A stretch of 64,000 nucleotides of DNA from Edaphobacter sp. 12200R-103. Lineage in GTDB: Bacteria; Acidobacteriota; Terriglobia; Terriglobales; Acidobacteriaceae. The stretch is from the NCBI RefSeq assembly GCF_010093025.1, contig NZ_CP048114.1, positions 310,001 through 374,000 on the forward strand. Reading direction: 5' to 3'. Both the position numbers and the translations under genes were made by a program. Below, piece after piece: positions 1 to 64,000 of the stretch; the first letter of the stretch is position 1, and each line of letters opens with the position of its first letter. The notes under the pieces were generated by a model, which had not been told where the DNA came from, ran no database searches, and was given only the letters and a program-made list of their open reading frames with translations.

Positions 1-384
1 GAACCTGCAGCGCTGCGCCGCAACCGGAATATCGGAGAGGCACTCCGGACATGCTTTCGTGGGGGCAGGGGCTTCCACTACGGGAGGGTTGAACTTCTTC
101 AGCAGATACTGCGTTGGAAGCACCAGAAAGAAGTAGACGACTGCCGCGATCAAAAGGAAGTTGATGATGGCAGTGATGAACTTCCCGTACTCGATCACTC
201 CTCCGTTGATGTGGCCCACCAGGTAATCGAAGTTGGGTTTACCAACCGCGGCGCCGAGCAGAGGATTAATGATGTTTGTCGTAAGTGCGGTGACGATGGC
301 AGTAAAGGCAGCACCGATAATGACGGCGACTGCCAGGTCCATCACGTTGCCGCGAAGAATAAAGTCGCGAAACCCTTTCAGCAT
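1..384 (-). CDS. mscL: Large-conductance mechanosensitive channel MscL (3' end cut by window)
   Basis: The minus-strand frame opens with MLKGFRDFILRGNVMDLAV, the amphipathic N-terminus and start of TM1 typical of MscL, followed by the GAAFTAIV segment. A second hydrophobic helix (ITAIINFLLIAAVVYFFLV) comes near residues 72-90. The visible tail carries CPECLSDIP...AAQRC, the zinc-ribbon-like C-terminus found in many MscL proteins, so only a few residues and the stop lie outside the window. MscL is a homopentameric inner-membrane pore that opens under turgor during osmotic downshock. An AGGAG ribosome-binding site lies just before the ATG. The gene stands alone, divergent from nothing visible on its left. 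Confidence 0.93.
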   Translation of the reverse strand, partial: MLKGFRDFILRGNVMDLAVAVIIGAAFTAIVTALTTNIINPLLGAAVGKPNFDYLVGHINGGVIEYGKFITAIINFLLIAAVVYFFLVLPTQYLLKKFNPPVVEAPAPTKACPECLSDIPVAAQRCRF

Positions 385-449
385 GCGTATCTCCTGGTTG
401 AAATGACGTGCCTTGATCAGGGCGAGTATACGACAGGTTGTCCGCAGCG

Positions 450-755
450 TTACGTGGAGTGTGTTAACCAGAGAGCATACGGGTAAAGAAGGAAGAAGAG
501 GATCATGCTGAGCGCCATCAGATCCATGTAGAGCATCAGCAGAACGCCACCGTGATAAAGGTTCCAGGGCGTTCTTACACAACGGAGATGGTCGATCGTC
601 CCCGCGATGGCGGCAAGGGTAGGAAAGATCAGCAGGAGAGTCGCATGGTTATCCGGGAAGTGAGAGAGCAGGACCGAGACCCCGAGGCTGAGGAGAACCA
701 AGAGCGTGCCCCGAAGTAGCGAACGGCAGCGCGGATTGAAGAACCGGGAGATCAC
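450..755 (-). CDS. Small predicted membrane protein
   Basis: A minus-strand frame of about 101 codons when read from the GTG at 755, which has a purine-rich GAGAGAG stretch a few bases upstream. The frame continues up to an ATG at 887, but that would overlap the start of the plus-strand gene at about 876, so the shorter form is preferred. The product has about three hydrophobic segments: residues 17-35 (LLVLLSLGVSVLL), a central one (LLLIFPTLAAIAGTI) and a C-terminal one (LLMLYMDLMALSMILFFLLYPYAL). No family is recognised. It sits between mscL (same strand) and a divergent glycosyltransferase-like gene. It could be a non-coding frame, but three clean membrane segments argue for a real inner-membrane protein. 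Confidence 0.5.
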   Translation of the reverse strand: MISRFFNPRCRSLLRGTLLVLLSLGVSVLLSHFPDNHATLLLIFPTLAAIAGTIDHLRCVRTPWNLYHGGVLLMLYMDLMALSMILFFLLYPYALWLTHST

Positions 756-875
756 CTTACTCTCTCTAGGGTATTCGCTTTTCCGAAGCCGTGCAGACGT
801 TAAGCCGCAGGCGGTCCGCACGATATCATAGCCAGGGAGCCTGTTTCCTTCGTCTTGGGAGAGTACGTGAAGGTC

Positions 876-2240
876 ATGGATGACCAATCCGGGATTGCAG
901 TCGACGAATCGAGCAAAAGAGAAGAAGGTAAGAAAGTTCCCTGGCAGATATTTGCCCTGGTTATTGGATGCAGTCTTCTGATCCGGCTATTTGTGCTACG
1001 GATGATAGCGGCAACGCCGCTGGTCTCGGACTCGCAGGACTATCGCGCGATGGCGCTCCAACTGGCAGGAGGCGTCCATTTTGTGCCGTACTGGCCGCCA
1101 GGGCTACCCGTTTACCTCATTCCATTTCTCGCGATGGGGTTGGGCGATGTGGCGCTACGGGCTTCGATGCTTCTGTGGTGGACCCTGTTCTGCTGGGCGC
1201 TGGTCCGGCTTGGCAGAGATCTGGGCCTGAAGGATCGGGCGATTCTGCTGATTCTGGCGATCTTCAGTATTACTCCAGCCCACGTTCACTTTTCCGTAGA
1301 ACCGATGACACAGATACCGTCCGCCGCCCTGCTGCTGCTGGCTGTAAGCGCGACGGTCCGCTGCTGGAAAGATCCAGACTGGAGAGAAGCCGCCCTGCTG
1401 GGTGGCGCAGCCGGCTGGCTGGCACTGGTGCGACCCAGCGCGCTTCCACTGCTGATTGCGCTACCGGCTTTGGCTTATTTCGGCCGTCGCCGGCTGCGGG
1501 AGCCAGTGATCGCCGTAGCTCTTGGAGGGATGATGATCCTGGCATGGGTGGGAAAGGTCCATCAGCTCTCCGGCCAGTGGAAGATCAACAACTCTAATGG
1601 AGTCAACCTCTACTATGGAAATAATCCCTGGACGCCGCTTTATCGGACCTGGTACTTCGGTTCACATGCCAAGCCGGAGAGTGAGGAAATTCATCGTTTT
1701 CCGGAGTACGAGAAAGTCGTAAAGGAAGTTTTTGATCTACCCGAGACAGAGCGCGGAGAGGCATTTCAGAAGCGGGCTGTCGACTACGTTCTGCAACGGC
1801 CCGATCTCTTTCTGCTGCGGAGTGTGAATCGGGTGCGCTGTTTCTGGGGTTTCGACATCTTTACGGCAGCTCATTTGAGGCAGGCCCGTCCTTCGGTGCG
1901 CCGCTGGTTTCCTGTCGTTTTGGTGCTGGATGCAGCGTGCTATCTGGTGGTGGCGGGATTCGCCTTCTTTTGGATTGCGGCAGCGCCGGGGGCGTTCTGC
2001 CGAAGGTGGGAGACGTGGCTGCTTGCTGGCGCCGTGCTCTTTTATGCCTTTCCGTACTGGATGAGCATGTCGCATCCGACCTACCATTTTCCAGTGATTG
2101 CTCCACTTGCCCTGCTGGGAGCGCTGGCGTATCAGGTGGTTTGTTCGTCCGGCGAAAGGAACTCAGCCCGGGGCAGGACCGCGCTTGCCGTCCTGCTGCT
2201 GATCCAGGCAGAGTGGGTCTTCTTTTTTACCCGAACGTAG
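876..2240 (+). CDS. Membrane glycosyltransferase-like protein (PMT/ArnT-type GT-C fold)
   Basis: About 454 residues with 9-11 hydrophobic helices. The first loop after TM1 contains 'VSDSQDYRAMALQLAGG' followed by 'YWPPGLPVYLIPF', matching the acidic periplasmic loop and PPG(Y/L)P segment of GT-C glycosyltransferases (dolichyl-phosphate mannosyltransferase/ArnT-like). These transfer sugars from polyprenyl-phosphate carriers at the outer face of the inner membrane. A soluble loop (about residues 225-310, 'NGVNLYYGNNPW') lies between helices. The ATG at 876 is chosen; TTG 855 and GTG 867 in the same frame are alternatives, and a GGGAGAG at 858-863 could serve GTG 867. Acceptor and donor sugars cannot be told from sequence. 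No operon partner on this strand. Confidence 0.75.
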   Translation: MDDQSGIAVDESSKREEGKKVPWQIFALVIGCSLLIRLFVLRMIAATPLVSDSQDYRAMALQLAGGVHFVPYWPPGLPVYLIPFLAMGLGDVALRASMLLWWTLFCWALVRLGRDLGLKDRAILLILAIFSITPAHVHFSVEPMTQIPSAALLLLAVSATVRCWKDPDWREAALLGGAAGWLALVRPSALPLLIALPALAYFGRRRLREPVIAVALGGMMILAWVGKVHQLSGQWKINNSNGVNLYYGNNPWTPLYRTWYFGSHAKPESEEIHRFPEYEKVVKEVFDLPETERGEAFQKRAVDYVLQRPDLFLLRSVNRVRCFWGFDIFTAAHLRQARPSVRRWFPVVLVLDAACYLVVAGFAFFWIAAAPGAFCRRWETWLLAGAVLFYAFPYWMSMSHPTYHFPVIAPLALLGALAYQVVCSSGERNSARGRTALAVLLLIQAEWVFFFTRT

Positions 2241-2279
2241 GAAAAACGCCTGGCCGTTGAAATGGGACCGGCCAGCTGT

Positions 2280-3353
2280 CTAAGCTGTGGCGAGTTCGGA
2301 TCCCGTTGCGGCCTTCTGGAACATCTCTTTGATGGATTGCTCATAAGGAGCCTGCAGGACGCCGTGCTCGGTGATGATGGCGGTGATGTACTTGGCAGGA
2401 GTGGCATCGAAGGCCGGGTTCTGGATGGCCGCTCCGTTGGGCGTCATCTGCCTGCCGTTTGAGTGCGTGACCTCAGTGGCCGCGCGCTGCTCAATGGGGA
2501 TGGCGTCTCCGTCTGGGGTGTTGACATCGATGGTCGAGAGCGGGGCGGCGACGTAGAATGGGATGCCGTGCTCTTTGGCGAGCACTGCGACCGAGTAGGT
2601 TCCAATCTTGTTGGCTGTGTCACCGTTGGCGGCGATGCGGTCGGCTCCGACGATGACGGCCTGGATCTTGCCTTGGCGCATCAGCGATCCCGCCATGTTG
2701 TCGCAGAGCACCGTGGTCGGAATGTTATCGTGCAGCAGCTCCCACGCTGTGAGTCGAGCGCCCTGCAGGTAGGGGCGGGTCTCGTCGGCGTAGACGTCGA
2801 TGTTGTGGCCGCGCTCGACAGCGGCACGGATAACGCCAAGGGCAGTGCCGTAGCCACAGGTGGCGAGAGCGCCGGCGTTGCAGTGGGTCAGCACGGTGCC
2901 TTGCTGCGGGAGCAGGGCTGCTCCGTGGGCACCCATCGACTTGCAGGCCGCGATGTCTTCGTCGTACATCTGCTGGGCTTCCTTGATGAGTGCGGCCTTG
3001 ATCTCAGGGATCGAGGTGCCTGCTTCGGCCAGCGCGTTGTACTTCGCGCGCATGCGGTCGATGGCCCAGAAGAGATTGACGGCGGTGGGCCGGGTCTCGG
3101 CGAGGGTCTTCGCGATGATGGCGACCTCGTCGTTGAGGCTGGCGATGTCGGTTGCCTTGCTCTGGCTGACGCCGAGCGCGAAGCCCATCGCGGCGGAGAC
3201 TCCGATGGCCGGCGCACCGCGGACGATCATGTCGCGGATGACGGTTGCGACCTGCTGGTAGTCGGTGGCGAGGACGTAGGTCTCCTCGAGAGGGAGCTTG
3301 GTTTGATCGAGGAAGTTAACGCCTTCAGGGAGCCATTCGAGGGTGGGAATCAT
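2280..3353 (-). CDS. mtnA: S-methyl-5-thioribose-1-phosphate isomerase
   Basis: A 357-residue protein of normal MtnA length. It interconverts methylthioribose-1-P and methylthioribulose-1-P in the methionine salvage pathway (cytosolic). Family signatures in order are RGAPAIG at residues 45-51, the Cys-containing [18 protein letters not shown] in the middle, [19 protein letters not shown], and [18 protein letters not shown], which carries the catalytic Asp. These also occur in the related eIF2B alpha/beta/delta subunits, but the length and RGAPAIG point to MtnA. It is the last gene of a tight minus-strand operon, pyrE-MBL hydrolase-mtnA, with 21 nt to the upstream gene. No other methionine salvage gene is visible nearby. 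Confidence 0.95.
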
Positions 3354-3374
3354 GTCTCTCTTAGTTTATCGAAC

Positions 3375-4148
3375 TCAGGAGCGTATGGGATCGACCCAGC
3401 GAAGGCGGCTGTCGAGCCCGGCGTTCCAAAATGCTTCCTGGATGACCTGCCGGGACTCGGTGAAGTGTGCCCAGCCCTCGAAGTGGAGGGGCACGATAGT
3501 GGCCTCGGGCATGGCCTTTGCGACCTGGATGGCGTCGTCGGCGGTCATGGTCAGCGGTGCCGGGCCAGCAGCTTGGACGCGTGCCGCTCCCATGTTGAGG
3601 ACGGCTATTGATACGGGAATCCAGCGGGCGACCTCGGCGACGCCTTCGTACCAGACCGTATCTCCGGAAAAGTAGAGAGCACCTTCGGTGGGGTCGTCCT
3701 TGGGGCGGACAGCGAAGCCGACGACCGGGCCGCTCCGACCCTCGCAGCCGACTGGGCCGTGTCGCGCGGGGGTGGCCGTTATCAGGAGGGGGTAGCCTTC
3801 TGGAGTGTTGATCTCGACGGTCTGCCAGGGGACGAAGCCGACGGCGTTGCCGCCCAGTCGCTTTGCACCTTCAGCGGTGGTGAAGACCGACTTTGCGCGG
3901 GACAGCATCTTGCGTCCGGCGTGGTCGAGGTTGTCGAAGTGCTGATCGTGGCTGAGCAGGATGTAGTCGATGGGGCCGAGCTGGTCGACGCTGACCTGCG
4001 GATCGCTGATCTTGTGCAGGGTGGTGGGACCGGCCACGTAGTCGCCGCCGGCAGGATCGAAGGTGGGGTCGGTGAGGAAGCGCAGGCCGTGAAAGGTGAT
4101 CAGCGCGGTGGGACCCCCAACGTAGACGATCTCTGGCTGGCTGCTCAT
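3375..4148 (-). CDS. MBL-fold metal-dependent hydrolase (UlaG-like)
   Basis: 257 residues with a metallo-beta-lactamase fold. 'VGGPTALITFHGLRFLTDPTF' is the opening beta-hairpin and D-P of UlaG/YtnP-like hydrolases. 'LSHDQHFDNLDH' replaces the usual HxHxDH metal motif (H-D-x-H-x-D-x-x-D-H). 'TPARHGP' and 'YFSGDT' supply later metal ligands. The substrate is not deducible; the family includes lactonases and phosphodiesterases. It lies 2 nt from the pyrE stop on one side and 21 nt from mtnA on the other, so co-transcription is very likely, and a housekeeping role in nucleotide or sulfur salvage is a reasonable inference. There is no signal peptide. Confidence 0.82.
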   Translation of the reverse strand: MSSQPEIVYVGGPTALITFHGLRFLTDPTFDPAGGDYVAGPTTLHKISDPQVSVDQLGPIDYILLSHDQHFDNLDHAGRKMLSRAKSVFTTAEGAKRLGGNAVGFVPWQTVEINTPEGYPLLITATPARHGPVGCEGRSGPVVGFAVRPKDDPTEGALYFSGDTVWYEGVAEVARWIPVSIAVLNMGAARVQAAGPAPLTMTADDAIQVAKAMPEATIVPLHFEGWAHFTESRQVIQEAFWNAGLDSRLRWVDPIRS

Positions 4149-4150
4149 GG

Positions 4151-4762
4151 CTATTGTCCTTTGAGAGCGATATGTGCGGTGCGGACGTCGGTTGCGGTGA
4201 AAACGGAGTAGAACGGGGCGTGCGGCGCGGCGGCTTCGATGTTAGCGCGACCGCCTTGTTCGCGGTCAACAAGGCACAGGACGCCGATGACGTTCATCCC
4301 GGATTCGCGGGCGGCCTCGATGGCGGTAATGGTGGAGCCGCCGGTGGTGCAGACGTCGTCGACGATGACGACGTGGGCTCCGATTCTGTGGAAGCCTTCG
4401 ATGCGGCGACCGGTGCCGTGGGTCTTTTCGGCTTTACGGACGAGAAAGCCGTGGACAAGCTCGTTATCGTGCGGTGCGCGGTGGTGATGTTGATGGTGAT
4501 GCCACGCGCTGGCGGAGGAGGTGTTCGAGACGAGTGGATCGGCCCCCATGGTGAGTCCGCCGACGGCGGCGGTCTGGGGAAAATGCTGGCGAATGAGGTC
4601 GTAGAGGACGAGCCCGGAGAGACGGCCGCCTTCGGCATGCAGGGTGGTGGTACGGCAGTCGATGTAGTAGTCGGATTTCTGGCCGCTGGCGAGGGTGAAG
4701 TCGCCGAGGCGGAAGGAGTGTGTGGCGATCAGGTTGAGCAGGTCGTTGCGGTGATCAGACAT
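4151..4762 (-). CDS. pyrE: Orotate phosphoribosyltransferase with a His-rich insertion
   Basis: 203 residues. PyrE condenses orotate with PRPP to give OMP in de novo pyrimidine synthesis. Seen here are 'FTLASGQKSDYYIDCR' (orotate-binding loop), 'GGLTMGADPLV', 'VRKAEKTHGTGRRIEG' (catalytic flexible loop) and 'HVVIVDDVCTTGGST', the 13-residue PRPP-binding motif with the DD pair. Between GADPLV and the VRK loop is an unusual tract containing WHHHQHHHR, where ordinary homologues have a hydrophobic helix and a GFxVRK lead-in. All catalytic motifs are intact, so the enzyme is probably active. First gene of the pyrE-MBL-mtnA operon; 2 nt separate it from the next gene. Confidence 0.93.
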   Translation of the reverse strand: MSDHRNDLLNLIATHSFRLGDFTLASGQKSDYYIDCRTTTLHAEGGRLSGLVLYDLIRQHFPQTAAVGGLTMGADPLVSNTSSASAWHHHQHHHRAPHDNELVHGFLVRKAEKTHGTGRRIEGFHRIGAHVVIVDDVCTTGGSTITAIEAARESGMNVIGVLCLVDREQGGRANIEAAAPHAPFYSVFTATDVRTAHIALKGQ

Positions 4763-5223
4763 ATCGGGCTCTGGGCTACCCCTTAAGTATGTATTTGCGC
4801 AAAAGGATCTCTAAGTCCGGACTTCCGCTGCAAGTTCCAGAAAAGATGTGTTTCTGGCTCCAAAGCCATGAAATCGAAGAGCTTGTGTTGCCGCCCGGAT
4901 ACAAATTCCTGCTTACGAAACTGATACCAGTATAGCGGTTGTGGGAAGGCGATTCGGCACCTACAGGAGATTGATTCTGCGGGGTTTATAGAAAGCGCTT
5001 TTGATATCGTTCCGATGGATTCTCCTGCAGCGGAGAATCCTCGCGAAAGGAATGATTGGAATAAAGATGGCGGATTCCGGCGGGAAGTAGCATGATGTCA
5101 CCTGTCAATGAAGGGCGCGTGCCTTCGCTATCTCTTGGCCGGCTTTCGGTTTGCGATGGCTTTTGCGTCAGTAAAAGGAATGGGCCAGCTTTCCTGAAAA
5201 TTCTGAGATAAGGAGAGATCCTG
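4763..5223. other. Intergenic region, no gene recognised
   Basis: About 460 nt between the divergent pyrE and the secreted-protein gene at 5224. Promoters for both directions should lie here, but I could not pick convincing -35/-10 pairs by eye. No RNA gene, hairpin terminator or dispersed repeat copy was seen. Short frames on either strand lack ribosome-binding sites and recognisable products. Confidence 0.5.
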
Positions 5224-5703
5224 ATGTTGCTGCCCAGGGTTGGTTTGGTTTGTCTTGTGGTCCTGCTTTGGATGATGGCAGGGACGGGGGCTGTTGCTGA
5301 GGGGAGAAGAGGGTCTCTTCCGAACGGCGGACACCAGGCGTGGACGGCAGCCGATGAGGTCACACTGGGAGGCCAGGTGACGGAGGTCCCAATGAAAAGA
5401 GTGGCGGGCGCACCTTTAGGGCTGAACTTCGCGATGAGCGGATCGCAGCACAGCCTGATGGTGAATGCGGGTGCGAACCTGAGCGAGATGATACGGAGCC
5501 GGATCAGGGTGGGTGAGACGGTGCGGGTTACCGGCGTTGTACGGTCGGTCAACGGACAGGAGTATCTGCTCGTTCGGACGCTGGTAGTTGGAGGGACGAC
5601 GGTCCATGTGCGAAGCCGGAATGGATTTCCGGTACGGGAGATGGGGTCCGATAGGCCACGGCCGCGAACGGTGAAGAGCGATCTGAAGGGAGGTGCGCGA
5701 TGA
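5224..5703 (+). CDS. Small secreted protein, possible OB-fold
   Basis: 159 residues. An N-terminal signal peptide (MLLPRVGLVCLVVLLWMMAGTGAVAEG) probably ends near residue 26. The mature part has alternating beta-type segments 'EVTLGGQVTEVPMK', 'GLNFAMSGSQHSLMVNAG', 'IRVGETVRVTGVVRSVNGQEYLLVRTLVVGG'. The 'GQVTEV...GETVRVTGVV...YLLVR' pattern resembles bacterial OB-fold periplasmic proteins, which I offer only as a fold guess. AAGGAGA precedes the ATG with good spacing. Its stop overlaps the start of the next gene (ATGA at 5700-5703), so the two are translationally coupled. The function is unknown. Confidence 0.7.
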   Translation: MLLPRVGLVCLVVLLWMMAGTGAVAEGRRGSLPNGGHQAWTAADEVTLGGQVTEVPMKRVAGAPLGLNFAMSGSQHSLMVNAGANLSEMIRSRIRVGETVRVTGVVRSVNGQEYLLVRTLVVGGTTVHVRSRNGFPVREMGSDRPRPRTVKSDLKGGAR

Positions 5704-7637
5704 AGAACGCGCAGAGCTTCTTTCACATCGAAGGAATCCCTAAGGTTGAGCTGACATCCCAAGCCGCAGATCCTTCGACTTCACCCTTCGGTTCGGCTCG
5801 CTCACTCAGGACTTCGCTCAGGATGACACGTTCCAGGCAGATATGTTTGGCGGCAGCGACTGCCGCTGCGTGTTTTGTGAGTGGGTGCGGAGGGTCGGGC
5901 TCAAAGCCGGCTCCTCCGGCGATTACGGTTTCGCTGGCATCGCCGCCGTCTACCCTGACGGCGAACAGCCAGGCGCAGTTGACGGCGAATGTGGGCAACG
6001 ACAGCGCGAATGGAGGAGTGAAATGGACGGCGACGTGCGGCAGCAGCGGAGCTTGCGGCTCGTTCAGCAGCGCATCGACGGCCAGCGGAGCGAGTACGAC
6101 GTACACGGCGCCCGCGGCGGTTCCGAGCGGAAATACGGTGACGGTGACGGCGACGTCGGTCACGGATGCCAGCAAGTCGGCGACGGCGATGATTACGATT
6201 ACAGCCGCGACGGGTCCGATGCTGGCGGACGGCACATATGTGTATCACCTGGCGGGACAGAATGCGAATGGGCCGTTGTTTCTGGCTGGGGCCTTTACTG
6301 TGGCGAGCGGAGGGATCACCGCAGGAGAGCAGGATTTCTCCGATTCAGCAGCCGCTTACAGCAACTCGATTACATCTACGGGGAGCGGAGTCTCGATGGG
6401 GTCGGGAGGCAATGTGCAGGTGGCTTTGGCGACAGGGAACACGAACATTGGCGACAACGGCGTGATTACGCTGCGCGGAACAAAGACCTCGGCTACACGG
6501 GTGCTGATCTCGGAATATGACGAGTATGGCGTAGGGACGGGTTCGATCGACCTGCAGACGAGTACGGCGGCGCCTGCGGGAAGTTATGCGTACCTGGTCT
6601 CCGGTGTGGGCTTCGATACGAACGGCGACGCGATTACAACGGGGATTGGGGGCGTGTTGAATATCAGCGGGACGACAGTTTCGTTGAGCAACAGCGTCTT
6701 CGATCTGAACTTCGGGTCGACGGTGAGTTTGGCGAAGAGCTTTACCGCGGGGACGGTGAGCGCACCGGATTCGTTTGGGCGATTCAGCATTGGACTTTCA
6801 CCGGATACGACGACGGGACTGTCGAACTTTATCCTGACGGGTTATGTCGTTGGGCCGAACCAGGTGCAACTGATTGAGAGCCAGCAGGACGATCTTGGCT
6901 TCAACCTGGCCGGCATGGCACTTGCGCAGGGAAGCAATGCGGGCAGCTTCAACCAGAACGCCCTGGCGGGGAAGGCCTATGTGTATAGCGGGGTAGGTGC
7001 GGATGTGGTCGGAGCCGCGGACTTTGCCGGGGTTATCCACTTTGCCGCAGATGGTACGCTTTCGGGGCCGCTTGCGATCAACGACATTACGAACAATGGC
7101 GAAGACACGATTACCGGAGGGACGTACACGGTAGGCGCCAATGGCAGGGTGACTCTGAATGATGTGACGACACAATCCAATCCTCTCAATGGGAATTACG
7201 CCTTCCTGATGTATCTGGATGGGAATGGCAATGCCCTGATGATGGGCGCCGATACGGTGGAAGTGAGCGCGGGGCCGGCGTATCTGCAGACCACTTCTTC
7301 ACCGCAGTTGGGCGGCCTGTATGCGATCGTGGGGCAGGGATTCCTGAACGATGGCAATGGATCGCCGTGGAGCGCGTCGGGCGCGTTGACGATCAACGGT
7401 TCGAACTATGCCGGATTTACCGACTACAACGATATGGGAACTCCGACGCCAAATGTGACGCTTAGGGGAAGTGTGGACAGCTCGAGCGATGTGTTGACGT
7501 TGACCGGGTTGAATGCGGTTTCGTTTACGGGCGGGGCATCGTTCCTGAACTATCCGATCGATAACAACCGGGTGGTGACGATCAGCATCGATCAGGCGAT
7601 GCTGGGGATGCTGCAGATGGAGGCGGTGAGCCAATAG
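5700..7637 (+). CDS. Secreted lipoprotein with Ig-like N-terminal region
   Basis: 645 residues. The frame opens at an ATG overlapping the upstream stop, with a GGGAGG ribosome-binding site. The recognisable lipoprotein signal begins only at M42 (MTRSRQICLAAATAAACFVSGC, lipobox Cys at about residue 63). Residues 14-41 are encoded by a copy of the dispersed REP-like element. After the lipobox comes an Ig-like (Big-type) domain, 'ITVSLASPPSTLTANSQAQLTANV...VKWTATCG...TTYTAPAAVPSGNTVTVTATS' (about 75-165), then repeated beta-rich units (starting 'ADGTYVYHLAGQNANGPLFLAG', 'GSYAYLVSGVGFDTNGD', 'GKAYVYSGVGAD', 'GNYAFLMYLDGNGN', 'GLYAIVGQGFLNDGNG'). These look like four or five copies of one domain. 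Typical of acidobacterial surface proteins; the ligand is unknown. Confidence 0.8.
   Translation: MKNAQSFFHIEGIPKVELTSQAADPSTSPFGSARSLRTSLRMTRSRQICLAAATAAACFVSGCGGSGSKPAPPAITVSLASPPSTLTANSQAQLTANVGNDSANGGVKWTATCGSSGACGSFSSASTASGASTTYTAPAAVPSGNTVTVTATSVTDASKSATAMITITAATGPMLADGTYVYHLAGQNANGPLFLAGAFTVASGGITAGEQDFSDSAAAYSNSITSTGSGVSMGSGGNVQVALATGNTNIGDNGVITLRGTKTSATRVLISEYDEYGVGTGSIDLQTSTAAPAGSYAYLVSGVGFDTNGDAITTGIGGVLNISGTTVSLSNSVFDLNFGSTVSLAKSFTAGTVSAPDSFGRFSIGLSPDTTTGLSNFILTGYVVGPNQVQLIESQQDDLGFNLAGMALAQGSNAGSFNQNALAGKAYVYSGVGADVVGAADFAGVIHFAADGTLSGPLAINDITNNGEDTITGGTYTVGANGRVTLNDVTTQSNPLNGNYAFLMYLDGNGNALMMGADTVEVSAGPAYLQTTSSPQLGGLYAIVGQGFLNDGNGSPWSASGALTINGSNYAGFTDYNDMGTPTPNVTLRGSVDSSSDVLTLTGLNAVSFTGGASFLNYPIDNNRVVTISIDQAMLGMLQMEAVSQ
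5764..5831. repeat. REP-like dispersed element, copy inside lipoprotein gene
   Basis: The sequence matches 'cgcagatccttcgactt...ggacttcgctcaggatgacac', the longer variant of the dispersed element also seen at 11829 and 29361. Here it is translated as part of the lipoprotein N-terminus, between the coupled start codon at 5700 and the apparent signal peptide at 5823. Confidence 0.75.
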
Positions 7638-7646
7638 AGTGGCGTG

Positions 7647-9044
7647 TCAGAGCGCAGGCTCCGCTGCTTTGGCGCGGTTGAGGAGTAGAGTGCGCTCGCG
7701 TGCGTTGCGGGTGAGTGCGGCGGCGCGCTCGAACTCGATGCGAGCCTCCTGGTGTCGGCCGAGCTTGTGGAGGAGGTCACCGCGCACGCTGGGGAGAAGG
7801 TGGTAGGACTTCAGCGAGGGTTCGTCGGCGAGAGCGTCGACAAGGGAAAGGGCTGCGGCCGGGCCGGAGGCCATGGAGATGGCTACCGCCCGGTTGAGTT
7901 GGATGATGGGAGATGGGGTGAGGTTGAGGAGTTGTGCGTAGAGAGAGGCGATGCGGCGCCAGTCGGTGGCCTCGGGGGTGAGGGCGCGGGCGTGGCATGC
8001 GGCGATTGCGGCCTGTAGGGTGTAGGGGCCGGAGTTATGCGGAACTGTTTTGGCATCCTGCGAACCCGCCTTAGTCTCGTGTCGACTGGAATCGTCATGA
8101 GCTGAAGATGGGGCACCCGCGTTGGTGTCCGTTTGGAGCAGGCGCTCGGCGTGTTCGAGGGCGGTGAGGCCACGATGGATGAGGATCTGGTCCCAGCGGG
8201 AGCGGTCCTGATCGAGCAGGAGGATGGGTTCGCCGGTAGGACCGATGCGGGCGTTGAGGCGTGAGGCCTGGATCTCCATGAGGGCGACGAGGCCGTGGAC
8301 TTCGGGCTCGGTGGGGACCAGTTCAGCTAGGACGCGGCCGAGGCGGAGAGCGTCTTCGCAGAGAGCGGGGCGGGTCCAATCGTCGCCGGCGGTGGCGGAG
8401 TAGCCCTCGTTGAAGATGAGGTAGAGGACCTGGAGGACGGATGCGAGTCGAGCGGTGAACTCGCCACCGCGGGGAACCTCGAAGGGAATATTGGCTTCGC
8501 CGAGAGTTCGTTTGGCGCGGACGATGCGCTGGGCGACGGTGGGTTCGGCGAGGAGGAAGGCGCGGGCGATCTCATCGGTGGTGAGGCCGCCGAGGAGGCG
8601 GAGGGTGAGGGCGACGCGGGCTTCGGGGGCGAGGATGGGGTGGCAGGAGATGAAGATGAGGCGGAGGAGATCGTCGCCGACGGGATTGTCGATAGCGGCG
8701 TTGATCTGGTCGGGCGTGAGCTGGTGGGTGGATTCGAGCTCGTAGCCGAGCTGCTGGTGCTTGCGATCGAGAAGCTTGTTGCGGCGGAGGAGATCGATGG
8801 CGCGGTTTTTGGCCGCGGCCATGAGCCATGCGCCGGGGTTGTCGGGGATGCCGGTGAGGGGCCAGCGCTCGAGCGCGGCGACGAGGGCGTCCTGGGCGAG
8901 ATCTTCGGCGAGGCCGACGTCGCGGACGATGCGAGTGAGGACGGCGATGAGGCGGGCCGACTCGATGCGCCATACGGCGTCGATGGAGCGGTGCAGGTCG
9001 ACGGGGTTGGTCTCGGCTGGCATCAGGGATGATGACATCATCAT
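7647..9044 (-). CDS. ECF RNA polymerase sigma factor, ECF42 type with C-terminal helical domain
   Basis: 465 residues. Sigma region 2 lies at about 35-105 ('RIVRDVGLAEDLAQDALVAALERWP', 'NPGAWLMAAAKNRAIDLLRR'), and sigma region 4 at about 150-205 ('RVALTLRLLGGLTTDEIARAFLLAEPTVAQRIVRAKR'). A long C-terminal region with 'VLYLIFNEGYSA' and TPR-like repeats to the end is characteristic of the ECF42 group, which lacks a dedicated anti-sigma factor and is commonly encoded beside DGPF/YCII proteins. Such DGPF genes exist in this window, but 32 kb away at 40.7-43.0 kb. Between the helical repeats (about residues 308-331) lies a peptide AGAPSSAHDDSSRHETKAG encoded by a 65-nt dispersed repeat. The ATG cluster at 9044 has no clear ribosome-binding site. 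Confidence 0.9.
   Translation of the reverse strand: MMMSSSLMPAETNPVDLHRSIDAVWRIESARLIAVLTRIVRDVGLAEDLAQDALVAALERWPLTGIPDNPGAWLMAAAKNRAIDLLRRNKLLDRKHQQLGYELESTHQLTPDQINAAIDNPVGDDLLRLIFISCHPILAPEARVALTLRLLGGLTTDEIARAFLLAEPTVAQRIVRAKRTLGEANIPFEVPRGGEFTARLASVLQVLYLIFNEGYSATAGDDWTRPALCEDALRLGRVLAELVPTEPEVHGLVALMEIQASRLNARIGPTGEPILLLDQDRSRWDQILIHRGLTALEHAERLLQTDTNAGAPSSAHDDSSRHETKAGSQDAKTVPHNSGPYTLQAAIAACHARALTPEATDWRRIASLYAQLLNLTPSPIIQLNRAVAISMASGPAAALSLVDALADEPSLKSYHLLPSVRGDLLHKLGRHQEARIEFERAAALTRNARERTLLLNRAKAAEPAL
8056..8120. repeat. 65-nt protein-invading repeat, copy in sigma factor gene
   Basis: The 65-nt segment tcctgcgaacccgcc...gggcacccgc matches the copy in uvrA (46499-46563) at 56 of 65 positions by hand count. 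It is read on the minus strand as AGAPSS..DD.SR.ETK.GSQ. It keeps the frame open between two TPR-like repeats of the sigma factor. Confidence 0.85.
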
Positions 9045-9155
9045 TCGTGGAGGTGTGGCAAGGCGGTCGAGCTTTGCTCGACGGCCCGCTCATGTTGCGA
9101 TGAGACTTCGTCATGAGTGGGCATCCTGCGGGTGGATTTGTGGGTGAATCTGGCA

Positions 9156-9220
9156 TCCTGCCAACCCCCACCTTAGTCTCATGTCAACTGACGTCGCCAT
9201 GAGCCGAAGATGGGGCACCC
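9156..9220. repeat. 65-nt repeat, intergenic copy
   Basis: Same element as at 8056 and 46499 (tcctgccaac...ccttagtctc...gccgaagatggggcaccc), here in the gap between the sigma factor start and the copper ATPase. It differs by small C-tract length changes that would break the frame in a gene. Same orientation as the two genic copies. Confidence 0.8.
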
Positions 9221-9302
9221 AGTGGATGGAGGAATGTCTTATGTTGTGTCGTGTGTAATGGGAATGGCGGTCGTTCGTCTGCGTGGATGAGGAGTGATTC
9301 AG

Positions 9303-11804
9303 ATGAGTGAGATGGTGAAAGATCCGGTTTGCGGGATGCAGGTGAAGGTGGAGACCGCGAAGTGGACGAGCGAACACGCTGGAAAACGTTGGTACTTCTG
9401 TTGCGAGGGGTGCAGAAAAAAGTTTGAAACGGACCCGGCGAAGTATGACGGATCTGGGACGCAGGATGCGGCTGAGGGATCAGTTGCGGTTGGGGGGATG
9501 AGTCCGGCCAAGGCTGGCAGTGGGTGCTGCGGTGGAGGTGGTGGAACTCATGCTGCGGCGGTGAAGGGGACGATATCGCCTTCTGCGGCAGGGAAGTATA
9601 CGTGTCCAATGCACCCGGAGGTGATCTCGGACAAGATGGGGGCGTGTCCGAAGTGCGGGATGGCGCTGGAGCCGATGGCTCCAGTGATGAGCGGCGTCGA
9701 ATATACGTGCCCAATGCATCCGGAGATTGTGAAGGACGGGCCGGGAAGCTGCCCGATCTGTGGCATGGCCCTGGAGCCGCGGGAGGTGACAGCGGACCAG
9801 GAGAATCCTGAGCTGAAGACGATGCTGCTGCGGTTCTGGGTGGGAGTGGCGCTGTCGCTTCCGCTGCTGGCCGTGATGGTGATGGAAATGTGGCCGGGGC
9901 ATCCGTTTGCCGGGCCGCCGGCGGGCAGGTGGATGGGATGGGCGCAGATGACGTTGGCGACTCCTGTGGTGCTGTGGTGCGGATGGCCGTTCTTCGAGCG
10001 TGGGTGGGCGTCGATCGTGCATCGCAGTTTGAACATGTTCACGCTGATTGCGATGGGGACCGGCGCGGCGTATCTATACAGCGTAGTGGCTGTGGTCGCG
10101 CCGGGGATCTTTCCGGATTCGTTTCGTGGGCATGGCGGTGAGCTGGGACTGTACTTTGAGTCGGCCGCGGTGATCACGGTGCTAGTGCTGCTGGGGCAGG
10201 TGCTGGAGCTGAAGGCGAGAGACAAAACTGGCGGGGCGATTCGCGCGCTGCTGGGGCTGGCTCCGAAGACGGCTCGCAGGATCGTGCAGGATGGGACGGA
10301 GAGCGATATTCCGCTGAGTGAGATTGCAGTGGGCGATCGCCTGAGAGTGCGACCGGGTGAGAAGGTTCCGGTGGATGGCGTGGTGGAGGACGGGCGCAGC
10401 GCCGTGGATGAATCGATGGTGACGGGCGAGCCGGTTCCGGTAGAGAAGACGGCAGGGGAGAAGGTGGTCGGCGGAACGATCAACGGAACGGGGGCGATGG
10501 TTATGCGGGCTGAGCGCGTGGGCTCGGATACGCTGCTGGCGCAGATTGTGAAGATGGTGAGCGAGGCGCAACGGTCGAGAGCGCCAATTCAGCGCCTGGC
10601 GGACCAAGTGGCGGGATACTTTGTTCCTGCTGTTCTGCTGGCTGCGGCGCTCGCGGCGACGGCGTGGGCCGTGTGGGGACCGGAGCCGAGGCTGGCGCAT
10701 GCTTTGGTGATTGCGATGTCGGTGCTGCTTATTGCGTGTCCGTGTGCGCTGGGACTGGCTACACCAATGTCGATCATGGTGGCTACGGGGCGAGGAGCGC
10801 ATGAAGGTGTGCTGGTGCGGAACGCCGAGGCTCTGGAGACATTGGAGAAGGTTGACACGCTGGTGTTAGATAAGACTGGCACGCTGACGGAGGGCAAGCC
10901 CCGACTGACCGAGGTGGTGACGGCTGACGGTGTGAATGAGAACGATCTGCTGCGAGCGGCGGCGAGTCTGGAGCGGGCGAGTGAGCATCCTCTGGCGTCT
11001 GCGATTGTTGCGGGTGCGCAGGAGCGAGGCATTGTGCTGGCTGAGGTGAAGGAATTTGCATCGGTGACGGGGAAGGGGGTTACCGGTGTAGTGGACAGGC
11101 GGCGGGTTGCTATTGGGACACAGGCGTTATTGCGCGATGACGGTGTGGAAGCGAAGGCTCTAGAAGAGCGTGCCGAGACGATGAGGCGTGAGGGCCAGAC
11201 CGTGATGTTGGTCGCGATGGATGGGAGCGCAGCGGGAGCGATTGCGGTGGCCGATCCTCTCAAGAGCTCGTCACCAGAGGTGGTGAACGAGTTGAAGAAG
11301 AGTGGATTGTCGGTCGTGATGGTGACGGGAGACAACCGTACGACGGCGAAGGCTGTGGCCAGCAGACTGGGGATTGCATTTGAGGCGGAGGTCTCTCCCG
11401 AGGGGAAGGCGGAGGTGATCCGGAGGCTGCAGCGGGAAGGGAAGATTGTGGCCATGGCGGGGGACGGCATCAACGATGCTCCCGCTCTGGCGGCTGCACA
11501 GGTGGGAATAGCGATGGGAACAGGCGCGGATGTCGCGATGGCCACGGGAGGAATCACACTGGTGAGTGGTGATCTGCGCGGCCTGCTGCGGGCGCGGCGT
11601 TTGAGCCAGCGCACGATGCGGAACATCCGGCAGAACCTGTTCTTTGCATTTATCTATAACGCGGCGGGTGTGCCTCTGGCGGCGGGTGTGCTGTATCCGC
11701 TGTTCGGGTGGTTGTTGAGTCCGATGGTGGCGGCTGCGGCGATGAGCTTCAGTTCGGTCTCGGTGATCTCGAATGCGTTGCGGTTGCGGCGGGTGAGGGT
11801 GTAA
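9303..11804 (+). CDS. Copper-type P1B ATPase with YHS and two heavy-metal-binding domains
   Basis: About 833 residues. An N-terminal YHS domain ('[10 protein letters not shown]', '[18 protein letters not shown]', residues 5-45) is followed by a His/Cys-rich linker and two heavy-metal-binding domains (YTCPMHPE...[10 protein letters not shown] and YTCPMHPE...[10 protein letters not shown], about 97-165). The ATPase core has the transmembrane CPC motif in [11 protein letters not shown] (about 477-487), the phosphorylation site DKTGTLTEG (about 523), SEHPLA in the nucleotide-binding domain and [10 protein letters not shown] in the hinge. This is the CopA/CopB-like family, exporting Cu (or Ag) from the cytosol. 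No HMA ferredoxin-like domain is present. ATG 9303 with AGGAG upstream is preferred to GTG 9294. No CueR or chaperone gene is adjacent. Confidence 0.95.
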
Positions 11805-11828
11805 GGAAGAGGCCTTCGGGGGTTGAGG

Positions 11829-11875
11829 AACCGCAGATCCTTCGACTTCGCTGCGCTCAGCTCAGGAGGACACTT
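11829..11875. repeat. REP-like dispersed element
   Basis: 'ccgcagatccttcgacttcgctgcgctcagctcaggaggacac' in the gap after the copper ATPase; the self-complementary cores gctgcgctcagc/ctcag suggest a hairpin. Confidence 0.7.
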
Positions 11876-11954
11876 TATAGATAGGAGCAGAGATGGGTAT
11901 CTGTTAGGGCGTTAATCGTGGATCGATGCCTCAGGCATTGGGGGTTGCACGGAC

Positions 11955-11995
11955 AAAAGACAGGGATTCTTCGGCTGCGCCTCAGAATGACGACA
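11955..11995. repeat. REP-like dispersed element
   Basis: 'gacagggattcttcggctgcgcctcagaatgacgac', the short variant of the element, 80 nt after the copy at 11829 in the same intergenic region. Confidence 0.7.
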
Positions 11996-12038
11996 GTGAG
12001 ATGGACGACAGTTGGTTACAGTGAACTTTAACGGTGAC

Positions 12039-12065
12039 GGGCGCACTTGCTTTGCAGGTGCGCCC
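12039..12065. terminator. Hairpin between convergent genes
   Basis: A 12-bp stem GGGCGCACTTGC/GCAGGTGCGCCC (one G-T pair) with a 3-nt loop, located 20 nt beyond the stop of the minus-strand isomerase gene. It probably ends that transcript and perhaps the copper ATPase transcript from the other side. Confidence 0.65.
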
Positions 12066-12084
12066 TTCGTTCAGGTGGAGCGGA

Positions 12085-12948
12085 TCAGGCTTTGAGGCCC
12101 ATTCCAGCGAGGACTCCGCGCATGTAGGCGAAGCTCTTGATGACGCCAGGCATGGGGTCGTCGCCGTGAATCTCGTACTCTAGATCGACGTTGCCTTTGT
12201 AGCCGATGCCGATGAGAGCGCGGAAGATCTGCGGTACGGGCATCAGTCCGTCTCCAACGGCAACCTGGCTCTCCTTGACCTTGCTTTCGGCGAGGTCCTT
12301 CATGTGAATGTCGTAGACGCGCGAGCCCACCTTTTTGATGGCAGTGACGGGGTCGGTTCCTGTCCTCATGGTGTGGCCAACATCGATGCAGCAGCCGATA
12401 CGCTGATCCATGTTCTTAACGGCGTCGAGAACATCGAAGGGAGAGGGCCACTGCTTGTCCTCGGGGCCATGATTGTGAATCGCCAGCTTGATGTTGTATT
12501 CCTTCACGAACTTTTCGACACGGGGAAGGACCTGGCGCGATGGGGATCCAACGATCAGGGGAATTCCGGCGGCCTTAACGTACTCAAACTTGGAGCGGAT
12601 GTCGTTGTCATCGTCCTTGTCGAAGTAGATGGTTCCGGCTGCGGTGAGGGTCATGCCAGCGGCGCGATACTCCGCGGCGCGCGCTGCGACCTGATCAGCG
12701 GGAGTCATCGGGAGATGAACGTCCTTCAGGTTCAGATAGGGCGTTTTGAGCTCTTTCATGAACTCAATGAGGTGCTGCTGATCGAACTTGCGAAAGGTGT
12801 AGCTGGCGATTCCGAGTCGGATGGGAGCGTCAGAGGATGATGGCGCGGCAAACGCAAAGGCGGAGTTGGAGAGGAGCGACGAGGCGGCGAGCATAGTTCC
12901 GCCACTAAGAAGACTGCGGCGCGAGAGATTTAGCTTCATGCAGGGCAT
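12085..12948 (-). CDS. Exported sugar phosphate isomerase/epimerase-like TIM-barrel protein
   Basis: 287 residues. The N-terminus MKLNLSRRSLLSGGTMLAASSLL...AFA is a twin-arginine (Tat) signal, so the folded protein is exported. The mature part is an AP endonuclease 2/xylose isomerase-like TIM barrel: 'LGIASYTFRKFDQQHLIEFMKEL', 'LNLKDVHLP', 'IHNHGPEDKQWPSPFDVLDAV', 'GCCIDVGHTMRTGTDPV', 'YDIHMKDL', 'VPQIFRALIGIGYKGNVDLEYEI'. His and Asp/Glu residues in those strands would bind a divalent metal. Such Tat-exported members are frequent in Acidobacteria and Planctomycetes; the substrate is unknown. The ATG at 12948 has GAAGG upstream; ATG 12939 is an alternative. Monocistronic. Confidence 0.85.
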   Translation of the reverse strand: MPCMKLNLSRRSLLSGGTMLAASSLLSNSAFAFAAPSSSDAPIRLGIASYTFRKFDQQHLIEFMKELKTPYLNLKDVHLPMTPADQVAARAAEYRAAGMTLTAAGTIYFDKDDDNDIRSKFEYVKAAGIPLIVGSPSRQVLPRVEKFVKEYNIKLAIHNHGPEDKQWPSPFDVLDAVKNMDQRIGCCIDVGHTMRTGTDPVTAIKKVGSRVYDIHMKDLAESKVKESQVAVGDGLMPVPQIFRALIGIGYKGNVDLEYEIHGDDPMPGVIKSFAYMRGVLAGMGLKA

Positions 12949-13094
12949 AGTAGCCTTCGCCCGCAGTGGTCGTCCAGTAATGAATCGATTGAGGTGAGAG
13001 GTCTGGAGTCTGGAGGGGAGGGTGCTTTCATTCAGGGATCTTCATCCGGTTTGGATTTCAGATCTGCCTGAACGTTCTGGCCTTCTCCGGGCAA

Positions 13095-13130
13095 GATACA
13101 GGGATTCTTCGCTGCGCTCAGAATAACGGC
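13095..13130. repeat. REP-like dispersed element
   Basis: 'atacagggattcttcgctgcgctcagaataacggc' in the 287-nt gap between the isomerase gene and murQ. Confidence 0.7.
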
Positions 13131-13187
13131 TTTAAATGACTCACTATGACAGTTCATTGCGACGGAAAACCGCGAGGAGAGTGGGAA

Positions 13188-13221
13188 AAGAGGAAACCTG
13201 CCGGCGGGCAGGTTTTCTCTT
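13188..13221. terminator. Rho-independent terminator of murQ
   Basis: A 15-bp stem (aagaggaaacctgcc/ggcaggttttctctt, one G-T) with a 4-nt loop lies just beyond the murQ stop. On the minus strand the hairpin is U/C-rich downstream. Strong candidate. Confidence 0.75.
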
Positions 13222-13235
13222 TCAGAAACGAGATT

Positions 13236-14204
13236 TTAAAGCTCGAGGCGCGAGTCTTCGATAGCGAGACGAACGTTTCCGTCGGACTTGGTAAGGCGGC
13301 GGACTGCCTCCATCTTGTCAACGTTGGCTTTGAGCATGACGACCGCGATCGGGATGGACTTGCCGGCTGACTTGATGGTCCGGATGGCCGTCTCACGGTC
13401 GATGTTGCAGACCTTCATCAGGACGCGAATGCCGCGCTCGACGAGCTTGGCATTCTTCATGTGCACGTTCACCATCAGGTTGTCATAGACGTAGCCCAGC
13501 CGCGTCATGGCTCCGGTGGTGATCATGTTGAGGATCATCTTCTGGGCGGTCGCGGACTTCATCCTGGTAGATCCGGCGACGGTCTCAGGGCCAACGTCGG
13601 CGACGATGGTGGTATCGGCAACCTCAGAGAGCGCTGTGTTCGCGTTGCAGGTGACCGCGGCGGTCTTTGCTCCTCGCGCACGCGCGTACTCGACGGCACC
13701 GACCACATACGGGGTACGGCCGGAGGCGGAGACTCCTATGACGATGTCTTTGCGGGTGGGGCGCCTGCGGGCGATGTCGCGCTGTCCCAGCTCGGGAGAG
13801 TCTTCATTGACATCGGAGGCGGAAGCGAGTGCCTTGGGGCCGCCGGCCATGATGTATTGCACCTGGGCCGGGGCTGTCGAGAAGGTAGGCGGGCACTCCG
13901 AGGCATCGAGAGCGGCGATACGTCCTGAAGAGCCGGCTCCGACATAGATGAGGCGTCCGCCGTCTCGAAGTGACCGGGCCACTGTATCGATAACGATTGC
14001 GATCTCCGGAAGAGCTTTTTTTACGGCAGCAGCGACCTTCGCATCTTCATGATTGATGATGCGGGCGATCTCAAGTGCAGATTTTGTATCCAGTCCTTCA
14101 GAGGCAGAGTTATCTGTCTCTGTGACCAGCGAAAGAAACTCATCGGGGCCACTGGAAGCGGATTTTGAAGACTGGGCCGGTTCGAGCATCGTAAGACTTG
14201 CCAT
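13236..14204 (-). CDS. murQ: N-acetylmuramic acid 6-phosphate etherase
   Basis: 322 residues, normal MurQ length (about 300). It cleaves the lactyl ether of MurNAc-6-P to give GlcNAc-6-P and D-lactate in peptidoglycan recycling (cytosol). The SIS fold signature 'LIYVGAGSSGRIAALDASECPPTF' (residues about 85-108) and the later 'DIVIGVSASGRTPYVVGAVEYAR' are both characteristic, and 'VGPETVAGSTRMKSATAQKMILNM' holds the substrate-binding S-T-R-x-K. The gene starts divergently from a class A beta-lactamase-like gene, 218 nt away, which suggests a shared cell-wall theme. No anmK or murP is nearby; the ROK kinase at 57.7 kb is not linked. Confidence 0.95.
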   Translation of the reverse strand: MASLTMLEPAQSSKSASSGPDEFLSLVTETDNSASEGLDTKSALEIARIINHEDAKVAAAVKKALPEIAIVIDTVARSLRDGGRLIYVGAGSSGRIAALDASECPPTFSTAPAQVQYIMAGGPKALASASDVNEDSPELGQRDIARRRPTRKDIVIGVSASGRTPYVVGAVEYARARGAKTAAVTCNANTALSEVADTTIVADVGPETVAGSTRMKSATAQKMILNMITTGAMTRLGYVYDNLMVNVHMKNAKLVERGIRVLMKVCNIDRETAIRTIKSAGKSIPIAVVMLKANVDKMEAVRRLTKSDGNVRLAIEDSRLEL

Positions 14205-14422
14205 AAAAAACGTCCTGCTACAAGGTGCTGCTTTTTTGGTTTAGACGATTCTAGTCCTAATCTCGGTTAGATGCGTACAGAAAGCGTCACGTTTATTTCC
14301 CACACGTCCGCATGCTCCTTGCGAGACTCTATCAATTGATTAAATTCGGAGAAATGGAAGATGATTTCACACACTCTCGCATCAAAGTTTACTTTCTCGA
14401 AATTGGAGGGAGGCTATGTAAG

Positions 14423-15481
14423 ATGCAGTTTATGACAAAGAGTTTTCTCTGTGGCGTAATCGCTGCCGGCCTGGCGCTGACGGCGACGGTGAGCAGCGCG
14501 GCTACTGTAGAGGCTGCTGCGGCGCGGCCTGCAGAAGGGCATGAGGTGACGGACGTTTCGCTGCAGCAGAGCCTGGCCGCAATAGCCGCGACCCACAAGG
14601 GACATGTAGTCCTTTATGCAAAACAGCTGAATACAGGAAAGGTTGTGGCTCTCGATTCCGACCAGCCGGTTCAGACCGCGTCGGTGATCAAGCTGGCCAT
14701 TCTGTTCGAAGCCATGGAGCAGGTTCGGGACGGCAAGGCGCACTGGAATGAGAAGCTGACGCTGAAAAAGGATGATGGAGTCAGCGGATCGGGTGTCCTT
14801 ACCTTTTTCGATACGCCTCTGACTCTGACGCTGAAAGACGTGCTAACGATGATGGTAATCGTCAGCGACAACACCGCCACCAACCTGGCGATCGATCGAT
14901 TTGGCACAAGCGCGGTGAATGCGAGGATTGCCTGGATGGGCCTGAAGGATACTCATCTTTACAAGAAGATTGGCAAGCCAGCGACGGAACCGATGCCATC
15001 AGATCAGCCGAAGTTTGGTCTGGGAAAGACGACGGCCCATGAGATGGAGACGATCATGGAGCGCATTGGCCGCTGCGAGCTTGGGAAACCGGGAGAGCCA
15101 GCGCAACCGGGCGATATCGAGATATGCCGGACTGCCTTGACCATGCTGCGTAACCAGTTCTACCGCAATACGATACCTCGGTACCTGGAGAAGCTTGATA
15201 CGACGGAAGAGGGTTCGGGCATTGCCAGCAAGACGGGAAGCCTGAATGCGGTACGAAACGATGTTGCGATTGTTGCCGGAAAAGATGGGCCGATTATAAT
15301 CTCGATCTTTACCTACGGCAACGAAGACCAAAGCTGGACGGCAGACAACGAGGCTGAGATCATAATTGCAAGGCTTGCCAGGAAGATCGTCGAAGCCTGG
15401 TCGCCCGCCGGAATCGACGGCAGGGCCCTCGTACCGGGTTTAGGACTGGGTGCCGGTGGGGCTTCTGGAACGTCTAAGTAA
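14423..15481 (+). CDS. Class A beta-lactamase-like serine hydrolase
   Basis: 352 residues from the ATG at 14423, which has GGAGGGAGG about 9 nt upstream; longer in-frame starts lack one. A signal peptide (MTKSFLCGVIAAGLALTATVSSAA) leads to the periplasm. Active-site motifs of the penicillin-recognising fold are intact: S87-V-I-K90 (SxxK), S148-D-N150 (SDN) and K270-T-G272 (KTG). An ExxLN omega-loop motif, which deacylates class A enzymes, is not obvious; the region after SDN reads 'KKIGKPATEPMPSDQPKFG'. It may be a true beta-lactamase, a divergent soil class A enzyme, or a DD-peptidase-like hydrolase. Followed after 18 nt by lepB, probably co-transcribed; divergent from murQ. Confidence 0.88.
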   Translation: MQFMTKSFLCGVIAAGLALTATVSSAATVEAAAARPAEGHEVTDVSLQQSLAAIAATHKGHVVLYAKQLNTGKVVALDSDQPVQTASVIKLAILFEAMEQVRDGKAHWNEKLTLKKDDGVSGSGVLTFFDTPLTLTLKDVLTMMVIVSDNTATNLAIDRFGTSAVNARIAWMGLKDTHLYKKIGKPATEPMPSDQPKFGLGKTTAHEMETIMERIGRCELGKPGEPAQPGDIEICRTALTMLRNQFYRNTIPRYLEKLDTTEEGSGIASKTGSLNAVRNDVAIVAGKDGPIIISIFTYGNEDQSWTADNEAEIIIARLARKIVEAWSPAGIDGRALVPGLGLGAGGASGTSK

Positions 15482-15499
15482 GAGGGGACAAGCAGGACT

Positions 15500-16093
15500 G
15501 TGGAGACTGAGGAGCAAACAGGACCGGAGCCGGAGAGCGACAGCGTGTCCGGTTCGCCTGAGAACGATCGGAAAAAGGAGCATCGGAGCACGATGAGTTC
15601 GTGGCTGCGGGATCTGATCATCTCGGTGGCGGTTTCGGCCTTCATCATCATCTTTCTTTATCAACCGGTGCGGGTGGAAGGAACGAGCATGCTTCCGGTC
15701 CTGGAAGATCAGGATCGTTTGTTCGTGAACAAGATGGCTTACAGGATGGGAGAGATCCATCGTGGGGATGTAGTGGTTTTTCTGTATCCGCACGATCATC
15801 ACAAGAGCTACATCAAGCGGGTGATCGCGCTGCCGGGAGACGATCTTAGAATTGACCACGGACATGTCTTCGTCAACGGCAAACGGCTGAATGAGAAGTA
15901 TGTGCCGCCCCGCTTTGAGGACAGCCGCTCACTTCCGGAGACGATTGTTCCCGACCATGAGTACTTCGTAATGGGAGACCATCGCTCGATCTCCAGTGAC
16001 AGCCGGGACTTTGGCCCAGTGGATCGGGACCTGATCTATGGCAAGGCTGCTTTTGTTTACTGGCCGATGGAGCAGGCGGGCGTCGTTCACTAG
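15500..16093 (+). CDS. lepB: Signal peptidase I
   Basis: 197 residues from a GTG start. One membrane anchor at residues 36-54 (LRDLIISVAVSAFIIIFLY) is followed by the catalytic serine in GTSMLP (S63) and the general-base lysine in YIKRVIALPGD (K106). Box E is present as MGDHRSISSDSRDFG. It removes signal peptides of Sec and Tat substrates at the outer face of the inner membrane. The N-terminal 30 residues are Glu/Ser-rich and cytoplasmic. The gene follows the beta-lactamase-like gene by 18 nt. A strong hairpin at 16106 ends the unit. Confidence 0.95.
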   Translation: METEEQTGPEPESDSVSGSPENDRKKEHRSTMSSWLRDLIISVAVSAFIIIFLYQPVRVEGTSMLPVLEDQDRLFVNKMAYRMGEIHRGDVVVFLYPHDHHKSYIKRVIALPGDDLRIDHGHVFVNGKRLNEKYVPPRFEDSRSLPETIVPDHEYFVMGDHRSISSDSRDFGPVDRDLIYGKAAFVYWPMEQAGVVH

Positions 16094-16105
16094 GGAAGAG
16101 ACAAA

Positions 16106-16149
16106 GATGAAGACAGCCGCGTGGCATAAGCTGCGCGGCTGTTGTCATC
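16106..16149. terminator. Hairpin between convergent lepB and tpiA
   Basis: gatga.agacagccgcg pairs with cgcggctgt..tcatc around a 12-nt loop, 12 nt beyond the lepB stop. No clear T-run, so it may act as a bidirectional transcription stop or mRNA 3' stabiliser. Confidence 0.6.
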
Positions 16150-16180
16150 TGTCCGAAGTACTGTAGACGCTACGAGGAAA

Positions 16181-16216
16181 ATACAGGGATCCTTCACTAC
16201 GTTCAGGATGACGAAT
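16181..16216. repeat. REP-like dispersed element
   Basis: 'atacagggatccttcactacgttcaggatgacgaa' in the gap between lepB and tpiA, just past the hairpin. Confidence 0.7.
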
Positions 16217-16246
16217 CCGAAAAATCACGCGTCCATGGAAATGACG

Positions 16247-17008
16247 CTAGCGTGTGGTGGCGTTGGTGATGATCTTCGCAAAGGAGTCGGGATCAAGCGA
16301 AGCTCCGCCGACAAGTGCACCGTCGATGTCGTCAAGGCAGCAGAGAGATCCGGCGTTATCGGGTTTGACGGAGCCGCCGTACAGGATGCGTGTGGAGTCG
16401 GCTACGTCTGAGCCTGCAATGGCGGCGATCTTCGCGCGGATGATCTTGTGTGCGTCCTCGGCGATCTCGGGCGTGGCGGTTCGGCCGGTTCCGATGGCCC
16501 AGACGGGCTCGTAGGCGATGACAAGGGGGCCGAGCGCTTCCGGCTTGATGCCTTCAAGGGCGACGGAGATCTGGAGATTGAGGACGTCGGCTGTCAGGTT
16601 CTGTTCGCGTTCGTTGAGATGTTCGCCGACGCAGACGATGGGAACCAGCGAATGTGCGAGTGCGGCCTTCAGCTTGAGATTGACGGTGGTGTCGGTCTCG
16701 TTAAAGTACTGGCGGCGCTCGGAGTGTCCGATAAGGACGTGGGTAGCTCCGATGGCGGTAATCATGGTGGGGGAGGTCTCGCCGGTATAGGCTCCCTCAT
16801 TATGCCAGTGCATGTTTTGCGCGCCGACGGAGACGGATTTGCCGCGAGCGGCGTCGACGACAGCGGGGAGGCAGGGCATCGCCGGGCAGAGAACGATCTC
16901 GGCAGCCGTATTGTTTTTTACGAGCGGAAAGAAGCTGGTGAGAAAGGCCGTGGATTCGGCAGGAGTCTTGTACATCTTCCAATTGGCGGCGATCAGGAGT
17001 TTTCGCAT
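16247..17008 (-). CDS. tpiA: Triosephosphate isomerase
   Basis: 253 residues, the standard length. It interconverts DHAP and glyceraldehyde-3-P. 'LLIAANWKMYKT' carries the catalytic Lys (K11). 'HVLIGHSERRQYF' contains the electrophilic His, and 'VIAYEPVWAIGTG' the catalytic Glu with the flexible loop 6. 'ILYGGSVKPDNAGSL' and 'DGALVGGASL' form the phosphate-binding C-terminal strands. It lies 85 nt downstream of pgk on the same strand, within a gap-pgk-tpi glycolytic cluster. Confidence 0.97.
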   Translation of the reverse strand: MRKLLIAANWKMYKTPAESTAFLTSFFPLVKNNTAAEIVLCPAMPCLPAVVDAARGKSVSVGAQNMHWHNEGAYTGETSPTMITAIGATHVLIGHSERRQYFNETDTTVNLKLKAALAHSLVPIVCVGEHLNEREQNLTADVLNLQISVALEGIKPEALGPLVIAYEPVWAIGTGRTATPEIAEDAHKIIRAKIAAIAGSDVADSTRILYGGSVKPDNAGSLCCLDDIDGALVGGASLDPDSFAKIITNATTR

Positions 17009-17093
17009 GAGAGAAATGTTCCTCGTGTAGTTGGAGAAATCACAAGTATTTCCCCGCCGGCTCTAACGAATCCGCGGGGACGCAAATCGAAGA

Positions 17094-18323
17094 TTATTGT
17101 CTATCGGTCAGTGCAGCGACGCCGGGAAGCACTTTACCTTCGAGAAACTCAAGGGAGGCCCCACCGCCGGTGGAGATGTGGCTGATCTTGTCGGAGACTC
17201 CTGACTTGTGAACTGCAGCGACTGAGTCGCCACCGCCAACGATGCTGGTTGCGTCACGATTGGCAGCGACGGCCTTTGCGATGGCGTTGGTCCCCTTCGC
17301 GAAAGCGGGCATCTCGAAGACGCCCATGGGGCCGTTCCAGACGATGGTGATGGCGTCGGCGATCTCTTTGCTGAAGAGATCGATGGAGGCCGGACCGATG
17401 TCCAGCCCCATCCAGTCAGCAGGGAAGGGGGCGCCACCGGAGAAGATTTGGGTCTTTGCATCGGCGGCGAACTTGTCGGCGAGGACATGATCGATGGGCA
17501 GCAAAAGATTAACGCCCTTCTTTGCAGCCTTGTCGAGAGCCGCCTTGGCGACGTCGATCTTGTCGGCCTCGACGAGCGATTTGCCGGTAGTCTGGCCCTT
17601 GGCGTTGAGGAAGGTATAGGCCATACCTCCTCCGATAATCAGCGAGGTGGCGCGATCGAGAAGGCTGTCGATGACATCAATTTTGTCAGAAACCTTGGCA
17701 CCGCCGATGATGGCGACGAAGGGTTTGATGGGATCGCTGACGGCCTTGCTGAGGTAAGTCAATTCCTTTTCCATTAGGAGTCCGGCAGCAGAGACGGGAA
17801 CGTAGTGAGTAATGCCTTCGGTGGAGGCGTGGGCGCGGTGGGCGCTGCCGAAGGCGTCGTTGATGTAGACGTCGCAGAGCGAGGCGAGCTGACGGGCGAA
17901 CTCGGGATCGTTCTTCTCCTCCTCGGCATGGAAGCGGAGGTTTTCAAGCAGGAGAGGCTGACCGGGCTCGAGGTTGCCGACCATCTCGGTGGCGATGTCG
18001 CCGATGCAGTCGGGGGAGAAGGCCACATTCTCATCTTCGCCGAGAACGTGATCGAGCAGCTCGCGCAGGCGATCGACGACGGGACGAAGGCTCATGGAGG
18101 GCACAACCTTGCCCTTGGGACGGCCGAGATGCGAGCAGAGGATGACGCGGGCCTTGCGCCGGAGCGCGTACTCGATGGTGGGAATGGTTTCGCGAATGCG
18201 GGTGTCGTCGGTGATGCGGGGAGCGCTATCGGGACCATCGGCCGCGAGAGGAACGTTGAAGTCGACGCGGATGAGAACACGTTTATTGGTGAGATCCAGG
18301 TCGCGGATAGACAGCTTCGACAT
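17094..18323 (-). CDS. pgk: Phosphoglycerate kinase
   Basis: 409 residues from the ATG at 18323, chosen because the product then begins [26 protein letters not shown] as in the family and an AAGGA lies upstream. The open frame extends further upstream but with unrelated sequence. The enzyme transfers the acyl-phosphate of 1,3-BPG to ADP. Motifs: RVDFNVPL, '[11 protein letters not shown]', '[16 protein letters not shown]', '[12 protein letters not shown]', '[13 protein letters not shown]', '[10 protein letters not shown]' and the C-terminal 'GGGDSVAAV...[16 protein letters not shown]'. Between RidA (upstream) and tpiA (downstream). Confidence 0.97.
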
Positions 18324-18450
18324 TTTGAAGTCCTTTTCTGAAGATGTTTGGAGCGGCTCAGCAGAAGCCAGACCCGTTCGACACTCCATCATATCGGTTC
18401 GACGGGTTATGGACGCGGTGAGGTGATCCGTCCAGCGTGTTCCGGGGTTT

Positions 18451-18825
18451 CTATTCAGGGATGAGGGCGTCAGCTTCAATCTCGATACGCCAGCGTGGGT
18501 CGAGCAACGCTTTGACCACGACCATGGTTGCCGCCGGACGGATGAGGGAGAAGAACTTGCCGTGAACGCGGCCCGCAATCTCCCAGTCCTCGGTGCGAGT
18601 GATATACATGCGGGTGCGGTAGACGTGCTCAATGGAAGAACCGGCATTTTTGAGCGCAGCGGCGATGAGGGTGAGGCACTGATCGGTCTGCTCGGCCACG
18701 TCCTGGTCGTCTGCTCCTACAGGACCGGTTCCGGAGACGTGAACGGAGTTGCCGAGGCGAACGGCTCGGGAGAAGCCGATAACAGGCTCGTAGGGGCTTG
18801 TACCGGGAATGTTGGTGCGGGTCAT
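18451..18825 (-). CDS. RidA/YjgF-family protein
   Basis: 124 residues, the typical length of the trimeric RidA (YER057c/UK114) family, which hydrolyses reactive enamine/imine intermediates. '[24 protein letters not shown]', '[37 protein letters not shown]' and '[25 protein letters not shown]' follow the family pattern. The catalytic Arg of the RidA subfamily (R105 in E. coli, in a C-R-x-x-x-x-x-L context) is replaced by W-R-I-E-I-E in this C-terminal stretch, so it may belong to one of the Rid2-7 subfamilies. It lies 128 nt upstream of pgk on the same strand. Confidence 0.85.
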
Positions 18826-18885
18826 AGATGGATTGTACGGCTGTTGATAGGGTTATCGTCGGCGGCAATTGGGAGGTAGGGACAA

Positions 18886-19554
18886 GTGTGTTTTTCCGCA
18901 GCAGCGAATTTTGTGGGCAGTGCCGTGCTTGGGGCTGTCGGTGTGGTGACGCTTACCAAGGTGAAACATAAGCGGGAGCTGCTGTTTGCATCGCTGCCGA
19001 CGCTCTTTGCCGTCCACCAGTTTATCGAAGGGTTTGTCTGGCTCGGCCTGGATGGTGTTCTTTCTCCTGGGGTGACGCACAAGATGGGCGCAGCGTTCAT
19101 GCTGTACGCGCAGGGCCTGCTGCCATTCCTGATTCCGTTGGGCGTGCTGTTGTTTGAACCGAACCAGAAGAGCCGCAGGCGTATGTTGCCATTTCTTGCA
19201 TTGGGTACAGGAACAACGTTGTACATGCTATGGGCACTGATTGCCTATCCGATGCAGATCTTCGTCAAGAATCACAGCATCGTTTACATCAATGATGGGA
19301 CGAACAATACGGTGCTTGCCGTGCTGTATGTAATCGCGACATGCGGCTCGCTGTTCTTCTCGAAGATTCGGGATATGGTGATCTTCGGCGCAGCGAATCT
19401 GGCGATTCTGCTGGTTGTGATGGCGGTGAAACGGTATGCCTTCACGTCTCTATGGTGTGCCTATGCTGCGGGAGCCAGCGTGATTATTCTGGCTTATTTC
19501 TGGAAGAGCCAGCTGAAGAGACCGTTTCCGTATGGTGAGGCTATCTGGGGATAA
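18886..19554 (+). CDS. DUF6629-type membrane protein
   Basis: 222 residues with about seven hydrophobic helices. The N-terminus MCFSAAANFVGSAVLGAVGV, with a Cys at position 2 and the 'FAVHQFIEGFVWLGL' segment, matches the uncharacterised DUF6629 integral-membrane family. It starts at a GTG with GGGAGGTAGGGA upstream. The gene lies on the opposite strand within the gapA-ridA-pgk-tpiA cluster, divergent from ridA and convergent with gapA, and ends at a perfect bidirectional terminator. Function unknown. Confidence 0.75.
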   Translation: MCFSAAANFVGSAVLGAVGVVTLTKVKHKRELLFASLPTLFAVHQFIEGFVWLGLDGVLSPGVTHKMGAAFMLYAQGLLPFLIPLGVLLFEPNQKSRRRMLPFLALGTGTTLYMLWALIAYPMQIFVKNHSIVYINDGTNNTVLAVLYVIATCGSLFFSKIRDMVIFGAANLAILLVVMAVKRYAFTSLWCAYAAGASVIILAYFWKSQLKRPFPYGEAIWG

Positions 19555-19561
19555 AAACAAT

Positions 19562-19604
19562 GAGAAAGGCGCGGAGCCATATTAAATGGCTCCGCGCCTT
19601 TCTC
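19562..19604. terminator. Perfect bidirectional terminator
   Basis: A 19-bp perfect stem (gagaaaggcgcggagccat / its complement) with a 5-nt loop attaa. It lies 8 nt after the DUF6629 stop and 12 nt after the gapA stop from the other side, so it serves both convergent genes. Confidence 0.9.
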
Positions 19605-19615
19605 ATTTGATCAAA

Positions 19616-20656
<1,041 letters not shown>

Positions 20657-20798
20657 TTACACGTTTTATCTATTGTAGAACGCCCAAAAGGCAGTCATCT
20701 TCACAACCGCACAAAAAGATGTCGGGGTATAAGCATCGGATGCTACCTGGTCGCCGGCAGCCGCAAAGGGAGAGGATGGTGCGTATCACAGGTGGTTC

Positions 20799-21692
20799 AT
20801 GGATTTGCGAGCGGCTTTGGGCGTGTGTTACAAGCGACATATGCGCGATCTGCGCGAATGGATAAGCGAAAAGATGAGACGACGCCCAAGACGTGGACCG
20901 AATGATTCGGAGTCCACGGGCAAGAGCGGACAGGAACTGCCCGCAAATCAACCCGCTCCCCTGAGACCCTCCTATCCGGAGTCGGTCGCGAGCAGCGAGC
21001 CGGAACAGGCTGCGCCGCTGCCAGAAGAGGCGGCCCCGGAGATCGTGGCTCCTGCAGAGCCTGCGCCAGCCGATGTTGTGCCGGCGGCTCCTGAACAAAA
21101 GGTTGTCGTGGAGACCCAGCCGGACTCTGTCGCCGTTGCCCCGGCAGAGCAACCCCCGGTCAAATCCCCAAAGGGATACGTGGTGCTGACGATCGGCCTG
21201 CCAGGCTCAGGGAAGACGACATGGTACAAGCGCCGCGGTGTAGCCCCGCTTTCGAGCGATCTGCTGCGGACGATTCTCTTTGACGACATTACGGAGCAGC
21301 GCTACCAGGGGCTGGTTTTTTCAACCCTGCGTAGCCTGTTGCGTGCTCGGTTGATTGCCAAGATGCCCTGGAACTACGTGGATGCCACCAATCTGTCGCC
21401 ACACGAACGCAGGCAGTGGATCCGGATGGCCAAGAGCTTCGGCTATGAGGTTCAGGCGGTCTTCTTCGATGTCCCTTTGGCGGTATGCATGGAACGGAAT
21501 CGGAAGCGGGACCGCTCTGTCTCCGACGAGGTGATGGAGAAGATGTCGGAACGCCTGCGTCCGCCGAATTTCAAGGAAGGCTTCGACAAGATCACGATCG
21601 TCCGGGTAAAGGGACAGTCGGGGAGCTCTGTTGAGCCAGAGGTCGGCGGAGTTCAGCACGGAGCGGAGGCCGACCCGGAGGCCGCGCAGTAA
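20799..21692 (+). CDS. P-loop kinase/ATPase of the AAA_33 (polynucleotide kinase-like) type with a disordered linker
   Basis: 297 residues. A basic N-terminus (EKMRRRPRRG) leads into a long Pro/Ala/Glu-rich low-complexity linker (about 40-125), then a P-loop domain: Walker A GLPGSGKTT, 'SSDLLRTILFDDI', 'YVDATNLSPHERRQWIRMAKSFGYEVQAVFFDVPLAVCMERNRKRDR'. The last is the lid and substrate region of PNK-like AAA_33 kinases. The substrate is unknown: a nucleic acid end or a small molecule. ATG 20799 is used; ATG 20841 (MRDLREW) is possible. It is 28 nt upstream of the ABC operon on the same strand and divergent from gapA. Confidence 0.72.
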   Translation: MDLRAALGVCYKRHMRDLREWISEKMRRRPRRGPNDSESTGKSGQELPANQPAPLRPSYPESVASSEPEQAAPLPEEAAPEIVAPAEPAPADVVPAAPEQKVVVETQPDSVAVAPAEQPPVKSPKGYVVLTIGLPGSGKTTWYKRRGVAPLSSDLLRTILFDDITEQRYQGLVFSTLRSLLRARLIAKMPWNYVDATNLSPHERRQWIRMAKSFGYEVQAVFFDVPLAVCMERNRKRDRSVSDEVMEKMSERLRPPNFKEGFDKITIVRVKGQSGSSVEPEVGGVQHGAEADPEAAQ

Positions 21693-21719
21693 GCAGACGA
21701 ATACGGTAAGGGAGACAGA

Positions 21720-22478
21720 ATGCCCACTCGAGGCGTCGAGTTCGCGAAGGTGAGCTATACGCCGGAAGGTGGGCTTCTTGTTTTGCGCGAGGTCTCGGTA
21801 TCGCTTCCTGCGGGTTCAGTGACGGCTCTGCTGGGGCGCAGCGGTTCAGGCAAGACCACACTGCTGCGGCTGGTGAACGCTCTGGTGCGGCCGACCTCGG
21901 GCGAGGTGATGGTCGATGGCAGGCCTGTAGGAGCAATGCAGGCGCCGGAGGAACTGGTCAGTCTGCGGCGGGGAATTGGTTACGCGATTCAGGAGACCGG
22001 CTTGTTTCCGCACATGACCATTGAGCGCAATACCGCGCTCGGGCTGGAGCTGGAGGGAAGACCGCAGGGGGAGCGGGAACAGAGGAGCCGCGAGATTCTG
22101 GAGCAGGTGGGGCTGGATTTCGATCGGATACGGACCAGATTGCCCTGGCAACTTTCCGGCGGGCAAAGACAGAGAGTAGGCTTGGCCCGTGCGTTGGCGC
22201 TCGATCCTGCCGTGCTGTTGATGGACGAACCTTTTGGTGCGCTCGATCCACTGACGCGTGCTGAGATGCACGCTATGCTCAAAAGCCTTCTCGTACAGAA
22301 GCCGAGGACGGTTCTGATGGTGACTCATGACCTGAATGAGGCGCTGTTTCTTGCCGATCGCATCCTGATCCTTGCAGAGGGTGAGATCGTAGCCGACCTC
22401 GCTCCGGCAGAAGTGATGCGCTCCGAAAATCCTCATGTAAAGGATTATGTTTCTGCGGTAAACCAAATGATGTGGCAA
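21720..22478 (+). CDS. Osmoprotectant-type ABC transporter, ATP-binding subunit
   Basis: 253 residues. Walker A is GRSGSGKTT, the Q-loop lies in 'IGYAIQETGLFPHMT', the signature is LSGGQRQRVGLARALA, Walker B is VLLMDEPFGALDP and the H-loop 'MVTHDLNEA'. The 'GYAIQETGLFPHMT' and 'FGALDPLTRAEM' stretches are typical of the quaternary-amine (OpuC/OsmF/ProV) subfamily. It lacks a C-terminal CBS pair. AAGGGAGACAG precedes the ATG. Its stop overlaps the permease start (ATGA). It energises the importer encoded by the three-gene operon. Confidence 0.92.
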
Positions 22479-23110
22479 TGATTTCTATTCTGCAAAGATA
22501 CGGCTGGGAGATCGCGAGGTTGACGTTCGAGCACCTGTGGCTCACTGTCAGCGCGATGCTGTTGGCCGTGGTCATCGGGCTGCCTGCGGGGATTCTGCTG
22601 ACGCGGAGACCTCGCTGGGCGCGTCCGGTGATTGGGATAGCGAATGTCATCCAGACCGTTCCCAGTCTTGCGCTCTTCGGCCTGCTGCTGCCAGTGCCAT
22701 GGCTGGGGGAGAATGCAGCCAGACTGGCCATTGTTGCGCTGACCGGCTATGCGCTTCTGCCGATTCTGCGCAATACCTATGTGGGAATTGAGAGCGTCAG
22801 TCCGGAGCTGATTGGCGTCGCCGATGCGCTGGGCATGACGGACTGGCAGAAGCTGCGGAAGGTGGAGCTTCCTATCGCAGCAAGCGTGATCCTGGCAGGG
22901 ATACGGACTTCAACGGTCGTCTGCGTAGGCGTGGCGACGATCGCGGCGGCCATTGGAGCGGGTGGTCTGGGAGAGTTGATCTTTCGTGGCGTGGCGAGCG
23001 TAGACAATGGCCTGGTCCTCGCCGGGGCGGTTCCGGCGGCGCTGTTGGCGCTGGTGGCAGACGGTGGACTGGGCTGGATCGAGAAAAAGCTGGCGGTGCG
23101 CCAGTCATGA
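22478..23110 (+). CDS. Osmoprotectant-type ABC transporter, permease subunit
   Basis: About 210 residues with six hydrophobic helices. The EAA loop that contacts the ATPase is 'GVADALGMTDWQKLRKVELPIAASVILAGI'. 'IQTVPSLALFGLLLPV' and 'VATIAAAIGAGGLGELIFRG' are conserved in OpuCB/YehW-type permeases. ATG 22478 overlaps the ATPase stop and is preferred to the GTG 6 nt upstream. The C-terminus overlaps the next gene's start (ATGA). Confidence 0.92.
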   Translation: MISILQRYGWEIARLTFEHLWLTVSAMLLAVVIGLPAGILLTRRPRWARPVIGIANVIQTVPSLALFGLLLPVPWLGENAARLAIVALTGYALLPILRNTYVGIESVSPELIGVADALGMTDWQKLRKVELPIAASVILAGIRTSTVVCVGVATIAAAIGAGGLGELIFRGVASVDNGLVLAGAVPAALLALVADGGLGWIEKKLAVRQS

Positions 23111-24027
23111 AAGATCGTCCTGCATTATGGACGAGGACCTTGCGGACCTTCTGTGGGCTGCTTTGCATCATGCTGATGTCGGCTGGTTGTGCTCCGCCTC
23201 GTTCTTCGCGGATTACGATTGGTGCGAAGAACTTTACCGAGCAGGTGGTGCTGGGCGAGCTGTTGGCGCAGGAGATTGAGGCCGTTACCGGACAGCCGGT
23301 AGACAGGCGGTTTTATCTGGCTGGAAGCTATCTCTGTCAGCAGGCCCTGATCAGCGGACGCATCGACGGGTATGTGGAGTACACCGGCACGGCGCTTACG
23401 GCGATTCTCAAACAGTCATTGCCTCCGATTGGGCAACGCGAGCAGGCCCGCGTCTTCAATACTGTGAAGCGGCTTTATGAGCAGCGGTATGACGTTCGCG
23501 TAGAAACGGGGCTGGGATTTCAGAATACGTTTGCGATGGTGGTCCGGTCCGACGATGCTAGAAAACTTCATCTGAGGACCATCTCAGACGCCGTTGCTCA
23601 TGCGCTGCAGATGAAGCTTGGAGTTGGGTACGAGTTTGCAGAGAGGCCTGATGGGCTGCGCGGCCTGGAGCAAACCTACGGGCTGAAGTTCGATGGGGAG
23701 CCGAGGACGATGGACCTGGGCCTGCTTTACCGCGCGCTCACATCGGGCCAGGTGGATATGGTGGCGGGAAACTCGACGGATGGACCCATTAAGGCGCTGC
23801 ATCTGGTCGCACTTGAAGATGACAAGCACTATTTTCCGCCCTACGAGGCAGTTCCTCTGATCCGCGAGGATTCTCTGAAGCGGCATCCGCAGATTCAGCT
23901 GGCGATGGACAGGCTGGCGGGAAAGGTCAGTGAAGACGAGATTCGGGAGATGAACGATGCTGTGGATGGTCAGCATCGGGATGTGGCTGAGGTGGTTCGA
24001 GAGTTTCGCCGCAGCAAGGGACTTTAG
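23107..24027 (+). CDS. Osmoprotectant-type ABC transporter, substrate-binding lipoprotein
   Basis: 306 residues with a lipoprotein signal ending LMSAGC, so the protein is anchored in the membrane on the periplasmic side. The mature sequence begins with the family hallmark 'ITIGAKNFTEQVVLGELLAQEIEA'. 'YVEYTGTALTAIL' (OsmF/OpuCC) and 'DMVAGNSTDGPI' follow. OpuCC-like proteins bind betaine, choline or other quaternary amines through aromatic boxes; the ligand here is not determined. Last gene of the operon. Confidence 0.92.
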   Translation: MKDRPALWTRTLRTFCGLLCIMLMSAGCAPPRSSRITIGAKNFTEQVVLGELLAQEIEAVTGQPVDRRFYLAGSYLCQQALISGRIDGYVEYTGTALTAILKQSLPPIGQREQARVFNTVKRLYEQRYDVRVETGLGFQNTFAMVVRSDDARKLHLRTISDAVAHALQMKLGVGYEFAERPDGLRGLEQTYGLKFDGEPRTMDLGLLYRALTSGQVDMVAGNSTDGPIKALHLVALEDDKHYFPPYEAVPLIREDSLKRHPQIQLAMDRLAGKVSEDEIREMNDAVDGQHRDVAEVVREFRRSKGL

Positions 24028-24083
24028 GTTTTCTGAGTAGGATAGGGAGTAGAGAGACGCGAGATCAGCATGGAGGTGCGGAA

Positions 24084-24593
24084 ATGGCGCAAGAGCGGGT
24101 TGAGCCCTGGCTGCGGGGAACGTTGACCGACGTGGATGCCGTAAGGCGAGCCGTTTTGCATGCGCTGGAGCTGGCGGCGGAGGATGTAGCGCGCTGGTGC
24201 GATGGTTTGAACGGCGAGCAGATGGAGGAGCGGCCGCTGGGGCTGCCGACAGTAGGGTTTCACCTGCGGCATATCGCCCGATCTCTGGATCGTCTGCTGA
24301 CGTATGCGGAGAATCAGCAGCTCTCCGAGCGGCAGTTGATGCTTTTGAAGACGGAAGACAAGGCTGTCGATCGTGAGGCGACTCTGATGGAGCTGGCTGA
24401 GGCGATCGAGGTTTCGACGAAGCGTGTGCTCTCCTTTTCAGAGAAGAGCTATGACCAGCCGCGCTTCGTCGGACGGAAGAAGCTGCCGACGACAGTTGGC
24501 GGTCTTCTGATTCACTGTGCCGATCATACGCAGCGTCATGTGGGGCAAGCGATCACAACCGCGAAGTTTGTGATCGCGTCGCGCGAAAGATAG
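24084..24593 (+). CDS. DinB-like (four-helix, metal-binding) protein
   Basis: 169 residues, all helical in appearance. 'LPTVGFHLRHIARSLDRLLTY' holds the first His, and 'TVGGLLIHCADHTQRHVGQAI' the second and third; this H...HxxxHxxH spacing is that of the DinB/YfiT superfamily metal site. Members include thiol-transferases using bacillithiol or mycothiol; a bshA gene in this window (29.5 kb) makes a bacillithiol link conceivable but unproven. It lies 57 nt after the ABC operon. Confidence 0.8.
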   Translation: MAQERVEPWLRGTLTDVDAVRRAVLHALELAAEDVARWCDGLNGEQMEERPLGLPTVGFHLRHIARSLDRLLTYAENQQLSERQLMLLKTEDKAVDREATLMELAEAIEVSTKRVLSFSEKSYDQPRFVGRKKLPTTVGGLLIHCADHTQRHVGQAITTAKFVIASRER

Positions 24594-24664
24594 AGCGGTT
24601 CTTGCCCCGGTTGGCTTGAGGATTGGTCCGTCTACGCCTGAGAGAAGTTAGAGGGAGGAACTCC

Positions 24665-24706
24665 GTATTCTGCCCGGAGGGGGCGTCGTTGCTCCGGGCA
24701 GAATAC
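24665..24706. terminator. Strong hairpin terminator after the DinB-like gene
   Basis: A 15-bp perfect stem gtattctgcccggag / ctccgggcagaatac with a 12-nt loop, 72 nt past the DinB-like stop and about 115 nt before the AsmA-like stop, so it can serve both convergent units. It overlaps the following REP-like copy by a few bases. Confidence 0.75.
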
Positions 24707-24736
24707 AGGAATTCTTCGCTTTGCTCAGAATGGCGA
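24701..24736. repeat. REP-like dispersed element
   Basis: 'gaatacaggaattcttcgctttgctcagaatggcg' immediately after the terminator stem; a second degenerate half-copy (tttgctttgctcaggatggtgaat) follows at 24757-24780. Confidence 0.65.
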
Positions 24737-24819
24737 CTTGCAAAGAGTTTCTTTGCGTTTGCTTTGCTCAGGATGGTGAATCGGAAGAGTAATTCTTCCT
24801 GGACACCTATCCGGTCATT

Positions 24820-27015
24820 TTATCGCTTGCGGTTGAGAAGGCCTCCCAGGACGCCACCTAACGGGTTGGACTGGTTCTGCTTGTTCTGGGTAGGTGTTTT
24901 GAAGGCGCTTGCTCCGCTCTTTATGGCTCCGTTGAGATTGGGAGCAAAAGTGGGATTCGAGGTCGTACCGCCAATCGCAACAGGAATTCCGTTGCGCAGC
25001 GCGGCAGTGGCGATTCCTCCCACACTGCCCGCAGCCCCGCCGTTTGGAATGAGGCCCATCAGCTGGCCGGCGATGCCACCGACACCAGGAGCGCTTCCTG
25101 CTTTTCCGGTTCCGACCAGGCCGGTGAGCTTAAGGATGACGTTATAGTTGAGCGCTCCTGATGCAGCCACGGTTCCCGCTCCTGTTGCTGTGCCAAGGGC
25201 CGGGACATCGAGCACAACATTGTCAGTGCGCACATTGCCGTCGACTACCCGGATATTGGCGCTGAGTGAGCGGATTGCCGTCATCGACCCTGTCTTGGCT
25301 CCAGTAAGTGCTGTGACGGTGGAGAGTTTGGAGCCGAGGTCAAATCCTGCGAGATTCGTGTTCTGAAGGCGGATGGGACCACTGATGATTGGGCTTGCCG
25401 TGGAACCCGTGACGTCGAGATTTGCGGTGAGGGTTCCTCCCTGCAGACGTGACCCGGTGGGCAGATGAACGCCGACGGAGGGAAGAAAGGACTGCAACTC
25501 GTCGATGGAAAGAGACTGACCCGAGACCTTGAGATTGAGGGCAGTCGTCGGTCCGCTGGTCTGATACGTCCCCTGCATGTTGACGACGGCGTGACCGATA
25601 GTGAGAGCGGCACTCTGGACCTGCCCAGTGAGCGTCTGCATATTCTGCGTGAGCGTCATCTGCAGATCGACTGGTTTTTGAGAGGGAGATCCATTGCGGG
25701 CAAGCTGAAGATTCTGCGCGTTTGCCGATAGGTTTGCGTTCAGTGTCCTGCCATCGGAGACCGCCTTCAGGTCAACATCGGCCAATCCGCTGACGCCGGT
25801 TTCGGAAGCAACCAGCCCACTCGATGCGAGGTCGATATGGTGCAGCGCGGCATGGGCGTTGAGAGGGGTGGATGCCGCATCGTCGTAGTTGATAGGACCT
25901 GCGGTTCCATCGGCGTTGAGAGAGCCCCCGCCAGGGATCTGCGCGGTGAGCTTGAAGGGAGAGGAGCCGGTCGGTGAGAGATTCGTAACCTCGGCATTGA
26001 GCTTCTGGTAGACAGCGGGTTTGGATTGCCCGGAGGTGAGCAGGGAGAGAGTTCCGTTTTTGACCTGGAGATGGTCCGCGACCATGGTGCTTAGCATGTC
26101 ATTCTGATTGGGCTGTTTGGGCGGGACCGGCGCATTGGTCGGAGTGGCCTTACGGACGACATTGAGATTGGGAGTATCCACGACAAGGTTGGCGACGTGA
26201 AGCTGCTGCCCGTTCCAGGTGGCTTCGACGTCGATGGAGTTGATGGTGCCGGTGATGCCGGAACTTTGCTCAAGGAAGCCTGCGGCTACAGGGTCGAGGT
26301 GCTGGATGGAGAGTTTGGCTCCAAACGGCGTGAGCGATGCATCGGTCGCATTAATAGGACCGGCGTTGCCGTTCAGCGTAACCTTGCCATCGCCGGGGAG
26401 ATGAGCTGAGACATTGAAGGGGAAGCTGCGGTCGAAGGCGAAGTTCTTCGCATTAAGGCTGACCTGGTCGTAAGTCCGCCTGATACCTGCTCCCTGACCG
26501 GTGGCAGGTTCGGTGGATACAGTCACCTCTCCATTGCTGATGTCGACATGGCCGACGGTGACGCCGGTCATAGAGCTGGATTGATCTGCCTTGGCAGGGG
26601 TTTTCGACGACGAAGAGCTTCCAATGGAGGAGTAGTTCCAGACGCCGTTGGCGTGACGGATCAGGTTGACTTTGGGTGCTTCGAGAGAAAAGCCGGTGAT
26701 ATGAATCTGCTTGCCGAAGATCAGAGGGATCATCTCGATATTGATCCGGACCTTTTGGGCCTGAAGGAATGGCTGGTTGCTAAAGGCAGGATCGTCGGAG
26801 ACGGTGGCGTTCTGCGCGACGAGGCTGCCCGACCAGACCGAGAGGTCAAGCTGACCTAGCGTAATCTTGCGGCCGAGAGAGGCCGAGAGTTCGCTTTCGA
26901 TGCGTGAACGGAAGCTATCGGCATTGAGAAACTGCGGAACGGCGATGGCTACCGCGATGACGAGGGCCAACAGACTGCCGAGGATAATCAGAAGAGTACG
27001 GTAACGGGATGCCAT
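24820..27015 (-). CDS. AsmA-family envelope protein
   Basis: 731 residues. A single N-terminal membrane anchor (residues 8-26, LLIILGSLLALVIAVAIAV) is followed by the AsmA opening 'LNADSFRSRIESELSASLGRKITLGQLDLSVWSGSLVAQNATVSDDP'. Repeated beta-rich blocks follow with 'VDISNGEVTVS', 'INATDASLTPFGAKLSIQHLDP' and 'LNGNAGPINATDA'/'LNADGTAGPINYDDA', an internal duplication. The C-terminal part ends in a Gly-rich 'NPLGGVLGGLLNRKR'. AsmA/TamB-like proteins bridge the inner and outer membranes and help phospholipid or outer-membrane assembly; that role is inferred. Monocistronic. Confidence 0.85.
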   Translation of the reverse strand: MASRYRTLLIILGSLLALVIAVAIAVPQFLNADSFRSRIESELSASLGRKITLGQLDLSVWSGSLVAQNATVSDDPAFSNQPFLQAQKVRINIEMIPLIFGKQIHITGFSLEAPKVNLIRHANGVWNYSSIGSSSSSKTPAKADQSSSMTGVTVGHVDISNGEVTVSTEPATGQGAGIRRTYDQVSLNAKNFAFDRSFPFNVSAHLPGDGKVTLNGNAGPINATDASLTPFGAKLSIQHLDPVAAGFLEQSSGITGTINSIDVEATWNGQQLHVANLVVDTPNLNVVRKATPTNAPVPPKQPNQNDMLSTMVADHLQVKNGTLSLLTSGQSKPAVYQKLNAEVTNLSPTGSSPFKLTAQIPGGGSLNADGTAGPINYDDAASTPLNAHAALHHIDLASSGLVASETGVSGLADVDLKAVSDGRTLNANLSANAQNLQLARNGSPSQKPVDLQMTLTQNMQTLTGQVQSAALTIGHAVVNMQGTYQTSGPTTALNLKVSGQSLSIDELQSFLPSVGVHLPTGSRLQGGTLTANLDVTGSTASPIISGPIRLQNTNLAGFDLGSKLSTVTALTGAKTGSMTAIRSLSANIRVVDGNVRTDNVVLDVPALGTATGAGTVAASGALNYNVILKLTGLVGTGKAGSAPGVGGIAGQLMGLIPNGGAAGSVGGIATAALRNGIPVAIGGTTSNPTFAPNLNGAIKSGASAFKTPTQNKQNQSNPLGGVLGGLLNRKR

Positions 27016-27199
27016 GAGCTATTCCTTTTTGGGATGAAGCTGAGCCCTATATCCTAGATGCGATGCAGTTTACCGGATGGCGGCTGCATAAAGCCGCGCC
27101 GCTATTTTCGAAGACGAAGGTTTATTTTTCCCATATTCATGTGGGCGGTCGAGACGAAGATAAACTGGGGGACGTGAAGAGGCTGGACTGGTTTGCCAA

Positions 27200-27838
27200 T
27201 CAGCTGACCAGATGGCCCATCTTTTCGCGCTTGGTCTGCAGATAACGCTCGTTGGTGGGAACGGCGGGAATCTCAGCCGAGATGCGCTCTGTTACCTTGA
27301 TCCCAGCCTGTTCCAGAGCCTCGACCTTGGCAGGATTGCTGGTGATGAGGCGAACGGCAGGAACTTTGAGGAGCTTGAGAATCTCGGCGGGAAGTTCGAA
27401 CTCGCGGCAGTCTGCCTTGTAGCCCAGTTCAAGGTTTGCTTCGATGGTGTCGAGTCCCTGGTCCTGAAGTTCGTAGGCGCGAAGCTTGGCCATCAAGCCG
27501 ATTCCACGACCCTCCTGCTGCTCGTAAAGAAGGATTCCTGAACCTGCTTCGGCGATCGTGGCGAGAGCCAGCTCTAATTGCTGACGGCAGTCGCAGCGCA
27601 GGGAATGAAAGACATCTCCGGTAAGGCATTGCGAATGAATGCGGACGATGGGAGGGGCGCTGTGGATGTCGCCCATAACAAGCGCGACCGCGCCTTCGAT
27701 GCGTTGGCCGGAAACAGGCAGAGTGTCGTTGCAGGGCTCAGGATTATCCGTGATTCCTTCGAATCCGAGAATCCTGAAGTGTCCCCAGCGGGAGGGGAAG
27801 TCTGCATCGGCGACCTTATGGACGGCGGTAAAAGGCAT
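27200..27838 (-). CDS. ribA: GTP cyclohydrolase II
   Basis: 212 residues, stand-alone RibA without the RibB domain. It opens GTP to 2,5-diamino-6-ribosylamino-pyrimidinone 5'-phosphate, the first step of riboflavin synthesis. Zinc ligands are C71, C82 and C84 in 'HSQCLTGDVFHSLRCDC', and 'YEQQEGRGIGLMAKLRAYELQDQGLDTIEAN' is the conserved catalytic region. 'VRLITSNPAKVEALEQAGI' is the C-terminal signature. No other riboflavin gene is near and no FMN riboswitch is visible in the 81-nt upstream gap. Confidence 0.96.
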   Translation of the reverse strand: MPFTAVHKVADADFPSRWGHFRILGFEGITDNPEPCNDTLPVSGQRIEGAVALVMGDIHSAPPIVRIHSQCLTGDVFHSLRCDCRQQLELALATIAEAGSGILLYEQQEGRGIGLMAKLRAYELQDQGLDTIEANLELGYKADCREFELPAEILKLLKVPAVRLITSNPAKVEALEQAGIKVTERISAEIPAVPTNERYLQTKREKMGHLVS

Positions 27839-27919
27839 CTCTCTTTGATTATACGGTTACTGTTCTCCTCTATTGGATTCGCCAGCCGACGATACGATGC
27901 AAAGGCGTAGAGTAAGGAC

Positions 27920-29323
27920 GTGGCGCAGATCTCGCAATCTTTGATCCTGATAACCCTGCTGGTGGAGCTTGGTGTGGCCGCGGCGGTCTCAAGCTCGCTG
28001 GCGCGCTCGAAGAGGTTCAAGGATGCTCTGCTGGCCTCGCGAAGGACGTCGCGGCAGCGATATCAGCTGGTCGCCATGATCTGCGCACCCCTGGTCCTGG
28101 GTGTCCTGGTCAGGGTCAAGGTGCCGAACTTTCTCGCGGCTGACCTCTCCTTTCACACGACGCTTCTGGTGGGTATCCTGCTCGGCCCAGTGTCGGCGAT
28201 GGCCGGTGGAACGGCGCTGGCCATTCCGGCGTTGTTGAACCACGAGTATTGGGCGCTGCCGGTGAACCTGGTCATTGCTGCTGTGGCCGGCACGTTCGTG
28301 CGCTTCGCGGATCCAGAGGACGTCTGGTCGTTTTCCCCCATGATCGATCTCAGCATCTACCGGTGGATCAGGAGAAATCTGCAGCGACCTCACCTGGATC
28401 GACAGGTGCTTCTGCTGGTCATGATTGCCGGCATGCAGTTCTGTGCAAGCATGATTTCGTGGTTCAGGCCGCGGCGTTACTTCAGCCTGCATTCCGGCGA
28501 GTGGTGGGTGGAGCTGTTGATCTGCGCCAATGCGCCGATCGTGGTTGGAATTCCGCTGAAGATCTGGAACGCGATCCGGGTGGAGCGGCAGTTTGAGGAG
28601 CAGGGCCGCCTGCTGCTGGAAGCTCGCCTGGACGCGCTGCAGCGCCAGATCAACCCGCATTTTCTGTTCAATACGCTGAATTCGATCACCTCGCTCGTGC
28701 GCTCACAGCCGGAGCTGGCGCGCGAGATGATTGTGAAATTGGCGAATATTCTGCGCGTGCTACTGAAGGACCGCGAGGCCTTCGTCCCCTTCCGGGAAGA
28801 GCTTGCCTTCACCGACGACTATCTGGACATTGAAGTGGTGCGCTTTGGAGCAAAACTGCGGGTCGTAAAGGAGATTTCACCAGAGACGCTGGACGTCATG
28901 GTTCCCGGCATGTTATTGCAGCCACTCATAGAGAACAGTATCAAGCACGGACTGGAACCGCGAATCAGCGGGGGAACAATCACGCTGCACAGCAGAATCG
29001 ACGAAGACGGCATGCTGGTGATTGAAGTTGAGGATGACGGGGTGGGGATGTCCATTGAGAGGAACGACGTATCTGGCGCCGAGGCGCTGGTGCGGCAGGG
29101 CGCAGGCATCGGTATGAAGAATGTTCGCGAGCGGATGGAGGTGCAATATGGCGGTTCCGCAAGTGTGGAGATCAACAGTCGTCCCGGCAGGGGCACCAAG
29201 GTAACGTTGAGGATGCCGATGCTCGAGTCCAGCATGTGGTCCCAGAGCGGAATGCATATGCTGGAGGCCGCCGTGAATGTGATGGATGATGTGATCAGTC
29301 GCGCGACTCGCGCACGTAGTTGA
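27920..29323 (+). CDS. LytS-type sensor histidine kinase
   Basis: 467 residues from a GTG. Five or six N-terminal membrane helices (residues 7-110) have the 5TM-5TMR_LYT look ('LLVGILLGPVSAMAGGTALAIPALLN'). The His-kinase domain starts 'LDALQRQINPHFLFNTLNSITSLVRS', with the phosphoacceptor His at about residue 246, followed by 'REELAFTDDYLDIEVVRFG' and an HATPase_c domain with 'PLIENSIKHGLEPRISGG' and 'DDGVGMS'. LytS kinases sense the cell envelope. No LytTR response regulator is next to it, so its partner is elsewhere. The gene is divergent from ribA. Confidence 0.9.
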   Translation: MAQISQSLILITLLVELGVAAAVSSSLARSKRFKDALLASRRTSRQRYQLVAMICAPLVLGVLVRVKVPNFLAADLSFHTTLLVGILLGPVSAMAGGTALAIPALLNHEYWALPVNLVIAAVAGTFVRFADPEDVWSFSPMIDLSIYRWIRRNLQRPHLDRQVLLLVMIAGMQFCASMISWFRPRRYFSLHSGEWWVELLICANAPIVVGIPLKIWNAIRVERQFEEQGRLLLEARLDALQRQINPHFLFNTLNSITSLVRSQPELAREMIVKLANILRVLLKDREAFVPFREELAFTDDYLDIEVVRFGAKLRVVKEISPETLDVMVPGMLLQPLIENSIKHGLEPRISGGTITLHSRIDEDGMLVIEVEDDGVGMSIERNDVSGAEALVRQGAGIGMKNVRERMEVQYGGSASVEINSRPGRGTKVTLRMPMLESSMWSQSGMHMLEAAVNVMDDVISRATRARS

Positions 29324-29360
29324 GCCGGTATGAAGGTGGGATTTCGTAAGAGGAATGCAA

Positions 29361-29426
29361 ACCGCAGATCCTTCGACCGTGCATCTCGCGATAAGGCTGC
29401 GAGATGCTTCGCTCAGGATGACACCT
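29361..29426. repeat. REP-like dispersed element, long variant with stem insertion
   Basis: 'ccgcagatccttcgaccgtgcatctcgcgataaggctgcgagatgcttcgctcaggatgacacc'. The inner gcatctcgc/gcgagatgc pair (9 bp) forms a clear hairpin, supporting the palindromic nature of the family. Confidence 0.75.
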
Positions 29427-29528
29427 TCAATCAATTGTTGCGATTAAGCTTTCCAGTCAAATTTAGCCAGTCCGGCGTGTTCATACCGACGCGGTTTAGA
29501 TAATCCATCTTGTGCGGCGATCAAGCAT

Positions 29529-30683
29529 TCATTGGTTGCGATCAAGTACGCGCTGGTAGTACGCCTCGTAGAGAGGAATGATGCGGGTGGTGCAGAAGTT
29601 CTCCTGTGCAGTGCGTCGCGCCGCCTGTGACATCTTCTGAAGGCGGACGGGATCGTTGAGGAGCGCGATGGCAGCCTCCGCCATCGCGGCTACATCCCCG
29701 ATCTTGAAGAGCATGCCGTTAGTGCCGTGATCGATCAGTTCGGGCACCCCGCCGACGCGGGTAGCGATGGCGGGCACCCCACAGGCCATCGCCTCCAGGG
29801 CGGCCAGGCCGAAAGATTCCATCTGGCTGGGCATCAGCATCAGGTCAGCCAGAGGGAGAAGATCGTGGACGTTGTCCTGCTTCCCCAGAAAATGAATCCG
29901 GTCCTGTATGCCATGCTGTAGCGCGAGATGTTCGGCGGCGCTGCGGTCCGGTCCATCTCCAATCAGCATCAGGCGTGCGGGTAAAGTCTTCGCCACGCGC
30001 GCGAAGACCTCGACGACATCGAGGACTCGCTTGACTGGGCGGAAATTGGAGAGATGCACGAAGAGGTGTTCGCCAGGCTCGGCAAAACGCGGACGCATCT
30101 CGGAGACTACTTGAGGTCGCGGGGCGTACAAGTCGCAATTGACGAAGTTGCGGATGACCTCGATCTCGCTATCGATGCCGAAGGCCTCGCGCGTCCGATC
30201 GCGCAGGTGCGATGAGATGGCCGTGACTCCATGGGAGCGTTCGATGCCGAAGCGAGTGATGGGGAGGTACGACGGATCAAGGCCGACGAGGGTGATATCG
30301 GTTCCATGCAGCGTGGTGATGAATGGCAGACGGCGGCGGCGCTCGACGATGGAATGTGCCTCAATCATCTGGCTGGCAAGCAGGGCGCTGACAGAGTGTG
30401 GAATGGCGTAATGGACGTGCAGGAGATCGAGCGAGTAGAAGTCCGCTACCTCAGCCATGCGGGTCGCCAGCGCGAGATCGTAAGGGGGATATTCAAAGAG
30501 AGGATAAGTGGAGGCGGAGACCTCGTGGAAGTGGATATTGGTTTCGCGCCCGGTGAGGCGAAAGGGCTGTGATGAGGTGATGAAGTGGACCTGGTGGCCG
30601 CGTGCTGCCAGTTCAATGCCCAGCTCCGTGGCGACGACGCCTGAGCCGCCGTAGGTGGGATAGCAGGTGATGCCGATCTTCAT
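29529..30683 (-). CDS. bshA: Bacillithiol-type glycosyltransferase (GlcNAc-malate synthase)
   Basis: 384 residues, GT-B fold, family GT4. The N-terminus 'MKIGITCYPTYGGSGVVATELGIELAARGHQVHFIT' with 'PPYDLALATRMAEVA' and 'DLLHVHYAIPHSVSALLA' is the BshA pattern; C-terminal 'MPSQMESFGLAALEAMACGVPAIATRVGG' has the E-x7-E nucleotide-sugar motif. It joins UDP-GlcNAc to L-malate, the first step of bacillithiol synthesis. bshB and bshC are not adjacent (a DUF/YdjC-type deacetylase lies upstream but is a different family). An adjacent HpnK-like gene is probably independent. Confidence 0.9.
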   Translation of the reverse strand: MKIGITCYPTYGGSGVVATELGIELAARGHQVHFITSSQPFRLTGRETNIHFHEVSASTYPLFEYPPYDLALATRMAEVADFYSLDLLHVHYAIPHSVSALLASQMIEAHSIVERRRRLPFITTLHGTDITLVGLDPSYLPITRFGIERSHGVTAISSHLRDRTREAFGIDSEIEVIRNFVNCDLYAPRPQVVSEMRPRFAEPGEHLFVHLSNFRPVKRVLDVVEVFARVAKTLPARLMLIGDGPDRSAAEHLALQHGIQDRIHFLGKQDNVHDLLPLADLMLMPSQMESFGLAALEAMACGVPAIATRVGGVPELIDHGTNGMLFKIGDVAAMAEAAIALLNDPVRLQKMSQAARRTAQENFCTTRIIPLYEAYYQRVLDRNQ

Positions 30684-30766
30684 GGATGCTCCTGGATGCC
30701 TATGGGGCAGATGCGGTCAGCAGGACGGATGCCACCCAGCCGCCTGCCGTCTCGAACGCAATGCAG

Positions 30767-31657
30767 TTACGAGGATAGCCCGTAATCCGTTGCGGCGAGG
30801 TTACCGAAATGGATGAGCCGCGGCGGATTTGGTTGCGCCAATGCTGCGGGAATGACGGAAAGCAGAGCCTCCATTTCGACCTCGCGGTGATCTCGAAGCC
30901 GGGTTGCGACGCGAGCAAGGTCAGCATCGTTGTAGCCGGGGTGGCAGACGAGTTCGAAGTCGCCTTCGGCGGGGATGGTCCTTATGATCTCGGCAAGCGT
31001 TGCTGGATTGAGGTTGCCGGTCGCGGAGACCCCGAGGGCTCCGTGGGTGGTGACGATGGCGCCTTCGCGAAGCGCAGTATGGCGTTCGAATGCTGGACGA
31101 AGCTGGTTGAGGATACGAATCTGCGTGCGGCGCTTCAGGCCTGCGTGTGTGAGTTTCTGGGTAATCGCGGACTCGAAGGGATTGCGTATGGCGCGGATGC
31201 CTCCACGCTGAAGAACCTTGAGCAATGGGCGGGTCACCTGAGGAAACAGGTGTGTGTGCTTGTGGGTGTCCGCATGGGTGATGGAGAGACCGGCGAGCTG
31301 AAGTCTCTCGATCTGAGCCTCGGCTTCGCGCTCGATGTCGGCCTCGCTAATCTGGCCGCGCAGCAGTGCTTGTACGAAGGAGAGGAGAGAGGGACGGAAG
31401 CTGCGTCCGTCTGCGCCGATCAGTGAGGGGATCTTTGCAGGATCGGATGCCGGCACTCCGTCGGTGAGAACGACATGACATCCTACGCCCAGTGAGGGAG
31501 TCTGTCGGGCGGTCTGCACGGCGTCTTCAAACGCGGCGCCGGTTGCCATCAGGGTTGCGGAGGTCAGTACGCCTGCGCTGTGAAGCGATGCGATGGAGCG
31601 ATTGATCCCCTTGGTAAGCCCAAAGTCGTCGGCGTTGATGATGAGGCGGGACGGCAT
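30767..31657 (-). CDS. YdjC/HpnK-family carbohydrate deacetylase-like protein
   Basis: 296 residues from ATG 31657; a TTG at 31711 is possible but poor. It has 'LIINADDFGLTKGINRSI' (metal-binding DD), 'GVGCHVVLTDG' and 'SITHADTHKHTHLFPQVTRPLLKVL' (HxH metal ligands). These define the YdjC/ChbG clan, and the DDFGLTxG + H-x-H-x-H version is that of HpnK, associated with hopanoid synthesis in Acidobacteria. ChbG-like deacetylation of chito-oligosaccharides is the alternative. It lies 83 nt upstream of bshA on the same strand, and the same-strand OpgC-like gene is 86 nt further upstream. Confidence 0.75.
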   Translation of the reverse strand: MPSRLIINADDFGLTKGINRSIASLHSAGVLTSATLMATGAAFEDAVQTARQTPSLGVGCHVVLTDGVPASDPAKIPSLIGADGRSFRPSLLSFVQALLRGQISEADIEREAEAQIERLQLAGLSITHADTHKHTHLFPQVTRPLLKVLQRGGIRAIRNPFESAITQKLTHAGLKRRTQIRILNQLRPAFERHTALREGAIVTTHGALGVSATGNLNPATLAEIIRTIPAEGDFELVCHPGYNDADLARVATRLRDHREVEMEALLSVIPAALAQPNPPRLIHFGNLAATDYGLSS

Positions 31658-31742
31658 CAATTTCGTCGTGGCCGGCCGCGATGCAAACTTGAGACGCACA
31701 CCGGCTATCAAAATTCACTTTAGCAGGCTATGAGATAGCGGC

Positions 31743-32933
31743 CTAACTGCTTGTTGTTCCCGGCCGCATCGATACCATCCTTGTGGAGTGGATACGGTTC
31801 TGGCGGTGGACCTCGCGGATGGCCACCAGGAGCATGCCCGAGAAGGTAATCACAACCAGAACGGCGGCGCGAAACCCGTGGAGTTGGCTCGAGTCGCCGG
31901 AGAGCATCGCGAGGCCCAGAAAAACGAAGAAGAGGTGGGCGCAGAAGACTTCAAGGGACGCTTTCCCTAGAGTCAGAAATGGCTCGATGCTGATGATCCG
32001 TTTGACGATGCGACGCGATCCATAAAGGAAGATTGCGAAGGCAGCCAAATTCAGCAGGCGTAGCGGTCCTATCTGCCATTTATCGAGCTGCATCCCGAAC
32101 GTCTGGGGGGTCAGGTGATGGCCGAACCACTCCTGACGCACACCCATGAAGAATAGGCACACGATCACGGAGGCCAGATACATCGTGTATGGCAGACGCG
32201 GCATGCTGAGCTTCCGTTCCGCGATGGAGGCCCCGAACCACAGCCCCAGAACCCAGACCAGCTGCCATGCGAATAGATTGAAGGCGCCGGTCTCCTGCAG
32301 AGGAACCTGCAGATGCGTGACTTTGACCAGGAGATCATGAGACCAGGCTTTAAGCCCGAACTGCGCCAGCAACCAGAGGGAGCCGCTACCGGCGAGAATC
32401 CATCTCCAGCCGTTGCGTGCAGCAAATGACAGGAGCAGAGGTGTAGCGAACATGAAGAGGATGTAGATGGGGAGAATATCGAGCAGGGGCGGGCAATAGA
32501 TCAGTAGAAGCGAAGAGACAATGGCTGAGAAGGGGTGCGCAAGATAATAGTTCAGCAGGTTGACCAGCGCCGGCCGGTGAGCGTGCGCGGCTACCCTGGC
32601 GGCTACAGTGAAGGCAAACAGCAGCATGAAGAGGTGATAGCCGTAGATTCTGAACGTGCGTTTCCAGATACGCTGTTGCATCTGGTGGGGGTCTTTTCGC
32701 GCCCGGCGAATGGAGACCAATGCCAGCAAAAGAGCAGAGAGAAAGACGAAACCTTCAGCTGAGGAGACGAAGCCGAACGGTTGATTGACGTAGTCGCTTA
32801 GCCGGGTGGGCAGGTGATTGATCGTCATCCATACCAGGAAGAAGCCGCGCAGAGCGTCAAGCTCCGGACGCCGGCGGGAAAATCCGGCGGGAGGGGCCAA
32901 AGTCGTTGCTGTCGGTTCTACTTCGGTTGCCAC
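31743..32933 (-). CDS. OpgC-like membrane acyltransferase
   Basis: 396 residues with about ten membrane helices. The start of the conserved domain, 'RRPELDALRGFFLVWMTINHLPTRLSDYVNQPFGFVSSAEGFVFLSAL', is characteristic of OpgC, which succinylates osmoregulated periplasmic glucans, and of related acyltransferase-3-like proteins. The arrangement of D-x-x-R-G and H in the first helices is retained. No opgG/opgH gene is here, so the acceptor is unknown. It may share a transcript with the HpnK-like gene downstream. Confidence 0.82.
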   Translation of the reverse strand: MATEVEPTATTLAPPAGFSRRRPELDALRGFFLVWMTINHLPTRLSDYVNQPFGFVSSAEGFVFLSALLLALVSIRRARKDPHQMQQRIWKRTFRIYGYHLFMLLFAFTVAARVAAHAHRPALVNLLNYYLAHPFSAIVSSLLLIYCPPLLDILPIYILFMFATPLLLSFAARNGWRWILAGSGSLWLLAQFGLKAWSHDLLVKVTHLQVPLQETGAFNLFAWQLVWVLGLWFGASIAERKLSMPRLPYTMYLASVIVCLFFMGVRQEWFGHHLTPQTFGMQLDKWQIGPLRLLNLAAFAIFLYGSRRIVKRIISIEPFLTLGKASLEVFCAHLFFVFLGLAMLSGDSSQLHGFRAAVLVVITFSGMLLVAIREVHRQNRIHSTRMVSMRPGTTSS

Positions 32934-33048
32934 CGGCTGCGCTCCTGTCCTTTATATGACGCTGACTGGCAGCGGAGGTTGCGGAACCGGATGTTCCTCT
33001 TAAGAGGATGCGACCATAAAGACATCTAATGATGGTGGAGGCTAGGGA

Positions 33049-33315
33049 ATGGTCCTGAGAACGATAAGCAGCGAGTGGATTATCTGTCCTGGCTGCGGGA
33101 AAAAGCACGGCGAATGCTCTGACTGGGTGAAGAGTATGCCGCACCGGGAGCTTTGCTCCTGTGGAGCGGAGATGCTGTGCTGGTTAGAGACAGAGATTAC
33201 CTATCATGCAGAGATGCAGGGCGGCTCGGAGAAGGGAGACGAGAAGCGTCGGAAGAAGAAATCGAAGAAGAAAGATGGGAAAAAGAAAAAAAAGAAAGAT
33301 CGTAAGAAGCGCTAA
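33049..33315 (+). CDS. Small zinc-ribbon-like protein with Lys-rich tail
   Basis: 88 residues. The first half has CPGCGKK...C...CSCGAEMLC, a four-Cys (CxxC...CxC) zinc-ribbon-like pattern. The last 30 residues are almost all Lys and Arg (KKKSKKKDGKKKKKKDRKK), like nucleic-acid-binding tails. It is preceded by AGGCTAGGGA. No family is recognised; a DNA- or RNA-binding accessory protein is a guess. It is convergent with the Cys-rich secreted peptide gene and separated from it by a hairpin at 33335. Confidence 0.65.
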   Translation: MVLRTISSEWIICPGCGKKHGECSDWVKSMPHRELCSCGAEMLCWLETEITYHAEMQGGSEKGDEKRRKKKSKKKDGKKKKKKDRKKR

Positions 33316-33334
33316 AGTGGGCGACGCTCGCGTG

Positions 33335-33376
33335 GCCCACATTCTCTGGCTGAGTCGATCTTCAAAGAATGTGGGC
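33335..33376. terminator. Hairpin between convergent small genes
   Basis: GCCCACATTCT (33335-33345) pairs with AGAATGTGGGC (33366-33376); the loop is 20 nt. It lies past the zinc-ribbon gene and just past the Cys-rich peptide gene. Confidence 0.6.
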
Positions 33377-33394
33377 ACAGCGGCTGGTTAATGG

Positions 33395-33523
33395 TTAGTT
33401 GCAGCAGTTACTGCCGCTACAGCAGGAGGGTTGATCACAACACATAACGGCAGTTGCGGCTTGTGCCGAGAGCGATAGAAACAGAACGGCTAAAACTGCC
33501 AGTGAAAATGACTTGAATTTCAT
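33395..33523 (-). CDS. Secreted Cys-rich mini-peptide (42 aa)
   Basis: The ATG at 33523 is preceded by an AAGGAG ribosome-binding site. The peptide is MKFKSFSLAVLAVLFLSLSA followed by QAATAVMCCDQPSCCSGSNCCN. A classic signal peptide, probably cut after Ala-Gln-Ala, leaves a roughly 20-residue mature peptide with three CC pairs. The upstream extension in the same frame has no signal. A heavy-metal-binding or structural exported peptide is plausible. It sits 86 nt downstream of another exported Cys-rich gene on the same strand, suggesting a paired function. No homologue is known to me. Confidence 0.7.
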   Translation of the reverse strand: MKFKSFSLAVLAVLFLSLSAQAATAVMCCDQPSCCSGSNCCN

Positions 33524-33608
33524 AAGAAGAATCTCCTTTTTGAGCAAGCGATTGATGGATATCGCATGCCGTCTCTCGGCATGCTGCTCATGGGGATAGG
33601 AGATACTT

Positions 33609-33968
33609 CTAAATGCGAAGATCGTCTTTGAGAGCAAAGACTGTACGTCGATATCGGAGTCCCGGAGTTAATTCGCAAATCGACGCAGTTATAGTCGGAC
33701 TCGGGCGATGCCTCGCTGTATTCGAAGCCTGCGCAACAGGCCGGGATTGCTCCTGTTCACTTTTATCCTTTGACGCAATCGGTGCTGAGATGCTGCAACT
33801 GGGGCACGATACGTTCGAAGTATTTGCCGGCGGCGGGCAGCAGGGCGCTCGTTCGGGCTGACAGAGCGGAAACTCAGCGGAGGTGTGCTCAGCAAAAGCC
33901 GCCGTCGTAATCCACAGGCAGGCCAATAGGAGGGCCAGCAGGCGGCGACGATGGCTGAGTTGACTCAC
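33609..33968 (-). CDS. Secreted Cys-rich protein of unknown function
   Basis: 119 residues from a GTG. The signal peptide MSQLSHRRRLLALLLACLWITTAAFA leads to a mature region with CQPERAPCCPPP...CPSCS near the N-terminus and a Ser/Thr/Arg-rich tail. Six Cys are clustered in 30 residues, suggesting metal binding. It probably forms an operon with the 42-residue Cys-rich peptide gene downstream. The upstream ribosome-binding site is weak, so the start is uncertain. Confidence 0.55.
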   Translation of the reverse strand: MSQLSHRRRLLALLLACLWITTAAFAEHTSAEFPLCQPERAPCCPPPANTSNVSCPSCSISAPIASKDKSEQEQSRPVAQASNTARHRPSPTITASICELTPGLRYRRTVFALKDDLRI

Positions 33969-34040
33969 ACTTAGACTTTAGCGCCTTCGCGAATGGAGAG
34001 CAATCGCACCGATGCTGTGAAATCACCTGTCAGGGGTGAA

Positions 34041-34117
<77 letters not shown>

Positions 34118-34274
34118 ACGTTTCAGGTGGGACTTGATCAGTGTATGAGAGTGAGGCGGTAGATGCAACGTGCGCGATCGAATCCACGGTGCAATTGCCA
34201 TGCGCTCGTCTTCCCGGTATTGTCATCCCTTGTGTGGTTCTACCAACGTTTGAGGGAGAGGAAGCGGCAAATTC

Positions 34275-35735
34275 ATGGGGATTCGTTTGCACTTTTGGGG
34301 AGCAGCACGGACAGTCACGGGCTCATCGCACCATCTGGAGTGCGCAGGTCGACAGATTCTGCTGGATTGCGGGCTCTTCCAGGGCAGGCGGCAGGATGCC
34401 CAGGAGATCAATCAGCATCTGGCGTTGACTCCCCAGGAGCTTGCCAGCGACGATGGAAAGGCACTGAGCGCGGTCGTGCTGTCGCATGCGCATATTGATC
34501 ACAGCGGGAATCTTCCTGGCCTTGTAAAGCAGGGCTATCGTGGCCCGATCTATACCACGTCGGCGACCATCGACCTGTGCGACCCCATGCTGAAGGACAG
34601 CGCGCATATCCAGGAAGGCGATGCGGATTTCATGAACCGGCGTCGCTTTCGCCGCAGAATGGTGGGAGTTCCCGAGGGAGCTGAGCCATTTGCCCCGCTT
34701 TACACGCAGGATGATGCAGAGCAGGTGATGCGACAGATGCACGCCGTGAAGCTGCACGAGCCCACGCTGCTGGGGGGCTCGACCAAGGACGAAGGCTTCC
34801 GGGTGACGCTCTCGAACGCCGGCCACATGCTTGGATCGGCCTGCGTGCTGGTTGAGGCGATGGAGAAGGGACAAAAAACCAGGCTGCTGTTCTCCGGCGA
34901 TGTAGGTAGAAAGAACCTTCCCATCATTCAGGATCCTGATGAGGCGCCGATAGCTGACTACCTGATTATGGAGAGCACCTACGGGAACCGCCTTCACCAG
35001 CCGCCCGGTCCGGTGAAGCAGAAGCTAGCCCGGCTGGTAAAGCGCGTCGCGGCCCGCGGTGGCAGGATCATCGTTCCGGCGTTCGCCGTCGAAAGGACAC
35101 AGCAGCTGGTCATGCTTCTCCATCAGCTCACAGAGGAGAAGCAAATCCCAAATATTCCGATCTTCGTCGACAGCCCCCTGGCTACCAAGGTGACAGAAGC
35201 TTTCAAAACCCATACCGAGGATTGGGACCAGGAGATATGCAAGTTCTACCGCGAAGGCGTTGATCCATTTCAGTGGAGCAATCTCAAGTACACCCAGACC
35301 GTGCAGGAGAGTAAAGCGCTGAACGACCTGCGAATGCCCTACATCGTGATGTCGGCCTCCGGGATGTGCGAGGCCGGAAGAATTCTCCATCATCTGAAAA
35401 ATGGCATTGAAGATCCGCGAAATCTGATCCTGATTACCGGTTATCAGGCGGCCAATACCCTGGGCCGCAAGCTGGTGCAAAGACTTCCGGAGGTCAACAT
35501 CTTTGGCGAACCCATGCGGCTGCGCGCCGAGGTGGATTCCATCGGAGAACTGAGCGGTCACGCGGACCAGGCCGAGTTGCTCTCGTGGATGGAACCCGTA
35601 GTGAAGGGAGTGAAAAAAGTCTTCCTGGTGCATGGGGAGCCACAAGCGCAGGACGCGCTAAAAGAAGAGATTGAAAAGCGCTATAAGGTTGAGGTGGCCT
35701 GCCCGGCTCGTGGAGATCGGTTTGAGGTGAACTAG
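34275..35735 (+). CDS. Beta-CASP metallo-beta-lactamase RNA-processing nuclease-like protein
   Basis: 486 residues. Metallo-beta-lactamase motifs begin 'HFWGAARTVTGSSHHLECAGRQILLDCGLFQG' and 'LSHAHIDHSGNLPGLV' (HxHxDH). 'NAGHMLGSA' and 'FSGDVGR' follow. The beta-CASP motifs are seen as 'MESTYGNR', 'PAFAVERTQQLVMLL' and 'MSASGMCEAGRILHHL', and C-terminal 'SGHADQAELLSWM' is the RMMBL motif with its His. These proteins resemble archaeal/eukaryal CPSF73-like RNA endo/exonucleases; bacterial members are widespread and mostly uncharacterised. Its stop overlaps the convergent PfkB gene by 4 nt. Confidence 0.92.
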   Translation: MGIRLHFWGAARTVTGSSHHLECAGRQILLDCGLFQGRRQDAQEINQHLALTPQELASDDGKALSAVVLSHAHIDHSGNLPGLVKQGYRGPIYTTSATIDLCDPMLKDSAHIQEGDADFMNRRRFRRRMVGVPEGAEPFAPLYTQDDAEQVMRQMHAVKLHEPTLLGGSTKDEGFRVTLSNAGHMLGSACVLVEAMEKGQKTRLLFSGDVGRKNLPIIQDPDEAPIADYLIMESTYGNRLHQPPGPVKQKLARLVKRVAARGGRIIVPAFAVERTQQLVMLLHQLTEEKQIPNIPIFVDSPLATKVTEAFKTHTEDWDQEICKFYREGVDPFQWSNLKYTQTVQESKALNDLRMPYIVMSASGMCEAGRILHHLKNGIEDPRNLILITGYQAANTLGRKLVQRLPEVNIFGEPMRLRAEVDSIGELSGHADQAELLSWMEPVVKGVKKVFLVHGEPQAQDALKEEIEKRYKVEVACPARGDRFEVN

Positions 35736-36673
35736 TTTCCGGGGCTTGAAGCCCTCCTGGCGCGGCTCAGAAGTTCGGAATCTCGAAAGGCCTCCGTCCC
35801 TCCGGGCCGCAGTGTTGAGATGCCTGCGGCCTGATTTCCTGCCCGGGCGCAGGCCTCCAGTGACTCTCCTTTGACGAAGCGCGAGAGAAAACCGGCATCA
35901 AAGCTGTCGCCTGCGCCGATGGTATCGACAGGCTCGACCTTGTCAGTGGGAATCTCCCATCGTTCAATGCCACGCTGCACGATCGCGCCTTGAGCACCGC
36001 ACTTGACCGCGACGATTGGGACGCGCTCCGCAAGCCAGTGGATCGCCTGGCTAAGATCCTCCGTGCGGGCCATTCTGCGGGCTTCGTCTTCGTTCGGCAG
36101 AAGCAGGTCAATCTCAGGCAGCATGGCGAGGAAGGATTCGCCCCACAGGTCTTCCGGATCGTCATTGGTATCCAACGACACAGACATGCCTTGCTCGCGA
36201 AGGTTTCGGCATAATCCGGGGAGGCCGCTCTGCAGGTTCTTTTGCAGGAAAAAGGCGGAGACGTGGAAGTGCCTGGCCTGAAGAAGATAGTCCACGTTCA
36301 GCTCTTCGGTACTGAGATCCGCCAGTGTCCCCAGATAAGTGAGAATGTGCCGTGAGGAACCATGATGCAGCAGGATCGTAACTCCGGTCTGGCTGCCGTC
36401 CGTCGTCTGAATGCAATGCGAGAGATCGACGCCGGCCTGGTGGAGGCGATCAAGCGCAAGCACTCCCATCTCATCGCGGCCAACTTTGCCGATCATCCCC
36501 ACCTTGCTTCCAAGCGCGGAGAGATTATGCGCGAGAATGGCAGAGGAGCCTCCGAGCGTGAGCCTGAAGTCGCTGGCGAGAAGCTCGCGCTCAAGTGGCA
36601 TCTGCTGCGGAAGCCCGTAGAGGATGAGGTCAAGGTTGATGTCGCCGGCGATCGTTACGTCGAAGCTCTTCAT
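35732..36673 (-). CDS. PfkB-family sugar kinase
   Basis: 313 residues from ATG 36673, chosen because MKSFDVTIAGDINLDLILYGLP is the typical PfkB opening; longer frame lacks it. 'FRLTLGGSSAILAHNLSALGSKVGMIGKVGRDEMG' is the N-terminal pfkB signature, and 'DTIGAGDSFDAGFL' the C-terminal signature with the catalytic Asp. The substrate is unknown: a phospho-sugar fits its partner SIS isomerase. It is the last gene of the DeoR-SIS-PfkB operon; only 8 nt separate it from the SIS gene. Confidence 0.88.
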   Translation of the reverse strand: MKSFDVTIAGDINLDLILYGLPQQMPLERELLASDFRLTLGGSSAILAHNLSALGSKVGMIGKVGRDEMGVLALDRLHQAGVDLSHCIQTTDGSQTGVTILLHHGSSRHILTYLGTLADLSTEELNVDYLLQARHFHVSAFFLQKNLQSGLPGLCRNLREQGMSVSLDTNDDPEDLWGESFLAMLPEIDLLLPNEDEARRMARTEDLSQAIHWLAERVPIVAVKCGAQGAIVQRGIERWEIPTDKVEPVDTIGAGDSFDAGFLSRFVKGESLEACARAGNQAAGISTLRPGGTEAFRDSELLSRARRASSPGN

Positions 36674-36681
36674 TCGGGAGA

Positions 36682-37737
36682 CTAGAGTGTGACGACGCGG
36701 CTGAGGTTGCGGGGATTGTCGGGATCGAGCCCCCTGGCGAGACCGCGATAGCTTCCAAAGAGCTGGCCCCATACGACGTACACAATGAGTCGGGCGATCT
36801 CGGGGACGTTCAGTCCGAGCTCGATCAGAAGATCTGCAGAGTCCCGGAGTGTGTTTGAAGCCTTGTTGGTTACCGCCATCGTCGACGATCCCAGAGACTT
36901 CATCTCACGCAGCACAGCTGCCTCCTGATCGAGACCACCTTCTGAGATAAGTGCGCCGACCAGCGTTCGAGGACCGGCAATGGATTTAGGCCCATGGCGA
37001 AACTCGAGCGTATGGAAGTACTGCGCATAGGTGCTGGAAGATTCCATGACCTTCAGGGCCGTCTCCGACGCAATCGGATAGAGAGGGCCTTGTCCCAGGA
37101 AAGCGACATCGTCGAGTTCTGTCTTGGCGAAGGCCTCAACCCTGGGAGAGTAAATATCAAGCAGGCGGCGCAACTCGCCGGGCAGCGTCTTCAGGGCATC
37201 GAGAAACTCCTGCTTTCCTGCAAGCGTTGCTGCCATATATTGCAGGCCGAGCAGCATAGAGGTGAACGAGGACGTCATGACCGTGCTCTTTTCGACCACG
37301 GGCATCTTCAGCAGCCGGGGCGTCATCTCTTTCAGCTCGTGACCATCGCAGGTTACACCGAGGAACGAGATTCCCTGTGATTGCAGGTATTCGGCGACAC
37401 GCAGGATCTCCGAGGTATGCCCCGAGCGTGAGATCAGGACGGGGAAGTAGGACCGCTGGCTATAGGGCAAGGCCAGAGCCGGAAACAGCAGGATCTCTGA
37501 GGCGGGAATGGCGCGGGTCGGTACATTTAGCAGAAGCCCGAGGCTGCACGCTGCCGCCTGCGCAAGGTAGTAGCTGGTTCCGCAGCCGACAAAGACCCAC
37601 TCTGCACTTTCCGGCTCGCGTCCTGCGACCAGTCCGCGAAGGTTCGTCTCCTGCAATGCCGCCAGAGAGTCGTTCCAGACCTGAGGTTGATTGTGAATCT
37701 CGCTCAACGTCTGCACGTCCTGATGCATAAATGCCAA
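36682..37737 (-). CDS. SIS-domain sugar isomerase/deaminase-like protein (GlmS/AgaS type)
   Basis: 351 residues with two SIS domains: 'VFVGCGTSYYLAQAAACSLGLLLNVPTRAIPASEI' and 'VLISRSGHTSEILRVAEYLQSQGI' (domain 1), and 'VAFLGQGPLYPIASETALKVMESS...FRHGPKSI' (domain 2). 'EFRHGPKS' is the hallmark of the isomerase half of GlmS and of AgaS-like sugar-phosphate deaminases. There is no glutaminase domain. An amino- or ketosugar phosphate catabolic step is inferred from the operon with a DeoR regulator and a PfkB kinase. ATG 37737 or 37728 is the start. Confidence 0.85.
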   Translation of the reverse strand: MAFMHQDVQTLSEIHNQPQVWNDSLAALQETNLRGLVAGREPESAEWVFVGCGTSYYLAQAAACSLGLLLNVPTRAIPASEILLFPALALPYSQRSYFPVLISRSGHTSEILRVAEYLQSQGISFLGVTCDGHELKEMTPRLLKMPVVEKSTVMTSSFTSMLLGLQYMAATLAGKQEFLDALKTLPGELRRLLDIYSPRVEAFAKTELDDVAFLGQGPLYPIASETALKVMESSSTYAQYFHTLEFRHGPKSIAGPRTLVGALISEGGLDQEAAVLREMKSLGSSTMAVTNKASNTLRDSADLLIELGLNVPEIARLIVYVVWGQLFGSYRGLARGLDPDNPRNLSRVVTL

Positions 37738-37835
37738 CCTCCACCTTGGGTAAAGCCTACCCCATGTTTCTCATGATACTTAAGAATCGAAACTAAACGT
37801 AATCAAAAGAAAGTTTAATCGATTTGCCCGCTGAT

Positions 37836-38597
37836 TCATGCCAGAATTACCTCTATTCCGAAGCTCGTCAAGGCTTCCAGGTCCTCCTTCGAGATCTGAG
37901 TATCGGTAATGATCGTGTGTATCGCAGATGGTGAAACGATCTTTGCCAGACTCCTGCGGCTGAACTTGGTCGAATCGCATACGGCGATCACCCGGCGCGA
38001 GGCCTGTACCATCGCTCGATTGACACGTGCCTCAAGCACATTCGGAGTTGTAATTCCTGCGACGGGATCAAATCCATCCACTCCGAGAAAGAGGATGTCT
38101 GCGCGGATCTCATGAAGCATATCTTCTGCGGAAGGGCCGACGATGGAAAGCGCATTCTTCCGCATGGGGCCGCCCAGCAGAATGATCTCGAAATTGGTAC
38201 TGGCGAGGTCGGCAGCTATGTTGACGCCGTTGGTGACAATGGTCAGTTTGCCAAAGCGGCGAAGTGCCTGGGCGACGGCGGTTGTCGTCGTTCCTGAGTC
38301 GAGCAAAATGCACTCGCCCTCTCGGACCAGCGTGGCTGCGGCCTCTGCGATGCGCTGCTTCTCCTTCCAACGCTGAAGATGCTTTTTATCCACCGGAGGA
38401 TCGAGCAGTGACAAGTGTTGTGCGGCGAGTGCTCCGCCATGAGTACGCTTCACGAGACCGCGACTCTCCAGGTTATCGAGATCCTTGCGAATGGTGATGC
38501 GTGAGATTCCCAATGCTTCGGAGATCTCCGAAACAAGCACGCGCCCGTCTCTTTGAATCTGGGATAGAACATGCTGACGTCGTTCTTCGATCAGCAT
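37836..38597 (-). CDS. DeoR-family transcriptional regulator
   Basis: 253 residues from ATG 38597 (GAGG upstream); starts further upstream lack a site. N-terminal helix-turn-helix 'MLIEERRQHVLSQIQRDGRVLVSEISEALGISRITIRKDLDNLESRGLVKRTHGG' is a DeoR winged helix, and the C-terminal DeoRC sensor ('ILLDSGTTTTAVAQAL', 'TNGVNIAADLA', 'GGPMRKNALSIVG') binds a phospho-sugar. It heads the SIS-PfkB operon and is divergent from the amidohydrolase gene at 38773, so the 175-nt gap probably carries its operators; it is expected to repress one or both units until the sugar phosphate accumulates. Confidence 0.92.
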   Translation of the reverse strand: MLIEERRQHVLSQIQRDGRVLVSEISEALGISRITIRKDLDNLESRGLVKRTHGGALAAQHLSLLDPPVDKKHLQRWKEKQRIAEAAATLVREGECILLDSGTTTTAVAQALRRFGKLTIVTNGVNIAADLASTNFEIILLGGPMRKNALSIVGPSAEDMLHEIRADILFLGVDGFDPVAGITTPNVLEARVNRAMVQASRRVIAVCDSTKFSRRSLAKIVSPSAIHTIITDTQISKEDLEALTSFGIEVILA

Positions 38598-38772
38598 GGA
38601 ACTGCCTCGCTTGTTTGGGCGCCGCGTTGTTTTCATTGTCACGTGCAATCACTGAAGTAAGGGGCCCAGAACCCAGAATAGATGGTTCGAAGATCGTAGG
38701 CCACATTTTTTGCAGGATGGCGTATCCCCGCCGGGCGAAAAGGTTATCTTTGCTGGAGGTGGAGTTTTCCGC

Positions 38773-39828
38773 ATGGCCGAACTGAACGACAAATTTGTAA
38801 GTATGGTGACCGCAACCGCCCATGTCGATCTGCGATTGAGCGACTTCCAACCGCGCTCGTGTCTGAGCCTGGACGAGCATACGGTCCTGACGTCGCGGTT
38901 TCCGGCGATTGATTATCACAACCACCTCGACTCAACCGATCCTCGCGAGGTGCTTGCCATCATGGATCGGTGCGGGGTTGAGCATGTGGTCAATATCACC
39001 ATGCAGGTAGGACAGGCCGCACTCGATATGATGGATCGCTTTCACAAGGCGGCGCCTGGAAGATTCTCCTCTATCGGGTGGATGGACTGGAGCGGAGCCG
39101 GTCGCAGTGACTTTGCCGCAGTGACAATCGAGCGCCTGAAGCGAATGGTGGATCACGGCGCCTGTGGGATCAAGTTCTGGAAGGATCTGGGACTAACATT
39201 GCGCAACTCTGACGGCAAACTTTTACGTATTGACGATGAGCGCTTCGCGCCGATCTTTGCCGCCTGTGGAGAGCTTGGCCTGCCAGTGATGTTTCATACT
39301 GCGGACCCTACAGCTTTTTTCGATCCCATCGACCAATTCAATGAGCGATACGAGGAACTTGCCGCGCATCCAGATTGGAGCTTCCATGGCTCGCCGGTCT
39401 CCAAGCGCGAACTTTTGGAACAGCGCAATCGCGTGATAGCACGGCATCCGGAGGTGACCTTTGTAGGAGCACACTGCGCCGAATGCTCAGAGGATCTTCG
39501 CTTTTTGGCGCAGCAGCTGGATGCGCTTCCTAATCTCCAGGTTGACATCAGCGCGCGAACTCCCGAGCTTGGCCGGCAACCTTACAGCACGCGCGAGTTT
39601 TTTCTGAAGTACTCGGACCGCATCTTATTCGGAACTGACCTATTGCCAGACGACAACATGTATCGCCTCTACTTCCGTTTTCTCGAGACGGCAGACGAGT
39701 ACTTCGAATACCCGTCGCACGCCTCAAGGCAGGGCCGCTGGAACATCTACGGGATCTTTCTTCCTGACGATGTTCTGCGTAAGGTATACCGCGAGAATGC
39801 GCTGAAGTTGATGCCGCACCTGCGCTAG
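38773..39828 (+). CDS. Amidohydrolase-family metal-dependent hydrolase (PF04909-like)
   Basis: 351 residues from ATG 38773, with GGAGGTGGAG upstream. 'FPAIDYHNHLDSTDP' has the HxH metal ligands (YHNH), 'GIKFWKDLGLTLRNSDGKLL' the region of the carbamylated Lys or its replacement, 'PVMFHTADP' and 'TFVGAHCAE' later His ligands, and 'RILFGTDLLPDDNMYRLYFRFLETADEYFEYP' the catalytic Asp (GTD). This is the ACMSD/TatD-like amidohydrolase-2 group. Substrate unknown. Divergent from the DeoR regulator and possibly under its control. It overlaps the convergent DoxX-like gene by 4 nt. Confidence 0.85.
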   Translation: MAELNDKFVSMVTATAHVDLRLSDFQPRSCLSLDEHTVLTSRFPAIDYHNHLDSTDPREVLAIMDRCGVEHVVNITMQVGQAALDMMDRFHKAAPGRFSSIGWMDWSGAGRSDFAAVTIERLKRMVDHGACGIKFWKDLGLTLRNSDGKLLRIDDERFAPIFAACGELGLPVMFHTADPTAFFDPIDQFNERYEELAAHPDWSFHGSPVSKRELLEQRNRVIARHPEVTFVGAHCAECSEDLRFLAQQLDALPNLQVDISARTPELGRQPYSTREFFLKYSDRILFGTDLLPDDNMYRLYFRFLETADEYFEYPSHASRQGRWNIYGIFLPDDVLRKVYRENALKLMPHLR

Positions 39829-40631
39829 CGAGACACTGTCCGGCGGAACGGAAAGAGCACCCGCAGACGGGAATCACGCAGCCAGAGACCGGCCCAGGCC
39901 AGAATGCTGAACAGAACGGGAACAAGGCTGGGCAGCACGGCCTGGCCTGATCGCAGGTTCACGGCGGTCGCTCCTCCCATGTATCCCGTCACTAGCACAG
40001 CCCCAAAAAACGACGTGGCAGGAAACAGGTAGAGGGCCGTGCACACGATCTCGATATAACCAAGGAGATGGATGTGGTGCGGCGGGAACATTGGTGGTGG
40101 CGATCCAGTTTTGGGAACATAGGTGAACTTCACCACGGCCGTCAGGAGAATCAGCAGCGCCGCAAGAGCCGTGAGGATATACCCGGTTACAACAGATCTT
40201 TTCGACGAGTGTCCAGCCTCTGAACGGCTGGTGAATGGGAATACCTCGCGCAGGCTTCTGTCGAGCAGCCATATCCCTCCCCAGATAAAGAGCGCAATGT
40301 AGACCGGAAAGAGCGTATGGGTGAACAGGGGATTATCGACGCGCAGGTGGAGTGCGATTGCACCTCCAAGGTATCCGGTAAGGAGCAACGCCCCCAGCAC
40401 GGCTGTCGCCGGAATGGCGTACAACAGGGTACAGATGAGTGCAACCACGGCGATTGCGTGAGTCAACTGCATCGGAAACTGAAGTTGCGCCTGTGCCTGC
40501 GCCACTTGCGGCGATGAGGTGAACTTGATCGAAGCGTCCATCAACATGAAGAGAATGCTGAGAACGATGAGGGCATAGCCGATGGAATTGCGACGCTTTG
40601 ACGGTGCGTAGGTCTCGATTTCAACGGTCAT
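39825..40631 (-). CDS. Tandem-duplicated DoxX-like membrane protein
   Basis: 268 residues with two homologous halves. Half 1 (about residues 15-125) has 'IGYALIVLSILFMLMDASIKF', 'IPATAVLGALLLTGYLGGAIALHLR' and 'GGIWLLDRSLREVFPF'. Half 2 (about 142-265) has 'TGYILTALAALLILLTAVVKF', 'FPATSFFGAVLVTGYMGGATAVNLR' and 'AGLWLRDSRLRVLFPF'. Each is a four-helix DoxX-like unit. DoxX proteins are frequent next to ECF42/DGPF genes, which follow here on the same strand. Function unknown; ordinary DoxX-like proteins of this type are single-unit of about 130 residues. Confidence 0.85.
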   Translation of the reverse strand: MTVEIETYAPSKRRNSIGYALIVLSILFMLMDASIKFTSSPQVAQAQAQLQFPMQLTHAIAVVALICTLLYAIPATAVLGALLLTGYLGGAIALHLRVDNPLFTHTLFPVYIALFIWGGIWLLDRSLREVFPFTSRSEAGHSSKRSVVTGYILTALAALLILLTAVVKFTYVPKTGSPPPMFPPHHIHLLGYIEIVCTALYLFPATSFFGAVLVTGYMGGATAVNLRSGQAVLPSLVPVLFSILAWAGLWLRDSRLRVLFPFRRTVSR

Positions 40632-40703
40632 AGGGGTGATCTTTCTTTTCTAGAGTGGTTGGAAGGCGGGCGGCGATGTCTCGGAGCATTGCCGCCCTCG
40701 GGA

Positions 40704-41132
40704 TCAGCTCTGGCGAGATTCGAGCTCAGTGCGCAGACGTTCTTCACTCGCCCGAAGCTCCGGCGTCAGCTCCGAGCCGAAATCGTCCAGCTCGAAGATC
40801 TGCCTGATCTCAATTTCACCTTCCTCGTTCGAAGAGCCGGGGCACCGCTTCACCCATTCGATGGCCTCTTCTTTGCTTTTGCACTGCCAGATCCAGAAGC
40901 CGGCGATCAGCTCTTTGGTTTCTGCAAAGGGGCCGTCCATCACCATCCGTTTGTCTCCGCTGAAGCGAACTCGTGTACCTTTCGAACTGGGATGGAGTCC
41001 CTCGCCTGCGAGCATCACGCCGGCAGCGACGAGTTCTTCATTGAACTTGCCCATCTCTTCCAGGAGCTTCTGGTCCGGCATGGCTCCAGCTTCTGAGTTG
41101 GGAGTGGCCTTAATGATGATCATGAATCGCAT
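40704..41132 (-). CDS. DGPF/YCII-domain protein 1
   Basis: 142 residues. 'MRFMIIIKATPNSEAGAMPDQKLLEEMGKFNEELVAAGVMLAGEGLHPSSKGTRVRFS', 'MVMDGPFAETKELIAGFWIWQCKSKEEAIEWVKRCPGS' and 'EIEIRQIFELDDFG' match the YCII/DGPF family. A D-G-P-F motif and a conserved His are present. AAAGGAAC lies upstream of the ATG. The family is a hallmark partner of ECF42 sigma factors; the molecular function is unknown. First listed of four paralogues in a row on this strand, with 36 nt to the next. Confidence 0.9.
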   Translation of the reverse strand: MRFMIIIKATPNSEAGAMPDQKLLEEMGKFNEELVAAGVMLAGEGLHPSSKGTRVRFSGDKRMVMDGPFAETKELIAGFWIWQCKSKEEAIEWVKRCPGSSNEEGEIEIRQIFELDDFGSELTPELRASEERLRTELESRQS

Positions 41133-41168
41133 TGCACTTCGTTCCTTTCGCGGGTGAGAGTTTGTTGT

Positions 41169-41591
41169 TCAGGATGCTCTTCTGTTGTCCGGTTGCATCT
41201 CTGTCAGTCCGGCAGCTGCCTTCTGGACGTCAGGAGGAAAGTCGGCGAGCTCCTGCACCTGGCGTATCTCAATGGTCTCGTTGGCAGAGGCAGGGCAGCG
41301 TTTCGCCCACTCGATTGCCTCTTCGCGTGACCGGACCTGGATCATCCAGTAGCCGCCGAGCACTTCTTTCACTTCAGCAAAAGGGCCGTCTGTCACGTGC
41401 GGTTTTCCGTCCTCGAAGGTGACGCGCGCTCCGGTCGACGGTGGATGAAGACCGTCGAGCGCCAGCAGGACTCCTGCTTTTTTCAGGGATTCGTTGTACT
41501 TCATCATTGCGGTTACTGCTTCGGCGCTTGGCATCGTGTCCGGAGCTGCACTCTCATATCCTTTAGGGATCATCAGCATCATGAATCGCAT
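41169..41591 (-). CDS. DGPF/YCII-domain protein 2
   Basis: 140 residues. 'MRFMMLMIPKGYESAAPDTMPSAEAVTAMMKYNESLKKAGVLLALDGLHPPS' and 'TDGPFAEVKEVLGGYWMIQVRSREEAIEWAKRCPA' carry the DGPF motif. It is more like copy 1 than like copy 3. AGGAG precedes the ATG at 41591. Nine nucleotides from the next gene upstream, so the three YCII genes are co-transcribed. Confidence 0.9.
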   Translation of the reverse strand: MRFMMLMIPKGYESAAPDTMPSAEAVTAMMKYNESLKKAGVLLALDGLHPPSTGARVTFEDGKPHVTDGPFAEVKEVLGGYWMIQVRSREEAIEWAKRCPASANETIEIRQVQELADFPPDVQKAAAGLTEMQPDNRRAS

Positions 41592-41600
41592 GTTTGGCTC

Positions 41601-41999
41601 CTATACGGTTTGTGCCTGATGGCTCAGCTTGATGGACTCGATACAGTTGTCGGAGTCGTGAACGAGACGGATCTCGACCTCGCCATCGCCGGCGATCTCG
41701 AGAAACTCGCGGGCTTCTGCGATGGCCTCCTGCTTCGAGTTCGCCCGGTAGAGGGCGAATCCGGCGATCAGTTCCTTCGCCTCGGCGAATGGCCCATCCG
41801 TTACGTTGAGTTTCCCATTGCTCAACCGAACCTTGGCGCCGTTGCAGGTGGGACCGCAGCCCTCGGTCGCAAGCAGCTTGCCTTCTTCGATCTTCCGCTG
41901 GATAAGATCGCCCATGCGGGCCATCATCTCTGGTGTGGGTGGGAGGCCAGCCTCCACGCTGGCCACATCTGCGGGGCGGTACAGCATAAGAAATCGCAT
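41601..41999 (-). CDS. DGPF/YCII-domain protein 3
   Basis: 132 residues. 'MRFLMLYRPADVASVEAGLPPTPEMMARMGDLIQRKIEEGKLLATEGCGPTCNGAKVRLS' and 'VTDGPFAEAKELIAGFALYRANSKQEAIAEAREFLEIAG' belong to the same family; it has the divergent N-terminus of DGPF proteins that use PTP-E-M. Part of the same operon. Confidence 0.9.
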   Translation of the reverse strand: MRFLMLYRPADVASVEAGLPPTPEMMARMGDLIQRKIEEGKLLATEGCGPTCNGAKVRLSNGKLNVTDGPFAEAKELIAGFALYRANSKQEAIAEAREFLEIAGDGEVEIRLVHDSDNCIESIKLSHQAQTV

Positions 42000-42033
42000 C
42001 TTCTGTAACCTCTGTGTGTCTGTGGTGGCTGGG

Positions 42034-42447
42034 CTATGCGTTTGGTTCGTTGCAGTTGATCATCCAGGCGATTCCGAACTTGTCGGTGAACATCGCGAAG
42101 CGCGTCGCCCAGAACGTCGGCTGGATCGGCATCGTCACCTTGCCACCGGCAGAGAGCTCGTTGAAGATGCGCTCGGCCTCGGCGTTCTGGTCGACCTGCA
42201 GGCTGACGGAGAAACCCTGGGGTGCCTTGTAGTGCTCCGGCGGGGCATCGGAGGCCATCAGAACGGCGTCACCTACGGTCAGGCGGGCATGCATGATCTT
42301 GTCGCGCCATTCTGGAGCGGTGTGCTGCTCGGCGGGAGTTCCGGCGTGGGGGAGCATCGCCTCAATCTTGCCCTTGAGGACACGCTCGTAAAACTTGAAG
42401 GCTTCTTCACAGTCGCCTTTAAAGAAGAGATAGGGTTGAATCTGCAT
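42034..42447 (-). CDS. VOC-superfamily (PhnB-like) protein
   Basis: 137 residues from ATG 42447 with GGAG 7 nt upstream; TTG 42453 rejected. 'QIQPYLFFKGDCEEAFKFYERVLKGKIEAMLPHAGTP', 'KIMHARLTVGDAVLMASDAPPEH' and 'WATRFAMFTDKFGIAWMINC' match PhnB-like dimeric VOC proteins (DUF1428/3-dmu-9_3-mt). They commonly accompany YCII genes. Metal or substrate binding is not proven. Same strand and operon as the YCII proteins. Confidence 0.88.
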   Translation of the reverse strand: MQIQPYLFFKGDCEEAFKFYERVLKGKIEAMLPHAGTPAEQHTAPEWRDKIMHARLTVGDAVLMASDAPPEHYKAPQGFSVSLQVDQNAEAERIFNELSAGGKVTMPIQPTFWATRFAMFTDKFGIAWMINCNEPNA

Positions 42448-42571
42448 GGTCAATCTCCTTCACATAAGAAAGCGGTTTTTTCTGCCGCTTTACATACTCG
42501 TCGAATGGAGACGACGGAAATCGACACGTCCTCACAAAAAATAGAAATATTTTTGCGAGAAGTTTGCGTAA

Positions 42572-43024
42572 TTATCCGACAGTAGTCGTCTGCAGGTTCT
42601 TTTCTGCATCCGACGCCATGGTCTTCGATGCGTGTTTCGTCAGCTCCTCTGCGTAGTCGGCCGGGAAATCAGATGCCTCAATGAGCTGGCGGATCTCGAC
42701 CTCAACGTCGCACTCACCCGTGAGGGTAGGGCACTTCTGCGCCCAGGCGAGAGCCTCTTCTCTGGAAGGGACGTTGATTACGATGAATCCGGCGACAAGT
42801 TCCTTTAGCTCGGTGAAGGGGCCGTCCACCACAGTCTGCTTGCCCTTATTGATGACGATCCGGGAGGAGTTCGCACTGGGCTGCAACCACTCACCGCCCA
42901 GCAGAATGCCAGCATCGCGCATGGATTGGTAGTAGTTTCCGATAGCGCCAAGAAGTTCTTTGCTCGGCAGACCTGCACCCTGTTCCATCTGCTTGTCGGC
43001 TTTGCGAAGGATCATGAATCGCAT
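42572..43024 (-). CDS. DGPF/YCII-domain protein 4
   Basis: 150 residues from ATG 43024, chosen because MRFMILRKADKQMEQGAGLPSKELLGAIGNYYQSMRDAGILLGGEWLQPS is the family opening with GGGGGAAC upstream. 'TVVDGPFTELKELVAGFIVINVPSREEALAWAQKCPT' holds the DGPF motif. It is the most diverged of the four copies, having VDGPFTEL instead of TDGPFAE. It lies 119 nt upstream of the VOC gene. Confidence 0.9.
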   Translation of the reverse strand: MRFMILRKADKQMEQGAGLPSKELLGAIGNYYQSMRDAGILLGGEWLQPSANSSRIVINKGKQTVVDGPFTELKELVAGFIVINVPSREEALAWAQKCPTLTGECDVEVEIRQLIEASDFPADYAEELTKHASKTMASDAEKNLQTTTVG

Positions 43025-43141
43025 GTTGAGTTCCCCCGGCGACGATTTTACGTGGATGGAAATACGGCTCAAATGCGAGTTCTATCAGGCGAAGGTTTTG
43101 GGTCTCAAATATGTGACCAGTGACGCCACTTAACTTCTGAG

Positions 43142-44098
43142 CTATCGCGCTAACCGCTCAAGATGCCGGAACCCGCCGGTTGCGATAAACATCGTCAAAA
43201 ACACTGACAGGTTATAGCTGGCATGCACCAGTGCCGAGCTGGCGACCGATCGTGTGCGGACGCGGACGGCGGTCAGGACCAGTGAGACGCAGAAGAGGAC
43301 GAAGACAGCGATCCATGTATGTCCCAGCTGCTGGCCGTGAATCAGCGCGAAAAAGATGCTGGAGAGGATCGCCGAGAAGATGATGGAGGCCAGCGTCAGG
43401 TTGGTGGTATTGCGCCAGTGTTCGTGCGCTGCGGGAGTCCGGGGCAGGCAGAGCCAGTCATAGGCGATGGCAAAGGCTGGGAAGAGAAAGCCGCGGAAGG
43501 CGATCTCTTCAAACATGGGAGCAAGCAGGGTACCGAAAGCCGCGACCACCCAGACATCGGATGATGTGCGGAAGAAATCGTCCATCGGGATCGATTTCGG
43601 CACGGGAATCAGCGAAGAGAGGGCCTGCACGATGAAGCCGATGAGAAGACCGATCGGGATCAGCTTGAAGGCGTTGCGCCGCGCAGTTGCGAAGTTCCAC
43701 TGGATTCCGTTGCTGAAGGAGCGCTGCCAGAGCAGAGGAAAAAACAGCCAGGAGGCGGCCAGCGTGAGGACATAGCTGACGGCCTCGGCGGCGATCAGCA
43801 GCTTGGGATGTGCTGCGGCAACGCCCGTCCTGTGCGGATCGGCCACCGGATGCGCCAGCCCCAGCAGAGAGACCTGGGCGATCATCAGCAGCAGAAATGT
43901 CAGCGCGACGAAGAGGATCGCGTGGCCGATGTGAGGAACCCGCGCTGGAACCCCGGGGCCGCGAGCGTCCGAGGGGGGAGGCGCCTGGATTACGATGGCC
44001 TCTCCGTTAGGAGACATCGCGACATCAGCGGGAGCCTGCGGCTGTGAAAGGTCGCGGTGCAGATCGTCAGGCTGCGGAGGTGTAGCAGGTTGGCTCAT
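43142..44098 (-). CDS. CPBP intramembrane metalloprotease
   Basis: 318 residues with a Pro-rich cytoplasmic N-terminus (1-60) and about eight helices. Motif 1 '[17 protein letters not shown]' (EExxxR), motif 2 'FALIHGQQ' (FxxxH) and motif 3 'ALVHASYN' (HxxxN/H) are the CPBP/Abi-family glutamic protease signature, cutting CAAX-like or bacteriocin-processing substrates within the membrane. The start codon overlaps the uvrA stop (ATGA), so the two genes are coupled although their functions look unrelated. Confidence 0.9.
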
Positions 44099-47000
44099 GC
44101 CTTCTTCTTTGTTGATTTTGCAGTCTTCTTTGCCTTGGCAGATTTCTTTCGTGTGGGTGAATCGGAATCTTCTGTCTTGCTAAGTTTAGCTGCGCGCGCG
44201 GTGGGTACGCCGGTTTTCTTCTCGGGAGGAACAAACTTCCCCTTCGGCTTCTTGTCGGGATCGGGAGCCGCTCCGATGCCGGCAGGTTGCGGTCCGGCAT
44301 GGCTGGCACCGTTCCGGTTCGCCAGAAGTCTGGGATCGTAGTGACGGGCGAGGAATTCGGCGGTGTGGGAGCCTTTGACCGTAGCGACCTGCTCGGGCGT
44401 GCCGTGAGCGATGATCTGGCCTCCGCCTTCGCCGCCCTCCGGGCCAAGGTCGAGAATGTAATCGGCGTTGCGGATAATGTCGAGGTTGTGCTCGATGATG
44501 ATGACCGTATTGCCCAGATCGGTAAGACGGTGAAGCACTTCCAGCAGTTTGCGGACGTCGTCGAAGTGAAGGCCGGTTGTGGGCTCATCCAGCAGGTACA
44601 GGGTACGACCTGTCTGGCGTTTCGAAAGCTCACGAGCCAGCTTCATGCGCTGGGCCTCACCTCCGGAAAGGGTAGTGGCGGACTGACCAAGGTGAATGTA
44701 GCCGAGGCCGACGTCGACCAGTGTCTGCAGGCGCTGATTGACCGCCGGAATGTCTTTGAGGACCGGCACAGCATCTTCGATGGCGAGATCGAGGATATCG
44801 GCGATGGAGTAGCCGTTGAACTTTACCGCCAGAGTCTCCTGGTTGTAGCGGCGGCCGTTGCAGACCTCGCACAGAACGTAGACGTCTGGCAGGAAGTTCA
44901 TCTCGATGCGCCGCTGCCCCTCGCCCTGGCAGGCCTCGCAGCGTCCGCCCTGCACGTTGAAGCTGAAGCGTCCGGGTTTGTAACCGCGTTCGCGCGACTC
45001 CGGAAGCATGGCAAAGAGGTCGCGGATGGCGGAGAAGACCCCGGTGTAGGTCGCTGGGTTGGAGCGCGGAGTGCGGCCGATCGGAGACTGATCGATCTCG
45101 ATGACCTTGTCGATCTGCGAGATGCCGCGGACCCGGCCGTGCTGGCCGGGCTCTTCGCGCGAACCGTATAGTTCTCGGGCGAGAGCGCGATAGAGGATGT
45201 CATTGACCAGCGTGCTCTTGCCCGAGCCAGAGACCCCGGTGATGACCGTCATCACTCCAAGCGGGAAGTGCGCGGTAACGTTCCTGAGATTGTGGGCACG
45301 CGCATTCTCGACGGTGATCCAGTTGCCGGTTAGCGGGCGAGGCTCTTTGCGGGCGACGATCTCGATCTTCCCGGCGAGGTATTTCCCCGTGACCGAGGCG
45401 TCGTTCGCCATGATCTGGTCGGGAGTGCCGTCCGCGATGAGGTGACCTCCGTTTTTGCCGGCTCCCGGGCCGAGATCGAGAACGTAGTCTGCCTTGCGGA
45501 TGGTGTCCTCGTCGTGCTCGACGACGAGGACCGTGTTGCCGAGGTCCCGCAGGTCTTCGAGTGCGGAGATAAGGCGCTGGTTGTCGCGCTGATGCAGCCC
45601 GATGGAAGGTTCGTCCAGGACGTAGAGGACGCCGCGGAGGCGCGAGCCGATCTGTGTAGCCAGTCGGATGCGCTGTCCTTCGCCGCCGGAGAGCGTGGCG
45701 GCAGAACGGTCGAGCGAAAGATAGCCGAGGCCGACAGCGTTCAGAAACTCCAGCCGCTCGATCACCTCGCGTTGCAGGCGATCGGCGATCAGGCGTTCGC
45801 GTCCGGCGAAGTTCATGTCGCGAGCGCTTTTGAGCGCACGCTCCAGAGAGAGCCCGGTAAAGTCGGCGATGGACTGACCGTTGACGGTGACGGCGAGCGA
45901 CTCTGGCCGCAGGCGCTTGCCCTGGCAGCGTGGGCAGGTGGTCGCGGACATGTACTGCATCATGTACTCGCGATAACCCTCGGATTTGGTGTCTTCGAGG
46001 TTGGCGCGGAGGTAGGCGAAGATGCCGTGGAAGCCGGTTCGTCCTGCCTCGCCCCTGGGAGGGCCGTAGAGGAAGAGGTTCTGCTGCTCGGGTGTTAGCT
46101 GGTCGAAGGGCTTGCGGATGTCGATCTTGTACTTTTCAGCGGCGAGCTTGATGAGGCGCAGGAGGTACTGCGAGGCGGAGCCGGGGCCCATGGCTCCATC
46201 GAGCAGGGGCTTGGACCAGTCGGTGATGGTCTTGGCGGGATCGAAGTCGTAGATGGACCCCAGGCCGTGGCACTCGGGGCAGGCGCCGTAGGCGGAGTTG
46301 AAGGAGAAGCTGCGCGGCTCGAGCTTGGGGACGTTGATGCCGCAGTCCGGGCAGGCCATGGAGGAGGAGTAGAGGGTCTCTTCCTGCTTGCGGGTGACCG
46401 GGTCCTGGATGCCGATGAGGACGAGGCCGTTCGCCATCTGAAGGGCCTTGGCGACCGAGGCTTCGAGGCGTCGCGTGTCGTACTTAAAGATGGAGGATTC
46501 CTGCGAACCCACCTTAGTCTCGCGCCGACTGGCGTCGTCGCGAACCGAAGATGGGGCACCCGCTTCTGTGGCGGCCAGGGGCTTGAGGATGATGCGGTCG
46601 ACGATGGCCTCGATGGTGTGATTCTTGCGCTTTTCGAGGCGCATACCCTCTGTGATCTCGATCATCTCGCCGTCGACGCGGGCGCGGAAGCCCTGCTGGT
46701 CGAGGGCCTCGAGCTCTTCGCGAAACTCGCCTTTGCGGCCTCGCACGATGGGAGCCATGATGGTGATTCGCTCGCCAGGGGCGAGAGCGACGATGCGCTC
46801 GACGATCTGGTCGGCGCTCTGGCGCGAGATGGGACGGTGGCAGTTGGGGCAGTGCGGCTGGCCGACGGAGGCGTAGAGCAGCCGGAGGTAGTCGTAGATC
46901 TCGGTGATGGTTCCGACGGTCGAGCGCGGCGAGCGCGAGGTTGTCTTCTGCTCGATCGAGATCGCAGGACTCAGGCCGTCGATGGAGTCGACATCGGGCC

Positions 47001-47244
47001 GCTCCATCTGGTCGAGGAACTGGCGGGCGTAGGCGGAGAGCGTCTCAACGTAGCGGCGTTGGCCTTCAGCGTAGATGGTGTCAAAGGCGAGGGACGATTT
47101 GCCCGAGCCGGAGAGTCCGGTCACGACGGTCAGGGTGTTTCGCGGGATCGAGACAGAGACATTGCGCAGGTTGTGCTGACGGGCGCCCCGCACGGTGATG
47201 TGGGTGATGCCCTGCGGAGTGCGGGGGATAATTTCGGTGCCCAT
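44095..47244 (-). CDS. uvrA: Excinuclease ABC subunit A with an in-frame repeat insertion
   Basis: About 1049 residues from ATG 47244 ([23 protein letters not shown]...); 15 more codons upstream have no conserved sequence. Two ABC cassettes: '[41 protein letters not shown]' and '[18 protein letters not shown]', signature motifs [12 protein letters not shown] and [12 protein letters not shown], zinc fingers 'CPNCHRP', 'CPDC...CPEC' and '[14 protein letters not shown]...CEVCNGRRY'. It detects bulky DNA lesions in nucleotide-excision repair, cooperating with UvrB. Between '[10 protein letters not shown]' and '[24 protein letters not shown]' sits a peptide from a dispersed repeat (residues about 228-250). 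C-terminal tail is Lys/Ala-rich. The CPBP gene overlaps its 3' end. Confidence 0.97.
46499..46563. repeat. 65-nt protein-invading repeat, copy in uvrA
   Basis: Same element as 8056-8120 (56 of 65 positions identical by hand count), read in the same frame and orientation, adding a peptide of the form AGAPSS..DD.SR.ETK.GSQ to the surface turn of UvrA. Confidence 0.88.
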
Positions 47245-47498
47245 AGACGAATTTGGCGGCTTTACGGCCAAGTATCTAGGATACGGCATTTACCGGGCCG
47301 GCGTCGTATTCGATACGGCGTCAGCCGGGCCAGCCCAAGCCTCCGACCTCCCAAATCGGTAAATGTACCCAGAGATTCAATATCCTCCTATGCAGAAGGC
47401 ATTGTGTTTTGCGGGGTGTTTGCATCACAGTAGTAGATGCAAGCTGATTCAGTGCAACGATTGTGGCTGAAGACTGCGTAATAAAGGGAGTCGTTGCA

Positions 47499-47675
47499 GT
47501 GAACTCGTCGATTGTTCTTATCTCCGCCGTCCTGGCATCCCTGGCAATAGGCGTCTTGTTCGCTTATGGAATCTGTACAACCATGTTTCGTCTCTTCCGG
47601 ATTCATGCTCGACAAGTGGCTGCGGAGAAACAGGCTCGTGCTGGCGTGGCTTCGCCGCGTGTTGCCGGCCATTAA
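47499..47675 (+). CDS. Small membrane protein (58 aa)
   Basis: From GTG 47499, preceded by AAAGGGAG at a spacing of 8 nt. VNSSIVLISAVLASLAIGVLFAYGICTTMFRLFRI is one or two hydrophobic helices; the tail is basic (RLFRIHARQVAAEKQARAGVASPRV). A single-pass small membrane protein of unknown function, divergent from uvrA. A 10-bp inverted repeat (47674-47683/47701-47710, aatacttcac...gtgaagtatt) overlaps its stop and could form a weak terminator. Confidence 0.6.
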   Translation: MNSSIVLISAVLASLAIGVLFAYGICTTMFRLFRIHARQVAAEKQARAGVASPRVAGH

Positions 47676-47817
47676 TACTTCACTGTCCTGGCTGTATTGC
47701 GTGAAGTATTTATAAGTATTGGGTTGAGCTTTAGATTTAACTCTTCAAAATATTGAAAATAATACCCTTACTATTAATCCCTTGATCGGGCGATGCTGGT
47801 GGGCCTTCGGGATGCTA

Positions 47818-48537
47818 CTAGGGCTGGGCGTGCTGCTGCTGGCGCAGCTTCATCAGCTGATCGAAGATCTGCTGCGGGGTACGAACTCCGTTGGGTGACT
47901 GCTGGTTGGAGTCAGTAGAGCTTCCGCTGCCGGTATTGTTGCTGCCGCTAGCCGTACCTGGTTGCCCGGCGGGTTGCGACCCTGGAGCAGGTGCCGGGGC
48001 CGGAGTTGTCTGCGCGTTGGAGTCGTCCGGTGGCTCAGGTGGATTATTGACCGGAGGATTGTTGTCGGTATCGGCCTCGGCGTCGTTGAAGCGCATGGCG
48101 TTGGGGTTGGGCGGAGTGGGACCGCCTGTGCGCGGCGTAAGGATGAGCTGCGCGGATTTGTTGTCGACGCTGGAGACGAAGAGCATGTTGCTGGAGGTGC
48201 CGTCGAGGAGCTCGTTGAGCACCTGGGCGAGGCTTCCTGGGCCGTAACTGCCAAAGACCCTCTCGTCGGTTACTCCTCCCGTGATGGTGATGCCGGTGTG
48301 CTGGGAGATTTCGTGGAGGATCTGGTTGAGGCTGGAGTTGTTGGCCTGGACGGTGAGCTGATGACCGGCGTAGGTGATCTGGGGGCGATTCGGGAGTGCT
48401 GGTTGAGGCTGGGTTGCGGGTGCCGTCGAGGGTGTTGCCGGAATCTGGGACGGCGTGGGCGTCATAGGAGACTGAGCACAGGCCGGAATTGCGAGGCAGA
48501 GCAGGGCTGCAAGTCGGGTTGGCGTGGGGGCGGACAT
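47818..48537 (-). CDS. Secreted STN-domain protein
   Basis: 239 residues. A signal peptide (MSAPTPTRLAALLCLAIPACA) may be a lipoprotein signal, since LAIPAC is not far from a lipobox. 'ITYAGHQLTVQANNSSLNQILHEISQHTGITITGGVTDERVFGSYGPGSLAQVLNELLDGTSSNMLFV' is a Secretin/TonB short N-terminal (STN) domain of the type in FecA/secretins, here alone. Long Pro/Asn/Gly/Ser-rich linkers flank it. No TonB receptor, FecR or secretin is adjacent, so its partner is unknown. A frequent acidobacterial architecture. Confidence 0.8.
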   Translation of the reverse strand: MSAPTPTRLAALLCLAIPACAQSPMTPTPSQIPATPSTAPATQPQPALPNRPQITYAGHQLTVQANNSSLNQILHEISQHTGITITGGVTDERVFGSYGPGSLAQVLNELLDGTSSNMLFVSSVDNKSAQLILTPRTGGPTPPNPNAMRFNDAEADTDNNPPVNNPPEPPDDSNAQTTPAPAPAPGSQPAGQPGTASGSNNTGSGSSTDSNQQSPNGVRTPQQIFDQLMKLRQQQHAQP

Positions 48538-48670
48538 GCTCTGGGCTCTATGGTACGACGGTTCGGGTCTTCGAAGGTCATCGAGTCGGGGCGGGGACGG
48601 TGGTGATGGCGCACCGATGGCTTCTTGTGTGGCATGCGATGTGGGGAAAGTATGACTGAATAGCTATCCT

Positions 48671-48713
48671 GCAAAGAAATACAGGGATTCTTCGCTTCGC
48701 TCAGAATGACGGC
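48671..48713. repeat. REP-like dispersed element
   Basis: 'gcaaagaaatacagggattcttcgcttcgctcagaatgacggcggg' in the gap between the STN gene and the MFS gene. It shares its flank 'tatcctgcaaagaaatacaggg' with the copy at 50466. Confidence 0.7.
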
Positions 48714-48727
48714 GGGAGGGATGGGGC

Positions 48728-48762
48728 AATAGAGAGGCCCGGCATTGCCGGGCCTCTCTATT
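48728..48762. terminator. Rho-independent terminator of the MFS gene
   Basis: A 16-bp stem aatagagaggcccggc / gccgggcctctctatt with a 3-nt loop, 51 nt beyond the MFS stop on the minus strand. Confidence 0.75.
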
Positions 48763-48812
48763 GACACGAGTATGTTGCGATTTAAATGGTTTGGCCCGAG
48801 CGCGCGTTGCGA

Positions 48813-50144
48813 TCAGGCGGTCCGGGGCTGGCCAAGGCGCGGTACGAGCACCTGGAAGATTGCCAGCGCCGAGACATAGGCGAATCCGGCGAGCGCGAAG
48901 ATCGGCAGCGGGTGCAGTGCGAAGTAATGGGAGACGACCCAGGTGAAGATGGCTCCTCCGATTGCGCCAGCGGTTCCGCCAATGCCAACGACGGTGCTGA
49001 CACTGGTGGACGGGAACATGTCGGTAGGGGTGGAGAAGAGATTGGCCGACCAACCCTGATGCGCCGCCGTTGCGAGGCAGAAGAGCGCGATTGCCGGCCA
49101 GGCGTTGTTGGGCGAGATGGTCTTCATGTGAGGTACGAGCATGATGGGCAGAACACACAAAGCGCAGACGAGAAGGGCAAATTTGCGCCCGGAGTTGACG
49201 CTGTGTCCGTGCTTCATGCGGAAGCCTGAGAGCCAGCCCCCCGCCACCGAGCCGATGCTGGCAACCGTGTAGATGACGATGAGCGGATATTTAACGTGGT
49301 TAAGGTCCAGCCCATAGTTGTCGTTGAGGAACTTGGGCAGATAGAAGAGATAGAACCACCAGATGGGGTCAGTGAATCCTTTGCCGATACAGAAGGCCCA
49401 GAAGCCGCGGTGGCGGAGAAGGACGGAGTAGATGGGTTTGCCCTGGGTGACGGGTGCAAGATTGGCTTGAGTCTGGGTGGCTCCGCGACGCAGACGGTTG
49501 TAGGGAAAGAGCAGCCAGATGACGCACCAGATGAGCCCCATGGAGCCGGTGGTGATGAAGGCCGCGTTCCATCCCCAGCGCATGGTCACGGCGGCGATCA
49601 GGACAGGGGCGACGAAGGCCGAGGCGTTGGAGCCGGAGTTGAAGAGTCCGGTAGCAAGCGCACGCTCTTCGGAGGGAAACCATTCGGTCGTGGCCTTGAT
49701 GGCGGCAGGGAAGTTTCCGGATTCGCCGAGTCCGAGGAAGATGCGGGCGATGCAGAAACCGGCGACGCTGCCGACGAGGGAGTGGCTGATGGAAGCGCAT
49801 CCCCAGACCAGGATGGCGATGGCATATCCGGTCTTGGTGCCGAGTTTGTCGATGATGCGGCCGGCGAAGAGGAAGCCGACGCCGTAGGCGATCTGGAAGC
49901 AGATGAGAATGCGGCCGTAGTTGATGTTGTAGACGGTCTGATGGGCAGCATCTACGCCGGGGACCCAGCCCATGAAATCGAGGTGCAGAAGCGGCTCGAT
50001 CAGCGAGAAGACCGAGCGATCCATGTAGTTAATGGTCGTCGCGAGAAAGAGAAGGAAGCAGACAAACCAGCGAACATTGGACTTGTCGGGGGCCGAGAGG
50101 GTGAAGTCCTGTGTAGCGGGACTGGTTGTGGGGTTCGTCGACAT
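48813..50144 (-). CDS. MFS transporter, anion:cation symporter-like (hexuronate/glucarate type)
   Basis: 443 residues from ATG 50144 with GGAG upstream; 12 hydrophobic helices. 'RWFVCFLLFLATTINYMDRSVFSLIEPLL' (TM1, with NYMDR), 'LGLGESGNFPAAIKATTEWFPSEERALATGLFNSGSNASAFVAP' (motif typical of the ExuT/GudP ACS family) and 'YLPKFLNDNYGLDLNHVKYPLIVIYTVASIGSVAGGWLSG' support uptake of a sugar acid by proton symport. The fucosidase gene at 50.6 kb has its own promoter and is separated by repeats. Confidence 0.88.
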   Translation of the reverse strand: MSTNPTTSPATQDFTLSAPDKSNVRWFVCFLLFLATTINYMDRSVFSLIEPLLHLDFMGWVPGVDAAHQTVYNINYGRILICFQIAYGVGFLFAGRIIDKLGTKTGYAIAILVWGCASISHSLVGSVAGFCIARIFLGLGESGNFPAAIKATTEWFPSEERALATGLFNSGSNASAFVAPVLIAAVTMRWGWNAAFITTGSMGLIWCVIWLLFPYNRLRRGATQTQANLAPVTQGKPIYSVLLRHRGFWAFCIGKGFTDPIWWFYLFYLPKFLNDNYGLDLNHVKYPLIVIYTVASIGSVAGGWLSGFRMKHGHSVNSGRKFALLVCALCVLPIMLVPHMKTISPNNAWPAIALFCLATAAHQGWSANLFSTPTDMFPSTSVSTVVGIGGTAGAIGGAIFTWVVSHYFALHPLPIFALAGFAYVSALAIFQVLVPRLGQPRTA

Positions 50145-50396
50145 GTAAATCAAAGCTCCGGCGATAGTTCTGGTCAGACCATTACAGGCAGAGGGCCGCG
50201 AAGGCCGTTAGAGATCAATGAGATTGGTTTCTGGATGAGAATAGCCGGTTGGAGCCTGTTTGTGTCAAGGAGCAAACGGTGAAAGTAGCGATGAAAGTGG
50301 TCTATCCAATTATTGCTTCGGTACCTGCGCACGGTAGCTTTTCGAATCTGTAAATCGGTTACCAGGATTGGGAGAGCAATGTGCTGTGGGAGCTTG

Positions 50397-50431
50397 CGAT
50401 GGTGACGCGCCGAAGATGGGACACACGGATG
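50397..50431. repeat. Possible truncated copy of the 65-nt repeat
   Basis: 'gtgacgcgccgaagatgggacacac' resembles only the end of the 65-nt element (gccgaagatggggcaccc). The match is short, so this is tentative. Confidence 0.35.
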
Positions 50432-50462
50432 TGCGCGGTATGGAGTAAGAGCTTGCTTCAGG

Positions 50463-50515
50463 GATACTGCAAAGAAATATAGGGATTCTTAGCCTGCGGC
50501 TCAGAATGACGGTGC
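50463..50515. repeat. REP-like dispersed element
   Basis: 'gatactgcaaagaaatatagggattcttagcctgcggctcagaatgacggtg', with an inner gcctgcggc stem, in the 460-nt MFS/fucosidase gap. Apart from this element and the partial 65-nt repeat, I see nothing in this gap. Confidence 0.7.
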
Positions 50516-50566
50516 GCGTTTGGATGACGTGGATACTGGCCTGTGGGCTTTTGCGGGGAGTATGGA

Positions 50567-50597
50567 TCCGGCCCGGGATCTGTGGTTCCGGGCCGGA
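50567..50597. terminator. Terminator-like hairpin after the fucosidase gene
   Basis: TCCGGCCCGG pairs perfectly with CCGGGCCGGA around an 11-nt loop, 10 nt past the fucosidase stop on the minus strand. Confidence 0.65.
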
Positions 50598-50606
50598 GGC
50601 GGGCAG

Positions 50607-52058
50607 TTACCTTGTTGTGTTGAGGACCAGGACGGTGGCGACGGGGTCGAGGGCCTGGGCCGGGAGGTCGACGTCGAGGGCAGCGCCCTTCTGGGTGAAC
50701 TTGAGCGGCTTGTGGGCGGAGTCGGCGAGCAGGTAGGCTCCAGTGACCTTGCGGGGCATCCTGTCTACGTGGAAGTGACCCTTCCAGTCGAAGATCTCGA
50801 TGTACACCTTGTTGCCCTTGGTGGTGGAGCGCCACTCCCAGGTGGGGTTGAACTTCGGCTTGCCGTCACGTCCTTTTTCGGTGGCACTGAAGGTTCCGGT
50901 GGGTGTGTCGAAGATGGTGGCGCTGGTTCCGTAGATGGCTTCGCCGTTGACCTTCATCCATTTGCCCATGTCGTGCAGCCGGTCGACTTCGGGCTGGGGG
51001 ACGATGCCCTTGGAGTCTGGGCCGATGTTAAGCAGGTAGTTGCCACCCTTGGAGGCGATATCAATGAGATTGCGGATGAGGGTCTCAGAGGACTTGAAGT
51101 TGGTATCGAAAGATTTGTATCCCCAGGTGTCGTTGATGGTCATGCAGGATTCCCAGTCGCGGCCGGGGAATCCCTGGGCAGGGATGTACTGTTCGGGGGT
51201 TTCGGTATCGCCTTTGTAGGTTCCTCCGAGACGGTTGTTCCAGATGAGATTGGGATATTTGTTGAGGAGCTTGACGATCTCGGCCGCGCGCTCTGGGGTC
51301 ATCATCTTGGTTGGGGTATCGAACCAGACGACGACGGGGTAGCCCTTGTAATTCTCAAGCAACTCTTTGATCTGGGGGATGGACTTCTTGTGCAGGTAGT
51401 CGTCGAAGGATCCGTCCTGCGCTTTATCCCAGTGTCCGGTTACCTTGTCGTGATTGCCGCGAACGATGGCAGCGCCTCCGGGTGCGGTCCAGTCCTGCGC
51501 CTGCGAATAGTAGAAGCCCAGCTTGATGCCCTGCTTGCGGCATTCTTCAGCAAGTTCCTTGAGGGGATCGCGATGATACGGCGTGGCGGCGACGATGTTG
51601 AAGGGATCGGCCTTGGAATCGAACATGGCGAAGCCGTCGTGGTGCTTGGAGGTGATGACGATGTACTTCATGCCGGAGGATTTTGCCAGCGCCACAATGT
51701 CATGTGCGGAGAAGCCGGTGGGGTTGAACTGCTTGGCGAGCGCCTTATAGTCGGCGACGGGGATGGAGAGATCGTTCATGATCCATTCGCCGATGTGGGT
51801 GGTGCGCTGTCCCTTCCACTCACCCGCGGGGATGGAATAGAGGCCCCAGTGAATGAACATGCCGAAGCGGGCATCGCGCCACCACGCCATGCGGGCATCA
51901 CGCTGGGCGGCGGTCTCGGTGTCTTGAATGGCGGGGACGGGATGTTTGGTGGGGGTGGGATCGGCCTTGCTGCCCTGAAGCTGGGCAAAGCTGAGCGAAG
52001 CTGAGGAGGCGAAGAGGAGTCCGGTTGCGATGCTGCGATGCAGAAGGTTCACGGGCAT
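50607..52058 (-). CDS. Alpha-L-fucosidase, GH29
   Basis: 483 residues with a signal peptide (MPVNLLHRSIATGLLFASSASLSFA). 'RDARFGMFIHWGLYSIPAGEW', 'AGMKYIVITSKHHDGFAMFDSKADPFNI', 'GIKLGFYYSQAQDW' and 'YPVVVWFDTPTKM' (D is the catalytic nucleophile) are the GH29 motifs, and 'SKGGNYLLNIGPDSKGIV' the conserved later segment. It removes terminal fucose from glycans in the periplasm by a retaining mechanism. It has a small C-terminal beta domain without a carbohydrate-binding module. Monocistronic. Confidence 0.93.
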   Translation of the reverse strand: MPVNLLHRSIATGLLFASSASLSFAQLQGSKADPTPTKHPVPAIQDTETAAQRDARMAWWRDARFGMFIHWGLYSIPAGEWKGQRTTHIGEWIMNDLSIPVADYKALAKQFNPTGFSAHDIVALAKSSGMKYIVITSKHHDGFAMFDSKADPFNIVAATPYHRDPLKELAEECRKQGIKLGFYYSQAQDWTAPGGAAIVRGNHDKVTGHWDKAQDGSFDDYLHKKSIPQIKELLENYKGYPVVVWFDTPTKMMTPERAAEIVKLLNKYPNLIWNNRLGGTYKGDTETPEQYIPAQGFPGRDWESCMTINDTWGYKSFDTNFKSSETLIRNLIDIASKGGNYLLNIGPDSKGIVPQPEVDRLHDMGKWMKVNGEAIYGTSATIFDTPTGTFSATEKGRDGKPKFNPTWEWRSTTKGNKVYIEIFDWKGHFHVDRMPRKVTGAYLLADSAHKPLKFTQKGAALDVDLPAQALDPVATVLVLNTTR

Positions 52059-52162
52059 TCCTTTGGGTGAAGTTACGGCACGCGAATTATAGGTGAAAAT
52101 TTACATTCATGTATGCAAGTTTGTTACGTCTCGATTTTTTAGGGACGGCGGAAGGCGGGGTT

Positions 52163-53362
52163 ATGATCGCACTGGTGAGCGGGGAAGTGTCGAAAGCGGC
52201 GGAGGTCGAGGCGATGGTGGAACGCCTCAGGAGCGGTGATGTGCGCGCGCTGGCGCGGGCGATCTCGCTGGTAGAGGATAGCGGCGCAGGAGCAGAGGAG
52301 TTGTTGGCGCGGTGTCAGGGAGTCTCATCGCAGAAGAGGGCGTTGAGGATTGGGGTGACGGGACCGCCGGGAGCGGGGAAGAGCACGCTGGTGGACCGAA
52401 TGGCGGGATGGCTGAAGGAGAAAGGAGAGCGGGTTGGGGTGGTGGCGATCGATCCGACGAGTCCTTATACAGGCGGAGCTCTGCTGGGAGACCGGATCCG
52501 AATGCGGGAGCCAGTGGGAGATGGCGATATTTATGTACGCAGCATGGCTTCGCGCGGCGAGATGGGAGGGTTGGCGCGGTCCGTCAGGGATGTCTGCGAG
52601 GTGATCGAGGCTTCAGGTCGGGACAGGATTCTGATTGAGACGGTCGGCGTGGGGCAGGATGAGGTAGAGATCGCCCGGCTGGCCGATGTAGTGGTTCTGA
52701 CGTTGGTTCCGGGGATGGGAGACGACATTCAGAGCCTGAAGGCGGGTGTGATGGAGATCGCCGATGTGTTTGTCGTCAACAAGAGTGACTACGAAGGCGC
52801 GGATCGGGTGGCGGCGGAAGTAGTCGCAATGCTGGGGCTCTCGGGCGCAGCAATTCCGGTGGTCCAGACGGTGGCGACGACCGGCAAAGGAATCGATGAG
52901 CTGATGGCGGAAGTGATGGAGGTTGCCGAGAGTCCACGGGAAGGCAGGAGACTGCTTGAGGAGCGGGGGCTGAGCCTGGATCACCTGGGAGTTGCCGTGA
53001 GGAGCCTCGCTGAGGCCCGTAGGTTCTACGAAATGCTGGGAATGAAGGTCGGCAATGAGGAGACCGTGGAACATGAGCAGGTGCGGGTGGCCATGCTGCC
53101 TCTGGGCGAGAGCAGGGTGGAGCTGCTGGAGCCGACGGTGCCGGACTCGACAATTGGGCGTTTTTTGGCGAAGCGCGGAGAGGGGCTGCACCATATTGCC
53201 GTGAAGGTTGCAGATGTGGACGACATGTTCCGGAAATTGAAGGAGAGCGGAGTGAAGATCGTGAGTGACCAGGTTCGCGCGGGGGCAGGAGGCCACAGAT
53301 ACTTCTTTGTGCATCCGGAATCGACGGGCGGGGTGCTGGTGGAGATTGTAGGGAAGCGATGA
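52163..53362 (+). CDS. MeaB GTPase fused to methylmalonyl-CoA epimerase
   Basis: 399 residues from ATG 52163 with GGAAGGCGGGG upstream; the longer ATG at 52109 lacks a site. Residues 1-265 are a MeaB-type G3E GTPase: 'RIGVTGPPGAGKSTLVDRMA' (G1), 'VVAIDPTSPYTGGALLGDRIRM', 'RDRILIETVGVGQDEVEIARLADVVVLTLVPGMGDDIQ' (G3) and 'VVNKSDYEGA' (G4). Residues about 270-399 are a VOC epimerase: 'LDHLGVAVRSLAEARRFYEMLGMKV', 'EGLHHIAVKVADVDDMFRKL' and 'YFFVHPESTGGVLVEIV'. MeaB protects methylmalonyl-CoA mutase and its cobalamin; the epimerase interconverts R- and S-methylmalonyl-CoA. MeaB's usual dimerising C-terminus seems absent. The stop overlaps tsaB. No mutase gene is visible. Confidence 0.9.
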   Translation: MIALVSGEVSKAAEVEAMVERLRSGDVRALARAISLVEDSGAGAEELLARCQGVSSQKRALRIGVTGPPGAGKSTLVDRMAGWLKEKGERVGVVAIDPTSPYTGGALLGDRIRMREPVGDGDIYVRSMASRGEMGGLARSVRDVCEVIEASGRDRILIETVGVGQDEVEIARLADVVVLTLVPGMGDDIQSLKAGVMEIADVFVVNKSDYEGADRVAAEVVAMLGLSGAAIPVVQTVATTGKGIDELMAEVMEVAESPREGRRLLEERGLSLDHLGVAVRSLAEARRFYEMLGMKVGNEETVEHEQVRVAMLPLGESRVELLEPTVPDSTIGRFLAKRGEGLHHIAVKVADVDDMFRKLKESGVKIVSDQVRAGAGGHRYFFVHPESTGGVLVEIVGKR

Positions 53363-54036
53363 TGCGATTGCTGCTGATCGATACGTGTGGAGCGGAGGGG
53401 AGTGTGGCGCTCGCTGAGGTAGAGGGGACTCCGCGAGTAGTCGCCTCCGAGGTGCTTCCTGGAAGGAGCGCGTCGGAGCGTCTGGTTCCGGTGATTCGGA
53501 CGCTGATGGAGACGGAGGGTTGGGACCTGAGGGATCTGGCAGCGATCGGCGTGGTGCATGGCCCGGGATCGTTTACAGGTGTGCGTGTGGGGCTAAGTGC
53601 GGCGAAGGGATTGAGCGAGGCGGGGCAGGTTCCGCTGGTGGCGGTTTCGAGGCTGGCGTTGCTGGCTGCAGCTGCCGGTGAGGTGCGAGGTCAGGTGTGT
53701 AGCGCGCTGGATGCAGGACGCGGCGAGTTCTATTGCGGAGTTTACGAGGGGCGGCGGAGGATCAGTGAGTCTCTGCTGACTGCCGAGGAACTAGCTGTGA
53801 CGGCAGAGCGCGGCGAGGTATTGGTTGTGTGCGAGCAGAGAGTTGCGGATGCGCTGGGAGGTCTCGGACCGCGGCTGGTGGGGGAGCCCAGGGCCGCAGA
53901 TGCCCTGGCGTTGGTGGTGGTAAGAGTTCTCGGGGGCGAGTTTGATGATCCGGCAATGCTGGATGCGAACTATCTGCGACGGACGGATCTTGAGATCTTT
54001 GCCAAACAGGCAAAGCTGGTCGCCGGAGAGTCCTGA
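53359..54036 (+). CDS. tsaB: tRNA threonylcarbamoyladenosine biosynthesis protein TsaB
   Basis: 225 residues. The ASKHA-fold opening 'LLLIDTCGAEGSVALAEVEG' and 'VVHGPGSFTGVRVGLSAAKGLSEA' is diagnostic for TsaB (YeaZ), the partner of TsaD and TsaE in making t6A at position 37 of ANN-decoding tRNAs. It has no ATPase activity itself. It starts within the fusion gene's stop (ATGA) and is directly followed by rimI (TGA ATG). Confidence 0.92.
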   Translation: MMRLLLIDTCGAEGSVALAEVEGTPRVVASEVLPGRSASERLVPVIRTLMETEGWDLRDLAAIGVVHGPGSFTGVRVGLSAAKGLSEAGQVPLVAVSRLALLAAAAGEVRGQVCSALDAGRGEFYCGVYEGRRRISESLLTAEELAVTAERGEVLVVCEQRVADALGGLGPRLVGEPRAADALALVVVRVLGGEFDDPAMLDANYLRRTDLEIFAKQAKLVAGES

Positions 54037-54540
54037 ATGGCCGTGCAGTTCAAGGTTAGAGCTGCCACGACGCGGGACATTGAACGGGTCTTTGCGTTGG
54101 AGCGCGCAATTCCAGAGGCTCCTCACTGGAGCCGGGAGGAGTACGCGGGGCTGGTTGGCAAGGATGCCGCAGCCGCTGTGAGCCGGTGTGTGCTGGTGGT
54201 CGAAGCTGTAGAAAACTCGGGCGAAGAGGACTTAGTGGGTTTTGCGATCGGCAAAGTGATTGCGATGGGCACAGATTGCGTCGGTGAGCTGGAGAGTGTG
54301 GTGGTCGCAGAGAACGCCCGGCGGATGGGACTTGGAAGGGCGTTATGTAAAGGGATCCTGGAGTGGTGCCGGGGTAAGGGGGCGGAGGACGTGGAGCTTG
54401 AGGTCCGGTCGAAAAATCTTTCTGCTAAAAGACTCTATGCTTCACTTGGATTTGTAGAAGAGGGATTGCGGCGGGGGTACTATCGAGACCCTTTTGATGA
54501 TGCAGTGTTGATGCGGGCCCATCTCAAAAAGCTCCTCTGA
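54037..54540 (+). CDS. rimI: Ribosomal-protein-alanine N-acetyltransferase
   Basis: 167 residues, GNAT fold. 'VRAATTRDIERVFALERAIPEAPHWSREEY' (alpha1) and 'ELESVVVAENARRMGLGRALCKGILEWCRGKGAEDVELEVRSKNLSAKRLYASLGFVEEGLRRGYY' (acetyl-CoA loop with R-x-x-G-x-G/A) are present, with the RimI context after tsaB. It acetylates the N-terminal Ala of ribosomal protein S18. Confidence 0.9.
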   Translation: MAVQFKVRAATTRDIERVFALERAIPEAPHWSREEYAGLVGKDAAAAVSRCVLVVEAVENSGEEDLVGFAIGKVIAMGTDCVGELESVVVAENARRMGLGRALCKGILEWCRGKGAEDVELEVRSKNLSAKRLYASLGFVEEGLRRGYYRDPFDDAVLMRAHLKKLL

Positions 54541-54681
54541 TGCGTCTCGAAAACCGCACTGATGCGGCGACTCACTGTTAAAAGGAGGAAGTGAATTTTG
54601 CGCTTTGCCGTCTCTTGTGGCTGTGTGGTAGGTTGTTTGCCCAGTGTTGGGAAAGTCGATTTGGCCGGAGGTATTTCTCTG

Positions 54682-54912
54682 ATGCAGACTTCCAAATATA
54701 CGGAGCTTCCGCAAGCTGCCCCGCACCCCACCCTTCAACAATTGGTCCAGGAACACAGCCTGTACGAGCGCCGACTGAATACCCTTCGTTCAAAGCTCTA
54801 CCTGACGGAGCCGGAGAAGATCGAAGAGGTGAGACTGAAGAAGCTGAAACTCAGCATCAAGGATGAGATGGAAAGGCTGCGAAGGATGGAAGCTTCGCAG
54901 ATGGAACATTAA
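54682..54912 (+). CDS. DUF465/YdcH-like small helical protein
   Basis: 76 residues from ATG 54682, preceded by GGAGGT. 'LVQEHSLYERRLNTLRSKLYLTEPEKIEEVRLKKLKLSIKDEMERLRR' is a helical hairpin characteristic of DUF465 (YdcH), with the H-x-x-L-x-x-x-L-x-x-L core. Function unknown. It lies between rimI and psd on the same strand. Confidence 0.8.
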   Translation: MQTSKYTELPQAAPHPTLQQLVQEHSLYERRLNTLRSKLYLTEPEKIEEVRLKKLKLSIKDEMERLRRMEASQMEH

Positions 54913-55005
54913 GAAGCCTTCATAACAAGGCAGAATTTCATGATGGAGGTCGTGAACGGAACGACCCGGTGGGAGTGCGTCCCCGTGGCCGTATAATCGT
55001 CCTTT

Positions 55006-55665
55006 ATGGTCCGTGATGGTTACTTTTATGCACTCGGGTTAGGGGTGGTAGCTGCTATTGTCTGGCTGCTGACGCACTCCCTGGTCCTGATTGCGCTTCC
55101 TTTGCTGCTCGCAGCGTTTTTTCTGTGGTTTTTCCGCGATCCCAATCGGGTTATTCCGAGTGGACCTGGCCTTGTCGTGTCTCCCGCAGACGGGGTAGTT
55201 ACGGGCACGGAATGGATTGAAACCTCGGAAGGAAGCCGTATGCGTCTGAGCATCTTCCTGAGCGTCTTCAATGTGCATGTAAACCGGTCGCCTGTGAGCG
55301 GCACGGTGAACCTGGTGGAGTATCGGAAGGGCGAATTTCTGAACGCAATGAAGGAAGAGTGCGTACTGAATAATGAGCAGACCCTGATTGTGATCGACGC
55401 CGGGGGGTATGACGTCAGTTTTAAGCAGATTGCAGGGCTTCTGGCCCGTCGCATTGTGTGCAACCTGAAGGTAGGCGACAGGGTAGAGCGCGGTCAGAGG
55501 ATGGGGCTTATCAAGTTTGGATCCCGGGTGGATGTCCTTTTACCTGCGGAGGTTAATTTGAAGGTAAAGGTTGGTACGCACGTGAAGGGTGGATCGACCG
55601 TGCTTGCAGAGGTGACGACTCGAAGCAACGGATCAGAGCCGTCGGCCTCGGCGACGGTGGCCTGA
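55006..55665 (+). CDS. psd: Phosphatidylserine decarboxylase proenzyme (archaeal/short type)
   Basis: 219 residues. '[42 protein letters not shown]' is a membrane-anchoring N-terminus, 'SPADGVVTG', '[17 protein letters not shown]' (catalytic His) and the self-cleavage site [10 protein letters not shown] (G196-S197; GGST in place of LGST) are those of short PSD-A enzymes. Cleavage generates the pyruvoyl group. It turns phosphatidylserine into phosphatidylethanolamine. Its stop overlaps the pssA start by one base. Confidence 0.93.
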
Positions 55666-56516
55666 TGGGATTCGGACCATCGGGCGTGACAGTGGGAATG
55701 AGAGAGCGTCGTCGGCCAAGCCGTGGCATGTACGTGTTGCCTTCTCTCTTTACAGCAGGCAATATTGCCGCTGGATATTACGCCATTACCCAGAGTATCC
55801 AAGGCTCCGCAGCACAACCTGCATCCTTCGATCGTGCCGCTATGGCGATCGGTTTTGCGATTCTGTTCGACTCTGTAGACGGAATGGTGGCGCGCCTGAC
55901 GAATACGGCGAGCGACTTCGGCAGAGAGCTGGATTCGCTGGCGGATGTGATCACTTTCGGGGTAGCGCCCAGCCTGCTGGCATACCTTTGGGGGTTCCGC
56001 ATGCTGCCGCTGCATGAGCTTCCGATATTGCGAGATAAGATTACGCATCTTGGGGTTTTTGTCTGTTTTCTCTTCCTGATCTGTGGCGCCAGCCGGTTGG
56101 CCCGGTTCAACATCAGCGTGAACCCGCAGCCCCGGAACCCTGGACGGCCGGGAAAGAAGTATTTTGTCGGTATGCCGATACCGGCGGGTGCGGGAGTGAT
56201 TGCATCGGTCGTGCATTTTGAAAATGGAGCGCCGGTCTCGGATCCGAGGTGGTCGGCAGTCTGGCTTTGCCTGGTTCTCTTTACGGGATTCCTGATGGTG
56301 AGCACCTGGAGGTTCTGGAGCGGAAAAGAGATCAGCCTGGGACAGCGCAGACCATTCCAACTGGTTGCCGTGATTGTGGCGATCGGTGCGCTGGTGACCC
56401 TGTATTCGGAGCAGGTGCTGATTGTGGTTGCGCTGGGGTACCTGGTTTCCGGTGTGGTAGCGAGGCTTGCGTATTCATGGGGCCAGAAGAGAAGACAGAG
56501 CGGGGCCATTCACTGA
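55665..56516 (+). CDS. pssA: CDP-diacylglycerol-serine O-phosphatidyltransferase
   Basis: 283 residues, about seven helices. The CDP-alcohol phosphatidyltransferase motif D-G-x2-A-R-x8-G-x3-D-x3-D is seen as 'DGMVARLTNTASDFGRELDSLADV', with 'PSLFTAGNIAAGYYAI' upstream as in PssA type II. It makes phosphatidylserine from CDP-DAG and serine at the inner membrane; together with psd it forms the PE pathway. The ATG overlaps the psd stop (TGATG). Confidence 0.93.
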   Translation: MGFGPSGVTVGMRERRRPSRGMYVLPSLFTAGNIAAGYYAITQSIQGSAAQPASFDRAAMAIGFAILFDSVDGMVARLTNTASDFGRELDSLADVITFGVAPSLLAYLWGFRMLPLHELPILRDKITHLGVFVCFLFLICGASRLARFNISVNPQPRNPGRPGKKYFVGMPIPAGAGVIASVVHFENGAPVSDPRWSAVWLCLVLFTGFLMVSTWRFWSGKEISLGQRRPFQLVAVIVAIGALVTLYSEQVLIVVALGYLVSGVVARLAYSWGQKRRQSGAIH

Positions 56517-56550
56517 GGCCGGACGTAAATCCAAAGCATTGCAGGTGGAG

Positions 56551-57606
56551 ATGACGAGCAAGGTGTATCGCATTGGAGTTGTGGGCGCCTCGTCGCTGAC
56601 GGGCAAGGAGCTGAGCGAAGAGCTGGGAGAATCATCCCTGGCGGCATCAAGAATTGTTCTACTGGAGGATGAAGACGCGTCGGTTGGGAAACTGACGACG
56701 TCGGGCGACGAGATTTCGTTGATTCAGAAGCTGGATCGATCGGCCTTCGAAGGTATGGACTTCGTATTTTTTGCCGGTCAGCGTGATGAGACGGCGAAGT
56801 ACTGGCAGGATGCACGAAAGGCTGGCGCGGGTATTGTCGATCTGACTTACGCCCTCGAAGGGGAGAGGGACGTTCTGGTTGCCTCACCATGGATCAGCGA
56901 GGCGGCAGGCCGACAGTCCGTGCTGGGAGGGGAGTTTGATCTCGGGACGCAGACGGTGATTCCGGCACATCCGGCGGTCGTGATGCTGGGAATTGTGGCC
57001 GCCAGGGTCCATAGGCAGTTTCCTCTCCACGCGATTGCTGCAACGATGATGGAACCGGCTTCGGAACATGGCAGTGCAGCGATGGACGAGTTGCACCAGC
57101 AGACGGTGAGCCTGCTTTCGTTTCAGGATCTGCCACGGGAGCAGTATGACGCGCAGGTATCCTTTAACCTGCTGGCCGCGTTGGGAGATGCTGCCAAGGT
57201 CAAGTTAGGGGCAACGGAAGAGCGGATTCAGAGGCAGTATGCGGCATTGTCCAATGGAGCATTGCCGCCATTGGCGCTGCAGATCGTGCAGGCCCCGGTT
57301 TTCCACGGCTACGTATCCTCTGTCTATCTGGAGACTACTGAACCGGTCACTGTTGCTCAACTGGAAGGCGCCTTGGCTGGAGAACATATCGACCTTGTCA
57401 CGGAAGGATCAGAGAGCCCGAGTAATCTAAGCGCTGCGGGACAGGAAGAGATTATGGTTCGCGTGAGAAAAGGATTTGAAGGCGGTGGCGCAGGAACACG
57501 CTTCTGGCTTTGGATGGCTGCGGATAATCTGAAGCTGGCTGCTGCCCATGCGATTGCATGTGCAGGTGAGCTTGGCAGGCTTCGACCGTCAGGGAAGGTT
57601 CAGTAG
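56551..57606 (+). CDS. Aspartate-semialdehyde dehydrogenase-like (Usg-type) protein
   Basis: 351 residues from ATG 56551; a GTG at 56545 is possible. 'YRIGVVGASSLTGKELSEELGE' is the NAD(P)-binding G-x-x-S-x-x-G of Asd, but the catalytic Cys region reads 'IPAHPAVVMLGIVAARVHRQF', without the usual S-N-C-S/T active-site Cys. 'MMEPASEHGSAAMDELHQQTVSLL' and 'QVSFNLLAALG' retain the C-terminal folds. This is the signature of Usg-1-like paralogues thought to be inactive as dehydrogenases. It lies 34 nt after pssA. Confidence 0.82.
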   Translation: MTSKVYRIGVVGASSLTGKELSEELGESSLAASRIVLLEDEDASVGKLTTSGDEISLIQKLDRSAFEGMDFVFFAGQRDETAKYWQDARKAGAGIVDLTYALEGERDVLVASPWISEAAGRQSVLGGEFDLGTQTVIPAHPAVVMLGIVAARVHRQFPLHAIAATMMEPASEHGSAAMDELHQQTVSLLSFQDLPREQYDAQVSFNLLAALGDAAKVKLGATEERIQRQYAALSNGALPPLALQIVQAPVFHGYVSSVYLETTEPVTVAQLEGALAGEHIDLVTEGSESPSNLSAAGQEEIMVRVRKGFEGGGAGTRFWLWMAADNLKLAAAHAIACAGELGRLRPSGKVQ

Positions 57607-57663
57607 GCCGGTCTGCGGTAAATCTGCAGAGCGGCCCGAATTTTGAGGAGGGTGATAAAGCAC

Positions 57664-58611
57664 GTGCTTGCGAGCGAAAGAGATTTGCGTTCGAACGGTT
57701 CGGACGGAATGCGGATTGGAATCGATCTGGGAGGGACGAAGATCGAGGCCCTCGCAATCGATGAGAACGGGAACGAGCTGACGCGGCATCGTGTGGAAAC
57801 TCCGCGTGATGATTACAAGGGCACGATTGCCGCAATGGTTGACTTGGTACGGTTGCTTGAGTCACAGACCGGGCGAAGAGCAACGGTGGGCGCAGGAATC
57901 CCTGGCAGTATCTCGGAGAAGACAGGACTGGTAAAGAATGCGAACTCGACTTGGCTGAATGGGAAGCCATTGGACCGGGATTTTTCTGCCGCATTGGGTC
58001 GCGAAGTGCGAATTGCAAATGACGCAAATTGCTTAGCCGTATCCGAAGCAACCGATGGTGCCGCCGCCGGAAAGCATGTTGTGTTTGGAGTGATTTTGGG
58101 TACGGGAGCCGGAGGTGGGGTTGCGATCGATGGCCGTGTCCACGCCGGGCCGAACGGAACCGGGGGAGAGTGGGGACATAATCCGCTGCCGTGGCCTACA
58201 GAGGAAGAAAATCCGGGCCCACTTTGCTACTGCGGCAAACGAGGGTGTATGGAGACGTGGGTGTCGGGAACTGGAATGGCTCGCGACTATCACGAACTGA
58301 CAGGAGTGCGCCGAACGGCCCGGGAGATTATCGAGGACTTCGATGCCGGTGAGCCAAAGGCCGTTAGGGTTGTCGATCGCCTGGAGGATCGTCTGGCACG
58401 TGGCCTAGCGATCATCATCAATATTCTTGATCCGGATGCCTTTGTGCTTGGCGGTGGCTTGTCTCTAACGCAGCATCTTTATGAGAGTCTTCCGAAGCGG
58501 CTTCCGGCGTATGTATTTGGAGGCGAGGTGGACACGCCCATTCTGCAGGCACGTTTTGGCGATTCAAGCGGGGTTCGCGGAGCAGCATGGCTATGGCCTA
58601 ATACGCGTTGA
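57664..58611 (+). CDS. ROK-family sugar kinase
   Basis: About 315 residues. '[20 protein letters not shown]' (phosphate-1), '[29 protein letters not shown]', '[15 protein letters not shown]', '[32 protein letters not shown]' (ROK signature with the catalytic Asp upstream and E-x-G-H) and the zinc motif '[12 protein letters not shown]' (C-x-C-x4-C) identify a ROK hexokinase: fructokinase, glucokinase or N-acetylglucosamine kinase. The start is uncertain (GTG 57664 with GAGGAGG upstream, or ATG 57709 at MRIGIDLG). It precedes the tRNA-Leu by about 95 nt. Confidence 0.92.
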
Positions 58612-58708
58612 TGACCGAATGAAGAGAGAGATGTTATGCGATACTTGAAGGGCAGGATCTCTTCGACGGAAGCTTGGCAGATAGGTAAACTGCTGGCTTA
58701 AACGTCAA

Positions 58709-58796
58709 GCCGGGATGGCGGAACTGGCAGACGCAGCGGACTCAAAATCCGCCGACCCTTGCGGTCGTGGGGGTTCGACCCCCCCTCCCGGCACCA
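58709..58796 (+). tRNA. tRNA-Leu(CAA), candidate island attachment site
   Basis: Acceptor GCCGGGA/TCCCGGC, type II structure with a long variable arm (GACCCTTGCGGTC), anticodon loop CTCAAAA (anticodon CAA), T-arm GGGGGTTCGACCCCCC and ACCA. A class of tRNA often used by integrases; everything beyond it here is island-like. Confidence 0.97.
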
Positions 58797-58818
58797 ACAA
58801 AATAAAGGGTTTAGATTG

Positions 58819-58850
58819 AAATTGGCCTCTCGAAAATGAGAGGCCAATTT
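58819..58850 (+). terminator. Terminator after tRNA-Leu
   Basis: aaattggcctctc pairs with gagaggccaattt around a 6-nt loop, followed by tcgttgg. It ends the tRNA-Leu transcript. Confidence 0.8.
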
Positions 58851-58938
58851 TCGTTGGTGGCTGTTCTGGTGGCTGTTGGTATTTTCAGATCGCGACTCGT
58901 TTGAAATGAGCCGGTAAACTGAATTCAATCAAGCTGCC

Positions 58939-60465
58939 ATGGACTCTCTTTCACTGCGCCGACCTGTTCATTGGGTGTCGAATTACGAGATAACCGAAGC
59001 TGACCAGCCCATTGCCCCTATTAAGGGCATTCTGAGAACCCTCCGTTCCAATCAATGGCTTGTCCTGTCCCGCACTTTTGCAAAAGAAAAAACAGAGTTT
59101 TTTCCATTTCGAAAGCGCGAACTCGTTGAACGGTTTGCGGACGCCGAGCCCCTCTCTATTGCTTCGGAAGTCCTCCATCTGCCAGAGCGCGGCGCCACAG
59201 CATTGATCAAACGCATTTGGCGCACAGCATGGGACACGGATCAGCCTTTAGGGTCCTCACGAATGGTCTGGGTAGATGAGCGAGGATTGCTTCTAGGCAT
59301 TGGTGTACCCAGGGAGGAGCGGGAACATCAGGTGGCTATCACGAGCTACCTCAAAATAAGTGAAGAACTTGCACCTCAGACGCACATGCTGGAAGAGGTC
59401 GCCGAGTCTGGAGTCCTAGAGAGAGCAGAGGGTAAGGACAAAGTAAAACCCGAAGGACCAAAGGCTGGTGTAGATCCGTTCTGGATCGTGCCAGTCTTTT
59501 ATGCCACAGACCGAAAGCGAAATCCCCAATCTTCGGTGGATGAGGTTCGATATACAAATGAGCGGGCACTGAACGAAATGGTGTCTCTCGGCGTATGCAA
59601 TGTCAGCATTCCTAGAACCCATCAACTAGGTAGGTTGGAACGGCCACGGAAATGGAAGCTTTGGGCGCGACCGAAACGGAGTGAGCACATCATGCTTCTC
59701 AGTACAACAGAACTTCCCGGCCATGAGTTTTGGCAACGATTGGATACTTCTGTGGCTGAAAGTGCGAAGCGAGATGCATTCATTTTTGTCCATGGTTATA
59801 ACGTTTCATTTGAGGATGCAGCATTACGAACTGCGCAATTGGCTACAGATTTGTCCTTCGAAGGTGGTCCGATCATGTTTAGTTGGCCATCCAAGGGCAC
59901 ACTGTCGGGTTATTTGTCAGATGAAGGGACAATTCAATGGAGTCGACCACATCTGCAAAAGTTTATCGAGGATGTTTGTGCTTCAACCAATGCGAATGCT
60001 GTACATCTGATAGCCCACAGCATGGGGTCAAGGGCCTTGGTGGAAGTGGCCCATGCACTGAGCTCTTCCTCTCTTCCCGCAAATACCGTGAAGCAGTTAA
60101 TCTTCGCTGCCCCTGATGTGGATTCAGGTATTTTTCAGCAGGCAGCTCAAGTCCTTAGCGCTATGTGTGCAAGGGTAACTCTCTATGCGTCTGATAGTGA
60201 CAAGGCCTTGAAGTTTTCAAAAGCGATTCATGGATATGCTCGCGCAGGAGAAGCGGGGGCAGGCATCGTGGTCGCCGCAGGGGTAGATACGATAGATGCT
60301 TCGCTTGTGGATACCGATTTTCTAGGTCATTCAGGGTTTGTGACGGCAAACCCCTTAATGCAGGATGTCTACTATTTAGTTCAGCACGGTCATCAGCCAA
60401 GCGAACGATTCGGCTTGGACCAACGTTCATGTCCCCTCGGTACATATTGGTGTTTCAAGACATAG
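58939..60465 (+). CDS. DUF900-type alpha/beta hydrolase with unassigned N-terminal domain
   Basis: 508 residues. The C-terminal part (about 180-480) is an alpha/beta hydrolase of the COG4782/DUF900 kind: 'PVFYATDRKR' (opening), 'FIFVHGYNVSFEDAALRTAQLA' (oxyanion HGYN), 'LIAHSMGSRALVEVAHAL' with the nucleophile S361, and 'IFAAPDVDSGIF' with D393. The N-terminal 175 residues, with 'SSRMVWVDERGLLLGIGVPREERE' near 107-130, have no family I recognise. The start is ATG 58939. This is the first gene of the island after tRNA-Leu, of lower GC than the upstream genes; the role is unknown, but secreted-effector or phage-defence lipase functions occur in this clan. It converges with the integrase gene across the long hairpin. 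Confidence 0.8.
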   Translation: MDSLSLRRPVHWVSNYEITEADQPIAPIKGILRTLRSNQWLVLSRTFAKEKTEFFPFRKRELVERFADAEPLSIASEVLHLPERGATALIKRIWRTAWDTDQPLGSSRMVWVDERGLLLGIGVPREEREHQVAITSYLKISEELAPQTHMLEEVAESGVLERAEGKDKVKPEGPKAGVDPFWIVPVFYATDRKRNPQSSVDEVRYTNERALNEMVSLGVCNVSIPRTHQLGRLERPRKWKLWARPKRSEHIMLLSTTELPGHEFWQRLDTSVAESAKRDAFIFVHGYNVSFEDAALRTAQLATDLSFEGGPIMFSWPSKGTLSGYLSDEGTIQWSRPHLQKFIEDVCASTNANAVHLIAHSMGSRALVEVAHALSSSSLPANTVKQLIFAAPDVDSGIFQQAAQVLSAMCARVTLYASDSDKALKFSKAIHGYARAGEAGAGIVVAAGVDTIDASLVDTDFLGHSGFVTANPLMQDVYYLVQHGHQPSERFGLDQRSCPLGTYWCFKT

Positions 60466-60487
60466 ATTTGGCAACGAAGTAACGAAT

Positions 60488-60624
60488 GACATTCCCCGGA
60501 TTTCCGGAGCGTATCCGAGGCCGGGTCGGAGTCAAGGCCGCGCATGGGCGCGCCGCTTTGCGGTCTAGAGCCTTGACACCGACTCCTGAACCTCGGCAGA
60601 TCATCCCAACATCCGGGGAATGTC
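60488..60624. repeat. Long imperfect hairpin (137 nt) between hydrolase and integrase
   Basis: The outer arms GACATTCCCCGGAT (60488-60501) and ATCCGGGGAATGTC (60611-60624) are perfect 14-bp inverses. Inside, CCGAGG (60515-60520) pairs with CCTCGG (60591-60596), and GTCGGAGTCAAGGC (60525-60538) pairs with GCCTTGACACCGAC (60570-60583) at 13 of 14 positions. The apex holds a GGCGCGCC palindrome and a CCGC-TTT-GCGG mini-hairpin. No coding frame is needed to explain it; it could be a structured RNA, a strong terminator or a mobile inverted-repeat unit. Confidence 0.75.
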
Positions 60625-60643
60625 TTCTACAAACAAAGGCCCC

Positions 60644-61654
60644 CTATTGGGAGCCAGAGGCGATCCGTTCTACGACAGACAGCCTGTGCGCCGGTGACAG
60701 ATGGCTGTACCGTGCCGACATCGTGATCGTTTTGTGGCCCGCTGCTTCCTGAATCTCCTTGATGCTCGCTCCTGCCATGGCCAGCCAGGAACAAAACGTG
60801 TGGCGATTGCAGTGCCACACGTATTCGCTAATGCCCGCTTCCTCAAGGCACGGTTGGAACCACGAGCGAGTATCAAATCTTCCCTTGCTTCCTTCCCTAG
60901 GAAAGACAGGGTTGGAAGGATGCTGTCTTGGCCGCTTAAGCGATTCGACGGCCGCTATTGCATCGGAGTTCAAGTGCACAGCCCGCGCCGAACCGTTCTT
61001 CGTCTTCGTGAATTCGATTGTCTTGCGATCAAAATGTACTTGAGACCAGGTGCAGGAGTACTGCTCGCTGAGTCGCATTCCCGTATGGATGCTCACAACA
61101 AATTCGGCAACGTGTTCTGGGAAGCGTTTAGATATGACCTTGTGAAGGCGATCATATTCTTCCCGACTGAGAAAACGCAGGCGGCCTGTACCTTCTTTTC
61201 TCTGGCGCACTAGGCGGGCTGGATTGACGGAGACTTTGCCATTACGGACTCCTTCGCGGTAGCACAGAGAGATGAACGCCTTATAGCGATTGGCCGTTGC
61301 TGCTGTTTTGCATCGGGTGCGAAGCCATCGTTCCAGCTCCTGAGGAGTCAATTCTGCGGCAGGGTGCGAGCCCAGAGCCGTGCGGACGATCTCCCCCTTG
61401 CTCTTATAGCCGCGCTGGTCCTTATGATGGGCTGTGAACTCCAAAGCGTCGTCGATCAACTCGCTCAGAGTAAGCACCTTGGAATTGCGCAATTCCGGTA
61501 GTTTGCGCCCTGCCGCAGCATCCGCTTTGCGCGCCTGGTACAGCTTGATCGCATCGGACTTACGTCCAACCTTTTCTCGGTGTCGCTTCCCTGCCGCGTA
61601 ATAGTGAATCCACCAGATGCCGCTACCGAGCGGATTCTCATATACGCCGCGCAT
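60644..61654 (-). CDS. Tyrosine recombinase/integrase
   Basis: 336 residues from ATG 61654 (GGGAGG spacing 6). The core-binding SAM-like domain (about 60-150) and the catalytic domain follow, with all residues present: R194 in HTGMRLSE, K219 in TKNGSARAVHL, H281-x-x-R284 in HCNRHTF, H307 in AGHKTITMSARYSHL and Y316. An N-terminal Arm-like region with 'GVYENPLGSGIWWIHYYAAGKRHREKVGRKSDAIKLYQARK' resembles phage/island integrases. It presumably catalysed insertion at tRNA-Leu 1.9 kb away. It points toward the tRNA. Confidence 0.95.
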   Translation of the reverse strand: MRGVYENPLGSGIWWIHYYAAGKRHREKVGRKSDAIKLYQARKADAAAGRKLPELRNSKVLTLSELIDDALEFTAHHKDQRGYKSKGEIVRTALGSHPAAELTPQELERWLRTRCKTAATANRYKAFISLCYREGVRNGKVSVNPARLVRQRKEGTGRLRFLSREEYDRLHKVISKRFPEHVAEFVVSIHTGMRLSEQYSCTWSQVHFDRKTIEFTKTKNGSARAVHLNSDAIAAVESLKRPRQHPSNPVFPREGSKGRFDTRSWFQPCLEEAGISEYVWHCNRHTFCSWLAMAGASIKEIQEAAGHKTITMSARYSHLSPAHRLSVVERIASGSQ

Positions 61655-61857
61655 AAAGTCCTCCCGTCGGGTTCTTTGGCGGATATAGAATATCAATAGG
61701 TCCGATGAAACAGCCATCAAGCTAGCCTTATGGTTGAACTGCTTCCGGTTACTTCTCAAATGCCTAGCAAAATATTGGATGCAATTGAGACAATGATACT
61801 GATACGCTTGCGCGAGTCCGTTTAGTCATCGCCAAGCGCCGGGGAGATTGGGAAACC

Positions 61858-62865
61858 GTGGTTTCAGCTAGGCAAATGATCGCTATGCTCGCAAGCCTCA
61901 ATGAGGGCGACACGGAGCAGCTTTACGCAATCGCGCTACAGCTCGCAGCTACTGAGGCACGTCGCGGTCGCGTAGAGGTCGCAAATGAGCTTCAGAATCA
62001 AGTTGCGATCGCACGAAGGAAGGCCGATCCTTCTTCTGGGCTTGAGGGTAGACGAATCAGTAAGGTTGTTGTACCGATCACGCAGCCTATTGGTGAGATT
62101 CAAAAACTTCTCGTCACGTCTGCCCCTACTCTACGGCTGAGTGACCTAGTTTTGACTCCGATCGTCCGAGAGCGGCTACAAGTCTTCGTCGATCAACAGA
62201 GAGAGAGAGACACACTCCGCAGTCATGGCAAAGTGCCTCCAAGTCGTTTACTTATCATGGGGCCTCCTGGGTCTGGTAAGACGATGACCGCATCCGCATT
62301 GGCCGGTGAATTACATCTTCCATTGCATTCCGTCCAACTAGATTCTGTGATCACCCGTTTTATGGGAGAGACGGCTTCTAAGCTGAGGATGATCTTCGAT
62401 CAAATATCATCACGCCGCGGTGTCTATCTTTTTGATGAGTTCGATGCAATCGGCGGGAAACGGACTCTCGATAACGACGTAGGAGAAATGCGGCGCGTTC
62501 TCAATTCCTTTCTTCAGTTCATGGAAGAGCCAAACGCCACGGACAGCGTCGTGATCGCCGCTACTAATCATCCGGAATTGCTGGATGAGGCGCTTTTCCG
62601 TCGCTTTGATGATCTTGTGCGTTTTAAACTTCCGGACCTCTCGATGGTCGAGACTTTTCTCCGTGATCGGCTATCGCCATTTGAGACAACTAGAGTCGAT
62701 TGGAACTCGATTGCGCAAGAGGGAGTTGGATTGTCTCAAGCGGAAATCGCAAAGGCATCCGACGAGGTCATCCGCGATTTAATCATTTCCCGCCGAAAAG
62801 CTGTGACCAATGAGTCGCTCCACAAGGCCCTCGGCCACCGCAAACGATTGGCCGAAGCTCACTAA
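61858..62865 (+). CDS. AAA+ ATPase of an IetAS-like defence pair (IetA-like)
   Basis: 335 residues. The N-terminal helical region (1-100) is followed by a AAA core: Walker A GPPGSGKT (135-142), Walker B LFDEFD (192-196 area), sensor 1 in 'AATNHPELLDEALFRRFDD' (N237, arginine R248/R249). This is a FtsH/CDC48-like central AAA of the type found next to subtilisin-like proteases. It starts at GTG 61858 (or ATG 61876) and is directly followed, 44 nt later, by the S8 protease gene; such an AAA-S8 couple is the IetA-IetS arrangement. It would unfold or sense a target and hand it to, or activate, the protease; that is inference. Confidence 0.88.
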   Translation: MVSARQMIAMLASLNEGDTEQLYAIALQLAATEARRGRVEVANELQNQVAIARRKADPSSGLEGRRISKVVVPITQPIGEIQKLLVTSAPTLRLSDLVLTPIVRERLQVFVDQQRERDTLRSHGKVPPSRLLIMGPPGSGKTMTASALAGELHLPLHSVQLDSVITRFMGETASKLRMIFDQISSRRGVYLFDEFDAIGGKRTLDNDVGEMRRVLNSFLQFMEEPNATDSVVIAATNHPELLDEALFRRFDDLVRFKLPDLSMVETFLRDRLSPFETTRVDWNSIAQEGVGLSQAEIAKASDEVIRDLIISRRKAVTNESLHKALGHRKRLAEAH

Positions 62866-62909
62866 TGACAACCTGATGATTTCTGCTTTGTGAGGAACGA
62901 CTCAGCACG

Positions 62910-64000
62910 ATGGCAACAAATAACCCGATTCCAGCTCCTCAGCACAATCTCGTACACCTTCGCATCGACAGCTTCGCGATTGGGCTCCGCTATAGCTCAC
63001 CACGTTCAGGTCGAACCGAACGCCCTCTGGCAATAGACCGTAGCGAACGCGCGAAACGATTGAAAGCAGAACTCTCTGCTGCATTCAATGCTGCCCGTAA
63101 ACGAGTAGCAACAAGACAGCTAAATTCAAAACGGAAACGGCCAGGCATATACGTAGAGGTTCGTAGTGAACCAGGGCAGCAGATTCCCGAACTGACTTGG
63201 ATGAGAAAAGGGATCAGACTCGGAGCCGTTCGTACAGAGGCAGATCACGTCCAAGTTGCAAGTCTCTTTGTTCCTGACGCTGCTACTTCTTTCTTTGAGG
63301 AGAAATTAGAAGCATTTGGCGAGGGAACGACCGGCGTAGGCAAAGTTCCTTATCGTGATCGATTCGAACATCTGGAGAATATTCAGGTGGCGACATTGAA
63401 CACACTGTGGACCGATACTCGTCCACTTCCTACTGACAGAGAAGCACCGATTTGGTGGGAATGCTGGTGCTGGCGTGACCAAGCGGAAGAGTTGCGCACC
63501 GTGGCGCACGAACTCAGCTTTCTTGTAAGCGATCGTATCCTGCGATTTCCGGATCTGGAGATAGTGCTAATCAATGGAAGTCTATCTTCGCTCGAAGAAA
63601 TCATCCATCAATCTTCTTCTCTTGAACGCATACGGTACGCTCTTGATTCTCCCGCATTCTTCACTGAAGTAGCGCATCGAGAACAACGGGCCTGGGTCGA
63701 AGATCTTCGTGAACGACTCGTCCCAGCTTTGCCCAGCAGTCCCGCAGTCTGCGTATTAGATACAGGCGTCACAAGATTGCACCCTTTACTAGATCAATCC
63801 CTCTTGCCTGAAGATTGTCTCTCTGTTGATCCTGCATGGGGAACAGACGATTCCCATCCTTGTGGCCATGGAACCAACATGGCGGGAGTGGTGCTTTATT
63901 CGGATCTAACATTTCCGTTAGCCGGTCAAGGGACTTTGTATCTGCCGTTCGGCCTCGAATCGGTCAAGATCATTCCCCCGCCACAACTGCTTCCGAATGA
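62910..64000 (+). CDS. Subtilisin-like S8 serine protease, IetS-like (3' end cut by window)
   Basis: The frame from ATG 62910 is open to the window end, 363 codons seen. An N-terminal region of about 270 residues without recognised domain begins 'MATNNPIPAPQHNLVHLRIDSF' and carries a Trp/Cys-rich patch (WWECWCWRDQ, about residue 183). Then the S8 catalytic Asp appears in VLDTGV (D284), and the catalytic His in GHGTNMAGVV (H320). The catalytic Ser (GTS) lies beyond the window. No signal peptide: a cytosolic protease, unlike secreted subtilisins. This fits IetS, the partner of the AAA ATPase 44 nt upstream, in an AAA-S8 pair known from a plasmid incompatibility locus and from anti-phage islands. 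Confidence 0.9.
   Translation, partial: MATNNPIPAPQHNLVHLRIDSFAIGLRYSSPRSGRTERPLAIDRSERAKRLKAELSAAFNAARKRVATRQLNSKRKRPGIYVEVRSEPGQQIPELTWMRKGIRLGAVRTEADHVQVASLFVPDAATSFFEEKLEAFGEGTTGVGKVPYRDRFEHLENIQVATLNTLWTDTRPLPTDREAPIWWECWCWRDQAEELRTVAHELSFLVSDRILRFPDLEIVLINGSLSSLEEIIHQSSSLERIRYALDSPAFFTEVAHREQRAWVEDLRERLVPALPSSPAVCVLDTGVTRLHPLLDQSLLPEDCLSVDPAWGTDDSHPCGHGTNMAGVVLYSDLTFPLAGQGTLYLPFGLESVKIIPPPQLLPN

Follow-up and report, generated by a model that had tools for sequence, protein, structure and literature searches.

The uvrA gene of Edaphobacter sp. 12200R-103 contains a short stretch that encodes the same peptide pattern as a stretch of an unrelated sigma-factor gene, which raises the question of what this DNA is, how it reached two such different genes and what it means for the proteins that carry it. 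Both genes lie in the window, the 64,000 nucleotides analysed here, which form part of a 4.55-Mb contig (Table 1). The original prediction put the identity of the two copies at about 86% and had them read in the same frame. Both points are borne out by alignment, which gives 86% over 65 nt (E 1e-15) exactly where the copies had been placed, each of them beginning on a codon boundary and reading AGAPSS-..-DD.SR.ETK.GSQ. The description as a 65-nt in-frame insert holds in part: the frame is kept, but 65 is not divisible by 3, no clean 65-nt insertion emerges against the nearest relative, and the element is probably slightly longer, judging by further copies that have a head like CCACAAAxCC upstream of GGGTGCCCC. 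Together with a third, intergenic copy, these two represent one sub-type, of which they are the only three members in this genome at E < 1e-10; their core, GGTGCCCCAT, has three occurrences in the window, where shuffles lead one to expect 0.14.

Table 1. Positions in the window of the repeat copies, their host genes and two further features
Feature	Position	Strand	Remarks
REP-like element in uvrA	46499..46563	(-)	Translated as 21 residues (+E); sequence match, frame, hairpin
Probable head extension of the uvrA element, GCCACAGAAGC (compare CCACAAAxCC elsewhere)	46564..46574	(-)	Judged from other copies
uvrA, host gene, 1064 aa	44095..47289	(-)	Insert at residues 243-264, directly past the UvrA interaction domain (157-237)
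Second copy, in frame within the sigma-factor gene	8056..8120	(-)	C-terminal of DUF6596 (199-299)
ECF-type sigma factor with DUF6596, host gene, 465 aa	7647..9044	(-)	
Third copy, intergenic, between the sigma gene and a divergent P-type ATPase gene	9156..9220	(-)	1.1 kb from the sigma-gene copy
Phosphoglycerate kinase ORF	17094-18647		About 113 residues ahead of the domain; the start codon may be further in
Dispersed repeat ATACAGGGATTCTTCGCT..CTCAGAATGACGG, four to five copies	11950-11973, 13096-13130, 16181-16215, 24703-24737, 48679-48713		

The repeat family and the REP-associated transposases

The search of the whole genome and of relatives that was proposed with the original prediction returned dozens of dispersed, genus-restricted copies. 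Genome-wide, there are 43 exact copies of the 15-nt core GGGTGCCCCATCTTC, or 62 if up to one mismatch is allowed (reversed control, 0), and most copies follow the layout GGGTGCCCCATCTTCG-hairpin-CTAAGGTGGG, in some cases continued by TTGCAGGAT. Of the 61 genomes searched, 26 have the core: this genome and 25 of its 36 congeners, with none among the 24 outside the genus. Given this limitation to the genus, and given that the eleven closest named UvrA relatives (77-90% identity over the best segment) are on record as Edaphobacter, Granulicella or unnamed Acidobacteriaceae, the repeats can be regarded as a REP-like family of the Edaphobacter/Granulicella group. They resemble REPs in the broad sense of the term as short palindromic repeats with many dispersed copies that are mainly extragenic: 52 of the 62 have no Pfam-supported host gene, in a Pfam scan that took in 30 of the 47 copy-spanning ORF rows with 200 aa or more and may therefore undercount coding copies. 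Inspection by eye of the hairpin foot, which reads GGGTG(C) and GCGAA on opposite strands, revealed no unpaired GTAG, GT[AG]G or CGTC tag.

The hairpin itself is well preserved across the nine copies known of the uvrA sub-type, with 96.3% of cells paired against 31-49% in slid versions. Four pairs are altered on both sides, as when TCGCG/CGCGA of the uvrA copy is compared by eye with TCGTG/CACGA of others, and the covariation score is equalled by 2 of 500 shuffles; two weaker measures, the doubly changed pairs and the number of pair types, are matched by 18 and 111 of 500 shuffles, respectively.

Two Y1_Tnp genes are encoded in this genome, both of which exceed the cut-off of the NCBIfam model NF047646 (REP_Tyr_transpos), and matches of this transposase type are found in 51 of 62 genus genomes. 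Thirty-two transposase loci were examined, 30 fetched from the genus and the two of this genome. Of the 32 genes, 13 have the motif GGGTGCCCCA no more than about 400 nt away (14 with a looser pattern), versus 3 of 223 control windows, 1.1 kb each and drawn from loci of the sigma and uvrA genes, a few short-contig loci being scanned over more sequence; no such hairpin was found at the other 19, which include the twelve best-scoring genus loci. The GGGTGCCCC hairpins beside the Y1_Tnp genes of the genus, which in some cases flank the gene as inverted copies, resemble the element in their GGGTGCCCC head, their hairpin and usually a GTGGG close, and differ from it in their stems, for instance of the ATTCATG, ACGTCTCG and ATCCTTCG types, while the ATCTTC-type copy itself was not seen beside any of the 32 genes. 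Since the flanking hairpins are sister types, mobilisation by the REP-associated transposases is inferred. Taken together, the uvrA stretch is very probably a REP-like hairpin copy of the GGGTGCCCC superfamily and was most likely mobilised by the REP-associated tyrosine transposases of the cell. Such a transposase would insert the element as a single-stranded hairpin, and an insertion would survive only where it leaves the frame intact and adds a soluble, disordered linker, which would explain the excess both of one frame (GAPSS..KVGSQ) and of hairpin lengths that keep this frame open.

Coding copies, their frame and the sub-type of the uvrA insert

At least 10 of the 62 copies reside inside Pfam-supported genes, a count that leaves out REPs at the ends of PALP, Mur-ligase and ApbA ORFs. 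The hosts are UvrA, the sigma factor, an E2 acyltransferase (in two linkers), an OPT transporter, MutS2, MnmG (sense and antisense), a carboxyltransferase (antisense) and MacB (antisense). The GAP frame is the one read in six of the seven sense copies and the VPHL frame the one read in the MutS2 copy; with three further coding copies antisense, the frame rule is a bias. The two REP-derived linkers of the E2 component lie in one dihydrolipoamide acyltransferase (L009:494-2587), and the same kind of protein has one such linker in G010 (L237). The mnmG gene (L022:1034-3016) combines a sense and an antisense REP, and its antisense peptide, DAHLSAMKPREDGAP, is seen again in the carboxyltransferase (L032).

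The bias has a counterpart in hairpin length. In 42 of the 51 measured non-coding copies (one more was unmeasurable) the length of the hairpin puts a TAA in the GAP frame, and 6 of the 51 are in the open phase, as are all six GAP-frame coding copies, four of them established by script and the other two read by eye from its output. Nine copies of the sub-type to which the uvrA insert belongs were found, in 5 of 62 genus genomes. Its hairpin length puts an otherwise in-frame TAA out of phase and so leaves the GAP frame open, which would suit the sub-type to life inside genes. Two of the nine copies are intergenic and seven are coding, all in the GAPSS frame, their hosts being uvrA, the sigma gene (of this genome, G000, and of G034), a GH31 glycosidase gene, a TrmFO/GidA-like gene and a secreted-type gene in two species. 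This last gene has a start like a secretion signal and no Pfam match; its two versions are 88% identical, with 41, 15 and 164 differences at codon positions 1, 2 and 3 in 472 codons, and it therefore behaves as coding sequence.

The coding share of the sub-type (7 of 9) exceeds that of the generic copies of this genome (8 of 59; Fisher p 1.9e-4), also under the stricter counts of Pfam-supported copies only (5 of 9, p 0.010) and of one copy per host gene (5 of 7, p 0.0024), in a small sample whose copies are not all independent and whose search query was itself a coding copy. A further search gave 11 matches in 6 of 60 genomes, the two outside the nine being L237, the E2 linker mentioned above, which is coding and in the GAP frame, and L234, where two scanned ORFs have no accepted Pfam family. 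It is conceivable, if rather doubtful, that a REP lineage has adapted to life in genes, a length change having shifted the stop out of the sense GAP frame to yield a ready-made linker cassette (GAPSS..KVGSQDA) that spreads between proteins, and that the inter-domain loops of repair proteins act as its standing docking sites throughout the genus.

Insertions in UvrA, MutS2 and the sigma factor across the genus

Of the 41 genomes searched, 39 gave a UvrA that could be read (40 loci, G006 being represented twice), loop A, the site of the present insert, being unreadable in G062 and G035. The comparison with unfilled homologues that had been suggested together with the original prediction found the insert to be missing from the nearest relative, G063, whose UvrA is 94% identical, and from the other genus UvrAs with the loop read, any REP-like inserts there being independent and of different sequence. 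The loop of G063 is 16 residues shorter, so that the net gain, counted by eye, is 16 codons with part of the old loop lost, and no clean empty site was found in this comparison. In the UvrA tree G000 adjoins G010 and G034 rather than G063, and in the sigma tree it groups with G063; an uninserted loop A is present among the closest relatives by either tree (G063 and G034), and the 18 more distant UvrAs shown have short loops.

Superfamily hairpins with different stems are found in loop A of G005, G010 and G031, in loop B (around residue 470) of G034 (decayed), G010, G018, G023 and G031, and in the C-terminal tail of G035. With weak hairpins set aside, all those listed are sense and in the GAP frame. 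UvrA is hit in 8 of the 39 genomes read, and stems and tree together suggest about nine insertion events. A hairpin scan returned 12 hairpins in 9 of 40 loci, and 9 in 7 loci after weak ones were set aside at a limit of -15 kcal/mol that was picked once the list had been seen. Three weak antisense hairpins (L110, L128 and L133; -10.8 to -13.7 kcal/mol) were thereby dismissed as chance, and two matches of the other UvrA scan, L110 (antisense) and L188, likewise appear to be due to chance. The decayed copy of G034 (L140, -10.4 kcal/mol) was found in one of the two scans only, and a named MAG (L157), with REP-like peptides in both loops and no recognisable hairpin, was not counted. Loop B of the G035 protein (L144) contains a second, unrelated and dispersed-looking repeat, GTCATCCTGAGCGGAGCG...GGAGTCGAAGGACC, twice in frame, to which the ATACAGGGATTCTTCGCT..CTCAGAATGACGG repeat of the window is perhaps akin.

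An AlphaFold2 model of UvrA built with 34 sequences has a mean pLDDT of 77, with residues 242-267 below 50, and the insert is thus predicted to be disordered; the surface turn in which it had been placed by the original prediction is consistent with this model. UvrA structures are the top matches, and the insert falls within residues 238-272, a stretch left unaligned in the sequence match to the UvrA of C. thermocellum. The inserted peptide is probably a tolerated linker and not a new function.

In MutS2, eight hairpins of several different kinds are found in 6 of 30 loci (L271-L300). All of them are sense, five being read in the VPH frame and three in the GAP frame; the hairpin of L271 reaches -14.3 in its compact form, and that of L277, at nt 12, is perhaps upstream of the true start. 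Six of the eight lie at one linker, ahead of a motif like LSLTAARHPLLELRM. The same scan gave one hairpin in 29 sigma loci. The sigma insert is common to G000 and G063 and is found at the same site in G034, which groups in the tree with G033, a genome without it. Shared descent of the G034 insert was therefore rejected, a second insertion at the same site being likelier than several losses, and dN/dS values that use G034 are accordingly doubtful. Between G000 and G063, the 23 codons of the insert have a dS of 0.56 and a dN of 0.175 (ratio 0.31), compared with 0.48 and 0.093 (ratio 0.19) in the rest of the gene, which hints at some constraint on the insert in a small sample of sequence. The sigma-factor linker of G034 (L083) holds, besides its sub-type copy, two more repeat-like segments, GAPGLASETQVSQD and GTPGLPSETPVSQD.

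These data bear on whether the insert is kept for a function, by altering the activity of UvrA (and of MutS2) or the mRNA, for example in mutator states of the kind on which Di Nocera et al. speculated for repair genes. We consider this unlikely. The repeated involvement of UvrA and MutS2, set against a single weak hairpin in 30 loci of the CopA-type ATPase of the window that served as control, agrees with it, and so does the dN/dS ratio of the sigma insert; however, many host genes have no part in repair, the insertion loops also vary in length where no REP is recognisable, and the insert itself is predicted to be disordered. Enrichment in repair genes is suggestive only, as one control gene, moreover a membrane protein, cannot show it.

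A transfer of the sequence between the sigma gene and uvrA by gene conversion or recombination, with no mobile element involved, is highly improbable. It would fit three copies of one sub-type that stand alone in the genome at high similarity, but identity stops at the ends of the element and the flanks are unrelated, the genome holds dozens of related copies, and an exchange between two genes of the window was rejected on account of the sub-type being found in the GH31, TrmFO/GidA-like and secreted-type genes of other species. That the peptide is an ancestral motif, by descent or convergence, has virtually no likelihood left, and for uvrA it is refuted: G063 shares the sigma insert but lacks that of uvrA, which is missing in the same form from the other genus UvrAs read, and the unrelated host genes have DNA identity and a hairpin in common.

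Meaning and comparison with known systems

As an insertion of a REP-like hairpin, the uvrA element belongs to what amounts to a natural, replicated experiment on the gain of peptide segments by conserved proteins from mobile DNA. Within one genus, repeated hits have fallen on two loops of UvrA and one linker of MutS2, and relatives without an insert serve as controls, so that targeting of repair genes can be tested against mere tolerance, a choice not settled by the work of 2013. The in-frame residence of REPs in genes, including uvrA of other phyla, is already known since that year. The portions of Di Nocera et al. 2013 (PMC3733652) drawn on here describe REPs as mostly intergenic with some read within genes, list among the hosts of in-frame copies uvrA of O. 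terrae and Thioalkalivibrio and uvrB of R. conorii, propose flexible loops as tolerant sites and discuss both neutral loops and altered repair. By contrast, a sub-type compatible with coding, a preference for one frame and repeated insertion at fixed loops look new. The open-licence papers returned by a literature search, as far as their accessible text goes, hold no report of in-gene REPs for Acidobacteriota; REP counts are given for Granulicella aggregans in the part of PMC12306157 consulted.

Going by the same portions of PMC3733652, the present elements are like the REPs described there in being short, palindromic and mostly intergenic, with some copies in genes that include uvrA. They differ in that no GTAG/CGTC tag was seen, in the phylum, in having a mostly coding sub-type and in one dominant frame. 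Here, moreover, the same loops carry different hairpins in related species, whereas the same-site case in those portions is confined to recB of two Xanthomonas.

The original prediction had likened the repeat to the Rickettsia palindromic elements (RPE), and part of this comparison stands. As RPEs are characterised in the excerpts of PMC10969869 and PMC3733652 used here, the likeness extends to a palindromic repeat that is read in frame in unrelated genes and contributes a recurrent peptide. On the other hand, the length of about 150 bp given for RPEs in the excerpt of PMC10969869 contrasts with about 65-75 nt here, the likeness is one of description, and the phenomenon is known outside Rickettsia. 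Membership of the RPEs is not claimed for the element, whose own family is REP-like and has REP-type transposases associated with it. Finally, the passages of PMC6006769 on subclass 2.4 describe REPs inside tnpAREP genes, which share with the present case a REP inserted with the frame intact and the partnership of REP and transposase; the host there is the transposase itself, while the hosts here are unrelated genes.
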